A program made the position numbers and the translations under genes. Below the pieces are notes generated by a model. It saw only the letters and a program-made list of their open reading frames with translations. It searched no databases and was not told the DNA's origin. Below, in pieces: positions 1-64,000 of a stretch of DNA of 64,000 bases (within the stretch, counting starts at the first letter, position 1; each line of letters begins with the position of its first letter). Source of the DNA: Bosea beijingensis (GTDB lineage: Bacteria; Pseudomonadota; Alphaproteobacteria; Rhizobiales; Beijerinckiaceae). The DNA is taken from assembly GCF_030758975.1 (NCBI RefSeq), contig NZ_CP132359.1:2388781-2452780 (forward strand). Reading direction: 5' to 3'.

Positions 1-2176
<2,176 letters not shown>

Positions 2177-2185
2177 GAACCCGAC

Positions 2186-2890
2186 ATGGCATCGAAACTG
2201 ACCACCATCGGCTTCGATGCCGACGACACGCTCTGGCAGAACGAGCAGTTCTTCCGGATGACGGAGGATCGCTTCGTTGCGCTGCTCGGCGAGCACGGCG
2301 AGGCGGCGGAGATTTCCGGACGACTGCTCGAAGCCGAGAAGCGCAATCTCGGCTTCTACGGTTTCGGCATTAAGGGCTTCGTGCTCTCGATGATCGAGAC
2401 GGCGATCGAGATCACGCGGGGGCAGGTCCCGGCTTCCGTCATCGGCGAGATCCTCGCCGCCGGCCGGGAGATGGCGGCCCATCCCGTGGAGACGCTGCCG
2501 CATGTGAGCGAGACACTCCAGGCGCTCTCGGGTGACTATCGCCTGGTGCTGATCACCAAGGGCGATCTCTTCGATCAGGAGCGCAAGCTCGCCCAGTCCG
2601 GCCTCGGCGACTTCTTCCATGCTGTCGAGATCGTCAGCGACAAGAAGCCGGAGACCTATGATCGCATCTTCACGCGCCACGGCGATGGGGCAGGGAGGGC
2701 GATGATGGTCGGCAACTCCCTGAAATCGGACATCCTGCCGGCATTGGAGGCCGGCTCCTGGGCCGTCCATGTCCCGCATGACCTGACATGGGCTCTGGAG
2801 CATGCCGAGGAGCCGGTGGGGCACGACCGCTACCACGCCATCCCGGATCTCGGCCCCTTGCGCAACCTCATCGAGCAGCTCGTTCGCTGA
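2186..2890 (+). CDS. HAD-family hydrolase (phosphatase)
   Basis: A 234-residue haloacid dehalogenase-fold hydrolase, probably a small-molecule phosphatase. Motif I is FDADDTLW, with nucleophile Asp11 and acid/base Asp13. Motif II is the LITKGD region, the motif III lysine lies in DKKPE, and the motif IV loop is VGNSLKSDI. An alpha-helical cap sits between motifs I and II. It starts 9 bases after the ppdK stop on the same strand. Phosphoglycolate phosphatase-like or nucleotidase-like activity is possible, but the substrate cannot be read from sequence. Confidence 0.88.
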   Translation: MASKLTTIGFDADDTLWQNEQFFRMTEDRFVALLGEHGEAAEISGRLLEAEKRNLGFYGFGIKGFVLSMIETAIEITRGQVPASVIGEILAAGREMAAHPVETLPHVSETLQALSGDYRLVLITKGDLFDQERKLAQSGLGDFFHAVEIVSDKKPETYDRIFTRHGDGAGRAMMVGNSLKSDILPALEAGSWAVHVPHDLTWALEHAEEPVGHDRYHAIPDLGPLRNLIEQLVR

Positions 2891-2924
2891 TCTGTTCGTG
2901 GCAAGCGACCCACGGGCCGTGGGA

Positions 2925-3419
2925 TCAATCGACCCAGAGGCCGCGTTTGCGGTGCCAATCCTCGATCGATTCCTCGGGATAGGTGTCGAAGCTCTGGTCG
3001 TTCGGCCCTATCGCCGGCTCGACCCAGCCGGCCTTGAAGCGCAGCATCAGATGGGTCTTTTCGGGCGCACGCGGCAGATGGCTGTCGATCGCCGAGGCGA
3101 AGGGATGGAGTAACTCCGGCCAACGCGGATCGAACAGCCAGAGAGCGGCGCCGCATGTGGTGCAGAAACGACGCTGCGCCTGCGAGCGTTCGCAGGCCCC
3201 GTCGTCGCCTTCGATCTCCGCGCTGAAATTGCCGATCTTGTCCTCGCCTTCAACCTTCAGCGTCGCCGCATCGGCCGAGAGGTTGATCGCGAAGCCGCCA
3301 CCGCCCGCCGTCTTGCGACAGATCGAGCAGTAGCAGAGCTGGTAGGGGACGGGAGCGTGGCTCTCGACCGAGAAATGTACCGCCCCGCAGCGGCAGGAGC
3401 CCTTGAGCATGATCGGCAT
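2925..3419 (-). CDS. GFA family (glutathione-dependent formaldehyde-activating enzyme-like) zinc protein
   Basis: A 164-residue protein of the GFA/CENP-V fold. It carries the zinc-binding cysteine sets GSCRCGAVHF, CYCSICRKTAG and FCTTCGAALW. The frame is open further upstream to 3587, but the ATG at 3419 has a near-perfect Shine-Dalgarno (AAAAGGAGG at 3427-3435, minus strand) and coincides with the family N-terminus, so the longer form is rejected. Members are usually annotated as formaldehyde-activating, but most have no proven activity; only the zinc-site architecture is certain here. It is convergent with the HAD gene. Confidence 0.88.
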   Translation of the reverse strand: MPIMLKGSCRCGAVHFSVESHAPVPYQLCYCSICRKTAGGGGFAINLSADAATLKVEGEDKIGNFSAEIEGDDGACERSQAQRRFCTTCGAALWLFDPRWPELLHPFASAIDSHLPRAPEKTHLMLRFKAGWVEPAIGPNDQSFDTYPEESIEDWHRKRGLWVD

Positions 3420-3610
3420 GACGCGGCCTCCTTTTCCTGCCAAACATCTGCTGGCCAGCTCGGTTACAGGCGCCGATGGCCCTCTTGCTGGACCCTTCTT
3501 GCATTTCGTGCTATCCGCACCGATGTATGACGAGATGCGGCCGGGTTCTGGCCAATCCTCCGCGCGGGCAATCCGGTCGGCGGGCACGATTCAGATCCAC
3601 CACACATCGC

Positions 3611-3616
3611 TACAAT
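3611..3616 (+). promoter_or_regulatory. Candidate -10 box upstream of cspA
   Basis: TACAAT lies about 75 bases upstream of the cspA ATG in a clearly less GC-rich stretch (3585-3690). No convincing -35 hexamer is seen at 16-18 bases upstream. If used, it would give a leader of about 70 nt, consistent with the structured 5' leaders of cold-shock mRNAs. Weak assignment. Confidence 0.28.
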
Positions 3617-3692
3617 ACCACTGCAAGGCGTCCGCGCGTCGAGCTCTGGGTCGCAACGATACGCGGATCTGAAACGTAAGGATTCTGGAACT

Positions 3693-3902
3693 ATGGAAAA
3701 GGGCACCGTGAAGTGGTTCAACGCCACCAAGGGCTATGGCTTCATCACCCCTGAGAACGGCGGCCAGGACGTGTTCGTCCACATCTCCGCTGTCGAGCGC
3801 GCGGGTCTCCGCGAGCTGCGCGACGGCCAGGTCGTCTCCTACGAACTCGTTGCCGATCGCAAGACCGGCAAGACCTCGGCCGGCAACCTCGTCGTCGCCT
3901 GA
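3693..3902 (+). CDS. cspA: Cold-shock domain protein, CspA family
   Basis: A 69-residue single cold-shock domain (OB fold) that binds single-stranded RNA/DNA and acts as an RNA chaperone or antiterminator. RNP1 (KGYGFI) and RNP2 (VFVHIS) are both intact, and KGTVKWFNATKGYGFI is the classical N-terminus. The start is supported by AAGGA about 12 bases upstream. A 270-base region free of genes precedes it. It is followed by two stem-loops and then an RhlE-type helicase and an IF-1 paralogue on the same strand, a set that makes sense as an RNA-structure/translation adaptation group. Confidence 0.96.
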   Translation: MEKGTVKWFNATKGYGFITPENGGQDVFVHISAVERAGLRELRDGQVVSYELVADRKTGKTSAGNLVVA

Positions 3903-3916
3903 GCTGATACCTGATC

Positions 3917-3988
3917 GACCGGGAAGGCCTTGAGGGCCCCGGTCCACGACAAGCCTGCCGGCGCTGTGGCTAGCGGTTCGCCGGCAGG
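3917..3988 (+). terminator. Two tandem stem-loops after cspA
   Basis: The first hairpin pairs GACCGGG (3917-3923) with CCCGGTC (3938-3944), with extra internal GGCC pairing. The second is a perfect 10-bp stem, CCTGCCGGCG (3954-3963) with CGCCGGCAGG (3979-3988). Neither is followed by a U-run, so these may be a processing/stability element or an attenuator between cspA and the helicase gene rather than a strong terminator. Confidence 0.42.
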
Positions 3989-4083
3989 TCCGAATATCCT
4001 TTGAATTCAGGCCGGATGCGGGCCTGCGGCGCAGCCGATTCCACATGCGCCCCCCGCGATCACGGCGCCCAGAAAGCCTCTTC

Positions 4084-5619
4084 TTGACCAAGTTTACCGA
4101 TCTCGGCCTTGCCGAGCCCCTTCTCAAGGCGCTCGCAGCCGAGGGCTATGAGACGCCCACGCCGATCCAGGCGCAGGCGATCCCCCATATTCTGCAAGGC
4201 CGTGACCTGCTCGGCGCCGCCCAGACCGGCACCGGCAAGACCGCTGCCTTCTCGCTGCCGATGCTGCACCGCTTGCTCGCAAAGCCGCGCCAGATGCCGG
4301 CCCGCGCCGTGCGTGCGCTCATCCTGTCGCCGACGCGTGAGCTCTCGGCCCAGATCGAAGCCAGCATCCGCACCTATGCACGCTACACCTCGCTGAAATC
4401 GACGGTGATCTTCGGCGGCGTGCCCGTCGGCAAGCAGATCCGCGCGCTCGGCGAGAAGGTCGACATCCTCGTCGCCACGCCTGGCCGTTTGCTCGACCTC
4501 GTCGATCAGCGCGCCGTCTCGCTGCGCGAGATCGAGTTCCTCGTCCTCGACGAGGCCGACCAGATGCTCGATCTCGGCTTCATCCACGCGCTGCGCCGCA
4601 TCGCGACCCTGATCCCGAAGGAGCGCCACACGCTGCTCTTCTCGGCGACCATGCCGAAGCCGATCCGCGACATCGCTTCCGCCTATCTCACCGACCCGGT
4701 CGAGGTCGCGGTGGCGCCGGTCGCGACGACGGCCGAGAAGATCGACCAGCGCGTCATCTTCACCGAGCCGGGCGACAAGCCGGCTCTGCTCGCCAAGACC
4801 CTGAACGTGCCCGAGCTCGAGCGCGCCATCGTCTTCACCCGCACCAAGCACGGCGCCGACAAGGTCGTGCGCCAGCTCGGCACCTCCGGCATCGAGGCGG
4901 CCGCGATCCACGGCAACAAGAGCCAGAGCCAGCGCGAGCGGGCTCTCGGCGCCTTCCGCGACGGCAGCTTGCGCATCCTCGTCGCCACCGACATCGCGGC
5001 GCGCGGTATCGATGTCGACGGCATCAGCCATGTCGTCAATTTCGACCTGCCGAACGTGCCGGAGACCTATGTCCACCGCATCGGCCGCACCGCGCGCGCC
5101 GGCGCAGAGGGCATTGCCATCGCCTTCTGCACGCCGGAAGAGCGCGGCGACCTCGCCGCCATCGAGAAGCTGACCAAGGTCGCGATCACGCCGATCGGTG
5201 CCGTTCCCTACTGGGATGGCCGCACGCCGAAGAAGCCGCCGCAGAACCAGCGCGGTGGCGGGCGTGGCCAGCAGCAGAACGGCGGCGGACGCGGCGGTCC
5301 AGGCCGCCCGCAGGGCCAGCAAGCTCGCCCGCAGGGCCAGCAAGCTCGCCCGCAGGGCCAGCAGGCTCGCCCGCAAGAGCAGCAGCAGCCGCGCGGCGGC
5401 AAGCCCGGCGAGGGTGGCCAGCGCAACCAGCCGGCCAATGGCGGTCCGCGTCAGGAGCGTCACGAGCGTCCGCGTCATCCTGAGCGGGGCCCGCGCCCCG
5501 AGCAGACGGCGCAGCGAAAAGACGGCGGTTCCGCAAAAGAAGGGCTTGGCGGCGTCGCGTTCTTGCAGCAAAGAACACAGCAACCACGCACCAACGGCGC
5601 CCGGCGGCGCGCGCGCTGA
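4084..5619 (+). CDS. rhlE: DEAD-box ATP-dependent RNA helicase, RhlE type
   Basis: An RNA helicase involved in ribosome assembly or RNA turnover. It has a Q motif (PTPIQAQAIP), Walker A (AQTGTGKT), the DEAD box (VLDEADQML), SAT (FSATMPK), ARGID and HRIGRTAR. The core covers about residues 1-375. It is followed by a ~130-residue basic, low-complexity Gly/Gln/Arg/Pro tail with RPQGQQA repeats, typical of RhlE RNA-binding tails. The frame is open from an ATG at 4045, but family proteins start at (M)TKFTDLGLAEPLL, matching the TTG at 4084; the 4045 ATG has no visible RBS. The start remains uncertain. Confidence 0.94.
   Translation: MTKFTDLGLAEPLLKALAAEGYETPTPIQAQAIPHILQGRDLLGAAQTGTGKTAAFSLPMLHRLLAKPRQMPARAVRALILSPTRELSAQIEASIRTYARYTSLKSTVIFGGVPVGKQIRALGEKVDILVATPGRLLDLVDQRAVSLREIEFLVLDEADQMLDLGFIHALRRIATLIPKERHTLLFSATMPKPIRDIASAYLTDPVEVAVAPVATTAEKIDQRVIFTEPGDKPALLAKTLNVPELERAIVFTRTKHGADKVVRQLGTSGIEAAAIHGNKSQSQRERALGAFRDGSLRILVATDIAARGIDVDGISHVVNFDLPNVPETYVHRIGRTARAGAEGIAIAFCTPEERGDLAAIEKLTKVAITPIGAVPYWDGRTPKKPPQNQRGGGRGQQQNGGGRGGPGRPQGQQARPQGQQARPQGQQARPQEQQQPRGGKPGEGGQRNQPANGGPRQERHERPRHPERGPRPEQTAQRKDGGSAKEGLGGVAFLQQRTQQPRTNGARRRAR
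5305..5388 (+). repeat. 21-bp tandem coding repeats (RPQGQQA) in helicase tail
   Basis: Three consecutive 21-bp units (5305-5325, 5326-5346, 5347-5367) differ by one base, and a diverged fourth follows (5368-5388). All are in frame and encode Arg-Pro-Gln-Gly-Gln-Gln-Ala. Unit length equals seven codons, so copy-number changes by slippage would preserve the frame. Confidence 0.9.
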
Positions 5620-5697
5620 CGCGCGATCGACCAGAACAGGGCGAGCCTCCCTCACGATGGCTCGCCCACGCGCCCTAGGGCTCACGAAGGACGACAG

Positions 5698-5967
5698 ATG
5701 GCGAAAGAAGAACTGCTTGAATTCGACGGCACCGTGGTCGAGGTGCTTCCGGACGGCAACTACCGGGTGAAGCTCGACAACGAGCACATCATCCTGGCCT
5801 ATGCCGCCGGCAAGATGAAGAAGAACCGTATCCGCACGATCGCGGGTGACCGCGTCATCGTCGAGATGTCACCTTACGATCTCGATCGCGGCCGCATCAA
5901 TTTCCGCCAGAAGACGGCTGGTCCCGCTCCGGGCGGCCCGCCGCGCCAGAACTTCCGCCGCCGCTGA
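5698..5967 (+). CDS. infA: Translation initiation factor IF-1 (extended paralogue)
   Basis: An 89-residue S1/OB-fold protein of the IF-1 family. It binds the 30S A site and modulates IF-2 and IF-3. The core is canonical: [11 protein letters not shown] start, [26 protein letters not shown] and [11 protein letters not shown]. Usual IF-1 is ~72 residues; this one has a ~17-residue Pro/Gly/Arg tail ([18 protein letters not shown]). That suggests a second, specialised infA copy rather than the sole housekeeping factor, which cannot be verified here. GAAGGA lies 8-9 bases upstream of the ATG. It is the third gene of the cspA-rhlE-infA series. Confidence 0.9.
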
Positions 5968-5975
5968 CAACGTCG

Positions 5976-6242
5976 ATGCGCCTGTCGCGAAACGAGCTCC
6001 TGTTCGTCGCGCTGGGCGCCGGTCTCGGCGCGGTGGTCGCCTGGGCAGTCCGGGCTGGCCTCGTCGCGCCGGACGGCGCGCTGCCACCTTTCGCCATCGT
6101 GCTCTTCGCGCTGGGTATCGTCGAGTTGCTCGTCGGCCTGGCGACGGGCCGTCCTCCGGGCACGCTGGCCGGCATGCCGGCCCGCTTTCTCGCTTTCGCC
6201 GCGGGCGTCTGCGTCCTCCTGCTCGGCAGCAAGCTCGCCTGA
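5976..6242 (+). CDS. Small membrane protein of unknown function
   Basis: An 88-residue hydrophobic protein with three predicted membrane helices, at about residues 8-26, 38-57 and 68-86. They are joined by short loops with a GRPPG turn. No domain is recognised. It begins 9 bases after the infA stop, so it is probably on the same transcript. The frame and composition fit a real gene, but a function cannot be assigned. Confidence 0.62.
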   Translation: MRLSRNELLFVALGAGLGAVVAWAVRAGLVAPDGALPPFAIVLFALGIVELLVGLATGRPPGTLAGMPARFLAFAAGVCVLLLGSKLA

Positions 6243-6272
6243 GCGGCTGCTTGAGGGCACCCGGGGCTCCGC

Positions 6273-6420
6273 CGTCATTCCGGGGCTTCGCGATAAGCGA
6301 AGAGCCCGGAACCCCGGAACCGATGCGGCCACTCGAACAGGCGTCGCCGTTCTGCCTTTTCAATCAGATTCAGCGGTTCGGGATTCCGGCATCACGGCTT
6401 CGCCATGCTCTGGAATGACG
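6273..6420. repeat. Degenerate inverted-repeat element (third copy of the GIY-YIG-associated family)
   Basis: The left arm begins CGTCATTCCGGGGCTTCGCG and runs to about 6320. The right arm (about 6375-6420) read on the other strand begins CGTCATTCCAGAGCATGGCG. The arms show the same order as the better-preserved copies at 21827-21959 and 49709-50112: a GTCATTCC end, an internal small hairpin, then CCCGGAACC. The interior has no ORF. It lies between the small membrane protein gene and the terminator at 6447. Confidence 0.7.
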
Positions 6421-6446
6421 ATCGCTGCCTGGGATAATCGCCCAAG

Positions 6447-6473
6447 AAAAAACCCCGGCGCGAGGGCCGGGGT
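6447..6473 (-). terminator. Rho-independent terminator of the secreted repeat-protein gene
   Basis: On the minus strand an 8-bp GC stem (ACCCCGGC/GCCGGGGT, loop of 6) is followed directly by TTTTTT (6452-6447). It lies 58 bases beyond the stop at 6531. Confidence 0.85.
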
Positions 6474-6530
6474 GAAAGTGGTCGTTCCGTGGGTAATAAA
6501 GGGTCTGCGTGAAACTCTGTCCCGATCCGC

Positions 6531-7121
6531 TCAGTAGCGGCTGCGGGACCAATACTGCGAACCGGGGCTGACCATCACCTGGCGCTGCCGGGTCTCGTAG
6601 ACGGCGGGGATATCCTGCCGCACGACCTGGGTCGGACGCACCATCACCTGGCGCTGACGCTGCGTGTAGACGGCGGGAACCGTCTCGTAATCGATGCTGG
6701 CCGGGGAAACCTCGACGCGGCGGCTCTGGTAGCCGTAGCGGGCGGGCACATCGACCCAGCAGCCGACGGTATTGCCGTAAGCGTCGCGGGTCACTTCCCA
6801 GCGGCGGGTGGCGGCCGAGATCATGACCTTTTCGGTCACGGTCTCGTAGACGGCGGCGCGATGACGCGGGATGCGGCGCTCGGGAGCGATCATCACATTG
6901 TCGGTCACGGTCTCGTATTCGGCCGGGACGACGTGGCGCTGCACCTGGGCCGGACGAACCTGGTAGGTCTCGTTGATCGAGCCGTAGACCGGCGGAGTGG
7001 TGACGAGGTTGTAGCAGGCGGAGCCGCGGCAGCCGCCGGCCTGGGCGGCCGTGGCGCCGAGGACAAGCGCCGCTGCGAGGCTGGAAGCAGTGATGATGCC
7101 TGAGGAAAGCGAGCGCACCAT
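6531..7121 (-). CDS. Secreted repeat protein of unknown function
   Basis: A 196-residue protein with a clear Sec signal peptide (hydrophobic residues 8-24, cleavage near AQA-GG at 28-29), so periplasmic or extracellular. The mature part has an imperfect unit of about 14 residues, (V/I)PAxYxxxxxxVxV. Copies start at residues ~66 (VPAEYETVTDNVMI), ~88 (RAAVYETVTEKVMI), ~125, ~148 (VPAVYTQRQRQVMV) and ~171 (IPAVYETRQRQVMV). Cysteines at 31, 36 and 121 could form a disulfide. I recognise no named domain; structural or envelope roles are possible. It is followed by a strong terminator and preceded by 270 gene-free bases, so it is monocistronic. Confidence 0.85.
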   Translation of the reverse strand: MVRSLSSGIITASSLAAALVLGATAAQAGGCRGSACYNLVTTPPVYGSINETYQVRPAQVQRHVVPAEYETVTDNVMIAPERRIPRHRAAVYETVTEKVMISAATRRWEVTRDAYGNTVGCWVDVPARYGYQSRRVEVSPASIDYETVPAVYTQRQRQVMVRPTQVVRQDIPAVYETRQRQVMVSPGSQYWSRSRY

Positions 7122-7394
7122 TGTGGACCTGACCCTGTCGAGTTTGGCGTCGAGCGCCGTTCGTTGGAGACAGGAAGCCCGCTCGAAGTGATGAACGCAA
7201 GGTAAACGCTAAAACAAGGTAAAATTAACCAGTTGCGGACTGCCGGGCGTATTCACCCAACTTCCAGGCAAGTAAAGGAAAACGCTTGGATTTTAGCGGA
7301 TCGGGAGCGATGCGTGCCGCCCCGCTTCGCGCGGGCTGATGTTAAGACGGGTGATGCTCCGCCACCTGCAGGAAGGGGGTGAAAGGCCCGCCTC
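7122..7394. other. Intergenic region upstream of the secreted repeat protein
   Basis: It contains an AT-rich patch (about 7198-7235) with two direct copies of TTTACCTTG-like sequence on the minus strand, a plausible promoter/operator zone for the gene at 7121. No open frame or RNA gene is recognisable. Confidence 0.35.
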
Positions 7395-8702
7395 TCAGGT
7401 CTGTCCGGGCCGCAACTGGTAGAAGACGTGCTGGCCGATCGTGTCCATCTTCTTCAGTTTCTTCGCCCAGGACGGACGCACGTAATTGGCGTGGTAATGG
7501 GTCGCTGCGCCGACATCCGGCAGATAGGTCGTGCCGTCATAGACCTCGCGCGCGATCCTGACCGCGTCGCGCCAGGACGCGGGCTCGGTGATCCGCAGCG
7601 ACTTGCCTTCGCAGGTGAAGGTGAACTGGCAGGCGAGATAGCGGTTGCTGTTCTGGTAGACCACGCCGCAGACGCTGCTCGGATAGAGCCCGCTCTTCAC
7701 GCGGTTGAGAACCACCTGCGCCACGGCCGCCTGGCCCTGGAGCGATTCGGAGCGGGCCTCGAAATAGACGGCTTCCGCGAGGCAGCGCTGTTCCTTCGCC
7801 ATGTTCTCGGGCGCGATCAGCTTGGTATAGTCCTGCTTCACGCCGGGCTCGGCGAGGCGCAGGTCGCGATTGGCCGGCGCCGAGGCCAGCGCGATGCGCC
7901 CGCGCGGCTGCGGCGCGGAATGGGCGGGCAGGGCGGACGGCGTCACCGTGCCGATGACCGCGCCGACCAGCGGCGTCGAGGACGAGGCCTGGCTCGCCTG
8001 CGGCACTGAGGGCGAGGAGCCGTCGATGCTTTCGAGATGCAGCTCCGCCTGCCGCGCCGAATGGATCCTGGGCTTCAGCGGCGACACCGGCGAGGAATCG
8101 GATAGGGCCGGATCGGTCAGGCCCTCGTCGTTGGCATAAGGCTCGAAGCCGGTCTGCGGCCCGTCCACGGCCTCGGCCGCGCGCATCGCGTCGAGCGAGA
8201 AACCGCCGGAGATCAGTTTCGGCTGGGTGTCACCGAAGACGACCCGTTCCAGCTCGATCGACGGATGTTCGGAGAGGCCCGGCCGCAGGCTCGGCAGCAT
8301 GTCGCCCTTGGCGGTGCGGTCGACCTCCGGGAAGGTTGCGGCGGCCGAGCGCTTCATGTCCTCCCGCGGGGCGCGCGGATCGACGACGATGCGGCGTTCG
8401 GGGTCCTCGAAGGAGAGCTTCGCCTGCGTGACGGCCGAGGTCAGGGCAAGGCCCGGCAGTCGGAAGGCGCTGGCCGCGACCAGCATCGATGGGCCTTCGG
8501 CGAACTCGGAGACAGGGCCGGGCGCGACCCGCGGAATGGCGCTCGAAGGCAGGCCGGTCGGCCCGAAATTCTGACCGGCGGAAGCGGTGAAGGAAACGAG
8601 CATACCGAAGGACAGGGCCCAGGGCGAGACGGTGCTCGCGGCCCACTTGATGCCGAGGGGGCGCGCCTTCCGCCCATGCCTGCGCACACGCCAATGACTC
8701 AA
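7395..8702 (-). CDS. Cell wall hydrolase (SleB-like, C-terminal) with long variable N-terminal region
   Basis: The C-terminal ~120 residues form a SleB/CwlJ-type peptidoglycan hydrolase domain, with EARSESLQGQAAVAQVVLNRV and GAATHYHANYVRPSWA. The catalytic Glu is in the first segment. The N-terminal ~280 residues are low-complexity, Pro/Ser/Ala-rich and unconserved. A basic plus hydrophobic stretch (RRHGRKARPLG... WALSFGMLVSFTASA) looks like a signal peptide or anchor. The frame is open to 8906, but the extra 68 residues look like intergenic DNA. The start is taken as TTG 8702; GTG 8687 and ATG 8603 are alternatives. No good RBS decides. Confidence 0.82.
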   Translation of the reverse strand: MSHWRVRRHGRKARPLGIKWAASTVSPWALSFGMLVSFTASAGQNFGPTGLPSSAIPRVAPGPVSEFAEGPSMLVAASAFRLPGLALTSAVTQAKLSFEDPERRIVVDPRAPREDMKRSAAATFPEVDRTAKGDMLPSLRPGLSEHPSIELERVVFGDTQPKLISGGFSLDAMRAAEAVDGPQTGFEPYANDEGLTDPALSDSSPVSPLKPRIHSARQAELHLESIDGSSPSVPQASQASSSTPLVGAVIGTVTPSALPAHSAPQPRGRIALASAPANRDLRLAEPGVKQDYTKLIAPENMAKEQRCLAEAVYFEARSESLQGQAAVAQVVLNRVKSGLYPSSVCGVVYQNSNRYLACQFTFTCEGKSLRITEPASWRDAVRIAREVYDGTTYLPDVGAATHYHANYVRPSWAKKLKKMDTIGQHVFYQLRPGQT

Positions 8703-8926
8703 AACGACACACCCGTCCCGATCGCACGGAACGAAAAGCGCAGCCGAACCCGCACGCCTTCGTTGGAATCCGTTATCACCTCGGTAAGGTTGAGCCCCGG
8801 TTAACGGCGCGCGCGCCCCTTGCATTCCATGCTTTGTCGTGATGCGAGATTTCACGAAATCGCGCTGGTTGACCTGCGGGCAGGGCGCTAACGTGTAACC
8901 ACACATTCGACGCTTCGGAGACAGCC

Positions 8927-10159
8927 ATGACGTCCACGCCAGCGCGCAGTTATGCGCCGGAGATCATCGTCGCCGCCGGCTGCCTGATCGCGCTCATCAC
9001 CTTCGGCCCGCGCGCCAGCGCCGGCCTGTTCCAGATCCCGATGACGATCCAGTTCAACTGGGGCCGGGATACTTTCAGCCTGGCGCTGGCGATCCAGAAC
9101 CTGCTCTGGGGTCTCGGTGCGCCCTTCGCCGGCGCGATTGCGGACCGCTATGGCACGGTGCGCGTGCTCTGCGTCGGCGCGATCCTCTATGCCGCTGGCC
9201 TCGTCATGATGGCCTATGCGACGACGCCGTTGCAGCTCCATCTCGGCGCCGGCGTCCTGATCGGTTTCGGCCTCTCGGCCTGCTCGTTCAATCTCGTCCT
9301 CGCCGCCTTCGGCAAGCTGCTGCCGGAGCAGTGGCGCCCGATGGCCTTCGGCGCCGGCACGGCCGCCGGCTCCTTCGGCCAGTTCCTCTTTCCGCCGATC
9401 GGCAACATCCTGATCGAGACGCTGGGCTGGCAGCAGGCGCTCATCGTCTTCGCCTTCACGCTGCTGCCGATCCTGCCGATCTCGATCGTGATGGCGACGC
9501 GCAAGACCGGTGCCGCTGCTGGCGCCGTTGCGGCCAACCTGCCGAACCAGACGATCGCGCAGGCGCTGGGCGAGGCCTTCAAGCATCGCAGCTATGTCCT
9601 GCTCGTGCTCGGCTTCTTCACCTGCGGCTTCCAGCTCGCCTTCATCACCGTGCATATGCCGGCCTATCTCAAGGATGCCGGCCTGCCGGCCTGGGTTGGC
9701 GGCTGGACGCTCGCCGTCATCGGCCTCGCCAATGCCATCGGCTCGCTCTCCTCGGGCTGGCTCTCGACGCGGATGCCGAAGCGCCATCTCCTGGCCTGGA
9801 TCTATCTCGGCCGGGCGGTCGCCATCGCCGCCTTCATCCTGTTGCCGCCAAGCCCGACCACCGCGATCACCTTCGGCATCGTCATCGGCCTGTTCTGGCT
9901 CTCGACCGTGCCGCCGACCTCCTCGCTGGTCATGCTGATGTTCGGCACCAAATACATGGCGATGCTCTATGGCTTCGCCTTCTTCTCGCACCAGGTCGGC
10001 GGGTTCCTTGGGGTCTGGCTGGGCGGCGTGCTCTACGAATCGCTGGGCAACTACCAGTTCGTCTGGTGGCTCTCGGTCGCCCTCGGCGTCGCCTCGGCCC
10101 TGATCAACCTGCCGATCATCGAGAAGCCGGTGCAGAGGCCGGAAGCGCAACCGGCCTGA
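8927..10159 (+). CDS. MFS transporter (monocarboxylate/OxlT-like)
   Basis: A 410-residue major facilitator protein with about 12 membrane helices. The loop 2-3 signature is present as [17 protein letters not shown], and the equivalent in the second half is [14 protein letters not shown]. The overall pattern resembles the oxalate:formate/monocarboxylate group, but the substrate is unknown. A GGAGA Shine-Dalgarno lies 8 bases before ATG 8927. It is divergent from the hydrolase gene. Confidence 0.88.
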
Positions 10160-10190
10160 TCCCGAGGACGAACCTTCACACGGCCGATGG

Positions 10191-10219
10191 GGTTGCGGCG
10201 GCGCCACGCCGCTGCAACC
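10191..10219 (+). terminator. Stem-loop between MFS gene and acuI-like gene
   Basis: A 13-bp stem with one G-T pair (GGTTGCGGCGGCG with CGCCGCTGCAACC) and a 3-base loop, 31 bases beyond the MFS stop. There is no U-run, so termination efficiency is doubtful. Confidence 0.4.
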
Positions 10220-10256
10220 TTGTCGGCCTTCGTATTTGCAGGTTCCGGAGATGGTG

Positions 10257-11243
10257 ATGACGACGTTCAAGGCCCTTGTGGCGACCAAGGGCGAGACGGG
10301 CACTAACCTCGCCTTCACCGACTTCGCCGAGAGCGACCTGATGGAGGGCGATGTCACCGTCCGCGTTACGCATTCGACGGTGAACTACAAGGACGGCCTC
10401 GCCCTTACCGGCAAGGCGCCGGTGGTCCGCCGCTGGCCGATGATACCCGGCATCGATTTCGCCGGCCGGGTCGAGACCTCCGACCATCCCGGTTTCAAGC
10501 CGGGCGATCTCGTCGTGCTCAACGGCTGGGGCACGGGCGAGACGCATCTGGGCGCCTATGCCCAGAAGAGCCGGGTCAAGGGCGACTGGCTGGTGCCGCT
10601 GCCCGAGGGACTGACCCCCGCCGAGGCGATGGCGATCGGCACGGCTGGCTACACCGCCATGCTCTGCGTGCTCGCGCTCGAGAAGCATGACCTGAAGCCG
10701 ACAGACGGTCCGGTCGTCGTCACTGGCGCGGCCGGCGGCGTCGGCTCGGTCGCGATCGCATTGCTGGCCAAGGCCGGCTGGCACGTCATTGCCTCGACCG
10801 GCCGCGCCGAGGAAGCGGATTACCTCAAGAGCCTCGGCGCCGCCGAGATCATCGACCGCAACGAATTGGCCGCGCCCGGTCGCCCGCTCGGCAAGGAGCG
10901 CTGGATCGCCGGCGTCGATGCGGTCGGCTCGCACACCCTCGCCAACCTGCTCTCGATGACGAGATATGGCGGAGCCATCGCCGCCTGCGGCCTCGCGCAA
11001 GGCATGGACCTGCCGGCCTCTGTCGCGCCCTTCATCCTGCGCGGTGTCGCTTTGCTCGGCGTCGATTCGGTGATGTGCCCGAAGCCGCGCCGGATCGAGG
11101 CCTGGCAGCGGCTTGCCAGCGACCTCGACCGCGACAAGCTCGGCCTGATCACCACGACAATCCCGCTGGATGCTGTGATCGAGACGGGCAAGGCGATCGT
11201 CGAGGGCAAGGTCAAGGGCCGGGTGGTCGTCGAGATCGGCTGA
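10257..11243 (+). CDS. acuI: MDR-family oxidoreductase, acryloyl-CoA reductase (AcuI/YhdH) type
   Basis: A 328-residue zinc-free medium-chain reductase, expected to reduce acryloyl-CoA to propionyl-CoA with NADPH. Family marks are [13 protein letters not shown] near the N-terminus, GIDFAGRV, the nucleotide-binding [15 protein letters not shown], and the C-terminal GRVVVEIG. The upstream ATG at 10236 is rejected because GGAG (10247-10250) sits 6 bases before ATG 10257, where family proteins start. It detoxifies acrylate-derived CoA ester or serves propionate metabolism. The substrate is inferred from family only. Confidence 0.87.
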
Positions 11244-11247
11244 GGCC

Positions 11248-12153
11248 TTACCCTTCGAACAGCGCCCGCTGCCGCGCGAGCTCGTTGCTGCAGAAATCCA
11301 TGAAGGCGCGCACGCGCGGCACATGCCGGATATCGGGATGGGTCAGCACCCATAGGCCTGTGGCGAAATCCGGATTGGGCGGCAGGAGCCGCATCAGGTC
11401 GGAGCGCTGGTCGGCGATGAAGCAGGGCAGCGGCCCGATGCCGAGGCCTTGCGCCACTGCCTCGGCGATCCCCAGCACGGCCGAGCTCTTCAGGGCGATC
11501 CGCTCCGGCGCGACATGCTCGCGCACGAAGCGGGCGGCCTTTACATGCGAGAGCTGGTCGCCGAGCGCGACCCAGTCGCGCTGGTAGAGCAGGGCGGGGC
11601 TCGCTTCTTCCTCGGGGGTGATGCCGTCCGCGGCGCGGCCATAAATCGCCCAGGCGATGGTGGCGATGCGCCGGCCGACCAGCGTCTCGCCCGGCGTGTC
11701 GCTGGCGCGGATCGCGATGTCGGCATCGCGCTTCGACAGGTTGAGCGCCTGGTTGCCGATGACGACATCGAGCCGGATCAGCGGATGCGCCTTGCGGAAG
11801 GCGGCAAAGATCGGCAGCAGCACGTTCTGGTAGAGCGTGTCGGTCGTGGTGATCCGCAATTCGCCTGATGGCGCGACGTCCCGCCCGGCGAGGCGCCGGG
11901 CGAAGGCGGTGACATCCTCGTCCATCCGGCTTGCCAGCGCCGCCATCTCGGCCCCGGCGACCGTCGCGACATACCCGGTCTTGCGCCGCTCGAAGAGCGG
12001 CAGGCCGACGAGCTCCTCGATCTGGCCGAGCCGCCGGAACACGGTGGAGTGATTGACGGAGAGCGCAGCCGCCGCCCCGGTCAGCCCGTCATGATCGGCG
12101 ATGGCCTTGATCAGCCGGAAATCGTCCCAGGCAAGCTTGGCATTCATCGGCAA
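11248..12153 (-). CDS. LysR-family transcriptional regulator
   Basis: A 301-residue regulator with an N-terminal winged HTH (about residues 8-65: LTGAAAALSVNHSTVFRRLGQIEELVG, read in two parts) and a LysR substrate-binding domain after residue ~90. The stop is 4 bases from the stop of the convergent acuI-like gene. The effector is unknown. No divergently transcribed partner is adjacent: the upstream gene (Sua5) is on the same strand. Confidence 0.92.
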   Translation of the reverse strand: MPMNAKLAWDDFRLIKAIADHDGLTGAAAALSVNHSTVFRRLGQIEELVGLPLFERRKTGYVATVAGAEMAALASRMDEDVTAFARRLAGRDVAPSGELRITTTDTLYQNVLLPIFAAFRKAHPLIRLDVVIGNQALNLSKRDADIAIRASDTPGETLVGRRIATIAWAIYGRAADGITPEEEASPALLYQRDWVALGDQLSHVKAARFVREHVAPERIALKSSAVLGIAEAVAQGLGIGPLPCFIADQRSDLMRLLPPNPDFATGLWVLTHPDIRHVPRVRAFMDFCSNELARQRALFEG

Positions 12154-12231
12154 GGCATCCTCCTGCGCGCACGCAAGCCGATATCTTGCAGTGATGCAAG
12201 CTGGAGGAATTCAAATCCGGGAGAGCAGGGA

Positions 12232-13212
12232 TCAGCGCGGCGCCGCGGCGCGTCGCAGACGGTCGTTGATCGCCTCGCCCAGCCCATGCCCGGGAATGAG
12301 GGCGACCGCGATGGTCTTCCGTCCCATCTCGTCGAGCCGGCGCATATAGCCGAAGAGATGGGCAGCGGCCTCGCGCAGGTCGCCGCTTGGGCTGAGATTG
12401 AGCGAGGCCGGATGCTCCTGGGCCTCGGGGCCGAAGCCGAGCCACGCCTCGTCATTCTCGGGTGCCTCAGCGTCGAGTCTGACCCGCGCCGCCGGAGCGT
12501 AATGCGAGGCGAGCATGCCCGGTGAGATCGGCGCATGGCCGGCATCGCCCGCGATCACCAGCGGCCGGCCGATGACATGTTCGATCGCCTCGCGCGGCAC
12601 GCCGCCGGGACGCAGCAGGCGCGGGGCGCCGTCGAGGCATGCGACGATGGTCGATTCGACCCCGACCTCGGTCGGGCCTGCATCGATGATGGCGTCGATG
12701 CGGCCGTCGAGATCGGCCATCACATGAGCGGCGCTGGTCGCGCTGATCCGGCCGGAGCGATTGGCGGAAGGCGCCGCGATCGGTCGCCCGGCCGCTTCCA
12801 GCACGGCATGCGCGACCGGATGCGCCGGGACACGCAGCGCCACGGAGGGCAGCCCTGCCCGCGCCAGATCACTCACCGTGCAGCCGGATGAAGCCGGCAC
12901 GACCAGCGTCAAGGGCCCCGGCCAGAAGGCTTGCGCCAGTGCCAGCGCATTCGCGTCGAACAGGCCCTGCCGACGGGCGCTCGCAAGGTCGGGTAGATGC
13001 GAGATCAGTGGGTTGAAGCTCGGGCGCTCCTTTGCGGCATAGATGCCCGCGACCGCCGTGCCGGAGGTCGCGTCCGCCGCGAGCCCGTAGACCGTCTCGG
13101 TCGGCATCGCGACGAGCCCGCCCGCGCGCAGCAACGCAGCCGCCTCGGCGATGCCGGAGGCATCGGCGGCAAGGAGCTTCGTCTGGCGAGGAGGGGACAC
13201 GGGCTGGTTCAC
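12232..13212 (-). CDS. sua5: L-threonylcarbamoyladenylate synthase, full-length Sua5 type
   Basis: Makes threonylcarbamoyl-AMP from threonine, bicarbonate and ATP for t6A37 tRNA modification. The YrdC domain (about residues 15-205) shows PTETVYGLAAD, the AAKERP (KxR) motif and APSANRSGRIS (SxN). A linker with PISPGMLASHYAP leads to the C-terminal Sua5 domain (to residue 326), so it is the long Sua5 rather than short TsaC form. It is separated by 78 bases from the downstream LysR gene. Confidence 0.95.
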   Translation of the reverse strand: MNQPVSPPRQTKLLAADASGIAEAAALLRAGGLVAMPTETVYGLAADATSGTAVAGIYAAKERPSFNPLISHLPDLASARRQGLFDANALALAQAFWPGPLTLVVPASSGCTVSDLARAGLPSVALRVPAHPVAHAVLEAAGRPIAAPSANRSGRISATSAAHVMADLDGRIDAIIDAGPTEVGVESTIVACLDGAPRLLRPGGVPREAIEHVIGRPLVIAGDAGHAPISPGMLASHYAPAARVRLDAEAPENDEAWLGFGPEAQEHPASLNLSPSGDLREAAAHLFGYMRRLDEMGRKTIAVALIPGHGLGEAINDRLRRAAAPR

Positions 13213-13232
13213 GACGCGATTGACCGATGATG

Positions 13233-13246
13233 GTTTATATATAAAC
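13233..13246. promoter_or_regulatory. Perfect 14-bp AT palindrome upstream of sua5
   Basis: GTTTATATATAAAC is a perfect palindrome standing out in GC-rich DNA, 20 bases upstream of the sua5 ATG. It lies in the intergenic region shared with the divergent acyl-CoA dehydrogenase gene. It could be an operator or contain the sua5 -10 box. Confidence 0.45.
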
Positions 13247-13388
13247 TAACTGATGGGCACGGCACGGGACGAAGGTCGCGCTCGCTTGCGCGTGGCTTAG
13301 GCGATAGTTCCTCGCTACCATCGCGGCAACGGCAAATGCAGGCGGCGGCTGCCTTTCGGGCAGGCACGAGCCTCAGGGAGAGACGATT

Positions 13389-15164
13389 ATGAGCTATCGC
13401 GCCCCGGTTTCGGACATGCTCTCCACCATGCGCCATGTCGCGGGGCTCGACCGGCTCATCGCCGACGGGCTGGCGCCGGAACTCGACGGCGGTGTGGCGG
13501 AAGCCGTGCTCGACGAGGCCGCGAAATTCGCCGCCGACGTGATCGCGCCGCTGAACCGCGTCGGCGATCTCAACGGCTCGAAGCTCAAGGACGGCGCCGT
13601 CACCACCCCGCCGGGCTGGAAAGAGGCCTACAAGGCCTGGGCCGAGGCCGGCTGGAACGCGCTGCCGGCGCCGGAGGCCTATGGCGGGCAGGGCCTGCCG
13701 ACGCTGCTGCAATCCGCCTGCATCGAGATGTGGAACTCGGCCGCCTTCGCCTTCGCGCTCGGCCCGTTGCTGACGGTCGGCGCGATCGAGGCGATCCATG
13801 CGCATGGCTCCGACCATCTCAAGGAGACCTATCTCGCCAAGCTGGTCTCCGGCGAGTGGATGGGCACGATGAATCTGACCGAGCCGCAGGCGGGCTCGGA
13901 CCTCAATGCGCTGCGCAGCAAGGCCGAGCGCGTCGGGGACGGCACCTATCGCATCACCGGCCAGAAGATCTTCATCACCTATGGCGAGCACGATCTGACC
14001 GAGAACATCGTCCATCTGGTCCTCGCGCGCCTGCCCGATGCCCCTCCCGGCACGCGCGGCATCTCGCTCTTTCTCGTGCCGAAATTCATGGTCAATGCCG
14101 ACGGCTCGCTCGGCGCACATAACGATCTGCGCTGCTCCGGCATCGAGCACAAGCTCGGCATCCATGCCTCCCCGACCTGTTCCATGGCCTTCGGCGACAA
14201 TGGTGGCGCCATCGGCTGGCTGATCGGCGAGGAGAATCGCGGTCTCGCCTGCATGTTCACGATGATGAACAATGCCCGCCTCAACGTCGCCTTGCAGGGC
14301 GTCGCCATTGCCGAGCGCGCCTATCAGCAGGCGCTCGCCTTCGCGCATGAGCGCAAGCAGGGCGCGGCGCTCGATGCACCCAAGGGTGCGCCGATGAGCC
14401 CGATCATCGTCCACCCGGACGTGCGCCGCATGCTGATGGACATGCGCGCCAAGACGCAAGGCGCCCGCGCGATCTCCTATCAGGTCGCCGAGGCGCTCGA
14501 TCGCTCGCATCGCGAGACCGACGAAGCCAGGCGCAAGGCCGCTTCCGAACGCGCCGCGATCCTCACGCCGATCGCCAAGGCCTATGCGACGGAGATCGGT
14601 ATCGATGTCGCCTCGACCGGCGTGCAGGTCCATGGCGGCATGGGCTTCGTCGAGGAGACCGGTGCCGCCCAGCATCTGCGCGATGCCCGCATCGCCGCGA
14701 TCTACGAGGGCACCAACGGCATCCAGGCGATCGACCTCGTCACCCGCAAGTTGCCGCTCTCCGGCGGCGAGGCGGTGAAGGCGCTGGTCACCGAGATGCG
14801 CGGCATCGTCGGCGAGGTCGAGCGCGCCAACAATCCGGGCTTCGGCCATACCGCCGCCCGCCTCGGCGCCGCCGTCGATGCGCTTGAGCGCGCGACGGAA
14901 TGGATGCAGGCGACGCTCGGCACGAGCGTGGCCGACGCATTGGCGGGCGCGACTCCGTACCTGAAGCTCTTCGCGCTGGCGCAGGGCGGCACGGGGCTGG
15001 CGAAGAAGGCGCTGGCCACGCGCTCGGAAGCAGACGGCACCGCCGATCTCGCCACCGCCCGCTTCTATGCCGAATGCATCGCAACCGAGGCGCCGGCCCT
15101 GGAGCTCGCGGTCACGGAAGGCGCCGGCGCGATCGCCGATGCGGCTGCGGTCTTCGCCGCGTGA
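13389..15164 (+). CDS. Acyl-CoA dehydrogenase, long (~590-residue) class
   Basis: A 591-residue FAD flavoenzyme that introduces a trans-2 double bond in acyl-CoA and passes electrons to ETF. The middle domain has MNLTEPQAGSDLNALRS and the FAD/substrate segment GQKIFITYGEHD. The catalytic base is Glu440 in AAIYEGTNGIQA. The extra C-terminal domain (about 465-590) marks the long class, which includes DmdC (3-methylthiopropionyl-CoA dehydrogenase) as well as general fatty acyl enzymes. GGGAGA precedes ATG 13389 by 9 bases. Substrate not determinable. Confidence 0.93.
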   Translation: MSYRAPVSDMLSTMRHVAGLDRLIADGLAPELDGGVAEAVLDEAAKFAADVIAPLNRVGDLNGSKLKDGAVTTPPGWKEAYKAWAEAGWNALPAPEAYGGQGLPTLLQSACIEMWNSAAFAFALGPLLTVGAIEAIHAHGSDHLKETYLAKLVSGEWMGTMNLTEPQAGSDLNALRSKAERVGDGTYRITGQKIFITYGEHDLTENIVHLVLARLPDAPPGTRGISLFLVPKFMVNADGSLGAHNDLRCSGIEHKLGIHASPTCSMAFGDNGGAIGWLIGEENRGLACMFTMMNNARLNVALQGVAIAERAYQQALAFAHERKQGAALDAPKGAPMSPIIVHPDVRRMLMDMRAKTQGARAISYQVAEALDRSHRETDEARRKAASERAAILTPIAKAYATEIGIDVASTGVQVHGGMGFVEETGAAQHLRDARIAAIYEGTNGIQAIDLVTRKLPLSGGEAVKALVTEMRGIVGEVERANNPGFGHTAARLGAAVDALERATEWMQATLGTSVADALAGATPYLKLFALAQGGTGLAKKALATRSEADGTADLATARFYAECIATEAPALELAVTEGAGAIADAAAVFAA

Positions 15165-15181
15165 GCCCAGTCGCGCTCCGT

Positions 15182-15976
15182 TCAGACAGTCGCCGCCTTG
15201 CGGGCGCGGATATGCAGGAAGAGCGGGACGATATGCGTGTCGGCGAGATAGGGGACGGCCCGCGCGGTCTCCGCGTCGACACTCGGCTCGGCCATATGCT
15301 CGATCGTGAGCCCAGCCGCGACGATCATCGCCACCCACTCGCTCAGCGTGCGGTGGAAGCGCGGCACGCGGAAGGGCTCGACGCTGGCCTTGATGTCGGC
15401 CGGCGCGGCGCCGAAGCGCCAGGTCTCGATCTCGCCGTCGATGCCATCGAAATAGCGGCCGACCTCGATGGCGCGGATATTTCCGGCCTCGTCGCGCAGC
15501 ACCTTGCGATAGGGCGGCGCGAAACAGGGATGCAGGATCGAGAACTGCAGGAAACCGCCGGGCTTGAGTACGCGCGCCGCTTCCGCCAGCGCCTTGTCCT
15601 GAGCGGGCATGTCCATCAGCGACATGAAGGCGGTCGCGAAATCGAACTGCGCATCCGGGAAGGGCAGGGCGGTGCCGTCGCCGAAGCGGTAGTCGATGCC
15701 GAGCGGCTTCGCCGCTTCCGCCTCCTGCGCGTGGCGGATGAAGGTCGGCGCGATATCGACGGCGATCATGCGCCCACCGGCCTCGGCGAGCTTGCGCGTG
15801 TTCGAGCCTTCGCCGCAGCCGATATCGAGGCCGTCGAGCCCTGCAATGTCCGGCAGGTTGGCGAAGAAGACGGGGCTGTTCAGCGCGTCGCGATAGAGGT
15901 CGTAGCCGGCCCGCGCATGCCGGGTCCAGGTCTCGGCATTGGCCTCCCAGCAGGCGGCGACATCGGTGCTGTCCAT
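15182..15976 (-). CDS. Class I SAM-dependent methyltransferase
   Basis: A 264-residue Rossmann-fold methyltransferase. Motif I is LDIGCGEGSNTRKLA, the acidic loop is IAVDIAPTFIRHA, and the post-motif RVLKPGGFLQFSILHPCF is that of ubiE/methyltransferase-11-like enzymes. The open frame extends to 16144, but ATG 15976 with GGAG ~10 bases upstream fits the family start and leaves room for the divergent SDR gene. The substrate is unknown. Confidence 0.88.
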   Translation of the reverse strand: MDSTDVAACWEANAETWTRHARAGYDLYRDALNSPVFFANLPDIAGLDGLDIGCGEGSNTRKLAEAGGRMIAVDIAPTFIRHAQEAEAAKPLGIDYRFGDGTALPFPDAQFDFATAFMSLMDMPAQDKALAEAARVLKPGGFLQFSILHPCFAPPYRKVLRDEAGNIRAIEVGRYFDGIDGEIETWRFGAAPADIKASVEPFRVPRFHRTLSEWVAMIVAAGLTIEHMAEPSVDAETARAVPYLADTHIVPLFLHIRARKAATV

Positions 15977-16056
15977 GGTGCTGCTCCGTTGCGAGGGGAG
16001 CGGGGCTATAGAGCAGCGGGCCGGCCGTGGCCAGCGGCGATTCGTCGGGAATGCCC

Positions 16057-16938
16057 ATGACTGCCGCGCAACCGTCTCTCTCCGGCCGCATCTGCCTCGT
16101 CGCCGGCGCCTCGCGCGGACTCGGGCGCGGCATCGCCAGGGCATTGGGCGAGGCCGGCGCGACGGTCATCGTCACCGGACGCTCCAGCGAGGCCGGGCAG
16201 CGCACCGACCAGCGCCAGGAGACCTTCGAGGACGCGGCCCGCGAGGTCGAGGCCGCCGGCGGCAAGGGCCATCCCTATCGCTGCGACCATACCAGCGAGC
16301 GCGATGTCGACGGGCTCGTCGCCTGGGCCTTGCGCCGTTTCGGCCGACTCGACTGCGTCGTCGATGCGGTCTGGGGCGGCAATGAAGGTTATGACGGCGA
16401 GCGCTATCCCGACGGTTCGAGCTTCGGCACGCCGTTCTGGCGCCGCCCGGTCGCGCGACTGGGCGAGAGCTTCGAGAGCGGCGTCTATGCCCAGTTGCTG
16501 CTGGCGCGCGCGGTGGCGCCGGCCATGGTGCAGGCGCGCTCGGGGCTCATCGTCACGCTGAGCTTCGACATGGCGGGCGGCTATCTCGGCGATGTCTTCT
16601 ACGACCTCGCCAAGGCGGCGATGAACCGGCTGAGCTTTGCGATGGCCGAGGAACTGAAGCCCTTCGGCGTCACAGCCTTGAGCCTGTCGCCGGGCCATGT
16701 CCTGACCGAGCGCGTCCGCGATGCGGGTCTTGGCGCGGAGACCACCGAAACGCCGCTCTATGCCGGCCGCGCCGTCGTGGCACTGGCTGCCGACTCCGAC
16801 GTCGCTCGTCATGCCGGACATGTCCTCCATGTCGCCGATCTGGCGCGTGCCTATGGCTTCACCGACCGGGATGGCTCCCAGCCGGCCCGCTACGTCATCA
16901 CCAATGAACAGGGAGGCGGCGATGTCGCTCAAGGGTAA
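16057..16938 (+). CDS. SDR-family oxidoreductase (DHRS1-like)
   Basis: A short-chain dehydrogenase/reductase of about 293 residues. The cofactor motif is GASRGLGRG and the active-site YDLAK supplies Tyr and Lys. The region where classical SDRs have NNAG reads VDAVWGGNEG, an insertion-bearing variant found in the DHRS1-like subgroup. GGGA (16047-16050) supports ATG 16057 over ATG 16051 or GTG 16027. It overlaps the next SDR gene by 17 bases, implying translational coupling. Confidence 0.85.
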   Translation: MTAAQPSLSGRICLVAGASRGLGRGIARALGEAGATVIVTGRSSEAGQRTDQRQETFEDAAREVEAAGGKGHPYRCDHTSERDVDGLVAWALRRFGRLDCVVDAVWGGNEGYDGERYPDGSSFGTPFWRRPVARLGESFESGVYAQLLLARAVAPAMVQARSGLIVTLSFDMAGGYLGDVFYDLAKAAMNRLSFAMAEELKPFGVTALSLSPGHVLTERVRDAGLGAETTETPLYAGRAVVALAADSDVARHAGHVLHVADLARAYGFTDRDGSQPARYVITNEQGGGDVAQG

Positions 16939-17782
16939 GACGCTTTTCATCACCGGCGGCTCGCGCGGCATCGGTCTCGCCATCGCGCTTCGGGCGGCGC
17001 GAGACGGCGCCAACGTCACCATCGCCGCCAAGACGGCCGAGCCGCATCCCAAGCTTCCCGGCACGATCTACACCTCCGCCGCCGAGATCGAGGCGGCCGG
17101 CGGAAAATGCCTGCCGTTGATGGTCGATGTCCGCGACGAGCAGAGCGTCACTGATGCGATCGCCAAGACGGCCGAGACCTTCGGCGGCATCGACATCGTC
17201 GTGAACAATGCCAGCGCGATCCAGCTCAGCAACACCCAGACGACCGACATGAAGCGCTTCGATCTGATGCACCAGATCAACACGCGCGGCACTTTCATGG
17301 TCTCGAAATACGCCATTCCCCATCTGGCGAAGGCGCAGAACCCGCATATCCTGATGCTCTCGCCGCCGCTCGACATGAAGACGCAGTGGTTCGCGCCGCA
17401 TCTGGCCTATTCGATCGCGAAATACGGCATGAGCCTGTGCGTGCTCGGCCTCGCCGGCGAGCTGGCGCGCCAGGGCATCGCGGTCAACGCGCTCTGGCCG
17501 CGCACGACGATCGCGACCGCCGCCGTCCAGAACCTGCTCGGCGGCGACAAGATGGTGCAGGCGAGCCGGACGCCCGAGATCCTCGCCGACGCGGCCCATA
17601 TGATCTTCTCGAAGCCCTCCCGTGAGTTCTCCGGCAACTTCCTGATCGACGACAGCTTCATGGCCGGCGAGGGCGTCACCGATTTCAGCCAGTATCGCGT
17701 CGACCCCTCGGTGCCGCTGATGCCGGATTTCTTCGTGCCGGCAGACAGCCTGCCGCCGCAGGGCGTGAAGGGCGGGGTGTAA
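16922..17782 (+). CDS. SDR-family oxidoreductase (HSDL2-like)
   Basis: A 286-residue short-chain dehydrogenase with TGGSRGIGLA (NADP-binding), VVNNASAIQ (the NNAG-equivalent), and YSIAKYG (catalytic Tyr, Lys). C-terminal features (FLIDDSFMAGEGVTDF) resemble hydroxysteroid dehydrogenase-like 2 proteins. Upstream in-frame ATG 16721 is inside the preceding SDR gene. ATG 16922 has GGGAGG 5 bases upstream and starts 17 bases before that gene stops. Two consecutive, overlapping SDR genes next to an acyl-CoA dehydrogenase suggest lipid or carbonyl metabolism (inference). Confidence 0.9.
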   Translation: MSLKGKTLFITGGSRGIGLAIALRAARDGANVTIAAKTAEPHPKLPGTIYTSAAEIEAAGGKCLPLMVDVRDEQSVTDAIAKTAETFGGIDIVVNNASAIQLSNTQTTDMKRFDLMHQINTRGTFMVSKYAIPHLAKAQNPHILMLSPPLDMKTQWFAPHLAYSIAKYGMSLCVLGLAGELARQGIAVNALWPRTTIATAAVQNLLGGDKMVQASRTPEILADAAHMIFSKPSREFSGNFLIDDSFMAGEGVTDFSQYRVDPSVPLMPDFFVPADSLPPQGVKGGV

Positions 17783-17885
17783 CGCCTCGGCAGCATTTCG
17801 AGCCGGGTCGTCATCGGTTTGACACGAAGGCGGGATCGGAGTTCCTGCCGGTTTCCACCCTGACCGTGCAGCGAGATTCGCGCCC

Positions 17886-18875
17886 ATGCTGACGATCCAC
17901 GGCTCATGCCCCGATACGCGCGACAAGCTCCGGCTCAGCAAGCTCGACGCCTACGGGGATTTTCCTTGCGACGTCGTCTGGATCGACCTGCTCAATCCGA
18001 CGCCGGAGGAGGACAAGCGGGTCGAGAAGCATCTTGGCATCTCGATCCCGACGCGCGAGGAGATGCACGATCTCGAGCCGTCCGAGATCATCTATACCGA
18101 GAACGGCGCGCGCTACATGACCGCGCGGATCATCTGCCAGTCCGACACCATCGTCCCGCTTCTGGCGGACGTCACCTTCATCCTCACTGACAAGGCGCTG
18201 GTGACGGTGCGCTATGACGAGCCAGGGGCTTTCAACATCTTCCTCAACCGCGCCACCAAGCCGGGCGGTTGCGGCCAGCAACCTGAGGCCGTCCTGGACG
18301 GTTTGATCGAGGCGATCGTCGACCGCGCCGCCGAGGTGCTGCGCGGCGTCGGCGACAAGATCGACATCGCCTCGCGCCGCGTCTTCGCCGGACGCGGCCA
18401 GGACGTCGAGCGCGGCGGCGTCTATCAGGTCGTGATCCAGAAGATCGGTCAGTACGAGCATATCATCTCCAACGTCCGCGAGAGCATGATGACGGTGGAG
18501 CGCGTGCTGCTGTTCCTCTCGGCCAACTATACCCGCCCGAAAAAGGCTCAGACCGGCTTCTCGGCCGAATGGCGCTCTGCGGTGCGTGATGTACAGGCCA
18601 TCGAGGAGCACGCGGCCTTCCTGTCGAACAAGCTGCAATTCATGATGGACGCCACGCTCGGCCTCGTCTCGATCGAGCAGAACAAGATCATCAAGCTGTT
18701 TTCGGTCGTCTCGGTCGCACTGATGCCGCCGACGCTGATCGCCTCGATCTACGGCATGAACTTCAAGACGATGCCGGAGTTGGAGTGGCAGTGGGGCTAC
18801 CCCATGGCGGTGGGGCTGATGATCCTCTTCGCCGTGCTGCCCTATATCTTCTTCCGTTGGAAGAAGTGGCTGTAA
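17886..18875 (+). CDS. corA: CorA-type magnesium/divalent cation transporter
   Basis: A 329-residue CorA-family channel with a cytosolic N-terminal domain (to ~265) and two C-terminal membrane helices. The signature YGMNF is at the end of TM1, followed by the loop KTMPELEWQWGYP and a basic tail KKWL. It imports Mg2+ (or Co2+/Ni2+) as a pentamer. It is followed 33 bases later by an SLC13 permease. A diverged paralogue lies at 20685-21728. Confidence 0.93.
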   Translation: MLTIHGSCPDTRDKLRLSKLDAYGDFPCDVVWIDLLNPTPEEDKRVEKHLGISIPTREEMHDLEPSEIIYTENGARYMTARIICQSDTIVPLLADVTFILTDKALVTVRYDEPGAFNIFLNRATKPGGCGQQPEAVLDGLIEAIVDRAAEVLRGVGDKIDIASRRVFAGRGQDVERGGVYQVVIQKIGQYEHIISNVRESMMTVERVLLFLSANYTRPKKAQTGFSAEWRSAVRDVQAIEEHAAFLSNKLQFMMDATLGLVSIEQNKIIKLFSVVSVALMPPTLIASIYGMNFKTMPELEWQWGYPMAVGLMILFAVLPYIFFRWKKWL

Positions 18876-18908
18876 GGCGGATATTCCGCGCGATACGTTG
18901 AAGGCCGG

Positions 18909-20684
18909 ATGACACAGCCACAGATTCTCTCCGTCCTTCTCGTCGCCGGCATGATGGCCGCCTTCCTGTGGGGGCGGCTGCGCTACGACATTGTCGCGAT
19001 GCTGGCGCTTCTGACCGCGGTCGCTCTCGGATTGGTGCCGGCAGCGGAGGCATTCAAGGGCTTCTCCGATGACATCGTTATCATCGTCGGCAGCGCGCTG
19101 GTCCTGAGCGCGGCGGTGGCGCGCTCGCGCATCATCGAGCGCCTGTACTCGAAGCTCGGCGCCCGCCTGACCTCGACGCAGTTGCAGGTGCCGCTGCTCG
19201 TCTTCGTCGTCGCCGTGATGTCGGCGATCATCAAGAATATCGGTGCGCTCGCGATGATGCTGCCGATCGCCTACCAGCTCGCCCGCAAGAGCGGAAAATC
19301 ACCCTCGGTCTTCCTGATGCCGATGGCCTTTGCCTCGCTGCTCGGCGGCATCGTCACGCTGGTCGGCACCTCGCCGAACGTCATCGTCGCCCGCGTCCGG
19401 CAGGAGCTCGGCGGCGAGCCCTTCCGCATGTTCGATTTCGCGCCGGTCGGCATCGTCGTCGCCGTTGCCGGCTGCCTCTTCCTCAGCGTCGGCTACCGCC
19501 TGCTGCCGCGCGATCGCCGCGGCGCCGTCTCGCTCGATCAGGCGATCGACATCAAGGACTACCTGACCGAGGCCAAGCTCAACGGGAAATCGCCGCTGGC
19601 GGGCAAGACGGTCGCCGATCTCAAGGCGATCGGTGAAGGCATCGAGATCGTCTCGATCCTGCGCAACGAGCGCCGCGTCCAGGCGCCGCTGCCCGATGCC
19701 TCGCTCAAGGCCGGCGACATCCTGCTGCTGCGCGGCGATGCCGCCGTGCTCGAGCGGGTCGTAGCCGAAGGCGGGCTCGACCTCACCGGCAAGGACCGCC
19801 CGACGCAGAAGGAGGATGCGCTCGACCCCGACCGCATCGCCGAGGCGATCATCGGCCCGGATTCGACGCTGATCGGTCAGTCGGCCGGCGACATCGCTCT
19901 GCACAGCCGCTTCGGCGTCAACATGATCGCGATCAGCCGCTCGGGCGAGCGCTTCAGCCAGCGGCTGCGCGATATCCGCCTGCGGGCCGGCGATATCGTC
20001 GTCATCCAGGGCGATGAGAAGCTGCTGCCGGAAAAGCTCTCCGAACTCGGCCTGCTGCCGCTGGCCGACCGGCTGGTGCCGCTGGGCTCGACGCGCCGCG
20101 TCGTGCTGACCGTGACGATCGTGCTGGCCGCGATCATCGCACTGGCGGCAGGGCTCGCACCGGTGCCGCTGGTCTTTTTCGCTGCCGCTGTGCTGCTGAT
20201 CGCGCTCCGCTGTGTACCGTTGCGCGAGGCCTATCAGAGCATCGATGCGCCGATCCTGCTGATGCTGGCGGCGTTGATCCCTGTCTCGGATTCCCTGCGG
20301 ACGACCGGCGCTACCGATCTCTTCGCCTCATGGCTCGCCATGATCGGCGGCGGCTTGCCGGGCTGGGCCGCGGTCGCGCTCATCCTCGTCGCGGCGATGG
20401 CGGTGACGCCGTTCCTGAACAATGCGGCGACGGTGCTGGTCATGGCTCCCATCGGCGCGGGCTTCGCCAAGAACCTCGGCTACAATCCCGACGCCTTCCT
20501 GATGGCGGTCGCGATCGGCGCAGCCTGCGACTTCCTCACGCCGATCGGCCACCAGTGCAACACGCTGGTGATGGGGCCGGGCGGCTATCGCTTCAGCGAC
20601 TATGCGAGGCTCGGCGCGCCGCTCTCGCTGCTGGTCATCCTGCTTGCGGTGCCGATGATCCTGCTGGTCTGGCCGCTCAGATAG
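18909..20684 (+). CDS. SLC13-family permease with two RCK_C (TrkA-C) domains
   Basis: A 591-residue divalent anion:Na+ symporter-like carrier. The N-terminal membrane half runs to ~195, with the substrate loop MVTL..VGTSPNVIVAR (as GIVTLVGTSPN). Two tandem regulatory TrkA-C domains follow at ~205-285 and ~300-380, then a second membrane half with TPFLNNAATVLVMAP and TPIGHQCNTLVMGPGGY. Sulfate, dicarboxylate or related anions are candidate substrates. Its TAG stop abuts the reverse-strand stop of the following CorA gene with no base between (20684/20685). Confidence 0.92.
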   Translation: MTQPQILSVLLVAGMMAAFLWGRLRYDIVAMLALLTAVALGLVPAAEAFKGFSDDIVIIVGSALVLSAAVARSRIIERLYSKLGARLTSTQLQVPLLVFVVAVMSAIIKNIGALAMMLPIAYQLARKSGKSPSVFLMPMAFASLLGGIVTLVGTSPNVIVARVRQELGGEPFRMFDFAPVGIVVAVAGCLFLSVGYRLLPRDRRGAVSLDQAIDIKDYLTEAKLNGKSPLAGKTVADLKAIGEGIEIVSILRNERRVQAPLPDASLKAGDILLLRGDAAVLERVVAEGGLDLTGKDRPTQKEDALDPDRIAEAIIGPDSTLIGQSAGDIALHSRFGVNMIAISRSGERFSQRLRDIRLRAGDIVVIQGDEKLLPEKLSELGLLPLADRLVPLGSTRRVVLTVTIVLAAIIALAAGLAPVPLVFFAAAVLLIALRCVPLREAYQSIDAPILLMLAALIPVSDSLRTTGATDLFASWLAMIGGGLPGWAAVALILVAAMAVTPFLNNAATVLVMAPIGAGFAKNLGYNPDAFLMAVAIGAACDFLTPIGHQCNTLVMGPGGYRFSDYARLGAPLSLLVILLAVPMILLVWPLR

Positions 20685-21728
20685 CTACAGCCAGCCGTTC
20701 CGCCTGAAGCGCCAGTACAGGATCGAGCAGGTGCAGACGATCAGCGTCAGCACGGAATAGTAGCCGTAATACATCTTTAGTTCCGGCATGTTTTCGAAAT
20801 TCATGCCGTAGATGCCGGCCACCGCCGTCGGCACCGCCAGGATGGCGGCCCAGGATGCCAGCCGCTTGGTGATCAGGCTTTCCTGGCTCTGCCCCACCAG
20901 CAGGCTCGCCTCGAAGGCGAAGGCCAGCACTTCGCGCAGGCTGTCGATCTTCTCCTGCACGGTGCGGACATGGTCGGTCACGTCGCGGAACATGGGAGCA
21001 AGTGTCGGCCGGACCTGCGGCACGGTGCCGTTCATCAGCCGCTGGCAGACATCCACCAGCGGGGCGACCGCATTGCGCAGGCGCAGCAGGTCGCGCCTGA
21101 GCATGTAGAGCCGCTCGATATCGGAGCGCGCCATCGGCTTGGCCAGGATCTTGTCCTCGATCTCCTCGACCTCGTCATGGATCGCTTCCAGCACCGGCAT
21201 GTAGTTGTCGACGATGAAATCGAGGATCGCGTAGAGGATGAAATCCTCGCCCTTGGCCAGCGAGGTCGGGCAGGTCTCCCAGTGCTGCCTGACCGACTTG
21301 TAGGAGGTCGAGGCGCCGTGCCGGACGCTGACGATATAGCCGCGGCCGACGAAGATATGGGTCTCGCCGAAGGCGATGCGCCCGTCGATCAACTGGGCCG
21401 TGCGCGCGACGACGAAGAGCGCGTCGCCATATTGCTCGAGCTTCGGCCGCTGATGCGCGTTGGTGGCGTCCTCGACGGCGAGCGGGTGCAGGTTGAACTG
21501 CTGCTGCACGCAGCGCAGCAGCGCGGGTTCCGGTTCGAGCAAGCCGATCCAGACGACATGGTCGTCCTTGCGCGCCCATTCGCCGGCCTCGGTGACGGGG
21601 ATATCGGCGACGCGCACGCCATGGACATAGACGCCCGACGCGATGACGCCGTCCTGCTGCGGCTGGGCCTGTTCGGGCGTCGCTTCCCGTGCGGCGGGGG
21701 AGGTAAGCCGGGCTTCCGAGACTGACAT
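20685..21728 (-). CDS. CorA-family magnesium/cobalt transporter (second copy)
   Basis: A 347-residue CorA family member with YGMNF in the loop between the two C-terminal membrane helices (YGMNFENMPELKMYYGYY) and a basic tail RRNGWL. The cytosolic domain includes TRPTL-like helices. It is clearly diverged from the copy at 17886 and longer by ~18 residues at the N-terminus, where a Pro/Gln-rich stretch (AAREATPEQAQPQQ) makes the exact start uncertain. It is convergent with the SLC13 gene. Confidence 0.92.
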   Translation of the reverse strand: MSVSEARLTSPAAREATPEQAQPQQDGVIASGVYVHGVRVADIPVTEAGEWARKDDHVVWIGLLEPEPALLRCVQQQFNLHPLAVEDATNAHQRPKLEQYGDALFVVARTAQLIDGRIAFGETHIFVGRGYIVSVRHGASTSYKSVRQHWETCPTSLAKGEDFILYAILDFIVDNYMPVLEAIHDEVEEIEDKILAKPMARSDIERLYMLRRDLLRLRNAVAPLVDVCQRLMNGTVPQVRPTLAPMFRDVTDHVRTVQEKIDSLREVLAFAFEASLLVGQSQESLITKRLASWAAILAVPTAVAGIYGMNFENMPELKMYYGYYSVLTLIVCTCSILYWRFRRNGWL

Positions 21729-21826
21729 GCGACCACCTCGCCGATCGCTGGATCATCGGAATGCAGGCTAGAACTGTTCGATCTCCGTGGAAATCACTTT
21801 TCCGGCAAAGGGAAAGGTGGCGGCCA

Positions 21827-21959
21827 TTGTCATTCCGGGGCTTCGCGGAGCGAAGAACCCGGAACCCACGACCGGGTAAAACATCCCAAGCTAGGCAGCA
21901 ATCCGTTCACCCAGTCGTGGGTTCCGGGTTCGCGCCTGCGGCGCGCCCCGGAATGACAA
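21827..21959. mobile_element. MITE-like 133-bp inverted-repeat element without ORF
   Basis: Two 51-bp arms in inverted orientation (21827-21877 and 21909-21959) are separated by 31 bases. Each arm reads TTGTCATTCCGGGGC, then a small hairpin of variable sequence (TTCGCggAGCGAA in one, a GCGCC/GGCGC stem in the other), then CCCGGAACCCACGACYGGGT. These are the same arms that enclose the GIY-YIG gene at 49709-50112, so this copy looks like an internally deleted, non-autonomous form. It lies between corA (minus) and the symporter gene. Confidence 0.85.
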
Positions 21960-22044
21960 CCGCGCGGCCCGAACCGTTCTGATACGGAATCAGCAGCGCC
22001 AAAAAAGATGTTGGAGAAGATTTTTATCGCAAGAGGACCAAAGA

Positions 22045-22089
22045 ATGAAAATATCCGCTTTTGCGAAGGCAAGTTCGGGAGGTGTATAG
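22045..22089 (+). CDS. Possible 14-residue leader peptide upstream of the symporter
   Basis: ATG at 22045 is preceded by AAGAGGA (22031-22037) at 7-base spacing and encodes MKISAFAKASSGGV, then TAG. The stretch 21995-22100 is notably AT-richer than its surroundings. The symporter ATG follows 45 bases downstream. The good RBS and position suggest an upstream regulatory ORF, but chance cannot be excluded. Confidence 0.25.
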   Translation: MKISAFAKASSGGV

Positions 22090-22134
22090 GAATATTCATC
22101 TACGGCCGCGGGCCGAACTTGAAGAGATCCTGTC

Positions 22135-23502
22135 ATGACCACCGCAATTCCCCGGACCGGCACCGCCGGAGCCGGTTCAAAACCGTTCTACTCCAGCTTC
22201 GGCTTCCAGGTTCTGGCGGCCATGGTGATCGGCCTCGTTCTCGGCTGGGTCGCGCGCAACATGGGGCCGGTCGCTCCGGGCCAGCCGAACTGGCTGACCG
22301 TCACGCTCGCGACCACCGGCTCGATCTTCGTGCAGCTCCTGCAGGCGCTGGTGCCGCCCCTGATCTTCACGGCGATCGTCGCCTCGATCAGCAATCTCCG
22401 GCAGCTCTCGAATGCCGCCGCGCTGGTCTGGCAGACGCTGCTCTGGTTCGCGATCACTGCCTTCATCGCCGTGCTGATCGGCATCGCGCTCGGTCTCATC
22501 ATCCAGCCCGGCATCAATGCCGGCGTCGCCGCTGCCAGCGCCAAGGCGCCGGGCTCCGTTGGCTCCTGGCTCGACTTTCTGAAGGGGCTCGTGCCCGCCA
22601 ACATGTTCGGCCTGCAGGCAACGACGCGGGTCGATGGTGGCGGCGCGACCACGCGCCTTGGTTTCAACGTGCTGCAACTGCTGGTGATCTCGATCGTCGT
22701 CGGCGTCGCCGCGCTGAAGGTCGGCGAGCGCGCCAACAGCTTCCTCGCGCTCAACGAGTCCTTCCTGGCGATCGTCCGTAAGGTGCTGTGGTGGGTGATC
22801 CGGCTGACGCCGATCGGCACCATCGGCCTGCTCGGCAACGCCGTCGCGCAATATGGCTGGCAGACGCTGGAGCAGCTCTCCTGGTACGCCTTCGCGATCT
22901 ATCTCGGCCTCGCGATCGTGCTGCTCGTCGTTTATCCGGCGCTTCTCGTCCTGCACGGCCTGTCGCCGGCGCGCTTCTTTGCGGGTGCCTGGCCGGCGAT
23001 CCAGCTCGCCTTCGTCTCGCGCTCCTCGATCGGCACCTTGCCGGTGACCGAGGCCGTGACCGAGAAGAGCCTCGGCGTGCCCCGCGAATATGCCGCCTTC
23101 GCCGTGCCGCTCGGCGCGACCACGAAGATGGACGGCTGCGCCGCGATCTATCCGGCGATCTCCGCGATCTTCGTCGCGCAGTTCTACGGCGTGCCGCTCG
23201 GCATCCAGGAATACGTCCTGATCGCCTTCGTCTCGGTGATCGGCTCGGCCGCGACCGCCGGCCTCACCGGCGCCACCGTGATGCTGACGCTGACGCTCTC
23301 GACGCTCGGCCTGCCGCTCGCCGGCGTCGGCCTCCTGCTCGCCATCGACCCGATCCTCGACATGGGCCGCACGGCGGTGAACGTCGCCGGTCAGGCGCTG
23401 GTGCCGACACTCGTCGCCAAGCGTCAGGGCATGCTCGATCAGGCGCAGTACGACCGCGCCGGAGATATCGAGGCGATCGACGCGACGCCGCGCGCGGCGT
23501 GA
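22135..23502 (+). CDS. Dicarboxylate/amino acid:cation (Na+ or H+) symporter
   Basis: A 455-residue carrier of the DAACS (GltP/DctA) family in the inner membrane. Reentrant loop HP1 carries SRSSIGTLPVT, TM7 carries TTKMDGCAAIYP, and the substrate-binding TM8 has DPILDMGRTAVNV. The Arg in DMGRTAVNV suggests an acidic substrate such as glutamate, aspartate or a C4-dicarboxylate. The upstream region holds the MITE-like element, an AT-rich leader and a possible leader peptide, so its expression may be controlled there. Confidence 0.94.
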   Translation: MTTAIPRTGTAGAGSKPFYSSFGFQVLAAMVIGLVLGWVARNMGPVAPGQPNWLTVTLATTGSIFVQLLQALVPPLIFTAIVASISNLRQLSNAAALVWQTLLWFAITAFIAVLIGIALGLIIQPGINAGVAAASAKAPGSVGSWLDFLKGLVPANMFGLQATTRVDGGGATTRLGFNVLQLLVISIVVGVAALKVGERANSFLALNESFLAIVRKVLWWVIRLTPIGTIGLLGNAVAQYGWQTLEQLSWYAFAIYLGLAIVLLVVYPALLVLHGLSPARFFAGAWPAIQLAFVSRSSIGTLPVTEAVTEKSLGVPREYAAFAVPLGATTKMDGCAAIYPAISAIFVAQFYGVPLGIQEYVLIAFVSVIGSAATAGLTGATVMLTLTLSTLGLPLAGVGLLLAIDPILDMGRTAVNVAGQALVPTLVAKRQGMLDQAQYDRAGDIEAIDATPRAA

Positions 23503-23530
23503 TCACGGATGGCCTGGGGCGGCTGCCGCC

Positions 23531-24595
23531 TCAGGCCATCACCTTGCTGACGACCTGCTTCAGCGCCGAGCTGTCTCGTTCCAGCCAGCCGGGAACCGGC
23601 AGGTTCTTCGAACGCAGGAATTCCGGATTGAACAGCTTCGACTGGTAGCGCGTGCCGTAGTCGCAGAGCACCGTCACGATGGTATGGCCCGGCCCCATCT
23701 GCTGCGCCAGCCGGATCGCGCCTGCGACATTGATACCCGACGAGCCGCCGAGGCAGAGGCCCTCATGCTCCAGCAGATCGAAGACGATCTGCACCGCTTC
23801 CGCATCCGGGATCTGGAAGGCGATATCGACCGGCGCATCGACCAGATTGGCGGTGATCCGGCCCTGGCCGATGCCTTCGGTGATCGAGGAGCCCTCGGAC
23901 TTGAGCACGCCTGCCTTGTAGTAGGAATAGAGCGCCGCGCCCATCGGGTCGGCCAGCCCGATCATGACCTCGGGATTGCGCGCCTTGAGGGCCATGCCGA
24001 CGCCAGCCAGCGTCCCGCCCGAACCGACCGCACAGATGAAGCCGTCGACCTTGCCGGCCGTCTGCTCCCAGATTTCCGGGCCGGTCGTGTCGATATGGCC
24101 CTGCCGGTTCGCGACATTGTCGAACTGGTTGGCCCAGATCGCGCCGTTCGCCTCGGTCTTCGCCAGTTCCTCGGCGAGGCGGCCGGAGACCTTCACGTAG
24201 TTGTTCGGGTTGGCATAGGGCGCGGCGGGCACTTCGACCAGCGTCGCGCCGGCCAGCCGCAGCATGTCTTTCTTTTCCTGGCTCTGCGTCTCCGGGATGA
24301 CGATCACCGACCGATAGCCCAACGCATTGCCGACGAGCGCGATGCCGATGCCGGTATTGCCGGCCGTGCCCTCGACGATGATGCCGCCGGGTTTCAACTG
24401 CCCCTTCGCCTCGGCGTCGCGGATGATCGCGAGCGCGGCGCGGTCCTTCACCGATTGGCCGGGGTTCATGAACTCGGCCTTGCCGAGGATGGTGCAGCCG
24501 GTCTCCGCCGAGGCACGCTGGAGCTTGATGAGCGGGGTGTTGCCGATGGCTTCGATGACGCCATCCTTCATGTCGATCTTCGCGCGGATAGTCAT
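23531..24595 (-). CDS. cysK: Cysteine synthase A (O-acetylserine sulfhydrylase family)
   Basis: A 354-residue fold-type II PLP enzyme making cysteine from O-acetylserine and sulfide. The PLP lysine is Lys50 in NPGQSVKDRAAL, and the phosphate-binding loop is GSGGTLAG. The substrate loop reads EGTAGNTGIG where classical CysK has TSGNTG, marking the longer subgroup that also includes yeast YGR012W. The C-terminal extension (LFNPEFLRSKNLPVPGWL) is also typical of it. ATG 24595 with GGGAAA upstream is preferred to TTG 24610. It is convergent with the symporter. Confidence 0.92.
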   Translation of the reverse strand: MTIRAKIDMKDGVIEAIGNTPLIKLQRASAETGCTILGKAEFMNPGQSVKDRAALAIIRDAEAKGQLKPGGIIVEGTAGNTGIGIALVGNALGYRSVIVIPETQSQEKKDMLRLAGATLVEVPAAPYANPNNYVKVSGRLAEELAKTEANGAIWANQFDNVANRQGHIDTTGPEIWEQTAGKVDGFICAVGSGGTLAGVGMALKARNPEVMIGLADPMGAALYSYYKAGVLKSEGSSITEGIGQGRITANLVDAPVDIAFQIPDAEAVQIVFDLLEHEGLCLGGSSGINVAGAIRLAQQMGPGHTIVTVLCDYGTRYQSKLFNPEFLRSKNLPVPGWLERDSSALKQVVSKVMA

Positions 24596-24736
24596 GGCCG
24601 GATTTCCCAATTCGTCCCTGACCTGATAGGCGAAAGCGTCTCAGCGGTCATCAGTGAGCGGGCCTTTCGCCCCGAGTTCGGAACAATGCCAGTCGCCAAG
24701 CCGCAAGCTGGAGAAATTTCTTCTCCGAAGCTCGCC

Positions 24737-25975
24737 ATGAATGAAATCTTGGCCGTCGATCGCCTTGGCCAGAAGGGCGACGGCATCGTGCAGGCCGCCT
24801 CCGGCAGCATCTTCATTCCCTATGCTCTGCCGGGCGAAACCGTGCGCGCCGTGGTCGATCGCGAGCGCGGCCAGCTCGTCGAGATCATCGCACCCTCCGA
24901 ATCCCGCATCGCCGCGATCTGCCCGCTTTTCACCCGCTGCGGCGGCTGCGCGGCCCAGCATATGGCGCCCGGCCTCTATCGCGAATGGAAACGCCAGCAG
25001 GTCGTGACCGCGCTGAGCCGTGCCGGCATCGAGGCCCCGGTCGGCGACCTCGTCGATGCCCATGGCGCCGGCCGCCGCCGCGTCACTTTCCATGCCCGCC
25101 GGCAGGGCGAGGCGATGATCGTCGGCTTCATGGCGGCGCGCAGCCATGACCTGATTTCCGTCGAGACCTGTCCGGTGTTGGCCCCGGGGCTCGATCGCGC
25201 GCCCGCCGTCGCGCTGATGCTGGCGAACCGCATGGGCGGCGCCAACAAGCCGCTCGACATCCAGGTCACCGCCTCGGAAGCCGGGCTCGATGTCGATATC
25301 CGCGGCCATGGCCCGCTCGGTGACAAGCTGAGGCTCGCCCTGACTCAGCTCGCCGAGCGGCTCGACCTCGCCCGGCTCTCCAACCATGGCGAGATCGTCG
25401 TCGAGCGCCGCCCACCCTTGCAGCGCATGGGCAGGGCGCTGGTCGCGCCGGCTGCAGGCGGCTTCCTGCAGGCGACGGCTGTGGGCGAGGAGGTGCTGGC
25501 CGGGCTCGTCATGGCGGCGCTGCCCAAGGGCAAGCGCGCGGCCGATCTCTTCGCCGGCTGCGGTCCCTTCAGCTTCCGCATCGCCGAGAAGATGCAGGTG
25601 CTCGCCATCGAGAGCGACAAGGCGGCGATGCTGGCGCTGGCCAAGGGCACCGGCGCGACGCAGGGCCTGAAGCCGATCGCGACCGAGACGCGCGACCTGT
25701 TCCGCCGCCCACTGCTGGAGCACGAGCTCAAAGGCTTCGACGTGATCGTGCTCGATCCGCCGCGGGCCGGCGCGGAGGCGCAGATCAAGCGGCTGGCGGC
25801 ATCGAAGGTCAGAGACGTGATCTACGTCTCCTGCGATGCGGCAAGCTTCGCGCGCGACGCCGCGACCCTCGTTGCGGGCGGCTATGCGCTGGAGGCCGTG
25901 ACGCCGGTCGATCAGTTCCGCTATTCCGCTCATGTCGAGCTCGTCGGCGTGTTCCGGCGGGGCAGGAAGGGTTGA
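24737..25975 (+). CDS. Class I SAM-dependent RNA m5U methyltransferase (TrmA/RlmD-like)
   Basis: A 412-residue member of the RumA/TrmA family, which methylates C5 of a uridine in 23S rRNA or tRNA. A 4Fe-4S motif is visible (CPLFTRCGGCAAQH), followed by the SAM pocket ADLFAGCGPFSFRIA, VLDPPRAGA and the catalytic cysteine loop YVSCDAASFARD. The frame is open far upstream across cysK on the other strand, but that part is a shadow. The N-terminal TRAM-like part here is short. The start ATG 24737 is a reasonable choice; ATG 24687 is an alternative. Confidence 0.92.
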   Translation: MNEILAVDRLGQKGDGIVQAASGSIFIPYALPGETVRAVVDRERGQLVEIIAPSESRIAAICPLFTRCGGCAAQHMAPGLYREWKRQQVVTALSRAGIEAPVGDLVDAHGAGRRRVTFHARRQGEAMIVGFMAARSHDLISVETCPVLAPGLDRAPAVALMLANRMGGANKPLDIQVTASEAGLDVDIRGHGPLGDKLRLALTQLAERLDLARLSNHGEIVVERRPPLQRMGRALVAPAAGGFLQATAVGEEVLAGLVMAALPKGKRAADLFAGCGPFSFRIAEKMQVLAIESDKAAMLALAKGTGATQGLKPIATETRDLFRRPLLEHELKGFDVIVLDPPRAGAEAQIKRLAASKVRDVIYVSCDAASFARDAATLVAGGYALEAVTPVDQFRYSAHVELVGVFRRGRKG

Positions 25976-25976
25976 A

Positions 25977-26020
25977 GCATTTTCGAGCGAAGTGGATACC
26001 GGTTCGCGTGAAGAAAATGC
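25977..26020. repeat. Short imperfect palindrome (Hyphomicrobiales-type intergenic repeat)
   Basis: GCATTTTC (25977-25984) pairs with GAAAATGC (26013-26020), and inside it GCGAA pairs with TTCGC. It begins one base after the methyltransferase stop and ends 20 bases before the next start. Similar GCATTTTCGAGCGAAGTGG... units are common between genes in Rhizobiales (from memory). Confidence 0.75.
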
Positions 26021-26039
26021 GGTAGGGCAGGGCTTCAGG

Positions 26040-27452
26040 ATGAGCGCAATTCTCGATCGCATGGCCGGCATCGTCGGCGCGAAGAACATCATCGCCGATG
26101 CCGACGCGATGGTGCCCTATCTCAAGGAATGGCGCGATCTCTTCCGCGGCAAGGCGCAAGGCATCGTCCGCCCCGGCTCGACCGCCGAGGTCGCCGAGCT
26201 GGTGAAGCTGGCGGCCGAGACCGGCACGGTGCTGGTGCCGCAGGGCGGCAATACCGGCCTCGTCGGCGGCCAGATCCCGATCTCCGAAGGTAAGGAAGTC
26301 ATCCTCTCGCTGCAGCGCCTCGACAAGATCCGTGCTGTCGACACCGATGGCGACACGATGATCGTCGAGGCCGGCGTCACCCTGAAGCGCGCGCAGGATG
26401 CTGCGGAGGCGGCCGGCCGGCTGTTCCCGCTCTCGCTCGCGTCCGAAGGTTCCTGCACCATCGGCGGCAATCTCTCGACCAATGCCGGCGGCACTGCCGT
26501 GCTGGCCTATGGCAATGCCCGCGAGCTCTGCATGGGGCTGGAGGTCGTGCTGCCGGACGGCCGCATCTGGAACGGGCTCCGCCAGCTCCGCAAGGACAAT
26601 ACCGGCTACGACCTGAAGAACCTCTTCATCGGCGCCGAAGGCACGCTCGGCATCATCACCGCGGCGGTGCTGAAGCTCTTCCCCGCGCCGGCCGCCCGCG
26701 CCACCGCCTTCCTCGCCGTGCCCGATCCGGCGGCGGCGCTCGAACTGCTGAACGCTGCCAAGGCCGGTGCAGGCGGCACGCTCACCACCTTCGAGCTGAT
26801 GCCGCGCATCGGGATGGATTTCGTCCTGCGCCATGCGTCCGGTACGCGCGACCCGCTCTCCGAGCCGTCGCCCTGGTATGTGCTGATGGAGGTCTCGGCC
26901 CAGCAGGCCACGGGGCTCGACGAGCATGTCGAGACCTTCCTCGGCGAAGCCTTGGAGAAGGGCATCGTCACCGATGCGGCGCTGGCGGGCTCGCTGACAC
27001 AGCGCGCCGATTTCTGGAAGCTGCGTGAGATGCTCTCGGAGGTACAGACCTATGAGGGCGGCTCGATCAAGCACGACGTTTCCGTGCCGATCCACGCGAC
27101 GCCCGAGTTCCTCGCACGCGCCATCGCGGCGGTGGAGGCGATGGTGCCGGGCTGCCGGCCGGTGCCCTTCGGCCATCTCGGCGACGGCAACATCCATTTC
27201 AACGTCAGCCAGCCGGTCGGCGCCGACAAGGCCGGCTTCCTCGCGCGCTGGAGCGATATGAACGAGGCGGTCCACGCCATCGTCGCCGAATTGCACGGCT
27301 CGATCTCGGCCGAGCACGGCATCGGCCGCCTCAAGCGCGACCTGCTGCCGGGCGTGAAGGACCCTGTCGAGCTCGACCTGATGCGGACGATCAAGCAGAC
27401 GCTCGATCCGAAGGGCATCCTGAATCCGGGCGCAGTGCTCGCCACCGAGTAA
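26040..27452 (+). CDS. FAD-linked oxidoreductase (D-2-hydroxyacid / D-lactate dehydrogenase-like)
   Basis: A 470-residue flavoprotein with an N-terminal FAD-binding type 4 (PCMH) domain: QGGNTGLVGGQIP, EAGVTLKRAQDAA and GGNLSTNAGGTAVLAYGN. The C-terminal FAD-oxidase domain has FGHLGDGNIHFNV (metal and substrate residues) and the terminal SAEHGIGRLKRDLL. This matches D-2-hydroxyglutarate/D-lactate dehydrogenases that feed electrons to ETF or quinone. It is distinct from glcD at 48271. Start ATG 26040 is chosen over the ATG at 25932, which lies in the preceding gene. Confidence 0.9.
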   Translation: MSAILDRMAGIVGAKNIIADADAMVPYLKEWRDLFRGKAQGIVRPGSTAEVAELVKLAAETGTVLVPQGGNTGLVGGQIPISEGKEVILSLQRLDKIRAVDTDGDTMIVEAGVTLKRAQDAAEAAGRLFPLSLASEGSCTIGGNLSTNAGGTAVLAYGNARELCMGLEVVLPDGRIWNGLRQLRKDNTGYDLKNLFIGAEGTLGIITAAVLKLFPAPAARATAFLAVPDPAAALELLNAAKAGAGGTLTTFELMPRIGMDFVLRHASGTRDPLSEPSPWYVLMEVSAQQATGLDEHVETFLGEALEKGIVTDAALAGSLTQRADFWKLREMLSEVQTYEGGSIKHDVSVPIHATPEFLARAIAAVEAMVPGCRPVPFGHLGDGNIHFNVSQPVGADKAGFLARWSDMNEAVHAIVAELHGSISAEHGIGRLKRDLLPGVKDPVELDLMRTIKQTLDPKGILNPGAVLATE

Positions 27453-27532
27453 GTTCGGATACCGCGGGGAATCCTCTCCCGTAGGAGAGGCCGAACTGCT
27501 TCTGGAGCATGCTGATTTTTTCAGAAGCGCGA

Positions 27533-27627
27533 CGTCATCCCGGCCTTGAGCCGGGATCCATCGGAGGGCTCCGAGCTCTATGATGGATCCCGGATCTACG
27601 CTGCTTCGCAGCTTGTCCGGGATAACG
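27533..27627. repeat. Inverted-repeat intergenic element (second family)
   Basis: The left arm (CGTCATCCCGGCCTTGAGCC..., 27533-27562) and right arm (27582-27627) are inverted copies sharing CGTCATCCCGG/CCGGGATAACG ends and GGGATCCATC/GATGGATCCC inner parts. A small hairpin (TCGGAG/CTCCGA) is at the centre. It differs in sequence from the GIY-YIG-associated family. It lies between two convergent genes and encodes nothing. Confidence 0.75.
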
Positions 27628-27676
27628 CTCTGTTTCCGCGGGAAATCAGTAAGCTCCAGCCCGGACCGCTTTCGCC

Positions 27677-29272
27677 TCAAGGCGTCGCGACATATCCATC
27701 CCGACGCGGGTCGGCCGCGCCGGTGAACACCCCCGTAGCCGGATCGGCCGCCACCGCCTGCATGCCGCCGCAGCGCATGGTCCAGCCGACATCGAAGGCG
27801 CGCGCCTCATGCCCGCGCCTGACCAGCTCGGCGATCGTCTCCGGTGTGATCCGGTTCTCGATCTCGACGAGGCGCCCGTCCCAGAGGCGCGCTCGCGGCG
27901 CCTCGATCGCTTCCTGAAGCGGCAGGCCGTAGACGAGATGCTGAACCATGGCCTGCGCCTGCGTCTGCATGATGCCGTAGCTGCCGGGCGTGCCGAGCGC
28001 GAGCACCGGCTTGCCGTCGCGGGTCGAGAGCGTCGGCGACATGCACATCGGCAGTTCGTCGCCGGGCTTCGAGCGGTTCGGGCTGCCGGGTTGGACATCG
28101 GCCCAGTACAGGAAGTTGTTGAAGCACAGCCCCGTGCCTGGCACGACGACGCCGCTGCCGAACGGGCTGCCGAGGCTCTGCGTGATGCAGATCAGGTTGC
28201 CTTCGCTGTCCGCGACCGAGAGCGAGGTCGTGTGCGCCGGGTCTTCCTTGTCCTGCGGCACCCACTGCTCGGTCGGCCCCGTCACCGGCTTGCCGTCGGT
28301 CAGGCGCTGACGCAGACGCGCGACGGAAGCCTCCGACATGATCTCGGCGAGCTTCTCCGGCGAGGGATTGTTATGGGCGATGCGCTCGCCAGCCGCGAGG
28401 CGGATCGCGCGGTAGACGAGGTCGAGATGATCCGCCCCGTCCCTCGGCTTCGACGCAAGGTCGATGCCGTCGAGCAGCTTGAGTGTCAGCAGGAACTGGA
28501 AGCCCTCGCAGGGCGGCGGCGGCACATGCACCGACAGACCCCTGAAGCTCGCCGCCATCGGCTCGCGCCAGACCATCTTCACCGCCGCGAGATCGGCCAT
28601 GGTCAGCGAGCCGCCGAGCGCCTGCAGATGCGTGATGACCTTCTCGCCGAGCGCGCCGCGATAGAAATGATCCGGCCCCTTCTCGGCGATCTCGCTCAAC
28701 GTCTTCGCAAGGTCCGACTGCACGAGCACGGAGCCGAGATGCATCGCGCCATTGGGCTGGTAGTTCTTCGACCACGCCGGATAGAGCGCCGGGATCTTCG
28801 CCAGCAGCGGGTCGTTCTCCTCGAACTCATCCGCGCCGAACTCGGCCAGCGCGAAACCGTCCCGCGCCAAGGCGATCGCCGGAGCGAAGACCTCGGCCAT
28901 CGACTTGCGGCCATAGGTCTTCACCAGCTCGCACCAGCCGGCGAGATTGCCGGGAGAGGCGACGGCAAGCGCGCCGCGTTCGAGATCGGTGCGCTGGCTG
29001 AAACGGTCGGCCGGGAAGCTCGCCGGGATCGGCGGCACGAAATCGAGCACGCGCACCCGCTTTTCGGCCGCGACCCACATCGTCGAGAGGCCCATGCCGG
29101 CGAGCCCCGACATGAAGGGCTCGACCACGTTGAGAGCGGCGGCCGTGGCGGCGGCGGCATCGAAGGCGTTGCCGCCCTGCGCCAGCAGTTTTGCGCCGGC
29201 CTGCGCCGCCAAGGGATGGGCCGCGGCAACCATGCCGTGGCGAGAGGTCATCGTGGGGCGGCGGCCATGCAT
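27677..29272 (-). CDS. Gamma-glutamyltransferase family protein
   Basis: A 531-residue Ntn-hydrolase of the gamma-glutamyltranspeptidase family. It is autocleaved to give an N-terminal catalytic Thr; the expected processing site is HTTSLSVAD (T348/T349). GSPFGSGVVVPGTGLCFNN (oxyanion and substrate loop) and the final RRDGYV are conserved. No signal peptide is evident, so this is a cytoplasmic branch (several act on gamma-glutamyl or acylated intermediates) rather than the classical periplasmic Ggt. Substrate uncertain. Confidence 0.92.
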   Translation of the reverse strand: MHGRRPTMTSRHGMVAAAHPLAAQAGAKLLAQGGNAFDAAAATAAALNVVEPFMSGLAGMGLSTMWVAAEKRVRVLDFVPPIPASFPADRFSQRTDLERGALAVASPGNLAGWCELVKTYGRKSMAEVFAPAIALARDGFALAEFGADEFEENDPLLAKIPALYPAWSKNYQPNGAMHLGSVLVQSDLAKTLSEIAEKGPDHFYRGALGEKVITHLQALGGSLTMADLAAVKMVWREPMAASFRGLSVHVPPPPCEGFQFLLTLKLLDGIDLASKPRDGADHLDLVYRAIRLAAGERIAHNNPSPEKLAEIMSEASVARLRQRLTDGKPVTGPTEQWVPQDKEDPAHTTSLSVADSEGNLICITQSLGSPFGSGVVVPGTGLCFNNFLYWADVQPGSPNRSKPGDELPMCMSPTLSTRDGKPVLALGTPGSYGIMQTQAQAMVQHLVYGLPLQEAIEAPRARLWDGRLVEIENRITPETIAELVRRGHEARAFDVGWTMRCGGMQAVAADPATGVFTGAADPRRDGYVATP

Positions 29273-29325
29273 CGTCAGTCTCCTCCTCGTCGTTTTCTGA
29301 CGACGATCAGAGCACGAATCCGGCG

Positions 29326-30093
29326 CTAGAACAGGCTGCCTTGCCCGTCATCCGCGGGAGGCCGGGTCGCTTTGCGCGCATGGCGCTTCGGTTCCTCCGG
29401 AGCCTCCTCCGGCGGAAGCTCGGCCAGCGGCAACTGAATCTCGGCCGCGTCATTCGCGACCTTGTTGACGGCGTTGCCGATCGCGACGGCCTCCAGCAGA
29501 TCGTCCGGGGGCGGCTTCAGCAGGCGCCCGGTCTGTTCCGACGTCGCTTGCGGGTCGAGCCAGGCGTCGTGGTCGCGGGGATCGAGGATGATCGGGCTGC
29601 GATGGTGGATCGGCGCCATCGTGCCGTTGGCTGGCCCCGTCATCATCGCGACCGTGTCGATCTCGGAGCCATCCGGCGAATGCCAGGTCTCCCACAACGC
29701 GGCGAAGGCGAAGAGGTTGCGATCGGGCTTTCGGAACAGGAAAGCTTCGTTGCGGGCCTGCTTGCCGGTGCCGCTGCGCCGCCATTCGTAGAAGGCATCG
29801 GCCGGCAGCAGGCACCGCCGCCGCGTCAGGGCGTTGCGGAAGGACGGCTTTTCGGCCGCGCTCTCAATCCGGATATTGATGACGAGCGGGAAATCCTTGG
29901 GGTCCTTGACCCAGCCGGGGATGAAGCCCCAGCGCATCAGCATGAATTGCCGTGCGCCGTCATGCGGCCTGACGACCGGTACCGGCTGCGTCGGCGCGAT
30001 ATTGTAGCGTGGCGGGAAGTTCGGCTGCTCGCGATAGCCGAAGGTGTCGCGCATCGCCTCGGGGGGCAGGGTGATCGCATAGCGTCCGCACAT
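29326..30093 (-). CDS. SOS response-associated peptidase / abasic-site DNA-protein crosslink protein (YedK/HMCES)
   Basis: A 255-residue SRAP-domain protein. Cys2 (MCGRYA) forms a thiazolidine crosslink with abasic sites in single-stranded DNA. Other active-site residues are Asn in PRYNIAPTQ, Glu in FYEWRR and His in MAPIHHRSP. The C-terminal ~35 residues are Pro/Glu-rich and basic, an extension beyond the usual ~220 residues. It is divergent from the gene at 30181, across an AT-richer 87-base gap. Confidence 0.95.
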   Translation of the reverse strand: MCGRYAITLPPEAMRDTFGYREQPNFPPRYNIAPTQPVPVVRPHDGARQFMLMRWGFIPGWVKDPKDFPLVINIRIESAAEKPSFRNALTRRRCLLPADAFYEWRRSGTGKQARNEAFLFRKPDRNLFAFAALWETWHSPDGSEIDTVAMMTGPANGTMAPIHHRSPIILDPRDHDAWLDPQATSEQTGRLLKPPPDDLLEAVAIGNAVNKVANDAAEIQLPLAELPPEEAPEEPKRHARKATRPPADDGQGSLF

Positions 30094-30180
30094 GCCCGCT
30101 GTTTACGTCGAGACGAGCGTTCGGAATCAACACTTTATTTGCGGTTGCACCAACATAGTCGCGGCGATTTGGGGTAGCGG

Positions 30181-30681
30181 ATGAGCGTCATCGCGGCGGA
30201 GATGCTGGCTGGAACGGCGGCCGAACGGCTTGACGCCGGTGTCCACCCGCGTCTGTCGACCGATTTTCTCAACCGCTACAGCGAAGCCCTGATGCTGATC
30301 GAGATGGTCGCGATGGATGAGAGCATCCTCGCCGATCTCCAGGCTTGGCAATCCGTCGGCTACCGCGAGCATTTCGCCAGCTCGGCCCTGCGCTGCGCCG
30401 CCTCGGCTCTCGCCGCCTATGACGAGCTGAACCCGAACCGGGCCCGTGCTTTCGACGAAGCTTGCCGAGCGATGACGCGGCTGGTGCGTACGGTGACGGC
30501 GCTGCTCGCGGAAACGCCGCCCTCGCCGGAATTGCCGGAGATCGTCGAGGTCGCAGGCGAGGCCCTGCGCCGGCAGATCGCCCGCGCGACACAGTTCATC
30601 AACGCGAATGGCGCGATCGACATCACGGCGTTCGAGGATACCGCCTTGCAGGAACAGATCGACGCCTTGCTCGCGCGTTGA
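30181..30681 (+). CDS. Conserved hypothetical protein, all-helical
   Basis: A 166-residue, predominantly alpha-helical soluble protein without a signal peptide or membrane helix. It is rich in Ala, Glu and Leu, with short amphipathic helices. I recognise no domain. ATG 30181 has a GGGG-rich sequence 6-12 bases upstream. It is divergent from the HMCES-type gene and convergent with tlyA. Codon use matches neighbours, so it is likely a genuine lineage gene. Confidence 0.75.
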   Translation: MSVIAAEMLAGTAAERLDAGVHPRLSTDFLNRYSEALMLIEMVAMDESILADLQAWQSVGYREHFASSALRCAASALAAYDELNPNRARAFDEACRAMTRLVRTVTALLAETPPSPELPEIVEVAGEALRRQIARATQFINANGAIDITAFEDTALQEQIDALLAR

Positions 30682-30696
30682 CCAGGCGCACTGGCC

Positions 30697-31419
30697 TCAG
30701 CGCCGCGCCCCAACCAGAAATTCGCGATTGCCGTCGCCACCCTCGATCGGGGAGGGGATGGGTCCATCCACGGCAAAGCCCAGCGTTTTCAGCGTCGCGA
30801 CGATCTCGTCGCAGACCTGAAGCTGGATCGCCTCGTCCCGGACGATGCCTTTCTTGAGCGCGGCACGGCCGGCCTCGAATTGCGGCTTGATCAGTGCCGC
30901 GATGCCGGCCTTGGGGGCGAGCAGGGCAGCGACTGCCGGTAGCACGAGCTTCAGCGAGATGAAGCTGACGTCGATTGCGGCCAGGCTCGGCCGCTCCGGC
31001 AGGACAGCGACCTCCAGTGTTCGGATATCCTGCCCCTCGAAGCTGGTGACGCGCGGGTCGGCCCGCAGCGAGGCATGCAACTGGTCGCGCCCGACATCGA
31101 CGGCGACGACATGGCGCGCGCCGCGCTTCAGCAGCAGGTCGGTGAAGCCTCCTGTCGAGGAGCCGACATCGAGGCAGGTAAGCCCCTGCGGATCGAAGCC
31201 GAAGGCATCGAGCGCGCCGGCCAGTTTCAGCCCGCCGCGCGAGACGTAAGGGTGCGGCGCTTGCGCGGTCAGCTCCGCGTCATCGGCCACCATCTCGGAG
31301 GCCTTGCGGACGGGCGTGCCGTTGGCAGTGACAAGCCCGGCGGCGATCGCGGCCTGCGCCCGCGCACGGCTCTCGAAGAAGCCGCGCTCGACGAGCAACT
31401 GGTCGGCCCGGCTCTTCAT
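30697..31419 (-). CDS. tlyA: TlyA-family rRNA 2'-O-methyltransferase / hemolysin-like protein
   Basis: A 240-residue protein. The N-terminal S4 RNA-binding domain (about 1-60: RADQLLVERG, ARAQAAIAAGLV) is joined to an FtsJ-like SAM methyltransferase domain (LDVGSSTGGFTDLLL, AAIDVSFISL, LIKPQFEAG). It is expected to 2'-O-methylate ribose in rRNA; the hemolysin name is historical. It starts 10 bases after the dxs stop on the same strand, so it is almost certainly co-transcribed with dxs, as in many alphaproteobacteria. Confidence 0.95.
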   Translation of the reverse strand: MKSRADQLLVERGFFESRARAQAAIAAGLVTANGTPVRKASEMVADDAELTAQAPHPYVSRGGLKLAGALDAFGFDPQGLTCLDVGSSTGGFTDLLLKRGARHVVAVDVGRDQLHASLRADPRVTSFEGQDIRTLEVAVLPERPSLAAIDVSFISLKLVLPAVAALLAPKAGIAALIKPQFEAGRAALKKGIVRDEAIQLQVCDEIVATLKTLGFAVDGPIPSPIEGGDGNREFLVGARR

Positions 31420-31429
31420 GGCCAGGTTG

Positions 31430-33340
31430 TCAGGCCAGTTTCACGGCGCTGGGCCGGCCCAGCGCGGTCTCGACGGCCTTGACGATGCCGGCGGCGTCGA
31501 GCCCGGCGGCGGCATACATCGCGTCCGGCTTGTCATGGTCCTGGAAGACGTCGGGCAGCGTCAGGCTCCGGATCTTCAGGCCGGCATCGAGCACTCCATT
31601 CTGCGCCAGCAGATGCAGGACATGGCTGCCGAAGCCGCCGACCGAGCCTTCCTCGACCGTAACGAGAACCTCGTGCTCGCGGGCGAGCTTGAGAATCAGC
31701 GCCTCGTCGAGCGGCTTGGCGAAGCGCGCATCGGCGACGGTGGTCGACAGGCCGCGCTGCGCCAGCAGCTCGGCGGCCTTGAGACATTCGCCCAGGCGCG
31801 TGCCGAGCGAGAGCAGCGCGATCCGCGTGCCTTCGCGAACGATGCGGCCCTTGCCGATCTCCAGCGGCACGCCGACATCGGGGATCTCGACACCGACGCC
31901 TTCGCCGCGCGGATAGCGGAAGGCGATCGGCCCCTCGTCATAGGCGGTGGCGGTCGCGACCATATGGGTCAGCTCCGCCTCGTCGGCGGCGGCCATCACC
32001 ACCATGTCGGGCAGGCAGGCGAGATAGGCGATGTCGAAGGAGCCGGCATGGGTCGCGCCATCGGCGCCGACGAGCCCGGCGCGGTCGAGCGCGAAGCGCA
32101 CCGGCAGCTTCTGGATAGCCACGTCATGGACGATCTGGTCATAGGCGCGCTGCATGAAGGTCGAGTAGATCGCGACGAAGGGCTTGTAGCCCTCGGTCGC
32201 GAGGCCGGCGGCGAAGGTCACCGCATGCTGCTCGGCGATGCCGACATCGAAGGTGCGACCCGGGAATTCCTTGCCGAAGGCGTCGAGCCCGGTGCCGGAC
32301 GGCATCGCGGCGGTCACCGCGACGACCTTGTCGTCCTCGCGGGCCTGCTTGATCAGGGCCTGGGCGAAGACATTGGTGTAGCTCGGTGCATTGGCCGGCG
32401 CCTTGGCCTGCAGGCCGGTGACGGGGTCGAACTTGACGACGGCATGGTATTTGTCGGCCGTCGCCTCGGCCGGCGCGTAGCCCTTGCCCTTCTGGGTCAC
32501 GACATGGACGAGGATCGGCCCGTTGCCGGCGTCGCGAACATTGCGCAGGACCGGCAGGAGGTGGTCGAGATTATGCCCGTCGATCGGCCCGACATAGTAG
32601 AAGCCGAGCTCCTCGAACATCGTGCCGCCGGTCCAGAAGCCGCGGGCATATTCCTCGGTGCGCCGCGCCTTGTCGTGGAAGAAGCGCGGCAGCTTCTCGG
32701 CGAGCTGCTTGGCGACCTCTCGCAGCGAGCGATAGGTCCGGCCCGAGACGAGCCGTGCGAGATAGGCCGACATCGCGCCGACAGGCGGCGCGATCGACAT
32801 GTCGTTGTCGTTGAGGATGACGATCAGCCGCGAATCGAGCGCGCCCGCATTGTTCATCGCCTCATAGGCCATGCCGGCCGACATCGCGCCGTCGCCGATC
32901 ACGGCGATGACGTTGTTCTTGCGTCCCGCGAGATCGCGCCCGACGGCCATGCCGAGCCCGGCCGAGATCGAGGTCGAGGAATGCGCGGCGCCGAAGGGGT
33001 CGTATTCGCTCTCGGCGCGCTTGGTGAAGCCCGAGAGGCCGCCGCCCTGACGCAAGCTGCGGATGCGGTCGCGCCGTCCGGTCAGGATCTTGTGCGGATA
33101 GGCCTGATGGCCGACATCCCAGATCAACCGGTCGCGCGGCGTATCGAAGACATGGTGCAGCGCGACGGTGAGTTCGACCACGCCTAAGCCCGCGCCGAGA
33201 TGGCCGCCGGTGACGGAGACGGCGTCGACCGTCTCGAACCGGAGCTCGTCGGCGACCTGGCGCAGCTTGGCGTCGTCGAGGGCCCGCAGATCGGCGGGTT
33301 CGTGGATCGTGTCGAGGAGCGGCGTGGCGGGACGGGGCAC
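31430..33340 (-). CDS. dxs: 1-deoxy-D-xylulose-5-phosphate synthase
   Basis: A 636-residue thiamine-diphosphate enzyme that condenses pyruvate and glyceraldehyde-3-phosphate, the first step of the MEP isoprenoid pathway. The ThDP/Mg motif is [31 protein letters not shown] carries the catalytic Glu; the C-terminal transketolase domain follows. The frame extends to 33478, but the conserved N-terminus ([19 protein letters not shown]) begins at GTG 33340. GAAGGA is 12 bases upstream, rather far. dxs-tlyA form an operon. The xseB gene that often precedes dxs in this order lies 2.5 kb away, at 35842. Confidence 0.95.
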
Positions 33341-33521
33341 GAGGCTGTCTGATCCTTCGCTGGGATGCCCTCGGAATAGAGCCTGCGCGGCAAGCTTGCA
33401 AACCGTGCTTGCGTTTCCGGCCGGGCCGCGTGTGAGCGCCTCGTCTTGCCACGAAACGGGTGGTTCCCATGCCGGCAAGGCGTTTCAGTAGGGTCGAGAC
33501 GGCTTCCGGGGACGCAACGCC

Positions 33522-34751
33522 ATGCAATCGACCGATATTAAGCCACTGCCGACGGCATTTCGCCGCATCGGCTGGTCCAACCTCTTCGCCCAGTTCTCGG
33601 AGCAGATTGCGCTGGCTGCCGCGCCGCTGGCCGCGGTGCTGCTCCTCGCGGCCGGGCCTGCCGAGACCGGCTGGCTCCAGACCGCGCAGACCTTGCCCTT
33701 CCTGCTGTTGTCGATTCCCGCCGGCCTGATGGTCGACCGGGCCTCGCGGCGCCGGCTGATGGTCGGCACCGAGCTGCTGCGTGCGGTGTCGCTGCTGGCA
33801 ATCCCGTTTTTGCTCGCCGCGGGAGCCCTCAACCTGACCTGGCTTGCGCTGCTCGGCGCGCTCGGGGCCATCGGAACGGTCTGCTACAGCGTCGCGGCCC
33901 CCGCTTTCGTGCCGTCGGTCGTGCCGCGCGAGCGGCTGGCCGACGCCAATCGCTGGCTGGAGCTGGCCCGCAGCGCCGCCTATGCCGGTGGACCCGCGCT
34001 GGGCGGGGCGCTCGTCGGCTGGATCGGCGTCTCCACCGCTTATGGGCTGGCAGCCGGGCTCTCGATCCTCGCGGCGATGCTGCTGGCCGGCCTGCCGAAG
34101 GACGCGGCGCCGTCAGGCCCGCGCCGCGACCTGCTTGACGATCTCAAGGAAGGCGCGCGTTTCGTCGCTGGTCACGATCTGCTCCGGCCGATCCTGATGA
34201 CGGCGGTGTTTTTCAACGTCTCCTGGTTCATCTTCCAGGCGGTCTATGTCGCCTACGCCGTGCAGAACCTGGGCCTGAGCGCGACGCAGGTCGGCATCTC
34301 GCTTGGCATCTACGGTGCGGGCATGATCGTCGGGGCCATCCTCGCGCCGGCCATTGCGAGGCAGGTCACTTTCGGGACATTGATCCTGCTCGGGCCCTTC
34401 GCCGGGCTCTGCGCGGCGGGCGTGATGTTCGCGACGCTCTGGCTGCCCTCGGTCTATCTGGTCGCCGCGAGCTTCTTCCTGTTCGGCGTCGGGCCGATCA
34501 TCTGGACGATCTCGACCATGACATTGCGCCAGGCGGTGACGCCGAACGCCATGCTCGGCCGCGTCTCCGCGCTGATCATGACGGCGACCTTCGGCGCGCG
34601 GCCGATCGGCGCCGCGATCGGCGCTTCTGTCGCGGCGAACCTCGGCATCGCCGCCTGCCTGGGCCTCGCGGCCACAGGCTTTCTCGTCCAGTTGCTTGTG
34701 ATCGGCTTCTCGCGTGTGCCGAAACTCAGGGACATCTCCGAGGCGGTCTGA
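33522..34751 (+). CDS. MFS transporter (EntS/MFS_3-type exporter)
   Basis: A 409-residue permease with about 12 membrane helices. The helix 2-3 loop is GLMVDRASRRRLMVG and the helix 4 region is VPRERLADANRWLELARSAAYAGGPALGGALVG, given here in two parts of the same helix pair. This pattern is typical of drug/siderophore efflux proteins of the EntS group. It is divergent from dxs. The substrate is unknown. Confidence 0.88.
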   Translation: MQSTDIKPLPTAFRRIGWSNLFAQFSEQIALAAAPLAAVLLLAAGPAETGWLQTAQTLPFLLLSIPAGLMVDRASRRRLMVGTELLRAVSLLAIPFLLAAGALNLTWLALLGALGAIGTVCYSVAAPAFVPSVVPRERLADANRWLELARSAAYAGGPALGGALVGWIGVSTAYGLAAGLSILAAMLLAGLPKDAAPSGPRRDLLDDLKEGARFVAGHDLLRPILMTAVFFNVSWFIFQAVYVAYAVQNLGLSATQVGISLGIYGAGMIVGAILAPAIARQVTFGTLILLGPFAGLCAAGVMFATLWLPSVYLVAASFFLFGVGPIIWTISTMTLRQAVTPNAMLGRVSALIMTATFGARPIGAAIGASVAANLGIAACLGLAATGFLVQLLVIGFSRVPKLRDISEAV

Positions 34752-34761
34752 GACGACCGGC

Positions 34762-35682
34762 TCAGCCCTCGGGGAGCGGGATGAACTCGCTCTCGTCACC
34801 GGGGACGGTGTCGAAGCGGCCGGTCTTCCACTCGTGCTTGGCCTGCTCGATCCGCTCCTTCGAGGAGGAGACGAAGTTCCACCAGATGTTGCGTGGGCCA
34901 TCCATCGGCTCGCCGCCGACGATCATCACGCGGGCCTGGTCGATGGCGAGGATCGAGATGCGGTCGCCAGGCTTGAAGACGAGGAGCTGGCCGGCGCCGA
35001 ACTCGTCTCCGGCGATGTCGACCTTGCCGGAGACGATATAGATCGCGCGCTCGTCATAGTCGGGGTCGAGCGGCAGGATCGCGCCGGGCGAGAGCACGGC
35101 CTCGGCATAGAGCGCATCCCATGGGAACTTCACCGGCGAGGTCTGGCCATAGGCCGAGCCCATGATCAGGCTGATGCGTTTGCCGCCCTCGACGATGCGC
35201 GGCAGCTCGCCTGCGCCGTGATGCTTGAACTCGGGCGCGACCTCCTCATGCGTCTTCGGCAAAGCGAGCCAGGCCTGGATGCCGTAGAGCTTCGGCCCGC
35301 TGGCGCGTGCTTCCATGCCGGTGCGCTCGGAATGGACGATGCCGCGGCCCGCCGTCATCAGGTTGACCGCGCCCGGCTTGATCGCGAGCGCCGTGCCCAG
35401 CGAGTCGCGGTGCATGATCTCGCCATCGAAGAGATAGGTCACGGTCGAGAGCCCGATATGCGGGTGCGGGCGAACGTCCAGTCCCTCGCCGAGATGGAAC
35501 TCGGCCGGGCCCATCTGGTCGAAGAAGATGAACGGGCCGACCATGCGCTGGCCGATCGCCGGCAGCGCGCGGCGGACCTGGAAGCCGCCGAGGTCATGGG
35601 AGCGGGGCACGATCACCTTCTCGATCGCCTCGCAGGAGCGGGCATCGCCCAGGATTGGATCGTCGGCGGGGAGTTGCGACAT
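34762..35682 (-). CDS. Pirin-family protein
   Basis: A 306-residue bicupin. The N-terminal cupin holds the metal-binding set in RPHPHIGLSTVTYLF, EIMHRDSLG and IVHSERTG (three His and one Glu), so it is likely Fe-binding. Some pirins have quercetinase activity and others are redox regulators. A near-perfect AAGGAGG sits 5-6 bases before ATG 35682, which overrides the longer frame to 35781. It is convergent with the MFS gene. Confidence 0.93.
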   Translation of the reverse strand: MSQLPADDPILGDARSCEAIEKVIVPRSHDLGGFQVRRALPAIGQRMVGPFIFFDQMGPAEFHLGEGLDVRPHPHIGLSTVTYLFDGEIMHRDSLGTALAIKPGAVNLMTAGRGIVHSERTGMEARASGPKLYGIQAWLALPKTHEEVAPEFKHHGAGELPRIVEGGKRISLIMGSAYGQTSPVKFPWDALYAEAVLSPGAILPLDPDYDERAIYIVSGKVDIAGDEFGAGQLLVFKPGDRISILAIDQARVMIVGGEPMDGPRNIWWNFVSSSKERIEQAKHEWKTGRFDTVPGDESEFIPLPEG

Positions 35683-35841
35683 GAGAGCCTCCTTGGTTGA
35701 GGCCGAATCTGGCCCCAAGGAGACGCGCAGGCAAGCGCCGGCTCGCAACCGGCCGCTGGCAGAAATGCAATGCCGCGACACTTGGGGCGCCGCGGCATTG
35801 CGTGGTGATCTCGCCTTTTGAGCGCGTTGGCGCTCGGCCGC

Positions 35842-36099
35842 TCAGTTGTCGACGTCGAGCGGGGTCGCGCCCGTCGGCTTGCCGTCGGCACCGAGCGTGA
35901 TGCGCTCGATGCGGGCTTCCGCCTGCTTCAGCAGCGCGTCGCAGCGCGCCTTCAGCGCTTCGCCACGAGTGTAGATTTCGATCGACTTTTCAAGCGGGAC
36001 GTCGCCGCGCTCTAGCTGCGCGACGATGGCTTCGAGTTCCTTCATCGCCGCCTCGAACGGCAGGGTGGCGACATCGGCGTTGGTCTTCTCTTCGCTCAC
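35842..36099 (-). CDS. xseB: Exodeoxyribonuclease VII small subunit
   Basis: An 85-residue helical-hairpin subunit of ExoVII, which degrades single-stranded DNA to acid-insoluble then acid-soluble oligonucleotides. The hallmark is [29 protein letters not shown] (here in order with no gap), then a [13 protein letters not shown] helix. GTG 36099, with GAGGAA 9 bases upstream, gives the family-length protein; the frame is open to 36153. xseA is not in the window. Confidence 0.93.
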
Positions 36100-36175
36100 G
36101 GCCTGATTCCTCTTTGCGGGTGAGCTTATCGGCCGGAGCGCGTCCGGCCGCAACCCGTCTCAGGGCGCTCCTGAC

Positions 36176-36646
36176 TCAGACCGGCAGGGCGGAGGTCTTC
36201 TTGATCGTGCGCAGCGTCAGCGTTGATTGCACGCGGGTGACACCGGGCAGTTGCGTGATGATGTCGGTGTGGATGCGCTCGAAATCGGCGCTGTCGCGAT
36301 AGATCACCCGCATCAGATAGTCATGCGCGCCGGCCAGGAGATGGCATTCGAGGATCTCGGGCAGGCTCTGCACCGCCTGCTCGAAGCTCTCCAGCGAGGC
36401 GCGGCCCTGCTGGTCGAGCGTGACGAAGACGAAGGCTGTGCCGGGAAAGCCCGCGATCTTGTCGTCGAGCATCATCGCATAGCCGCGGATCAGGCCGCTC
36501 TCCTCGAGCTGCCGCACGCGGCGCAGGCAGGCCGAGGGCGAGAGATGCACCTTCTCGGCGAGGTCGGAATTGGTGATGCGTCCATCCTGCTGGAGAATCC
36601 GCAGGATGGAGCGGTCGCGCGAATCGAGCTCGATCGTCGTGGTCAC
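36176..36646 (-). CDS. Lrp/AsnC-family transcriptional regulator
   Basis: A 156-residue feast/famine regulator. The N-terminal HTH (RDRSILRILQQDGRITNSDL, then SPSACLRRVRQLEESG) is followed by the RAM ligand-binding/oligomerisation domain (about 75-150, with LLAGAHDYLMRVI). It probably responds to an amino acid. GTG 36646 is preceded by GGGAGG (36655-36660) at good spacing and is preferred over ATG 36679. The target is not obvious from neighbours. Confidence 0.93.
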   Translation of the reverse strand: MTTTIELDSRDRSILRILQQDGRITNSDLAEKVHLSPSACLRRVRQLEESGLIRGYAMMLDDKIAGFPGTAFVFVTLDQQGRASLESFEQAVQSLPEILECHLLAGAHDYLMRVIYRDSADFERIHTDIITQLPGVTRVQSTLTLRTIKKTSALPV

Positions 36647-36789
36647 AATGAAGGCCTCCCGCGCGATGCATCGTCGCAAAATTCACTGGATGCAAGCAAT
36701 CTTCTGCAGCGATCCGGCGCAGGTGCCGTAGCATTTACAGCATGCCAGGCGAAAGCGCGCAGGAAGCTGCGCGCTTCAGAAGTCGTCTT

Positions 36790-37302
36790 TCAGGCGAGGG
36801 GCATCGCGAAGGGCGTGCCCTCGAACGCATCGGCGCCGCGCCCGATCCGCTCGATCGCGCGGATCATCCGGCCGCGCCTGCCGAGCGCCGCGTCGGCCAA
36901 TGCGACCAGCCTGGCATTCGGCGTGGCGGATGGCGCGGCGCTGCGCAGAGCGTCGGCCACGTCATCCTCGTCCCGGTCCGGGGCGAGAGAGCAGGCCGCG
37001 ATATAGGCGGCTGCCGTCGAGCGGCTGATCCCGGCCCAGCAATGGATCACCATCGGCTCCGCGCGGTCCCAGGCGCGCAGGAAGGAGAGGAGCCGCGCCA
37101 TATGCTCCTGGCCGGCGAGGACATGGCCGTCCAGCGCCTGGCTGATGTCGGACATCCCCAGGAAGAGATGCCGCTCGGGCGCGATCCCAGCCGGCCGCGT
37201 GACGTCCGTGCCGAGATTGATCAGCGTGACGAGATGTCGGGCGCGGACGGCGGAAACGGTCTCGTCGAGCCGCGACAACGGGGAAACGTGAAGGGTGGAC
37301 AA
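36790..37302 (-). CDS. Dual-specificity/tyrosine phosphatase-like protein
   Basis: A 170-residue phosphatase-fold protein with the P-loop HCWAGISRSTAAAY (HCx5R, catalytic Cys and Arg), preceded by FLGMSDI (a candidate general-acid Asp). The start is TTG 37302 (STLHVSPLSRLDETV), with GGAG 8 bases upstream; the in-frame ATG at 37410 overlaps the divergent thioesterase gene and has no family similarity. The substrate is unknown. This short family is widespread in Rhizobiales. Confidence 0.85.
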   Translation of the reverse strand: MSTLHVSPLSRLDETVSAVRARHLVTLINLGTDVTRPAGIAPERHLFLGMSDISQALDGHVLAGQEHMARLLSFLRAWDRAEPMVIHCWAGISRSTAAAYIAACSLAPDRDEDDVADALRSAAPSATPNARLVALADAALGRRGRMIRAIERIGRGADAFEGTPFAMPLA

Positions 37303-37408
37303 GGGCTGGCTCCGCTGGGATGGGCAGACGATAGCATGATCGACAGTGCCGGCATCTCCATGACATGGAGGCGCTGCCCCGATCGATCCAGCGCCGAAAA
37401 AGCTCCCC

Positions 37409-37969
37409 ATGAATCTCTGGTTCCGCCTGATCTGGCTCCTGCTGACGACGCGCTTCCGGCCGCGGCTCGACCTGCCGCAGGACGCTTCCGTCCTGCCCTT
37501 CCGGGTCTGGTTTCACGATCTCGATACCAGCCTGCACATGAATAACGGGCGCTACTGGACGCTGATGGATCTCGGTCGGCTCGACCTGATGCTGCGCAGC
37601 GGGCTCTGGCGCGCGGTGCTGCGCCATCGCTGGCTGCCGGTGGTCAATGCCGGCACGATCCGCTTCCGCCGCGAGATGCGGCTGTTCCGCCCGTTCCGGG
37701 TCGAGACGAAAATCTTGTGCTGGAGCGACAATTGGCTGGTGATGCAGCACCGCATGCTGATGGCGGGCCGCGACGGCACCGAGATCGTCGCTGCCGTCGC
37801 GCTGGTCCGGGCTGCGCTCTACGACAAGAAGGCGCGCGCCTATGTCCCGGTCGCGCGCCTGCTCGGCGAGATCGGTGTGACCGCCGAAAGCCCGCAGCCT
37901 AGTCCGGAAGTCGCGGCCTTCCTCGCGTCCGAGGATGCGATGCGCACCGCCGCATCGACCGCGGCCTGA
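37409..37969 (+). CDS. Thioesterase family protein (hotdog fold, THEM6-like)
   Basis: A 186-residue acyl-CoA thioesterase-like protein. The hotdog signature WFHDLDTSLHMNNGRYWTLMD has the Asp/Asn-Gly pattern of 4-HBT-type enzymes. The N-terminal hydrophobic segment (LWFRLIWLLL) may associate with the membrane. It ends 4 bases before the stop of the convergent histidine kinase. The acyl substrate is unknown. Confidence 0.88.
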   Translation: MNLWFRLIWLLLTTRFRPRLDLPQDASVLPFRVWFHDLDTSLHMNNGRYWTLMDLGRLDLMLRSGLWRAVLRHRWLPVVNAGTIRFRREMRLFRPFRVETKILCWSDNWLVMQHRMLMAGRDGTEIVAAVALVRAALYDKKARAYVPVARLLGEIGVTAESPQPSPEVAAFLASEDAMRTAASTAA

Positions 37970-37972
37970 ACG

Positions 37973-40900
37973 CTACTCCGCCGCCAGCCGCGTCGCGCGC
38001 CATTGCGCTAGCAGCGCCCGCAAAGCCGCTGGCTTCAGCGGCTTGTTGAGCAGGTGGACGTCGAGGGCGTTCGCGGCTTCGCGCACATGCGGCGTCCGGT
38101 CGGCGGTGAGCAGGATCGCCGGCATCGGCGTGCGGGCGCGGGCTCGGAGCGCGCTGATCGCGGTCAGACCGTTGCCATGGTCGAGATGGTAGTCGGCGAT
38201 CAGCACATCGGCCTCACCCTTGGAGCCGACATGCGGGAGCGCCTCGTCCAGGCTGGCGGCGATGGTGACGCGGCAGCCCCAGCCTTCGAGCAGGCGCTTC
38301 ATGCCGTCGAGGATGGCGGGCTCGTTGTCGACGACCAGAAGCCGCATGCCGGCGAGTTGCCCGGCCGGTGCATTGCGCGGCGCAGCCGCCGTCGTCATCG
38401 CCGGCAGCGGCGCGGCGCGCGGCACCGAAATCGAGAAGCGCGTGCCGCGTCCGGGCGCTGAATCGAGCGTCAGCCCATGGTCGAGCGCCCGTGCGATTCG
38501 CTGCACGATCGAGAGCCCGAGCCCCAGGCCGCGCGCCACCTTGGCGCCTTGGTCCAGCCGCTGGAACTCGCGGAACACGGTCTTCTGCTTGCTCTGGGGA
38601 ATGCCGAGGCCGGTATCGATCACCTCGACCGCGACCTGGCCGCCGCGGCGCCGGCAGCCGATCAGCACCTTGCCGCTCGGCGTATACTTGATCGCGTTGG
38701 ATATCAGGTTCTGCAGCAGCCTGCGCAGCAGGCGCCGGTCGGAGCGCAGCGTCAGGCTGGTCGGCATGAACACCAGCTTCAGGCCCTTCTCCTGTGCGCT
38801 CGGCTCGAATTCGCGCTGGAGCTGGCGCATCAATTCGTCGAGCCGGAAAGAGGACAGTTCCGGCTTGAGCGCGCCGCCATCGAGCCGCGAAATCTCCAGC
38901 AGAGCGGTCAGGATTTCTTCGACGGCATCGAGCGAGGCGTCGATATTCTCCGCGAGTTCCGGCTGCCCGCCGCTGCGATCGCGCTCGACCAGCGAGGTCG
39001 CATAGAGCCGCGCGGCGTTGAGCGGCTGCAGGATGTCGTGGCTGGCGGCGGCGAGGAAGCGCGTCTTCGAGGCGTTGGCGGCCTCGGCCTCCGCCTTGGC
39101 GCGCTGCAGTTCGGCATTGACGTGGAGCAGTTCCTCGGTGCGCTCGGCGACGCGGCGTTCGAGGCCCTCGTTCGCGCGTTCGAGCTCTTCCTCGCCGGCG
39201 ACGGTCTCGGTGATGTCGGTATAGGTCGTGACGAAGCCGCCATCGGGCAGCGCGTTGGTGCGGACCTCGATGACCTTCTTCGAGGGATAGAGCTTGAGGC
39301 GGACGGGCTCGCGATCGTTGATGAAGCTCTCCAGCCGCGCCGCCATCAATTCGTCGCGCGCGCCCGTGCCATAGGCGCCGCGCGCCGCGTTGTAGCGCAC
39401 GATCTCGTCGAGACCCGTGCCGAACCGGACCAGCGAGGCCGGCAGGTCGTAGAGCTGGATAAAGGCCTGGTTCCAGGCGAGCAGGCGCAGGTCGCGGTCG
39501 AGCACGGTGATGCCCTGGCCGGCATGGTCGAGCCCGTGCTGGAGGATGTCGCGGTTGTACTGGAGCGCGGCGGAGGCATCGTCGAGCAGCTTGAAGGCGG
39601 CCTCGGTCGAGAGGTTGCGTCGCTTCAGGAGCAGCGACAGCACGAGGCGCGAGGAGGCAGCGCCGATCGCCGAGGAGAGCAGGTGCTCGCCGAAGCGCAG
39701 CAGATGGATATCGGCCTGACGCCCGTTCTCCGAAGCCTCGCCACGGCTGCTGTTGAAACCCTCGAAGGCGCGCTGGGTGCGTTCCGCGCCGAGATAGCGC
39801 GCGATCGTCGATTGCAGCTCGCCCTCGGTGATGGTCGTGCGCCAGAGCGAAAAGGATTGCGCCATCGTCGCCGGCTGGGACTCGACGAAGGCGTTGGCCT
39901 GCAGCCGCTCCATCGCATTGGCGGGCCGGAGCAGGGAGAAGCCGATATAGGCGAGGACGTTGAAGCCCAGGCTCCAGAACACGCCATGCGGCAATGCGGG
40001 CCATTCGAGGCCGAACAGCGCCTCCGGCTTGAAGATGCCGGCGCCGAACGGGCCATGGGCCACCACTTCGCTCCACCAGCCGCCGGGCAGGGCCAGGCTC
40101 GGCATCAGCAGCGTATAGGCCCAGACCAGCGTCCCGACCGTCAGCCCGGCGGCAGCGCCCAGCGCGGTGCCGCGCCGCCACAGCAGGCCGCCGAAGAAGG
40201 CCGGCGCGATCTGCGCAGTGGCGGCGAAGGAAAGCAGGCCGATGGAGACCAGCGCCGCTTCGCCGGAGGCGCGGTAGTAGAGATAGCCGAGCAGGATCAC
40301 GACGAAGATGCTCAGCCGCCGGATGATCACCACCTGCGAGCCGAGGTCGCCGCCGAGATTGCTGTTGCCGGCGCTGCGTCTGCCGAACAACCGGACCGCT
40401 CGCCCCGGATCGCTCAGGCCCCGCCGGCCGCGCAGCAGCAGCGGCATCACGAGATGGTTGGAGATCATGATCGCGAGCGCGACGGAGGCGACGATCACCA
40501 TCGCGGTCGCCGCCGAGAGGCCGCCGACGAAGACGAGCAGCGCGATCATCCCGGCCTCGCGCTGCAAGGGCAGCAGCAGCACGGTCATGTCGCGGTCGAC
40601 GCCGCTGCCGGGGATCAGGATTTCGCCGGCTGCCGCCAGCGGCAATACGAACAGGTTGATCAGCACGAGATAGAGCGGGAACATCCAGGCTGCACGGCGC
40701 ACGTCGCGAACGTCGCGGTTCTCGACGATTGTCATGTGGAACTGCCGGGCCAGCAGCAGCGCTGCACAGCTCGACAGGAGGGTCAGCGTCAGGAAATTCG
40801 GCCAGCTCGAGGTGCGCTCCCAGATCGGCAGGGCGGCGCCTGCGGGGTTCGCCGCCTGCGCCAGCAGGTCGCCGGGACCGCCGAACAGCCCGTAGACGAT

Positions 40901-41545
40901 GAAGAAGCCGAGCACGAGGAAGGCGACGAGCTTGATCAGCGATTCGACTGCGATCGCCAGCACAAGCCCGTCCTGGTGCTCGGTCGCGTCGATATGGCGG
41001 GTGCCGAAGGCGCAGGCGAAGCCGGCGAGCACGATCGCGACGAGGAAGGGCAGGTCGCTCAGCACCGGCACGTCCGGTGTGGGCGGATGGCCGCCTGTCG
41101 CCGCGAGGAAGACCGAGAGCGAGTTGGCGACGGCCTTGAGCTGTAGCGAGATGTAGGGCAGCGCCCCGATCACCGCGACGAGGCAGACCAGCGCCGCGAC
41201 GCGCTCGCTCTTGCCGTAGCGGGCGCCGACGAAATCGGCGATCGAGGTGATGTTCTGCGATTTGGCGATGCCGACGATGCGGGCGACGAAACGATGGCCG
41301 AGCCCGATGACCAGGATCGGCCCGACATAGATGCCGAGGAAGTCGAAGCCGGCGCGATTGGCGAAGCCGACCGAGCCGTAGAAGGTCCAGGAGGTGCAGT
41401 AGACGCCGAGCGCCAGCGCATAGACCGTCGTCCGCGCCCTGCCGGTCATCAGCTTGCGGCCGGAGGTGTCGGCCATATGCGCGACGGCGAAGAGCCCGCA
41501 GAGATAGGCGAGCGCGACCAGCACCACGGACCAGGCGGGGATCAT
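37973..41545 (-). CDS. SLC5/SSS transporter-fused hybrid sensor histidine kinase with PAS and REC domains (CbrA/NahK-like)
   Basis: A 1190-residue inner-membrane sensor. The N-terminal ~520 residues are a sodium:solute symporter-like (SLC5) domain of ~13 helices. A linker leads to a PAS domain at about 665-780, with VLDRDLRLLAWNQAFIQLYD. A coiled coil with ERRVAERTEELLHV follows at ~785-830, then HisKA with phospho-acceptor His ~833 in AASHDILQPL, and HATPase at ~940-1055 with NAIKYTPSG and GLGLGLSIV. The C-terminal REC domain (about 1070-1185) has phospho-acceptor Asp ~1118 in ADYHLDHG and Lys in LLNKPLKP. No separate DNA-binding response regulator is adjacent, so the output partner is elsewhere. 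The signal may be a transported nutrient (inference from CbrA). Confidence 0.94.
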   Translation of the reverse strand: MIPAWSVVLVALAYLCGLFAVAHMADTSGRKLMTGRARTTVYALALGVYCTSWTFYGSVGFANRAGFDFLGIYVGPILVIGLGHRFVARIVGIAKSQNITSIADFVGARYGKSERVAALVCLVAVIGALPYISLQLKAVANSLSVFLAATGGHPPTPDVPVLSDLPFLVAIVLAGFACAFGTRHIDATEHQDGLVLAIAVESLIKLVAFLVLGFFIVYGLFGGPGDLLAQAANPAGAALPIWERTSSWPNFLTLTLLSSCAALLLARQFHMTIVENRDVRDVRRAAWMFPLYLVLINLFVLPLAAAGEILIPGSGVDRDMTVLLLPLQREAGMIALLVFVGGLSAATAMVIVASVALAIMISNHLVMPLLLRGRRGLSDPGRAVRLFGRRSAGNSNLGGDLGSQVVIIRRLSIFVVILLGYLYYRASGEAALVSIGLLSFAATAQIAPAFFGGLLWRRGTALGAAAGLTVGTLVWAYTLLMPSLALPGGWWSEVVAHGPFGAGIFKPEALFGLEWPALPHGVFWSLGFNVLAYIGFSLLRPANAMERLQANAFVESQPATMAQSFSLWRTTITEGELQSTIARYLGAERTQRAFEGFNSSRGEASENGRQADIHLLRFGEHLLSSAIGAASSRLVLSLLLKRRNLSTEAAFKLLDDASAALQYNRDILQHGLDHAGQGITVLDRDLRLLAWNQAFIQLYDLPASLVRFGTGLDEIVRYNAARGAYGTGARDELMAARLESFINDREPVRLKLYPSKKVIEVRTNALPDGGFVTTYTDITETVAGEEELERANEGLERRVAERTEELLHVNAELQRAKAEAEAANASKTRFLAAASHDILQPLNAARLYATSLVERDRSGGQPELAENIDASLDAVEEILTALLEISRLDGGALKPELSSFRLDELMRQLQREFEPSAQEKGLKLVFMPTSLTLRSDRRLLRRLLQNLISNAIKYTPSGKVLIGCRRRGGQVAVEVIDTGLGIPQSKQKTVFREFQRLDQGAKVARGLGLGLSIVQRIARALDHGLTLDSAPGRGTRFSISVPRAAPLPAMTTAAAPRNAPAGQLAGMRLLVVDNEPAILDGMKRLLEGWGCRVTIAASLDEALPHVGSKGEADVLIADYHLDHGNGLTAISALRARARTPMPAILLTADRTPHVREAANALDVHLLNKPLKPAALRALLAQWRATRLAAE

Positions 41546-41816
41546 GCCGCCCTCGCGGATGCCGTATGGCTAGGGAGCCGAGGTGCTGGCGTCATGGTCT
41601 TCCGCTTCGGGATTTGCCGCAGAGTATCGGACGGCCCGTCGGCTCGCCATAGGCCATTGGCGCAAGCCTGCGCGCCGATTCATCCCCAACTCTTTGCATT
41701 CCACCTGCCGTAGGACCGGCTTTGGCGCGTTTTCGGGCTTTTCCTGCTCTGTCTGGCTGGTCTAGCGTCCGGCTCAGGCTGTTGGGGTAGCCTTGCCGAT
41801 TCTCAAGGGGTGCAGC
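41546..41816. other. Intergenic region between sensor kinase and mscL
   Basis: 270 bases separate the divergent kinase and mscL starts. No ORF, RNA or repeat is recognised; two TTTT-containing tracts occur (41723-41755) upstream of mscL. Promoters for both genes must be here but no clear boxes are seen. Confidence 0.35.
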
Positions 41817-42236
41817 ATGTTGGAAGAATTCAAGAAATTCGCTCTCAAGGGCAATGTCGTAGACCTCGCCATCGGCGTCATCATCGGCGCTGCCTTCAGC
41901 AAGATCGTCGACTCCCTCGTCGCCGACATCATCATGCCGTTCATCGGCGCGCTCGGCGGTGTCGATTTCTCGAACTACTTCATCGGCCTCAACAGCGCCG
42001 TGAACTCGCCGATCCTTTCGGAAGCCAAGAAGCAGGGCGCGGTCCTCGCCTATGGCAACTTCGTCACGGTGGGCATCAACTTCCTGATCATCGCCTTCGT
42101 CCTCTTCATGGTGGTCAAGGGCATCAACAAGCTCCAGAAGAAGGAGGCGCCGAAGGAAGCGGCTCCCGCTCCCAAGGCGGAAGATGTCGTCCTGCTCGGC
42201 GAAATCCGCGACCTGCTCAAGCAGAAGCAGGCCTGA
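41817..42236 (+). CDS. mscL: Large-conductance mechanosensitive channel
   Basis: A 139-residue homopentameric channel that opens under membrane tension as an osmotic safety valve. [27 protein letters not shown] (N-terminal helix and TM1, contiguous) is diagnostic, and TM2 is at about 75-98 ([21 protein letters not shown] region). The cytoplasmic helix has an Ala/Pro/Lys linker ([11 protein letters not shown]) and [17 protein letters not shown] before ATG 41817 sets the start; an in-frame upstream ATG at 41793 is rejected. Confidence 0.97.
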
Positions 42237-42249
42237 TCCCGCTTCCCGC

Positions 42250-42273
42250 GCGGCCGTGATTCATCACGGCCGC
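42250..42273 (+). terminator. Stem-loop terminator-like structure after mscL
   Basis: A perfect 10-bp stem (GCGGCCGTGA with TCACGGCCGC) and loop TTCA, 13 bases after the mscL stop. There is no U-run, so it may act with Rho or as an mRNA 3' stabiliser. Confidence 0.5.
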
Positions 42274-42358
42274 CGATCGACCCGATCTCGCGATTTCATG
42301 CCTCGCCGCGCCGCGATCGGCTAAAGGTGGGAGACTGATTTTCGCGAGGCCGAACCCG

Positions 42359-43552
42359 ATGAACAGCGCCATCCTGCCGGGCAGCACACTGCTTGCCGAG
42401 CTTCGCCCCGAAGCGCGGAATGCGCCGGAAAGCGGCATCGTCGAGGTGGTCAATCATGGCCGCGTGAAGCCTGGCCTGATCCCGCTCTGGGTCGGCGAGG
42501 GCGATCTCCCGACCCCCGCCTTCATCGCCGATGCAGCAGCGCGTTCGCTCGCGGCCGGCGAGACCTTCTACACCTGGCAGCGCGGCATCCCGGAACTGCG
42601 CGAGGCGCTCGCCCGCTATCACCAGCGTCTCTATGGCCGCGCCTTCTCGCCCGAGAGCTTCTATGTCACCGGCTCCGGCATGCAGTCAGTCCAGATCGCT
42701 GTGCGGATGATCGCGGGGCCCGGCGACGAAATCCTGATCCCGACCCCCGCCTGGCCGAATTTCGGCGCTGCCGTGGGCGTCAGCGGCGCCGCGACCGTCT
42801 GCGTACCCATGGATTACGCGCAGGGCCGTTTCACCCTCGATCTCGACCGGCTCGCCAGGGCGATCACGCCGCGCACCCGCGGCATCCTGGTGAATTCGCC
42901 GTCGAACCCCACTGGCTGGACCGCGACCAGGGCCGAGCAGGAGGCATTGCTCGCGCTCTCGCGCAAGCATGGCATCTGGATCGTCGCCGACGAGATCTAT
43001 GGCCGCTTCATCTATGACGGCTCGGAGCGCGCGCCCTCCTTCCACGACATCATGGAGGGAGAGGACCGCGTCATCTTCGTCCAGACCTTCTCGAAAAACT
43101 GGGCGATGACCGGCTGGCGCATCGGCTGGATCGAGGTTCCCGTCGCCTTCGGGCAGATCGTCGAGAACCTGATCCAGTACTCGACCTCCGGCTCGCCGGT
43201 CTTCGTGCAGCGTGGCGCCATCGCCGCCCTCGACGAAGGCGAGGGCTTCGTTGCCGAGCAGATCGCACGCGCCAATGAGGGCCGTCGGATCGTGTTCGAG
43301 GGGCTGAAGGCGACGAACCGCGTCACGCTCTCGGCGCCGGTCGGGGCGTTCTATCAGTTCTTCTCGGTCGACGGCCGCGAGGATTCGCGCCAGCTCGCGA
43401 TCGATCTGGTCGACAGCGCCAATGTCGGCCTCGCCCCCGGTACCGCCTTCGGTCCCGGCGGCGAGACAGGGCTTCGCCTGTGCTTTGCTCGCAAGTCCAG
43501 CGATCTGGTCGAGGCCGTCGCGCGCCTGCAGAAGGCCCTGGCCGCGGCCTGA
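42359..43552 (+). CDS. Pyridoxal-phosphate-dependent aminotransferase (class I/II)
   Basis: A 397-residue fold-type I aminotransferase. The PLP lysine is Lys246 in TFSKNWAMTGWRIGW, with NSPSNPTG (conserved Asn), the Asp/Tyr of ADEIYGRF, and the C-terminal LRLCFA Arg for substrate carboxylate binding. Aspartate/aromatic/alanine-type specificity cannot be decided. It is followed by a stem-loop. Confidence 0.93.
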   Translation: MNSAILPGSTLLAELRPEARNAPESGIVEVVNHGRVKPGLIPLWVGEGDLPTPAFIADAAARSLAAGETFYTWQRGIPELREALARYHQRLYGRAFSPESFYVTGSGMQSVQIAVRMIAGPGDEILIPTPAWPNFGAAVGVSGAATVCVPMDYAQGRFTLDLDRLARAITPRTRGILVNSPSNPTGWTATRAEQEALLALSRKHGIWIVADEIYGRFIYDGSERAPSFHDIMEGEDRVIFVQTFSKNWAMTGWRIGWIEVPVAFGQIVENLIQYSTSGSPVFVQRGAIAALDEGEGFVAEQIARANEGRRIVFEGLKATNRVTLSAPVGAFYQFFSVDGREDSRQLAIDLVDSANVGLAPGTAFGPGGETGLRLCFARKSSDLVEAVARLQKALAAA

Positions 43553-43561
43553 GGCCAAGGC

Positions 43562-43580
43562 GGGCGGCGCAACGCCGCCC
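43562..43580 (+). terminator. Stem-loop after aminotransferase gene
   Basis: A perfect 8-bp GC stem (GGGCGGCG/CGCCGCCC) with loop CAA, 10 bases beyond the stop. No U-run follows. Confidence 0.45.
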
Positions 43581-43671
43581 TGCGCCCGGCGGGCAGCAGG
43601 TCGGTTGACCCGCTGCTACGGCATCGCCATGAACGCCCGGCGCCGCCTGTTTCCGGCGCTGCGGGAACGCG

Positions 43672-44733
43672 ATGAAACCGTTCGGCTACCCCACGAATCG
43701 GCTGGTCATCTTCTGGCGGGAAATTCTGGTCATCGCGCTGGCGGCTGTCGGAGGCGGGGCCTTCGCCCTGCTCGGGATGCCCGCCGCCTGGCTCTCCGGC
43801 TCGATGCTGATCAGCGCGGTCGTCGCTCTGATCCGCCCGCTGCCGAACCTGCGCCGGCCCTGGTTCGATTCCACCATGGTCCTGTCCGGTGCGATCCTCG
43901 GCTCGGCGGCGACGCCCGAGGCGCTGGCCGCGGCGGCGCGCTATCCCGGCTCGCTCGTCATCCTTCTCGTCGGCGTCGCCGCGATCATGCTCGCGACCGG
44001 CGCCTATCTGCGCCATGTCGCGCGCTGGCCCTGGATCGATGCCCTGCTCGCCGCGGCGCCTGGCGCCTTGTCGACCGTGCTCGCGGTCGCGCAGGCGAAG
44101 GGCGCCAATATCGGCCGGATCTCGGTCGTCCAGCTTTTCCGACTGCTGGTGCTGGTCGCACTCCTGCCCAGCGTGATGCAATTGAGCGGCGCCGCCACCG
44201 GCATGCCGGTGGCGGCCGTTCAAGAGGTCGATGCGGGCACCATGTTCGGCGTCACGATGGCCGGACTGGCGTTGGGCCTTTTCTTCGAACGGATCGGCCT
44301 CTCCGCGCCATTGATGTTCGGCGCGACTTTCGCCAGCGCGGCCCTGCATGGCAGCGGCCTCGTCGAGGGTGCGCTGCCGATGCCGATCCAGATCGCCGTG
44401 CAGGTCCTGCTCGGCACCACCATGGGCGGGCGCATCGCTCATATCCCGCGCAACGAGCTGAAGGGCCTGTTCCCGCTTGCCATCGGCGGCTTCGCCGTCT
44501 CGATTGCGGTCGCCTTCCTCTTCGCCTGGCCAGCCGCCTGGCTCGCCGGCGTGTCCTATGCCAGCGGCATGGCGGCCTTCGCGCCGGGCGGCCTCGAGGC
44601 CATGGCGATGCTCGCCTTCGCGATGGGGCTGGATACGCTCTATGTCGGCGCGCATCATCTCGTGCGCTTCGTCGTCATCGGTCTGGCGATGCCGCTCGTC
44701 CTCAGCCGCATGAAGAACGCGCCGCCACGCTGA
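43672..44733 (+). CDS. AbrB-family membrane protein (AbrB duplication, PF05145-like)
   Basis: A 353-residue protein with about 9-10 membrane helices in two duplicated halves. Each half begins with a GMPAAWLSG(S)M-like motif: first half GMPAAWLSGSML, second half GISYA/GVSYASGMAAFAPGG-type. Despite the name AbrB/putative ammonia monooxygenase, members are membrane proteins of unproven function, perhaps transport. A ~90-base untranslated stretch separates it from the upstream stem-loop. Confidence 0.87.
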   Translation: MKPFGYPTNRLVIFWREILVIALAAVGGGAFALLGMPAAWLSGSMLISAVVALIRPLPNLRRPWFDSTMVLSGAILGSAATPEALAAAARYPGSLVILLVGVAAIMLATGAYLRHVARWPWIDALLAAAPGALSTVLAVAQAKGANIGRISVVQLFRLLVLVALLPSVMQLSGAATGMPVAAVQEVDAGTMFGVTMAGLALGLFFERIGLSAPLMFGATFASAALHGSGLVEGALPMPIQIAVQVLLGTTMGGRIAHIPRNELKGLFPLAIGGFAVSIAVAFLFAWPAAWLAGVSYASGMAAFAPGGLEAMAMLAFAMGLDTLYVGAHHLVRFVVIGLAMPLVLSRMKNAPPR

Positions 44734-44868
44734 CCATCCCGCGCGGTTAAACTTAACGGTCCATTATAGTCCGGGTCTTTGATTGCGGCTTTTCCGCAAA
44801 TCCGGATTCATTCGCTCCTGCTACGGACCTAGGCGTCGACAGAGGTCGATGGCAGCGGAGCGAGCGCC

Positions 44869-46224
44869 ATGAATATCGCCGTGCAGGCGCCGACCGTCTG
44901 GCGCCGCCTCGCCAAGCCTGTCGCGGTCATCGGCGCGGGCATTGCCGGCTTGACCGCAGCTTACGATCTGGAGCGGCGCGGCATTCACGCGATGGTCTTC
45001 GAAAGCGGCCGAGCCGTCGGCGGCATGGCCTCCTCCTTCAAGGACGCCGAAGGCTACACCTACGATTTCGGCGCCCATTTCGTCAGCAACCGCCTGGCCG
45101 ATGCGATGGGGGCGAGCGGGGTCTCGCGCACCGTCCGCCATTACGGCGAGGCGGTCGCGCTGGGCGGCAAGAGCTACAGCTATCCCTTCGGCCTCGCGCT
45201 CTCGCCCCGCTACGCGGCGAGCGCCGTCTCGGCCCGCCTCAATCCCCGGCCAGCCGAGAACGCGGCCGACTGGTTTCGCAATGCCTATGGCGAGGCACTC
45301 GCCGAGGATGTCGCGATTCCGCTCGCCGAGGCCTGGTCGGGTGCGCCGGCCGATCAGCTCTCGCCCGCCGTTGGCAACAAGCTCGCCGCCGGCGTCATGA
45401 AGACTTTCCTCCTGAAGGCGGCTTCGCGCCTGTCGGGCAGGGCGGTCTGCAACGGCTATTCGCACGAGATGCCGGAGAGCCCGCGCGTCTACCATGTCTA
45501 TCCCGAAGGCGGCGTTGCCAAGCTGCTGGAGCCGACGGTCGCCCGTCTCAGCGACAGCATCACGCTCGAATCGAAGGTCGAGCGCGTCTATGTCGAAAAC
45601 GGCAAGGTCGCGGCGGTGAAGGTCAATGGCCGCGAGATCGCCGTCTCAGCGGTGATCAGCACGGCGCCGGTCCATGTCCTGCCGAAGCTGGTCGAAGGCA
45701 CCGATGCACTCGATGAACTCGGCGGCTTCCGCTACCGCCCGATGATCTTCGTCAACCTGCGCTTCGAGGGCCGCAACCTCCTGCCCGACACGATGCTCTG
45801 GGTGCCGGATCGCTCGCAGCCCTTCTTCCGCATCACCGAGGCGCCGTTCTCCATGCCCTGGCTCGCGCCGGAAGGGCGCACGCAACTGACCTTCGACATC
45901 GGCTGCGAGGTCGGCGATGCCTGGTGGACGATGTCGGACGATAAGCTGGCAGAGGCCTGCCTCGACGGTCTCTGCCGCATCTATCCGCATCTGCGCGAGC
46001 GCTATATCGGCGCCGGCGGCATGCTGAAAACGCCCTTCGCCTATCCCGTTTATCTCTCGCGCTATGAGCAGCGCCGCCAGGATTTCGTCGAGAGCACCGG
46101 CGTCCACGGCCTCTACAGCATCGGCCGCAACGGCGAATTCGCCCATCTCCTGATGGAGGACATCTACTGGCGTACGCGGAAGCGTATGAGCGATGTCGCC
46201 AGCTATGTCGGGCAGGATGTCTGA
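44869..46224 (+). CDS. FAD-dependent oxidoreductase (amine oxidase/protoporphyrinogen oxidase-like)
   Basis: A 451-residue flavoprotein. The Rossmann dinucleotide motif near the N-terminus is VAVIGAGIAGLTAAYDLERRG, followed by ESGRAVGGMASSF (FAD-ribose and second glycine motif). The C-terminal GRNGEFAHLLMEDI corresponds to the FAD-closing segment. It resembles HemY/UDP-galactopyranose mutase-like and carotenoid desaturase-like proteins; the substrate is unknown. The N-terminal ~15 residues (NIAVQAPTVWRRLAK) precede the fold. GGAG is 10 bases upstream of ATG 44869. It is convergent with the SMP-30 gene. Confidence 0.87.
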   Translation: MNIAVQAPTVWRRLAKPVAVIGAGIAGLTAAYDLERRGIHAMVFESGRAVGGMASSFKDAEGYTYDFGAHFVSNRLADAMGASGVSRTVRHYGEAVALGGKSYSYPFGLALSPRYAASAVSARLNPRPAENAADWFRNAYGEALAEDVAIPLAEAWSGAPADQLSPAVGNKLAAGVMKTFLLKAASRLSGRAVCNGYSHEMPESPRVYHVYPEGGVAKLLEPTVARLSDSITLESKVERVYVENGKVAAVKVNGREIAVSAVISTAPVHVLPKLVEGTDALDELGGFRYRPMIFVNLRFEGRNLLPDTMLWVPDRSQPFFRITEAPFSMPWLAPEGRTQLTFDIGCEVGDAWWTMSDDKLAEACLDGLCRIYPHLRERYIGAGGMLKTPFAYPVYLSRYEQRRQDFVESTGVHGLYSIGRNGEFAHLLMEDIYWRTRKRMSDVASYVGQDV

Positions 46225-46233
46225 CGCGGCATC

Positions 46234-47169
46234 CTAGGCCGGCCGCACCGCTCCGTTCGTGTGCGTCATCACGGAGTAAAGCGAGGTCGTGCCGCAGATG
46301 AACAGGCGGTTGAGCTTCGGTCCGCCCCAGCAGACATTCGCGGTGATCTCCGGAATATGGACCTTGCCGATCAGCGTGCCGTCCGGGTGGTAGATGTGGA
46401 CGCCGTCGGCGGCGCTGGTCCAGATCCGGCCCTCGATATCGAGGCGGAAGCCGTCGAACAGCCCGTTCGTGCAGGTGGCGAAGACCCTCGAGGCACCGAG
46501 CGTCTCGCCATCGGCCTCGACGGTGACGGCCCGGATATGCCGCGGCCCGTTCTCGGGATCATGGCTTCCGCCGGTATCGGCAATGTAGAGGATGCTCTCG
46601 TCCGGCGAGAAGGCGAGGCCGTTGGGCTTGACGAAATCATCGGCGACGACGGCGATCTCGCCGGTCCGTCCATCGATCCGGTAGACATGGCAGGCGCCGA
46701 TCTCGCTGGGCGACTTGTCGCCCTCGTAGTCGCTGAGGATGCCGTAATCGGGATCGGTGAACCAGATCGAGCCATCCGACTTCACCACGGCGTCGTTGGG
46801 CGAGTTCAGGCGCCTGCCGCCGAAGTGGCTGGCGAGCACGGTGATCGAGCCGTCATGCTCGGTGCGCGTCACTTGCCGCCCGCCATGCTCGCAGGTGATC
46901 AGCCGGCCTTGCGCATCGACCGTGTTGCCGTTGGAGTTGCGCGCCGGCTGGCGAAAGGTGCCGACCTGGCCGCTCAGCGCGTCGTAACGCAGCATGCGGT
47001 CGTTCGGGATATCCGACCAGATCAGCGTGTTATGGGCCGGGAACCAGGCCGGCCCCTCGGACCAGCGCGCGCCGGTCCAGAGCCGCTCGACCCGCGCTGA
47101 GCCTGGAACGACGCGATGGAAACGCGGATCGAGGACCGAAACCCCCGTACCTTCGAGCTGACCGAACAT
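46234..47169 (-). CDS. SMP-30/gluconolactonase/LRE family protein
   Basis: A 311-residue six-bladed beta-propeller lactonase. SEGPAWFP (metal-binding Glu), NSNGNTVDAQG, SPNDAVVKSDGSIWFTDP (Asn/Asp), and FSPDESILYIADTG with a Ca-binding Asp mark the family. It probably hydrolyses an aldonolactone. It lies 59 bases downstream of the LysR gene on the same strand, so possibly co-expressed with it. Confidence 0.92.
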   Translation of the reverse strand: MFGQLEGTGVSVLDPRFHRVVPGSARVERLWTGARWSEGPAWFPAHNTLIWSDIPNDRMLRYDALSGQVGTFRQPARNSNGNTVDAQGRLITCEHGGRQVTRTEHDGSITVLASHFGGRRLNSPNDAVVKSDGSIWFTDPDYGILSDYEGDKSPSEIGACHVYRIDGRTGEIAVVADDFVKPNGLAFSPDESILYIADTGGSHDPENGPRHIRAVTVEADGETLGASRVFATCTNGLFDGFRLDIEGRIWTSAADGVHIYHPDGTLIGKVHIPEITANVCWGGPKLNRLFICGTTSLYSVMTHTNGAVRPA

Positions 47170-47228
47170 GCAAACCTCCCAGAAGCCTCAGGTGAAGCAT
47201 CTCCGCCGGCAGCGCGTGCGGCAATGCC

Positions 47229-48134
47229 CTAGAGCACAAGCCCCGCATCCCAATACGGCGTGGCGCCGTAAAGCTCGCCGAGATAATCGACAAAGGCACG
47301 CACCTTCTGCTCCATGTGCCGGCGGCTCGGGTAGACCGCGTAGACTGCGACGCGCGAGCCCACCGCATAGGCCGGCAGCACCCGCTGCAACGCGCCCGAC
47401 TTGAGCTCCGGCCCGACATCCCAGGTCGAGCGCAGGGCGATGCCGACGCCGCCGAGCAGCGCCTCGCGCACGACCTCGCTCGAATTGGTCCGGAGCGGGC
47501 CGTTGACACGGACCGAAACCGGGCCTTCCGGGCCGTCGAGCCGCCAATGGTCGGCGTTATGGGCGATCAGGGTATGGCGCGACAGGTCGGCGATGTCGCT
47601 CGGGGTCCCATGCTCCGCTAAGTAGCGTGGCGTCGCGCAGAGTACCCGATGGTTGCGGGCAAGGCGCTTGGCGACGAGGCTCGAATCCTGCAGGTCCGCG
47701 ATGCGGATCGCGAGATCGAAACCCTCGCCGACGACGTCGACGAAGGCGTCGCTGAGCACGAGCTCGACCGTCACCAGCGGGTTGGCGTCGAGGAAGCGCT
47801 TCAGATGCGGCGCGACATGCATCCGGCCGAAGGAGGTCGGCGCCGAGACGCGCAGCGTGCCGCGCACCTGCCCGGCGCCGCTCGACACCCAGGACTCGGC
47901 TTCCTCGATCGAGGACAGGATCGAGACGACGCGCTCGTAGAAGCCTTGACCGGCCTCGGTGAGGGCGAGCTGCCGCGTCGTGCGCTGGAGCAGACGCACG
48001 CCGAGCCGCTCCTCCAGCCGGCGTATGCGCTTCGAGATTACGGCTGGCGACAGGTTGAGCTGCCGGCCGGCCGCCGACATGCTCTTGGTCGTCACCACAT
48101 GTGCGAACACGTCGAGATCGCCGAACCGGTCCAT
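47229..48134 (-). CDS. LysR-family transcriptional regulator, divergent from glcD
   Basis: A 301-residue regulator. The N-terminal HTH (VVTTKSMSAAGRQLNLSPAV, KRIRRLEERLG) is followed by a LysR substrate domain from ~90. The frame extends to 48374, but ATG 48134 with AAGGTGA upstream matches the family start. It faces glcD across 136 bases, the classical layout for a LysR regulator of the divergent operon, so control of glycolate oxidase is likely (inference). Confidence 0.92.
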   Translation of the reverse strand: MDRFGDLDVFAHVVTTKSMSAAGRQLNLSPAVISKRIRRLEERLGVRLLQRTTRQLALTEAGQGFYERVVSILSSIEEAESWVSSGAGQVRGTLRVSAPTSFGRMHVAPHLKRFLDANPLVTVELVLSDAFVDVVGEGFDLAIRIADLQDSSLVAKRLARNHRVLCATPRYLAEHGTPSDIADLSRHTLIAHNADHWRLDGPEGPVSVRVNGPLRTNSSEVVREALLGGVGIALRSTWDVGPELKSGALQRVLPAYAVGSRVAVYAVYPSRRHMEQKVRAFVDYLGELYGATPYWDAGLVL

Positions 48135-48270
48135 CGCCACGTCACCTTTTCCAATCTGGAAATAATGGCTGGCTTTGGCCGCACTGCAAGTGCCATTGAA
48201 TTGATCTAATCTGCCACGCAGAGAAGGCCGTGGGTAGCGTGCGGCGAGTCGCCGAAATCGGAGGGGAGAG

Positions 48271-49707
48271 ATGAGCGCGATAGCCTTTCCGGTGCCGGAT
48301 GCCGGCATTCTCGCCCGTCGCGAATCGATCATCGCCGGCCTCGCGCGGCTGGTCCCGCCGCAGGCGCTGATCACCAGCGACGACGAGCGCCGTCCCTATG
48401 AGACCGATGCGCTGACCGCCTATCGCCGGATGCCGCTCGCCGTCGTCCTGCCTTCGACGACGCGGGAGGTCGCGGCCGTGCTGCGCTATTGCCGGGAGGA
48501 GGGCGTGCCGGTCGTGCCGCGCGGCTCCGGCACTTCGCTTGCCGGCGGCGCGATCCCGCAGGAGGACGCGGTGGTCATCGGCGTCTCCAAGATGAACCGC
48601 ATCCTCGAGATCGACTATGCCAACCGGGTAGCACGGGTCGAGGCCGGCGTGACCAATCTCGCGGTCACCGGCGCGGTCTCGGCCGAGGGCTTCTTCTACG
48701 CGCCGGACCCGTCCTCGCAGCTCGCCTGCTCGATCGGCGGCAATATCGGCATGAATTCGGGCGGCGCCCATTGCCTGAAATACGGCGTCACCACCAACAA
48801 CGTCCTCGGCGTGACCATGGTGATGCTCGACGGCTCGATCGTTGAAATTGGCGGCGCCCATCTCGATTCGCCGGGCTACGACCTGCTCGGCCTGATCAAC
48901 GGCTCGGAAGGCCAGCTCGGCATCATCACCGAGGCGACTGTTCGCATCCTGCGCACGGCCGAGGGCGCGCGCCCGGTGCTGTTCGGCTTCCCGACCAGCG
49001 AGCAGGCGGGCTCGGCCGTCGCCGCCATCATCGGCGCCGGCATCATCCCGGTCGCGATGGAGTTCATGGACAAGCCGGCGATCGAGATCTGCGAGGCCTT
49101 CGCCAAGGCCGGCTATCCGATGGATGTCGAGGCGCTGCTGATCATCGAGGTCGAGGGTTCCGACGACGAGATGGACGCCCAGCTCGCCCGCATCGTCGCG
49201 ATCGCCCGGGAGCACGGCGTCTCGACCGTCAAGGAATCGAAATCGGCGATGGAGGCGGCGGCGATCTGGAAGGGCCGCAAGTCGGCCTTCGGTGCCACCG
49301 GCCGCATTGCCGACTACATCTGCATGGACGGCACGATCCCGACCGGGCAATTGCCCTATGTGCTCCGGCGCATGGGCGAGATCGTGAAGGGCTATGGGCT
49401 TCGCGTCGCCAATGTCTTCCATGCCGGCGACGGCAATCTCCACCCGCTGATTCTCTACAACTGCAATGATCCGATCGAGGCGCAGAAGGCCGAGGATGCC
49501 GGCATGGACATCCTCAAGCTCTGCGTCGAGGTCGGTGGCTGCCTGACCGGCGAGCACGGCGTCGGGATCGAGAAGCGCGACCTGATGACCTTCCAGTTCA
49601 ACCCGGAAGACCTCGCCCAGCAGATGCGGGTCAGGGCAGTGTTCGACGAGCGCTGGCTGCTCAACCCGGCGAAGGTGTTCCCGCTGGAAGGCAGGGTGGC
49701 GGCCTAA
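48271..49707 (+). CDS. glcD: Glycolate oxidase subunit GlcD (FAD-linked)
   Basis: A 478-residue flavin subunit of glycolate oxidase, which oxidises glycolate to glyoxylate and passes electrons to the quinone pool with GlcE and GlcF. The PCMH domain has PRGSGTSLAGGAIP, ARVEAGVTN and SIGGNIGMNSGGAHC. The C-terminal FAD-oxidase domain has VFHAGDGNLHPLIL (His/Asn metal/substrate residues) and LTGEHGVGIEKRDLM. The stop (49705-49707) is two bases from the start of the inverted-repeat GIY-YIG element. Confidence 0.96.
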   Translation: MSAIAFPVPDAGILARRESIIAGLARLVPPQALITSDDERRPYETDALTAYRRMPLAVVLPSTTREVAAVLRYCREEGVPVVPRGSGTSLAGGAIPQEDAVVIGVSKMNRILEIDYANRVARVEAGVTNLAVTGAVSAEGFFYAPDPSSQLACSIGGNIGMNSGGAHCLKYGVTTNNVLGVTMVMLDGSIVEIGGAHLDSPGYDLLGLINGSEGQLGIITEATVRILRTAEGARPVLFGFPTSEQAGSAVAAIIGAGIIPVAMEFMDKPAIEICEAFAKAGYPMDVEALLIIEVEGSDDEMDAQLARIVAIAREHGVSTVKESKSAMEAAAIWKGRKSAFGATGRIADYICMDGTIPTGQLPYVLRRMGEIVKGYGLRVANVFHAGDGNLHPLILYNCNDPIEAQKAEDAGMDILKLCVEVGGCLTGEHGVGIEKRDLMTFQFNPEDLAQQMRVRAVFDERWLLNPAKVFPLEGRVAA

Positions 49708-49708
49708 G

Positions 49709-50112
49709 CTTTGTCATTCCGGGGCTCGCGCAGCGAGAACCCGGAACCCACGACTGGGTGAGAGAGATGCCGTATTTCGTCTACCTCCTCGCCCGAAAGA
49801 AGGACGGTACGCTCTATCTGGGCGTCACCAATGATCTCGCGAGACGCGTTCATGAACACAAGGCGAAGCAGAGGATCGGCTTTGCATCCCGATACGATGT
49901 CGATCGCCTCGTCTGGTATGAAGAGTTCGAATGGGTTCACGATGCCATCGACCGGGAAAAGGTGCTGAAGAAGTGGCGTCGCGCGTGGAAGATCAATTTG
50001 ATCGAGGACATGAATCCCGAATGGGCGGATCTCTATGAAGGGTTGGCATAAGAGGATTTACCCAGTCGTGGGTTCCGGGTTCTTCGCTGCGCGAAGCCCC
50101 GGAATGACAAAG
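49709..50112. mobile_element. Compact GIY-YIG element: nuclease gene between inverted ~50-bp arms
   Basis: The left arm (49711-49759, TTGTCATTCCGGGGC, a TCGCG/CGCGA-like hairpin, then CCCGGAACCCACGACTGGGT) and the right arm (50060-50110) are inverted near-identical copies. Pairing can be extended outward to CTTTGTC at 49709 and 50112. The enclosed GIY-YIG gene starts 7 bases from the left arm and ends 8 bases from the right. No target-site duplication is visible. It fills the glcD-glcE gap. Related ORF-less arm pairs are at 21827 and 6273. Confidence 0.85.
49767..50051 (+). CDS. GIY-YIG domain nuclease (YhbQ/UvrC-N-like)
   Basis: A 94-residue single-domain GIY-YIG protein. The catalytic motif is YFVYLLARKKDGTLYLGVTN (FVY...YLG in place of GIY-YIG), with the Arg in DLARRVHEH and the Glu in DREKVLKKW, followed by RRAWKINLIEDMNPEWADLY. 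Standalone proteins of this type recur in multiple copies in Rhizobiales genomes. GAGAGA precedes ATG 49767. An alternative GTG at 49758 lies inside the left arm. The protein is a plausible enzyme for mobility of the element around it. Confidence 0.9.
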   Translation: MPYFVYLLARKKDGTLYLGVTNDLARRVHEHKAKQRIGFASRYDVDRLVWYEEFEWVHDAIDREKVLKKWRRAWKINLIEDMNPEWADLYEGLA

Positions 50113-50120
50113 GGTGAAGC

Positions 50121-51308
50121 ATGATCATCCATACTCCCACCACCGAGGCGCAGGCCTGCGCCGTCGTGAAATCGGTCGTCGACAGCGCTACCCCGCTTAC
50201 CTTGCGTGGCGGCGGCACGCGCTCTGGCCTGGGGCGCCCCGCACAGGCGGCGAGCACGCTCTCCAGCGCGGGCTTGACCGGCATCACCCTCTACGAACCC
50301 GCCGAGATGGTCATCGCCGCCCGCGCCGGCACGCCGCTCGCGCTGGTGCGACAGACGCTCACTGAGCGCGGCCAGATGCTGCCCTTCGAGCCGATGGACC
50401 ACCGCGCCCTCTATGGCAGCGAGGGCGAGCCGACGATCGGCGCCGTCGCCGCCTGCAACATCTCCGGCCCGCGCCGGATCAACGCCGGCGCCGCCCGCGA
50501 TTCCCTGATCGGCGTCAGATTGGTCAATGGCCGTGGCGAGATGATCAAGTCCGGCGGGCGCGTGATGAAGAACGTCACCGGGCTCGACCTGGTAAAGCTC
50601 CTCAGCGGCAGCCATGGCACGCTCGGCTTCCTCACCGAGGTGACCTTCCGCGTGCTGCCGCGACCGGAGCGCATCGTCACGCTGCAATGGAGCGGCCTGT
50701 CGGACAGCGACGGCGTTGCGCTCTTGTGCAAGGCTCTGGGCTCGCCCTTCGAGCCGATGGCGGCGGCGCATCTTCCGGCCGGGATCGCCGGCGAAGAAGC
50801 CCGGACCGTGCTCCGGCTGGAGAATTTCTCGGACTCGATCGAGTATCGCGCCAGTGAGCTCGCCTTGCTGCTCGGCGAATACGGCGTGCCGGAGCGCCTG
50901 GAAGGAACGGCACCTACCGAGCTCTGGCGCGATATCCGCGACGCCGCCTTCTTCGCCGGAAGCGATGAGGCGGTCTGGCGGCTCTCGCTCGCCCCGACCA
51001 ACGGCCCGAAGGCCGCCGCCGCGATCGCGCGCATGGTCCCGGGCGGGCGCTGCTTCTACGACTGGGGCGGCGGGCTGGTCTGGCTCGCGGTTCCCGCCGA
51101 TGGCGATGCCGGCGCCGCGGCGATCCGCGCCGCGCTGAGGCCGCTCGGCGGCCATGCCACGCTGGTCCGCGCGCCCGACGCGATCCGCGCCGCCGTCGAC
51201 GTGTTCCAGCCCCTGGCCGAGCCGCTGATGCGTGTCACGGCCGGTATCAAGAAGAGTTTCGATCCCGCCGGCATTTTCGAGCCCGGCCGGATCTATGCGG
51301 GGATCTGA
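50121..51308 (+). CDS. glcE: Glycolate oxidase subunit GlcE (FAD-binding)
   Basis: A 395-residue second flavin-type subunit of glycolate oxidase. It has PCMH features LRGGGTRSGLGRPA, PAEMVIAARAGTPLA and GAVAACNISGPRRINAG. The last ~150 residues are the GlcE-specific tail (ending FDPAGIFEPGRIYAGI). The ATG is 8-10 bases after the end of the element; AAAGGGTG at the element's boundary may serve as its RBS. It overlaps the next gene by one base. Confidence 0.94.
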   Translation: MIIHTPTTEAQACAVVKSVVDSATPLTLRGGGTRSGLGRPAQAASTLSSAGLTGITLYEPAEMVIAARAGTPLALVRQTLTERGQMLPFEPMDHRALYGSEGEPTIGAVAACNISGPRRINAGAARDSLIGVRLVNGRGEMIKSGGRVMKNVTGLDLVKLLSGSHGTLGFLTEVTFRVLPRPERIVTLQWSGLSDSDGVALLCKALGSPFEPMAAAHLPAGIAGEEARTVLRLENFSDSIEYRASELALLLGEYGVPERLEGTAPTELWRDIRDAAFFAGSDEAVWRLSLAPTNGPKAAAAIARMVPGGRCFYDWGGGLVWLAVPADGDAGAAAIRAALRPLGGHATLVRAPDAIRAAVDVFQPLAEPLMRVTAGIKKSFDPAGIFEPGRIYAGI

Positions 51309-51943
51309 TGACGCTCGCTGATACGCTTTCCGCCGAAACCCGCGGTAGCCGCGCAAGCTGGGCGCCTAACCGGCTTGGCCCTCTGGCACTCGTGCTTGTC
51401 GCCGCGCTGCTGATCGCGGGTGTTGCCGCGACCCTGCTCTGGATGGGCCGCGAGCCGATCTGCAAATGCGGGACGATCAAGTTCTGGCAGGGCACGGTGG
51501 TCTCCTCCGAGAACTCCCAGCATATCGCCGACTGGTACACCTTCTCGCACATCATCCACGGCTTCCTGTTCTACGGCCTGTTCTGGTTGATCCGTCGCCT
51601 CACCGGCCTGCCGATCTCGTTCGGCCTGGCGCTCCTTCTCTCGATCCTGCTCGAAGGTGCTTGGGAGATCGCCGAGAACACCAATGGCGTGATCGAGCAT
51701 TACCGCTCGGCGACGATCTCACTCGACTATTACGGCGACAGCGTCCTGAACTCGGTCAGCGACATCCTCTCGATGGTGCTGGGTTTCCTGATCGCCCGGC
51801 TCGCGCCTGTCTGGCTGACGGTGACGAGCGCATTGGCGATGGAGCTCATCGTCGGCTGGCTGATCCGCGACAACCTCACCCTCAACGTCATCATGCTGCT
51901 CTGGCCGATGGACTGGATCAAAGCCTGGCAGGGTGGAGCCTGA
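51308..51943 (+). CDS. DUF2585 (UPF0314) membrane protein
   Basis: A 211-residue protein with ~5 hydrophobic segments (about residues 27-46, 80-95, 103-120, 150-168 and 175-195). Conserved loops contain MGREPICKCGTIKFW and HIIHGFLFYGLFW and the segment EIAENTNGVIEHYRSATIS. This family is restricted largely to alphaproteobacteria and has no assigned function. Its ATG overlaps the glcE TGA (TGATG), and it sits between glcE and glcF, so it is translationally coupled to glycolate oxidase subunits. Confidence 0.9.
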   Translation: MTLADTLSAETRGSRASWAPNRLGPLALVLVAALLIAGVAATLLWMGREPICKCGTIKFWQGTVVSSENSQHIADWYTFSHIIHGFLFYGLFWLIRRLTGLPISFGLALLLSILLEGAWEIAENTNGVIEHYRSATISLDYYGDSVLNSVSDILSMVLGFLIARLAPVWLTVTSALAMELIVGWLIRDNLTLNVIMLLWPMDWIKAWQGGA

Positions 51944-51949
51944 CGCGCC

Positions 51950-53293
51950 ATGCAAACGAACTTCACACCCGAGCGCCTTGCTTCCGACCCGCGCATGCCG
52001 GCTTCGGAGAAGATCCTGCGCACCTGCGTGCATTGCGGCTTCTGCACCGCGACCTGCCCGACCTATCTGCTGCTCGGCGATGAGCTCGATTCCCCGCGCG
52101 GCCGCATCTACCTGATCAAGGACATGCTGGAGAACGGCAAGCCCGCCACCGAAGAGGTGGTGAAGCATGTCGACCGCTGTCTCTCCTGCCTCTCCTGCAT
52201 GTCGACCTGCCCCTCCGGCGTGAACTACATGCACCTCGTCGACCACGCCCGCGCCCATATTGAGGAAACCTACACCCGCTCTTGGCACGACCGTCTGCTG
52301 CGTAAGGTGCTGGCGGCGATCCTGCCCTATCCCGGCCGTTTCCGCGCTGCGATGCTGATGGCGCTGATCGGCAAGCCACTGGCGCCGGTGCTCGGCGTCA
52401 TCCCGGTCGTCGGCTCGCGCCTGAAGTCTATGCTGGCTCTGGCGCCGGCACGCCTGCCGACACGCTCCGCCATGGAAGGCCCGCAGAACTTCCCGCCGCC
52501 GGTCGAGCGCAAGCGCCGCGTCGCCTTGCTCTCCGGCTGCGCCCAGCCGGTGCTTGATCCCGCGATCAACGAGGCGACGATCCGCCTGCTCAACCGCCAT
52601 GGCGTCGAGGTCGTGCTGCCGAAAGGGGAGGGCTGCTGCGGTGCGCTCGTCCACCATATGGGGCAGGAGCACGATGCTCTCGCCTTCGCTCGCGGCAATA
52701 TCGACGCCTGGATGGCGGAGGTCGGCGGCGAGGGGCTCGACGCGATCCTGATCACGGCCTCCGGCTGTGGCACGACGATCAAGGATTACGGCTTCATGTT
52801 CCGCAACGAGCCCGCCTATGCCGAGAAGGCGGCGAAGGTTTCCGCGCTGGCGAAGGACGTGACCGAGTTCCTGGAGACATTGGAACTTGCTGCCATTCGC
52901 GATGTCGCGATGCCGATCGCCTATCACTCGGCCTGCTCGATGCAGCATGGCCAGCAGCTCAAGGACGGGCCGAAGCGCCTGTTGTCGGGCGCCGGCTTCA
53001 AGGTCAAGGAGGTGCCAGAGGGCCATATCTGCTGCGGCTCGGCCGGCGTCTACAACATCCTCCAGCCCGAGATCGCCGGGAAGCTGCGCGAGCGCAAGAT
53101 CGGCAATATCGAGCGCACCAAGCCGATGCTGGTCGCCACAGGCAATATCGGCTGCATGACCCAGCTCGCGAAAGGCTTTGCCGACAAGGGCGCCACCACG
53201 CCGGTGGTTCACACGGTCGAGCTGCTCGACTGGGCGACCGGTGGACCGCTGCCGGAGAAGCTGGCGCGGGCGGGGATCGGGGCTTCGGTCTGA
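51950..53293 (+). CDS. glcF: Glycolate oxidase iron-sulfur subunit GlcF
   Basis: A 447-residue subunit with two 4Fe-4S clusters in the N-terminal region, CVHCGFCTATCPTYLLLG and CLSCLSCMSTCPSG. Two CCG (heterodisulfide-reductase type) domains follow: GCAQPVLDPAINE, KGEGCCGALVHHMG, YHSACSMQHGQQ and GHICCGSAGVYN. It links GlcD/E flavins to the membrane quinone pool. It starts 6 bases after the DUF2585 gene. The three subunits are all complete, so the complex should be functional. Confidence 0.95.
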   Translation: MQTNFTPERLASDPRMPASEKILRTCVHCGFCTATCPTYLLLGDELDSPRGRIYLIKDMLENGKPATEEVVKHVDRCLSCLSCMSTCPSGVNYMHLVDHARAHIEETYTRSWHDRLLRKVLAAILPYPGRFRAAMLMALIGKPLAPVLGVIPVVGSRLKSMLALAPARLPTRSAMEGPQNFPPPVERKRRVALLSGCAQPVLDPAINEATIRLLNRHGVEVVLPKGEGCCGALVHHMGQEHDALAFARGNIDAWMAEVGGEGLDAILITASGCGTTIKDYGFMFRNEPAYAEKAAKVSALAKDVTEFLETLELAAIRDVAMPIAYHSACSMQHGQQLKDGPKRLLSGAGFKVKEVPEGHICCGSAGVYNILQPEIAGKLRERKIGNIERTKPMLVATGNIGCMTQLAKGFADKGATTPVVHTVELLDWATGGPLPEKLARAGIGASV

Positions 53294-53320
53294 CGGTCGA
53301 CCGGCCGGGAGCCGACGGCG

Positions 53321-54019
53321 TCAGCCGCCATAGGCGAGCTGCCGCAGCTTCTGCTGGGCCGCAGCCATGGCGCTCTGCTTGCCGTTCATGCTGTTGAGCG
53401 CCTGCTGAAGCCTGGTTTGCAACGCGGGGTCCTTGACCTGGATCTGCGAGCCGCTGAATGCGACCTTGGCGCGGTTCGTCTCGATCAGGTCGGCGACGCC
53501 GAGAATGGCGGCGAAGGCATCGTCTGTGGTCGGGAAGATGTCGCGGAACACCGCGACCGGCTTGGTCACCAGCTTGTCGAAGGCGGCCGCATAGACGGGC
53601 GCCAGATCGTACGGCAGCTTCAGCGCCGCCTTGTCCTGCTCGGCCTTCGCCACCGATTGCTCCAGCGCATCCTTCATCCTGGCGAAGCCGGCCCTGACCG
53701 TGGCGATGTCGGCCCTGCGCTCCACCACCTCGGCGATCGAGCGCGGCATCGCCTTGGCCAGCGTCTCCTGCATCGGCTTGGCGACGGATTCGTCCATCCG
53801 GCCATGGAAATCGGTAATGATGGCATAGGCCCTGGCGTAATCCCCGAAGCTTTTCTGCTTCTCGGCGTCGGGCCGGGGCACGCGCATGCTCTTCTGGCTC
53901 AGCACGTCGTTCTGCAGGAAGCCGATGAAGGCCTTGCGCTGATCCGTTTCGCTCGGGCTGCAAGCCGACAGTACGAAGCCGACTGTCAGAAGGGTGAGAA
54001 GGGCTTTGAACCACCGCAT
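53321..54019 (-). CDS. DUF3053 (YiaF-like) lipoprotein
   Basis: A 232-residue protein. The signal peptide ends in the lipobox LSAC at ~20, so it is anchored in the envelope. The segment DQRKAFIGFLQNDVLSQ matches E. coli YiaF (DUF3053), and the rest is helical and coiled-coil-like. Function unknown; YiaF has been annotated as an envelope-related barrier protein. It is convergent with glcF and divergent from hisS. Confidence 0.88.
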   Translation of the reverse strand: MRWFKALLTLLTVGFVLSACSPSETDQRKAFIGFLQNDVLSQKSMRVPRPDAEKQKSFGDYARAYAIITDFHGRMDESVAKPMQETLAKAMPRSIAEVVERRADIATVRAGFARMKDALEQSVAKAEQDKAALKLPYDLAPVYAAAFDKLVTKPVAVFRDIFPTTDDAFAAILGVADLIETNRAKVAFSGSQIQVKDPALQTRLQQALNSMNGKQSAMAAAQQKLRQLAYGG

Positions 54020-54124
54020 CCTGATGTCCTTTGCTGAGGCTCTGCTTGCCCCTGGCGTCCGTACGGTCTAACCCGCCAACCAGCCCTTTTCGTATACACG
54101 AAATCCATCACGTCGAGTTCGCCC

Positions 54125-55813
54125 ATGTCCGCCGACAAGACCGCCCCTGCCAAGCTGAAGGCCCGCCAGCCGCGCGGCTTCGTCGATCGTGGTCCGGCCG
54201 ATGTCGCCGCCACCGAGCGCATGCTCTCCGTCATCCGCGAGAGCTTCTCGGTCTATGGCTTCGATCCCGTCGAGACGCCCTTCGTCGAATACACCGATGC
54301 GCTCGGCAAGTTCCTGCCGGATCAGGACCGGCCGAACGAGGGCGTCTTCTCCTTCCAGGACGATGACGAGCAGTGGCTCTCGCTGCGCTACGACCTGACG
54401 GCGCCGCTCGCCCGCTATGTCGCCGAGAATTTCGACGCGCTGCCGAAGCCCTATCGCAGCTATCGCGTCGGCTATGTCTTCCGCAACGAGAAGCCGGGGC
54501 CCGGCCGCTTCCGCCAGTTCATGCAGTTCGACGCCGATATCGTCGGTTCGGGGACCGTCGCGGGGGATGCGGAGATCTGCATGCTCGCCGCCGACACGAT
54601 GGAGAAGCTCGGCATCAAGCGCGGCGACTATGTCGTGAAGGTCAACAACCGCAAGATTTTTGACGGTTTGTTGCGTTTGCAAGGCTTCGGAGAACCGCAG
54701 CATGCACCTGTTAGATTGGCGGTCTTGCGTGCAATCGACAAGCTCGACAAGCTCGGGGCAGACGGGGTCAGGTTGTTGCTTGGTCAAGGTCGGCTTGATG
54801 AGAGCGGCGACTACACAAAGGGCGCGGGCCTGACGCCTGAGCAGGTTCGGCAATGGGACCCGCTTCTTCAGCTATCTTCATCTGAAAATGAGGTGGCCAT
54901 TGCGATTGCTGGGGAGCACCCAGATCAACCTGTATTTACTCGCATCTCGCGAGCGGAATTGGAGAATGATCCGCCCCCGAGCGCAGCTAGATCGATTGAA
55001 CGCTTTGGGTATGAGAACGCTATCGCGTTGGGATACTTAGTGGCGCTGTTCCATCAGTTCGGCGTCGATCAGAATGCGAATGTGGAAAGCTATGAAGGTT
55101 TCCGTGATTTGGAGGCGATCGCCGAACTGGCGACGAAGTCAGGCTACGGCCCCGATCGCATCCGCATCGACCCCTCCGTCGTCCGCGGCCTCGAATACTA
55201 CACCGGCCCGGTCTACGAGGTGGAGCTGACCTTCCCGGTCACCAATGAGGACGGGCAGGTGGTGCGCTTCGGCTCGGTCGCCGGCGGCGGTCGCTATGAC
55301 GGCCTCGTCGGTCGCTTCCGGCCCGAGCCTGTGCCGGCAACCGGTTTCTCGATCGGCGTCTCCCGGCTCTTCTCGGCGTTGAAGGCGGTGAAGTCGCCGA
55401 TCGTCGACAGTCGCAACGAGCTGCCGCTCGTCGTCGTCACCGCGATGGACAACAAGTCGCCGGAATTCATGCCGGGCTATCAGGCTATGGTTTCCGCGCT
55501 CCGTCAGGCCAAGGATGCGGACGGCAAGCCGCTGCTGCGTGCCGATCTCTATCTGGGTAGCTCCGGCTTCAACGCCCAGATGAAATATGCCGACCGGCGC
55601 GGCGCCATCTGCGCTATCATTCAGGGCTCGTCGGAGCGCGAGGCCGGGACCGTCGTCATCAAGGACCTGATCCTCGGTGCAGAGCTCGCTGCGGCGAGCC
55701 GCGACGTCAAGGATTCCGCCGAGCACAAGGCCAAGCAGGCCGAGGCCCAGTTCGCCGTGCCGGTCGCGGAACTGGTCGAGGGCGTGAAGCGGGTGCTGGC
55801 GCGACATTCGTAA
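54125..55813 (+). CDS. hisS: Histidyl-tRNA synthetase with atypical internal segment
   Basis: A 562-residue class II aminoacyl-tRNA synthetase that charges tRNA-His. Motif 2 is [19 protein letters not shown]. The histidine-A loop [15 protein letters not shown] and motif 3 [10 protein letters not shown] are intact, and a C-terminal anticodon-binding domain follows. It is ~60 residues longer than the ~500 of related proteins. Residues ~178-330 (54656 to about 55115) are encoded by AT-richer DNA (52-53% GC in 60-base samples against ~70% before it) with rare codons AGA and TTA. The active-site sequence is conserved on both sides, so the protein is expected to work. See findings. Confidence 0.95.
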
Positions 55814-55919
55814 GGCGCCGGAAACCCTCCCCCAGCAAGAGAGGGGCCCGCTTAGCCCTTCGATTCCCGTTCACCCATTTCCCTCAAATCCCTCGAAAAT
55901 GCGTCGCATCGCTGCTAGA

Positions 55920-55965
55920 GCATCGGACCGAAAAGTGGGGCCCACTTTTCGGAGCAATCCGATGC
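55920..55965. repeat. Cruciform-like palindrome between hisS and hisZ
   Basis: CCGAAAAGTGGG (55928-55939) pairs with CCCACTTTTCGG (55941-55952) as a 12-bp near-perfect inner stem. GCATCGGA (55920-55927) pairs with TCCGATGC (55958-55965), leaving a 5-base bulge on one side. It is a typical Rhizobiales intergenic palindrome, a candidate recombination or regulatory element rather than a terminator (no U-run). Confidence 0.8.
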
Positions 55966-56005
55966 TGAAATCCGGCGCGGCGCTCGCAACAGGACAGGAC
56001 GAGCC

Positions 56006-57118
56006 GTGCCCGCAAGCCGCGCCAGCATCGAGACCGTGATCGCGCTCTTCGCCGGCGAGGGTTACGCCCATGCCGAGCCGGCGATCCTGCAGCCGGCGGA
56101 ATTCTTCCTCGATCTCTCCGGCGAGGATATCCGCCGCCGCATCTTCATGACGCAGGATGCCGATGGCCGCGACTGGTGCCTGCGCCCGGAATACACCATC
56201 CCCGTCGCGCTCGATCACATCGCCTCGGGCAAGACCGAGCCGGCGGCCTATGCCTATGCCGGTCCGGTCTTCCGGATGCGCTCCGGCGAGCCCGGCGAAT
56301 TCCTGCAGGCCGGCCTCGAATCCTTCGGCCGTGACGATTTCACCGCCGCAGATGCAGAGATCATGGCGTTGACCATCGATGCGACCGCCATGCTCGGCCT
56401 TAGCGAACCGCGTATCGTCATGGGCGATGTCGCCGTGCTCGGCGCGCTGCTTGACGGGCTCGCCGTGCCGCAGGGCGCTCGCCGACGGCTGGTCCGCGCC
56501 GTGGTGCAGGGCAAGGGCGCGGATGCGGTCGACGCGCTCGATCCGCCCGCAGCCGATGGCGATGCGGCCCATGCCGGCCTTCTCAAGGCGCTCGAGGGGC
56601 AGGACCCCAAGGCCGCCCGCGCCTTCGTCGAGGATGTGCTCTCGATCGCCGGCATTTCCACTGTCGGTGGGCGATCCGCCGCCGATATCGCCGAGCGCTT
56701 CCTGGCGCGTGCCGCCGAGCGGGAGAACCCGGTCAATGGCGACGTCAAGGCGCTGCTGGCGCAGGTACTCGCCGTCTGCGGCGATCCCGATGCGGCCTCG
56801 GCCTCGCTGCGCGCACTCGCCGACCAGGCCTCGCTCGATATCGGCCGCCAACTCGATGCCTTCGACGAGCGCACCGGCTTCCTCGCCGCGCGTGGTGTCG
56901 ATATCGGCGCGATCCGCTTCTCGGCCGGCTTCGCCCGCAATCTCGACTACTACACCGGCTTCATCTTCGAGCTTCACGACACGGCCCGCGGCGACGGGAA
57001 GCCTGTTGCCGGCGGCGGCCGCTATGACAACGTCCTCGGGCGCCTCGGCGCGAAACGGCCGTGTCCCGCTGTCGGCGCCTCGCTCTGGCTCGACCGCCTG
57101 ACGGGAGACGCCGCATGA
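56006..57118 (+). CDS. hisZ: ATP phosphoribosyltransferase regulatory subunit HisZ
   Basis: A 370-residue HisRS-like paralogue without the anticodon domain. It pairs with HisG to form the first enzyme of histidine biosynthesis. [25 protein letters not shown] and [12 protein letters not shown] replace motif 1-2 regions, and [16 protein letters not shown] replaces the histidine-A loop. It starts at GTG 56006, with AGGA nearby. It overlaps hisG by 4 bases (ATGA), implying translational coupling. Confidence 0.95.
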
Positions 57119-58101
57119 GCCAGATGCCGGACAACGACGCCCCGCTCGTCCTCGCCGTGCCCTCGAAGGGCCGGCTGCAGGAGAATGCCACCGCCTTCTT
57201 CGGCCGGGCCGGGCTGAAATTCGTCAAGTCGCGCGGCGAGCGCGACTATCGCGGCGCCATCGCCGGCGTCGATGGCGCCGAAGTCGCCTTCCTCTCGGCC
57301 TCCGAGATCGTCGCACAGCTCTCCTCCGGCGCCGCCCATATCGGCATCACCGGCGAGGACCTCGTCCGCGAGCAGCTTTCGGACGCCGATGCCGCGGTCG
57401 AGATGCTGACCCCGCTCGGCTTTGGCCACGCCAATGTCGTCGTCGCCGTGCCACAGGCCTGGATCGACGTGCGCAACATGGCCGATCTCGACGATGTCGC
57501 GTCGGCGATGCGGGCACGCCATGGCAAGAAGCTGCGCGTCGCGACGAAATACGTGAACCTGACCCGCCGCTTCTTCGCGCAGCACGGCCTCGCCGACTAT
57601 CGAATCGTCGAAAGCCTCGGCGCGACCGAGGGCGCGCCGGCCGCCGGCACTGCCGAGATCGTGGTCGATATCACCACGACCGGGGCTACGCTCTCCGCCA
57701 ATGCGCTGAAGGTGCTCGACGACGGCGTGATGCTGGCCTCCGAAGCCAATCTCGTCGCTTCGATGCAGGCGCCCTGGGGCGAGCGGGCGAAGGCTGCGGC
57801 CAAGACCATCCTGTCGCGCATCGCGGCGGAGGAGGAGGGGCGTACGCTCCGCGAGGTCCGCGCCCGGCTGGATCTCGCCCCGGACGCACTGGCTGTGCTG
57901 GAAGAGCGCTTCGGCGCCCGCCTGCCGTTCGGCATGCCGGCTGCGGGCACGCCGTTGACGCTGCATTGCCCGGACAAGGCGGTCTTCGCATTGGTCGAGC
58001 ATCTCGACGGGCTCGGCGCCGACGATATCACCGTCAGTGCTCCGGCCTATGTCTTCCGCCGTGCGAACCGGTTGCTGGAGCGCTTGAACGCTCGCATCTG
58101 A
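57115..58101 (+). CDS. hisG: ATP phosphoribosyltransferase HisG (long form)
   Basis: The first enzyme of histidine biosynthesis: PRPP + ATP to phosphoribosyl-ATP. 328 residues. The catalytic domain has [32 protein letters not shown] and [15 protein letters not shown]. The C-terminal ~100 residues (after [15 protein letters not shown]) resemble the HisG_C regulatory domain ([30 protein letters not shown]). Enzymes paired with HisZ are usually the short form of ~210-230 residues, so this combination is odd. ATG 57115 overlaps hisZ. Confidence 0.95.
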
Positions 58102-58118
58102 TGCTGCGCGGCAGCATC
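58100..58118 (+). terminator. Stem-loop overlapping hisG stop
   Basis: A perfect 8-bp stem GATGCTGC/GCAGCATC with loop GCG; the first stem bases lie in the TGA stop. No U-run. It may mark the 3' end of the his transcript. Confidence 0.4.
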
Positions 58119-58235
58119 GGAATGACGGGATCGCACGCGGTTCAGCCTTGATCCCGAACCAATTGGCCTCTAGGCGTGTTAACCGGTTTGGCGGCACATC
58201 GCGTTGCCGTGCGAGTGAATGCGGGTAAGACGATC

Positions 58236-58721
58236 ATGATCCGACGCCTTGGCCTTGCGGCCGTTCTTGCGGCACTGGCCGTACCGATGCTGATGCCGGG
58301 TGAAGCGGCGGCGCAGCGGCGTGGGGCGCTGATGTCGCCCGAAGAAAGAGCGGGCGGCGGCACGCCGACCCCGATGCCGCAGCAGGAGAAGACCTTTCCG
58401 CTGGGCGCGAGCTGGAGCGTCGTGGCGCTGAACGGCAAGCCGGTCCAGGATCGGCGCGCCACCCTGATGATCGACCAGAACCTGCGCGGCACCGGCTTCG
58501 GGGGCTGCAACACCTTCTCGGCCTCCGCCTATCCGCTGCGCCAGCAGGGGCTCGCGGTCGGTCCGATCGCGATTACAAAGCGCAGTTGCGACAAGGGCCT
58601 GCTCGATTTCGAGAAGGCGTTCCTGATCGCGCTGCGTGCGGCCCAGAAATGGGACATCGTCAATGGCCGCCTCGTCCTGAAGGGTGGAGCCGGGGAATTG
58701 ACCCTCAGCCGCTCCCTCTGA
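58236..58721 (+). CDS. META-domain-containing secreted protein
   Basis: A 161-residue protein. The signal peptide MIRRLGLAAVLAALAVP (to about 27, cleavage after EAAAQ) precedes a META/HslJ-like domain: LGASWSVVALNGKPV, GTGFGGCNTFSASAY, and ITKRSCDKGLLDFEKAF. Such proteins are envelope-associated and often linked to stress. ATG 58236 gives the short signal peptide; the frame is open from 58176. Followed by a strong bidirectional terminator. Confidence 0.88.
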   Translation: MIRRLGLAAVLAALAVPMLMPGEAAAQRRGALMSPEERAGGGTPTPMPQQEKTFPLGASWSVVALNGKPVQDRRATLMIDQNLRGTGFGGCNTFSASAYPLRQQGLAVGPIAITKRSCDKGLLDFEKAFLIALRAAQKWDIVNGRLVLKGGAGELTLSRSL

Positions 58722-58759
58722 CGGGCCCTGCCGTCGCCGGAACAGCGCCGCAGGCGGAT

Positions 58760-58788
58760 AAAAAAGGGTCGCGAGAGCGACCCTTTTT
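58760..58788. terminator. Bidirectional rho-independent terminator
   Basis: The stem GGGTCGC/GCGACCC (58766-58772 with 58777-58783) has loop GAGA. It is flanked by AAAAAA on the left and TTTTT on the right, so it can end both the META-gene transcript (plus) and the ABC exporter transcript (minus). Confidence 0.92.
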
Positions 58789-58817
58789 CGTTGCGGGGCT
58801 AAATGGAGCCGGCTGCC

Positions 58818-60911
58818 TCAGGCCGCCGGCGATTTCGCGGTCGGCGTCGGCGTGAAGGTGCCGTCGGCATTGGGCTCCATGGTGACGATGGCATCATGCA
58901 TGGCGCGCAGTGTCGCGCGGTGGCCGATCGAGACGATGCGCGCCTGCGGCAGTTCGCGGTCGATCGTCGCGTAGATCTCGCCTTCCAGCTTCTCGTCGAG
59001 CGAGGCGGTCGCCTCGTCCAGGAAGAGCCAGTCCGGCTTGCTCAGGAGCGCGCGCGCGACGGCCAGCCGCTGCTGCTCGCCGCCCGAGAGCCGCTGCCCC
59101 CACAGATCGACCTCATCGAGCTTCTCGGCGAGATGGCCGAGCTTGACCTTCTCCATCGCGGCGCGGGTCGCGGCATCGTCATAGGCGCCTTCCTCTGCCG
59201 GATAGGCGAGAGCTGCACGGAGCGAGCCCTGCGGCAGATAGGGCCGCTGCGGCAGCAGCATGATCCGGGCGTCCGTGGGAATGCCGACCTTGCCGTCGCC
59301 GAAGGGCCAGATGCCGGCGATGGCGCGGAACAGCGTCGACTTGCCCGAGCCGGACGGGCCGATCAGCAGCGTCGAGCGCGTCTTCCCGAGATCGAGCGCG
59401 CCGAGCTTCACGATCGGCTTGCCGTTCGGCAGGAGGAGCGTGGCGTCGCGGATATGCAGGCTCTCGTCGCGCGAGGTCTCGCGGCCAAGTGCCTCCTCGC
59501 TGATCGTGCCGTGCTTCGCCTCGGCGACGGCCTGCTCGAAGGTCGTCAGACGGCTGATGGCGGCAAGATACTGGGCGATCGAGGAGTAGCTGTTGATGAT
59601 GAAGGACAGCGCCGTCTGCACCCGGTCGAAGGCGCCCGAGACCTGTTGCAGGATGCCGAGCGTGATTGTGCCGGCGAAGAAATACGGTGCCAGGATGATG
59701 GTCGGGACGACCACGCTGGCCTGGTTGTAGGAGAAGGTGAAGGCCGTGAGTTTCAGCCGGCGCCAGACCAGCCGATAGAAGTTCTCGACGATGTCGCGGA
59801 AGCGTTGGGCGAGATGGCCGCGCTCGGTCGGCTCGCCGACCATCAGCGCGATCTGCTCGGAATACTCGCGCAGGCGTGCCAGCGCGAAGCGGAAATTCGC
59901 CTCGCGCTTCTCCTGCTCGAATTCGAGGCGGATCAGGGGGCGGCCGATGATGTGGGTCAGCCAGGTCGCCGCCGCCGCATAGAAGAACGCCACCCAGAAA
60001 ATATACCCCGGCACTGCGAAGGAGGTGCCCGGCAGGGTGAAGGCGACGGGGATGTTCCAGAGGATGATCGAGAACGAGACCAGCGTCGAGACCTGCGAGA
60101 GCAGGGGCAGTGCGAAATTATAGGTCGAGTTGACGAAGGAGCGCGTGTCTTCGGCGATACGCTGGTCGGGGTTGTCGACGGTGCCGGCCAGCGCGATGCG
60201 GTAATGCGTGGCATGGTCGAGCCAGGCCTTCGTGTAGGCGTTCGCCATGAACTGCCGCCAGCGGATCAGGATCGTATAGTTGGCGAACAGCTCGATCAGG
60301 TTCGAGACGACCCAGATCGCCGCCCAAGGAACAAAGACCCAGAAGATCTGGTACCAGAACGACGGCGCATCCTTGTTCTGGAGCGCATCGAACATGTCGC
60401 GGCTGAAGAAAGAGATTCGGAGCGAGATGCCGACCTGCACCTGGTTCAGCACGATCAGGAAGACGAAGAGCGAGACCGCCAGCGTGCCGAGCCGGATCTT
60501 GAACGGCCCGATCGGCCAGAGATTGGCTGTCGTGGTCTCGTCGGATTCGAAATAGGGCGAGGCCAGTCGCGCGATCTTCGCGATCACCGGCACGAAGGAG
60601 ATCGCGAAGATCAGAATCGCGAAGACGCCGACCGTCGTCGGCAGGCTGGTCGGAATCGGCGGAATGCCGAGTGCTGTCGGCCACCAGCCGAATTGCGCCG
60701 CGATCGCGGATGCACCGAACACGAGGTACTCGATCGCAAAGACGCTGGAGAAAATCCGCAGGAAGAAGGGCAGGGCCGGCGAGCGGAAAGTCACCACCGC
60801 CAGCAGCAGGCCGACGACGCCCATGCCGATTACGCCGGCCGATCCGGCCTGTTGCCCGACGACCAGCGTGGCGGCCGCCAACAGGGCGACGAGAATGCTC
60901 AGCAAGCGCAT
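58818..60911 (-). CDS. ABC transporter, fused permease/ATPase of ABCD (YddA/SbmA-like) type
   Basis: A 697-residue half-transporter. The N-terminal TM domain (about residues 1-450; ABC_membrane_2-like, with RISFFSRDMFDALQNKDAPSFWY) is followed by an ATPase domain with Walker A GPSGSGKST (~520), signature LSGGEQQRLAVARALL (~607), Walker B WLFLDEATASLD and the switch His in GHRATLRAM. Related to bacterial YddA and to peroxisomal ABCD transporters; substrates may be long-chain acyl or peptide-like molecules. ATG 60911 is preferred to the TTG-type start region to 61013. Confidence 0.9.
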   Translation of the reverse strand: MRLLSILVALLAAATLVVGQQAGSAGVIGMGVVGLLLAVVTFRSPALPFFLRIFSSVFAIEYLVFGASAIAAQFGWWPTALGIPPIPTSLPTTVGVFAILIFAISFVPVIAKIARLASPYFESDETTTANLWPIGPFKIRLGTLAVSLFVFLIVLNQVQVGISLRISFFSRDMFDALQNKDAPSFWYQIFWVFVPWAAIWVVSNLIELFANYTILIRWRQFMANAYTKAWLDHATHYRIALAGTVDNPDQRIAEDTRSFVNSTYNFALPLLSQVSTLVSFSIILWNIPVAFTLPGTSFAVPGYIFWVAFFYAAAATWLTHIIGRPLIRLEFEQEKREANFRFALARLREYSEQIALMVGEPTERGHLAQRFRDIVENFYRLVWRRLKLTAFTFSYNQASVVVPTIILAPYFFAGTITLGILQQVSGAFDRVQTALSFIINSYSSIAQYLAAISRLTTFEQAVAEAKHGTISEEALGRETSRDESLHIRDATLLLPNGKPIVKLGALDLGKTRSTLLIGPSGSGKSTLFRAIAGIWPFGDGKVGIPTDARIMLLPQRPYLPQGSLRAALAYPAEEGAYDDAATRAAMEKVKLGHLAEKLDEVDLWGQRLSGGEQQRLAVARALLSKPDWLFLDEATASLDEKLEGEIYATIDRELPQARIVSIGHRATLRAMHDAIVTMEPNADGTFTPTPTAKSPAA

Positions 60912-61066
60912 GGAAGGAAATCCTGGCGGGAGATGGTGAAAGCCACGATTCGGACCATGTCGCAGCGGGAGTGGCCTTTCAATGGCGACGCGCCCGGATG
61001 AGCAAATTGTCATCTGGAGGAGAGGTGATGGCGAGGCGCCGATGAGCCGCTGTGCTCTAAACGAAA

Positions 61067-61097
61067 CGCCCCGGACGAGCGGGGCTCGTCCGGGGCG
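61067..61097 (-). terminator. Terminator downstream of the livK-like gene
   Basis: A 14-bp perfect stem CGCCCCGGACGAGC/GCTCGTCCGGGGCG with a 3-base loop, followed on the minus strand by TTTCGTTT. It ends the binding-protein transcript, 38 bases after its stop. Confidence 0.72.
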
Positions 61098-61134
61098 TGA
61101 AGTGGCGGGGGCAGGCGGCTTGGCCGCCGGCCGA

Positions 61135-62244
61135 TTACTGCGCGGCGACGATCTTGCCGGCGTCCCACTTGTACATCGAGAAGCTCGGCGAGCTCAGGTC
61201 GCCGGTCTTGCCATAGGTCAGCGTGCCGATCGCGGTCTTGACCGGCATGCCGGACTGCAGGGCCTTGGCCGAGCCGTTGGCGTCGCCCGGCTTGCCGGCC
61301 TTCTCGATCGCGGCCTTGAGCACTTCGACGGCGGCATAGGCGTTGAGCGTGAAGGCCTCGGGCGGGATGCCCTTCTCCTTCAGCGCTGCGACGGCCTGCG
61401 CCGAGTCGGGGTTCTTCAGCGCGTCGGTCGCGTTGGTGAAGAGCGTGCCGGTGGCATGGTCGCCGCCGATCGCCGCGTATTCAGTATTGGACAGGCCCTC
61501 GCCGCCGATGATCGTTGCCTTGACGCCGGCATCGGCGAGCTGGCGGGTGAGCAGGCCGCCCTCGGGGTGATAGCCGCCGAAATAGATCAGGTCGACATTG
61601 GCTGCCTTCAGGCGCGTCACCACGGCCGAGAGATCCTTGTCGCCGGGATTGACGGTCAGCGCCGCCACTTCCTTGAGCCCGCCGGCATTGATGCCCTTCT
61701 GGAAGGCATCGGCCAGGCCCTTGCCGTAGGTGCCCTTGTCATGGACGATCGCGATCTTCTTGTCCTTCAGGTTCTTCAGGACATAGGTCGCGGCGATGTC
61801 GGCCTGCTGGTCGTCGCGGCCGCAGGTGCGGAAGACATTGGTCAGGCCGCGCGTCGTCAGCGCCGGCGAGGTCGCGGTCGGCGTCACCATCAGCACGCCG
61901 CTCTCCGAGAACACGTCCGAGACCGCCATGGCGACGCCGGAGGTCACCGGGCCGACCACGAACTTGACCTTGTCGCCGACCAGCAGGTTGGCAGCGGAGA
62001 CGCCCTGCTTCGGATCGCCGGCATCGTCGGCAAGCTTCAGCACCAGCTTCTCGCCGAGCACGCCGCCGGCCTTGTTGATCACGTCGACGGCGGTCTGGGC
62101 GCCGTTCTTGACCTGGTCGCCATAGGCGGCGACCGGGCCGGTCAGCGGCGCGACGAGGCCGATGGTGATGTCGGCGCGCGCCATTTGGGACGCGAGCAGC
62201 GTCGCGGCGAATGCGACGCCGGTGAGGAATGTGGAGGTTTTCAT
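61135..62244 (-). CDS. Branched-chain amino acid ABC transporter substrate-binding protein (LivK-like)
   Basis: A 369-residue periplasmic binding protein, type I fold. The signal peptide ([20 protein letters not shown]) has likely cleavage at ARA-D (24-25). The mature part is typical of the Leu/Ile/Val-binding family: [30 protein letters not shown] and FGGYHPEGG. No livHMGF permease/ATPase genes are adjacent, so it is an orphan receptor in this window. A TATAAA on the minus strand (62299-62304) could be its -10 box. The RBS GGAGAGG is just upstream. Confidence 0.94.
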
Positions 62245-62404
62245 GGGCCTCTCCGATGATTGCCATTAGGCGCGTCAGAATCCGGCGCGCTTGCCGCTTT
62301 TATAGGCGAGGAGACATGGCGGCGGCATGGCAGAGGCGGATCAACGGGGCGCCGTGAACGCATGGCGCACGCGGCGGCTTAGGGAGCTGCATCATCGCCC
62401 AACG

Positions 62405-62431
62405 AAAAAGGCCCGGCTTGCGCCGGGCCTT
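62405..62431 (-). terminator. Terminator downstream of groEL
   Basis: A stem AAGGCCCGGC/GCCGGGCCTT (loop TTGC) with T's on the minus-strand side (AAAAA at 62405-62409 on plus), 25 bases from the groEL stop. Confidence 0.88.
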
Positions 62432-62455
62432 CCATAGGCTTGATAAGAGGCTGGA

Positions 62456-64000
<1,545 letters not shown>

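What the first reader, a model, noticed from the sequence alone, without database searches (positions are those of the whole stretch)
49709..50112. Minimal mobile unit: GIY-YIG nuclease gene enclosed by inverted repeats
Sequence shows two inverted, near-identical ~50-bp arms with only a 94-codon GIY-YIG gene between them, 7 bases after one arm and 8 before the other. Each arm has a fixed outer box (TTGTCATTCCGGGGC), a variable but hairpin-preserving centre, and a fixed inner box (CCCGGAACCCACGACTGGGT). Preserved pairing with changing bases implies selection on the structure, as with REP elements recognised by RAYT nucleases. Established knowledge: GIY-YIG domains nick or cut DNA. Inference: this is a self-contained element whose nuclease recognises its own hairpin arms, a mechanism unlike standard DDE transposons.
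Basis: partly seen in the sequence, partly recalled or inferred. Interest (0 to 1): 0.85.

Follow-up and report, generated by a model that had tools for sequence, protein, structure and literature searches.

The report
Nuclease gene paired with palindromic repeats
A very small DNA-cutting enzyme gene sits between two inverted copies of a hairpin repeat that is also scattered through the genome, and relatives of the gene in many bacteria sit beside repeats of the same class, which suggests that this enzyme family is the missing partner of that repeat class.

Summary
A 94-residue GIY-YIG nuclease gene (49767-50051) lies between inverted hairpin arms (49711-49759, 50060-50110). The arms are not private: 87 exact copies occur in this Bosea-group genome, 64 of them in tag-out inverted pairs; 30 of the 32 pairs are gene-less units of about 130 bp. 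They match the published CGTC-tagged REP class, for which a 2013 survey found no associated transposase. Of 114 homologous genes from the order, 72 have tagged palindromes on both sides (reversed control 4; distal windows 0 of 100), at 27 of 44 independent loci; of 80 collection loci, several phyla included, 51 do. The three GIY-YIG genes of this genome have three different dispersed repeat families. A second GIY-YIG subfamily lacks these repeats (0 of 19 two-sided) but has another palindrome (15 of 21, against 2 of 163). dN/dS is about 0.1. Repeat pairs are gained and lost between species without a general target duplication. Best reading: a nuclease-REP partnership like RAYT-REP, with an unrelated enzyme. 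Hairpin cleavage and mobilisation are inferred. The gene stays at fixed sites, so a self-contained mobile unit is not shown.

The parts
49711..49759 (+). Left arm: CGTC-class REP (TGTC variant) with tag, stem TTCCGGG/CCCGGAA, variable inner hairpin, inner box CCCACGACTGGGT
   Evidence: sequence; one of 87 genomic copies
49767..50051 (+). GIY-YIG nuclease gene, 94 aa; Y6, Y17, G19, R27, H31, E64, N83 kept or nearly kept in homologues
50060..50110 (-). Right arm: inverted REP of the same family
   Evidence: sequence
48271..49707 (+).
   Evidence: ORF; same neighbour in the genus loci
50121..51308 (+). Flanking gene GlcE-like; in 17 of 30 genomes its start overlaps the glcD stop by 4 bp and nothing lies between
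21827..21959 (.). Gene-less inverted pair (133 bp) of the same REP family
   Evidence: absent in G021 and G051, a different-type pair in G055

Best explanation
The gene is the dedicated nuclease of a REP family. Shown: genes of this GIY-YIG subfamily (type 1) are flanked by inverted, CGTC/TGTC-tagged palindromes; each gene clade has its own palindrome type; these palindromes are dispersed as gene-less inverted pairs of about 90-150 bp; the enzyme is kept under purifying selection. Inferred: the enzyme recognises the tagged hairpin (as extruded or single-stranded DNA) and nicks or cuts it, and this activity in trans spreads, moves or maintains the gene-less pairs, while the gene itself stays at a fixed site, as RAYT genes do for GTAG-tagged REPs. 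Likelihoods: specific association 0.95; enzyme acts on its REPs 0.7; it mobilises them 0.45.
For: Two-sided tagged palindromes 72 of 114 homologues in the order, against 4 of 114 with reversed flanks and 0 of 100 in distal windows; inverted left-right repeats 84 of 113 above the shuffle 99th percentile. 44 loci by outer flanks, 27 with two-sided tags. 19 of 49 in other families of the class. 51 of 80 collection loci, among them Bacteroidota, Atribacterota, Planctomycetota. Arm type changes 6 times on the gene tree, shuffles mean 38.5, minimum 34 of 200 (61 of 114 rows labelled). Three genes, three dispersed families in this genome: 87, 16 and 15 exact copies, controls 0. Subfamily swap: a second GIY-YIG subfamily has 0 of 19 two-sided CGTC palindromes but another palindrome in 15 of 21, which type 1 shows in 2 of 163. 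dN/dS 0.09-0.11 in five clades. Copies of A and B boxes are higher where the matching gene is present, p = 0.014 and 0.0003 after taking off the gene's own arms. Nearest folds after UPF0213 proteins are Slx1-Slx4 branched-DNA nucleases.
Against: A boxes occur in 26 of 46 genus genomes without the A gene, and G015 has 32 with no GIY-YIG match at all, so standing copies do not need the gene. 20 of 114 homologues show no tagged palindrome by my classing, among them 9 of 13 in one conserved locus cluster. No multiplication of the gene itself. Copy-number tests are not corrected for relatedness. No cleavage, binding or transposition data.
Confidence: 0.68

Rival explanations
1. Fixed-site homing cassette: the gene is a free-standing homing endonuclease that cuts the empty glcD-glcE junction and is copied in by recombination; the arms are part of the cassette or later neighbours.
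For: A-type and B-type genes share the one junction (23 of 24 rows in that locus cluster). Empty sites are exact: 17 of 30 genomes have the 4-bp gene overlap. On the glcE tree A, B and empty change 10 times in 29 genomes, no better than shuffled labels (mean 10.8), so the cassette comes and goes.
Against: Does not explain why genes at 27 unrelated loci and in other phyla have tagged palindromes on both sides, why arm type follows gene clade, or the dispersed gene-less pairs. Deep splits of the A gene follow the glcE tree, by inspection.
Confidence: 0.15
2. Host repair or quality-control nuclease: a structure-selective enzyme that trims hairpins; REPs next to it are incidental or serve its expression.
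For: Fold near Slx1; dN/dS about 0.1; a Caulobacter paper describes three small genes of this domain, one with an SOS box (PMC1839093, passages).
Against: Incidental REPs would not respect the subfamily: type 1 genes take one palindrome class and type 2 another, and each gene in this genome has its own family.
Confidence: 0.12
3. Ordinary DDE-type MITEs moved by an unseen transposase, with the GIY-YIG gene as passenger.
For: Inverted-repeat, about 130-bp gene-less pairs; 7-8 bp direct repeats flank 6 of 107 pairs, against about 2% of mismatched flank pairs; one case is an 8-bp repeat around a pair nested in another pair.
Against: No general target duplication: longest shared flank word mean 4.32 against 4.13 (107 pairs). 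No transposase gene between such arms was seen in the loci examined. The gene-palindrome pairing spans phyla.
Confidence: 0.05

Closest known systems
RAYT / TnpA-REP with GTAG-tagged REPs (REPtrons, REPINs)
   Same: Enzyme gene flanked by two inverted REPs (PMC2817692 abstract), single copy per type, separate REP family for each enzyme in one genome, gene-less inverted pairs dispersed (PMC3116915 passages), no target duplication expected for the IS200/IS605 relatives
   Different: Enzyme is GIY-YIG, not an HUH tyrosine transposase; tag is CGTC/TGTC, not GTAG
CGTC-tagged REPs (Di Nocera et al. 2013, PMC3733652)
   Same: Tag with TGTC variant, AT at stem start, CCA-like tail, predominantly pairs with tags outside, mostly alphaproteobacteria, also other phyla
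   Different: That survey lists no associated transposase gene and does not mention GIY-YIG (0 occurrences of GIY); here a nuclease gene is paired with them. Inner loops here are longer than its 4-5 bp
Br-REP2 of Bradyrhizobium (PMC5082802)
   Same: Similar consensus (CCCCGGAATGA end)
   Different: No nuclease gene linked in the passages seen
GIY-YIG homing endonucleases
   Same: Catalytic domain; presence/absence at a fixed site
   Different: No intron or intein; flanked by a dispersed repeat; single-domain 94 aa
UPF0213 and Slx1 GIY-YIG proteins
   Same: Fold
   Different: Stand-alone with flanking REPs; Slx1 works with Slx4 (recalled)

Membership tests
GIY-YIG nucleases | Pfam GIY-YIG domain and conserved catalytic residues | tested here: met
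   E = 6e-17; Y6, G19, R27, H31, E64, N83 invariant in 21 homologues; which of these are catalytic is recalled
CGTC-tagged REP | CGTC (or TGTC/CCTC) unpaired tag before a palindrome starting AT, CCA-like tail, many copies | tested here: met
   TGTCATTCC..GGAACCCA, 87 copies; criteria
CGTC-tagged REP | Stem 8-9 bp and loop 4-5 bp | tested here: not met
   7-bp outer stem plus a 6-bp inner hairpin; the survey notes other loop lengths in Bradyrhizobium CGTC-1 and two CGTC-3 families. So a long-loop relative rather than a typical member
CGTC-tagged REP | Pairs with tags outside predominate | tested here: met
   32 of 32 exact pairs
RAYT/REPtron | HUH tyrosine transposase (Transposase_17) | tested here: not met
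   Only Pfam hit is GIY-YIG
RAYT/REPtron | Enzyme gene flanked by two inverted REPs of a dispersed family | tested here: met
RAYT/REPtron | Enzyme cleaves its REP | not testable with these tools
DDE MITE | Fixed-length target duplication | tested here: not met
   107 pairs, mean 4.32 against 4.13; weak excess at 7-8 bp
Homing endonuclease cassette | Exact empty allele at a fixed site | tested here: met
   17 of 30 genomes
Homing endonuclease cassette | Cuts the empty allele | not testable with these tools
   -

The most novel reading that the evidence does not exclude
Small stand-alone GIY-YIG nucleases are a general class of palindrome-dedicated enzymes: type 1 moves or maintains CGTC-tagged REPs in many phyla, type 2 does so for CCTTCG..CTCAGG palindromes, giving a mode of REP spread by a nuclease fold not known as a transposase.
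Probability: 0.42. Interest if true: 0.95.

Novelty: new variant of a known kind. Interest (0 to 1): 0.82.

Why it matters
REPs are among the commonest repeats in bacteria. For GTAG REPs the partner enzyme is known (RAYT); for CGTC REPs, common in alphaproteobacteria, the 2013 survey stated that they seem to lack a dedicated transposase and offered extinction or replacement as explanations. A conserved nuclease family that sits between exactly these repeats makes that question testable with one purified 94-residue protein. If it cuts and moves REPs, it would be a new chemistry for spreading short repeats.

Tried and rejected
Ordinary chance or private repeat: rejected. DDE-type MITE: no general target duplication. 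Gene-less pairs as deletion derivatives of the gene cassette: inner boxes agree but the 25-30 bp spacers show no evident gene sequence by eye; not tested further. Strict dependence of repeat copies on the gene: rejected, see G015. Exact insertion boundaries by comparison with empty sites: the intergenic sequence has diverged too far for single-base boundaries, except that the empty glcD-glcE state is the 4-bp overlap.

Control that turned out to be a finding: GIY-YIG genes of another subfamily, taken as a negative control, lacked CGTC palindromes on both sides (0 of 19; 3 of 19 on one side) but 6 of 19 still passed the inverted-repeat score because of another palindrome. Counts for it: stricter motif 8 of 19 either side; wider motif 15 of 20 (in which I had left out row L236 without good reason); with L236 put back, 13 of 19 plus the 2 further loci = 15 of 21. 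One of the 20 fetched control regions (L241) gave no gene hit and is not counted.

Caveats: palindrome and arm-type patterns were written after looking at the flanks; 53 of 114 rows bear no arm-type label; homologues were taken from the listed part (112 loci read, 114 genes found), best first; the 80 loci are the best of 499 and include Bosea loci that repeat genomes (matching contig lengths for L296 and L353). dN/dS used only sequences of the commonest length per clade and dS is near 1, so values are rough. The 49 class-level rows are 29 listed loci plus 20 chosen by me from the unlisted ones.

Literature: searches (open-licence PMC only, no preprints) showed no paper that joins GIY-YIG genes with REPs; one search lists one Moraxella paper with both words once each, which I did not open. 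Papers seen as passages: PMC3733652 (plus its section on CGTC families), PMC2817692, PMC3116915, PMC1839093, PMC5082802, PMC12306157. PMC8266576 was seen in a listing only.

Full report
What is there. Between a glcD-like gene (ends 49707) and a glcE-like gene (starts 50121) lies a 400-bp unit, 49711-50110: a 49-bp arm, 7 bases, a 94-codon GIY-YIG gene, 8 bases and a 51-bp inverted arm. Each arm is a tagged palindrome: TTGTC tag, stem TTCCGGG/CCCGGAA, an inner hairpin that varies in sequence but keeps pairing (144 of 145 cells in 29 hairpins), then an inner box CCCACGACTGGGT.

The arms are a dispersed family. The exact pattern occurs 87 times in the genome, 0 for the reversed control: 32 pairs, all with tags outside, and 23 singles. 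Thirty pairs are 88-101 bp start to start; the 15 units I read in full include 14 gene-less ones of 133-140 bp and this one. One wider pair (181 bp) holds a pair of another family nested inside it, with an 8-bp direct repeat around it.

Comparison with known repeats. The tag, its TGTC variant, the AT stem start, the CCA-like tail and the tags-outside pairing are those given for CGTC-tagged REPs (PMC3733652, section read; passages). The stem and loop lengths differ from the typical ones, so this is a long-loop relative. That survey found no transposase gene associated with CGTC repeats and proposed that their enzyme may be lost or replaced.

The gene family goes with such repeats. Searching 101 genomes found homologues in 79. 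I read 112 loci, 114 genes: tagged palindromes within 250 bp lie on both sides in 72, on at least one in 91; with flanks reversed 4 and 8; in windows 300-550 bp away 0 and 18 of 100. Left-right inverted repeats pass the shuffle 99th percentile in 84 of 113; flanks paired at random between loci pass in 78 of 562, since related loci share repeats. Outer flanks sort the genes into 44 loci, 27 of them with two-sided tags. In other families of the class 19 of 49 are two-sided and 35 one-sided or better. In 80 loci of a public genome collection 51 are two-sided and 73 one-sided or better, including Flavobacterium, Kordia, Allomuricauda, Maribellus, Atribacterota, Planctomycetota and Thiobacillus.

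Arms and gene clades correspond. On the gene tree (poorly resolved: 96 columns) six arm types change 6 times in 61 labelled rows, the least possible being 5; shuffled labels need 34 or more. Part of this is common descent at shared loci: A and B genes lie at the glcD-glcE junction, D genes at one other locus. The stronger points are that different clades at different loci each have their own tagged type and that in this genome the three genes have three dispersed families with 87, 16 and 15 exact copies.

A second subfamily gives an internal control. GIY-YIG genes about 40% identical to the focal one have no two-sided CGTC palindromes (0 of 19). Instead 15 of 21 have a CCTTCG..CTCAGG palindrome beside them or overlapping the gene end, against 2 of 163 type-1 genes and 0 of 33 distal windows. 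A general liking of REPs for small genes would not sort like this.

Turnover. At the junction, 17 of 30 genomes are empty with a 4-bp overlap of the two genes, 8 carry the A unit, 4 carry a B gene between two pairs, and 1 has a degenerate single repeat. On the glcE tree the states change 10 times in 29 genomes, as often as shuffled labels. The pair at 21827-21959 is missing in G021 and G051 and replaced by another type in G055; the slot at 6272-6421 has B-like pairs in G029 and G017, other types in G021, G020 and G060 and no pair in G015. There is no general target duplication in 107 pairs, with a slight excess at 7-8 bp.

Enzyme state. dN/dS is 0.09-0.11 in five clades, so the protein is maintained. 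The predicted structure (mean pLDDT 91) is a bare GIY-YIG domain; best fold matches are a UPF0213 protein and Slx1-Slx4 branched-DNA nucleases, the latter at E about 0.02.

Repeat number and gene presence. In 61 genus genomes A boxes are more numerous with the A gene (median 10 against 2.5) and B boxes with the B gene (16.5 against 0), p = 0.0013 and 0.00014; the crossed tests give 0.08 and 0.11. After taking off the gene's own arms p = 0.014 and 0.0003. Not corrected for relatedness. Against the model, 26 of 46 genomes without the A gene keep A boxes, and G015 has 32 without any GIY-YIG match.

Reading. [quoted passage not shown] I conclude that this is a REP-dedicated nuclease; that it acts on the hairpins is likely, that it moves them is possible.

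Noticed in passing
L222-L240, L376, L383 (type-2 GIY-YIG genes): A second GIY-YIG subfamily is flanked or overlapped by CCTTCG..CTCAGG palindromes in 15 of 21 loci; several proteins end in residues encoded by the repeat.
   Followed up: partly
window 6272-6421: Inverted pair of a B-like type; the same slot holds pairs of other families, or none, in related genomes.
   Followed up: partly
L255 (G000:C1:1354367-1354586): A pair of the E family nested in the spacer of an A pair, with an 8-bp direct repeat GCGGCAAA around it.
   Followed up: partly
glcD-glcE junction, genus loci L143-L172: A, B and empty states are spread over the glcE tree as if at random, with exact empty sites.
   Followed up: partly
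locus cluster of L097, L100, L101 and others (13 genes): A conserved type-1 GIY-YIG locus that mostly lacks tagged palindromes (9 of 13 none, 4 one-sided); possibly a domesticated copy.
   Followed up: no
L048-L055 (B-type loci): Here the gene lies between two complete inverted pairs, not inside one.
   Followed up: partly
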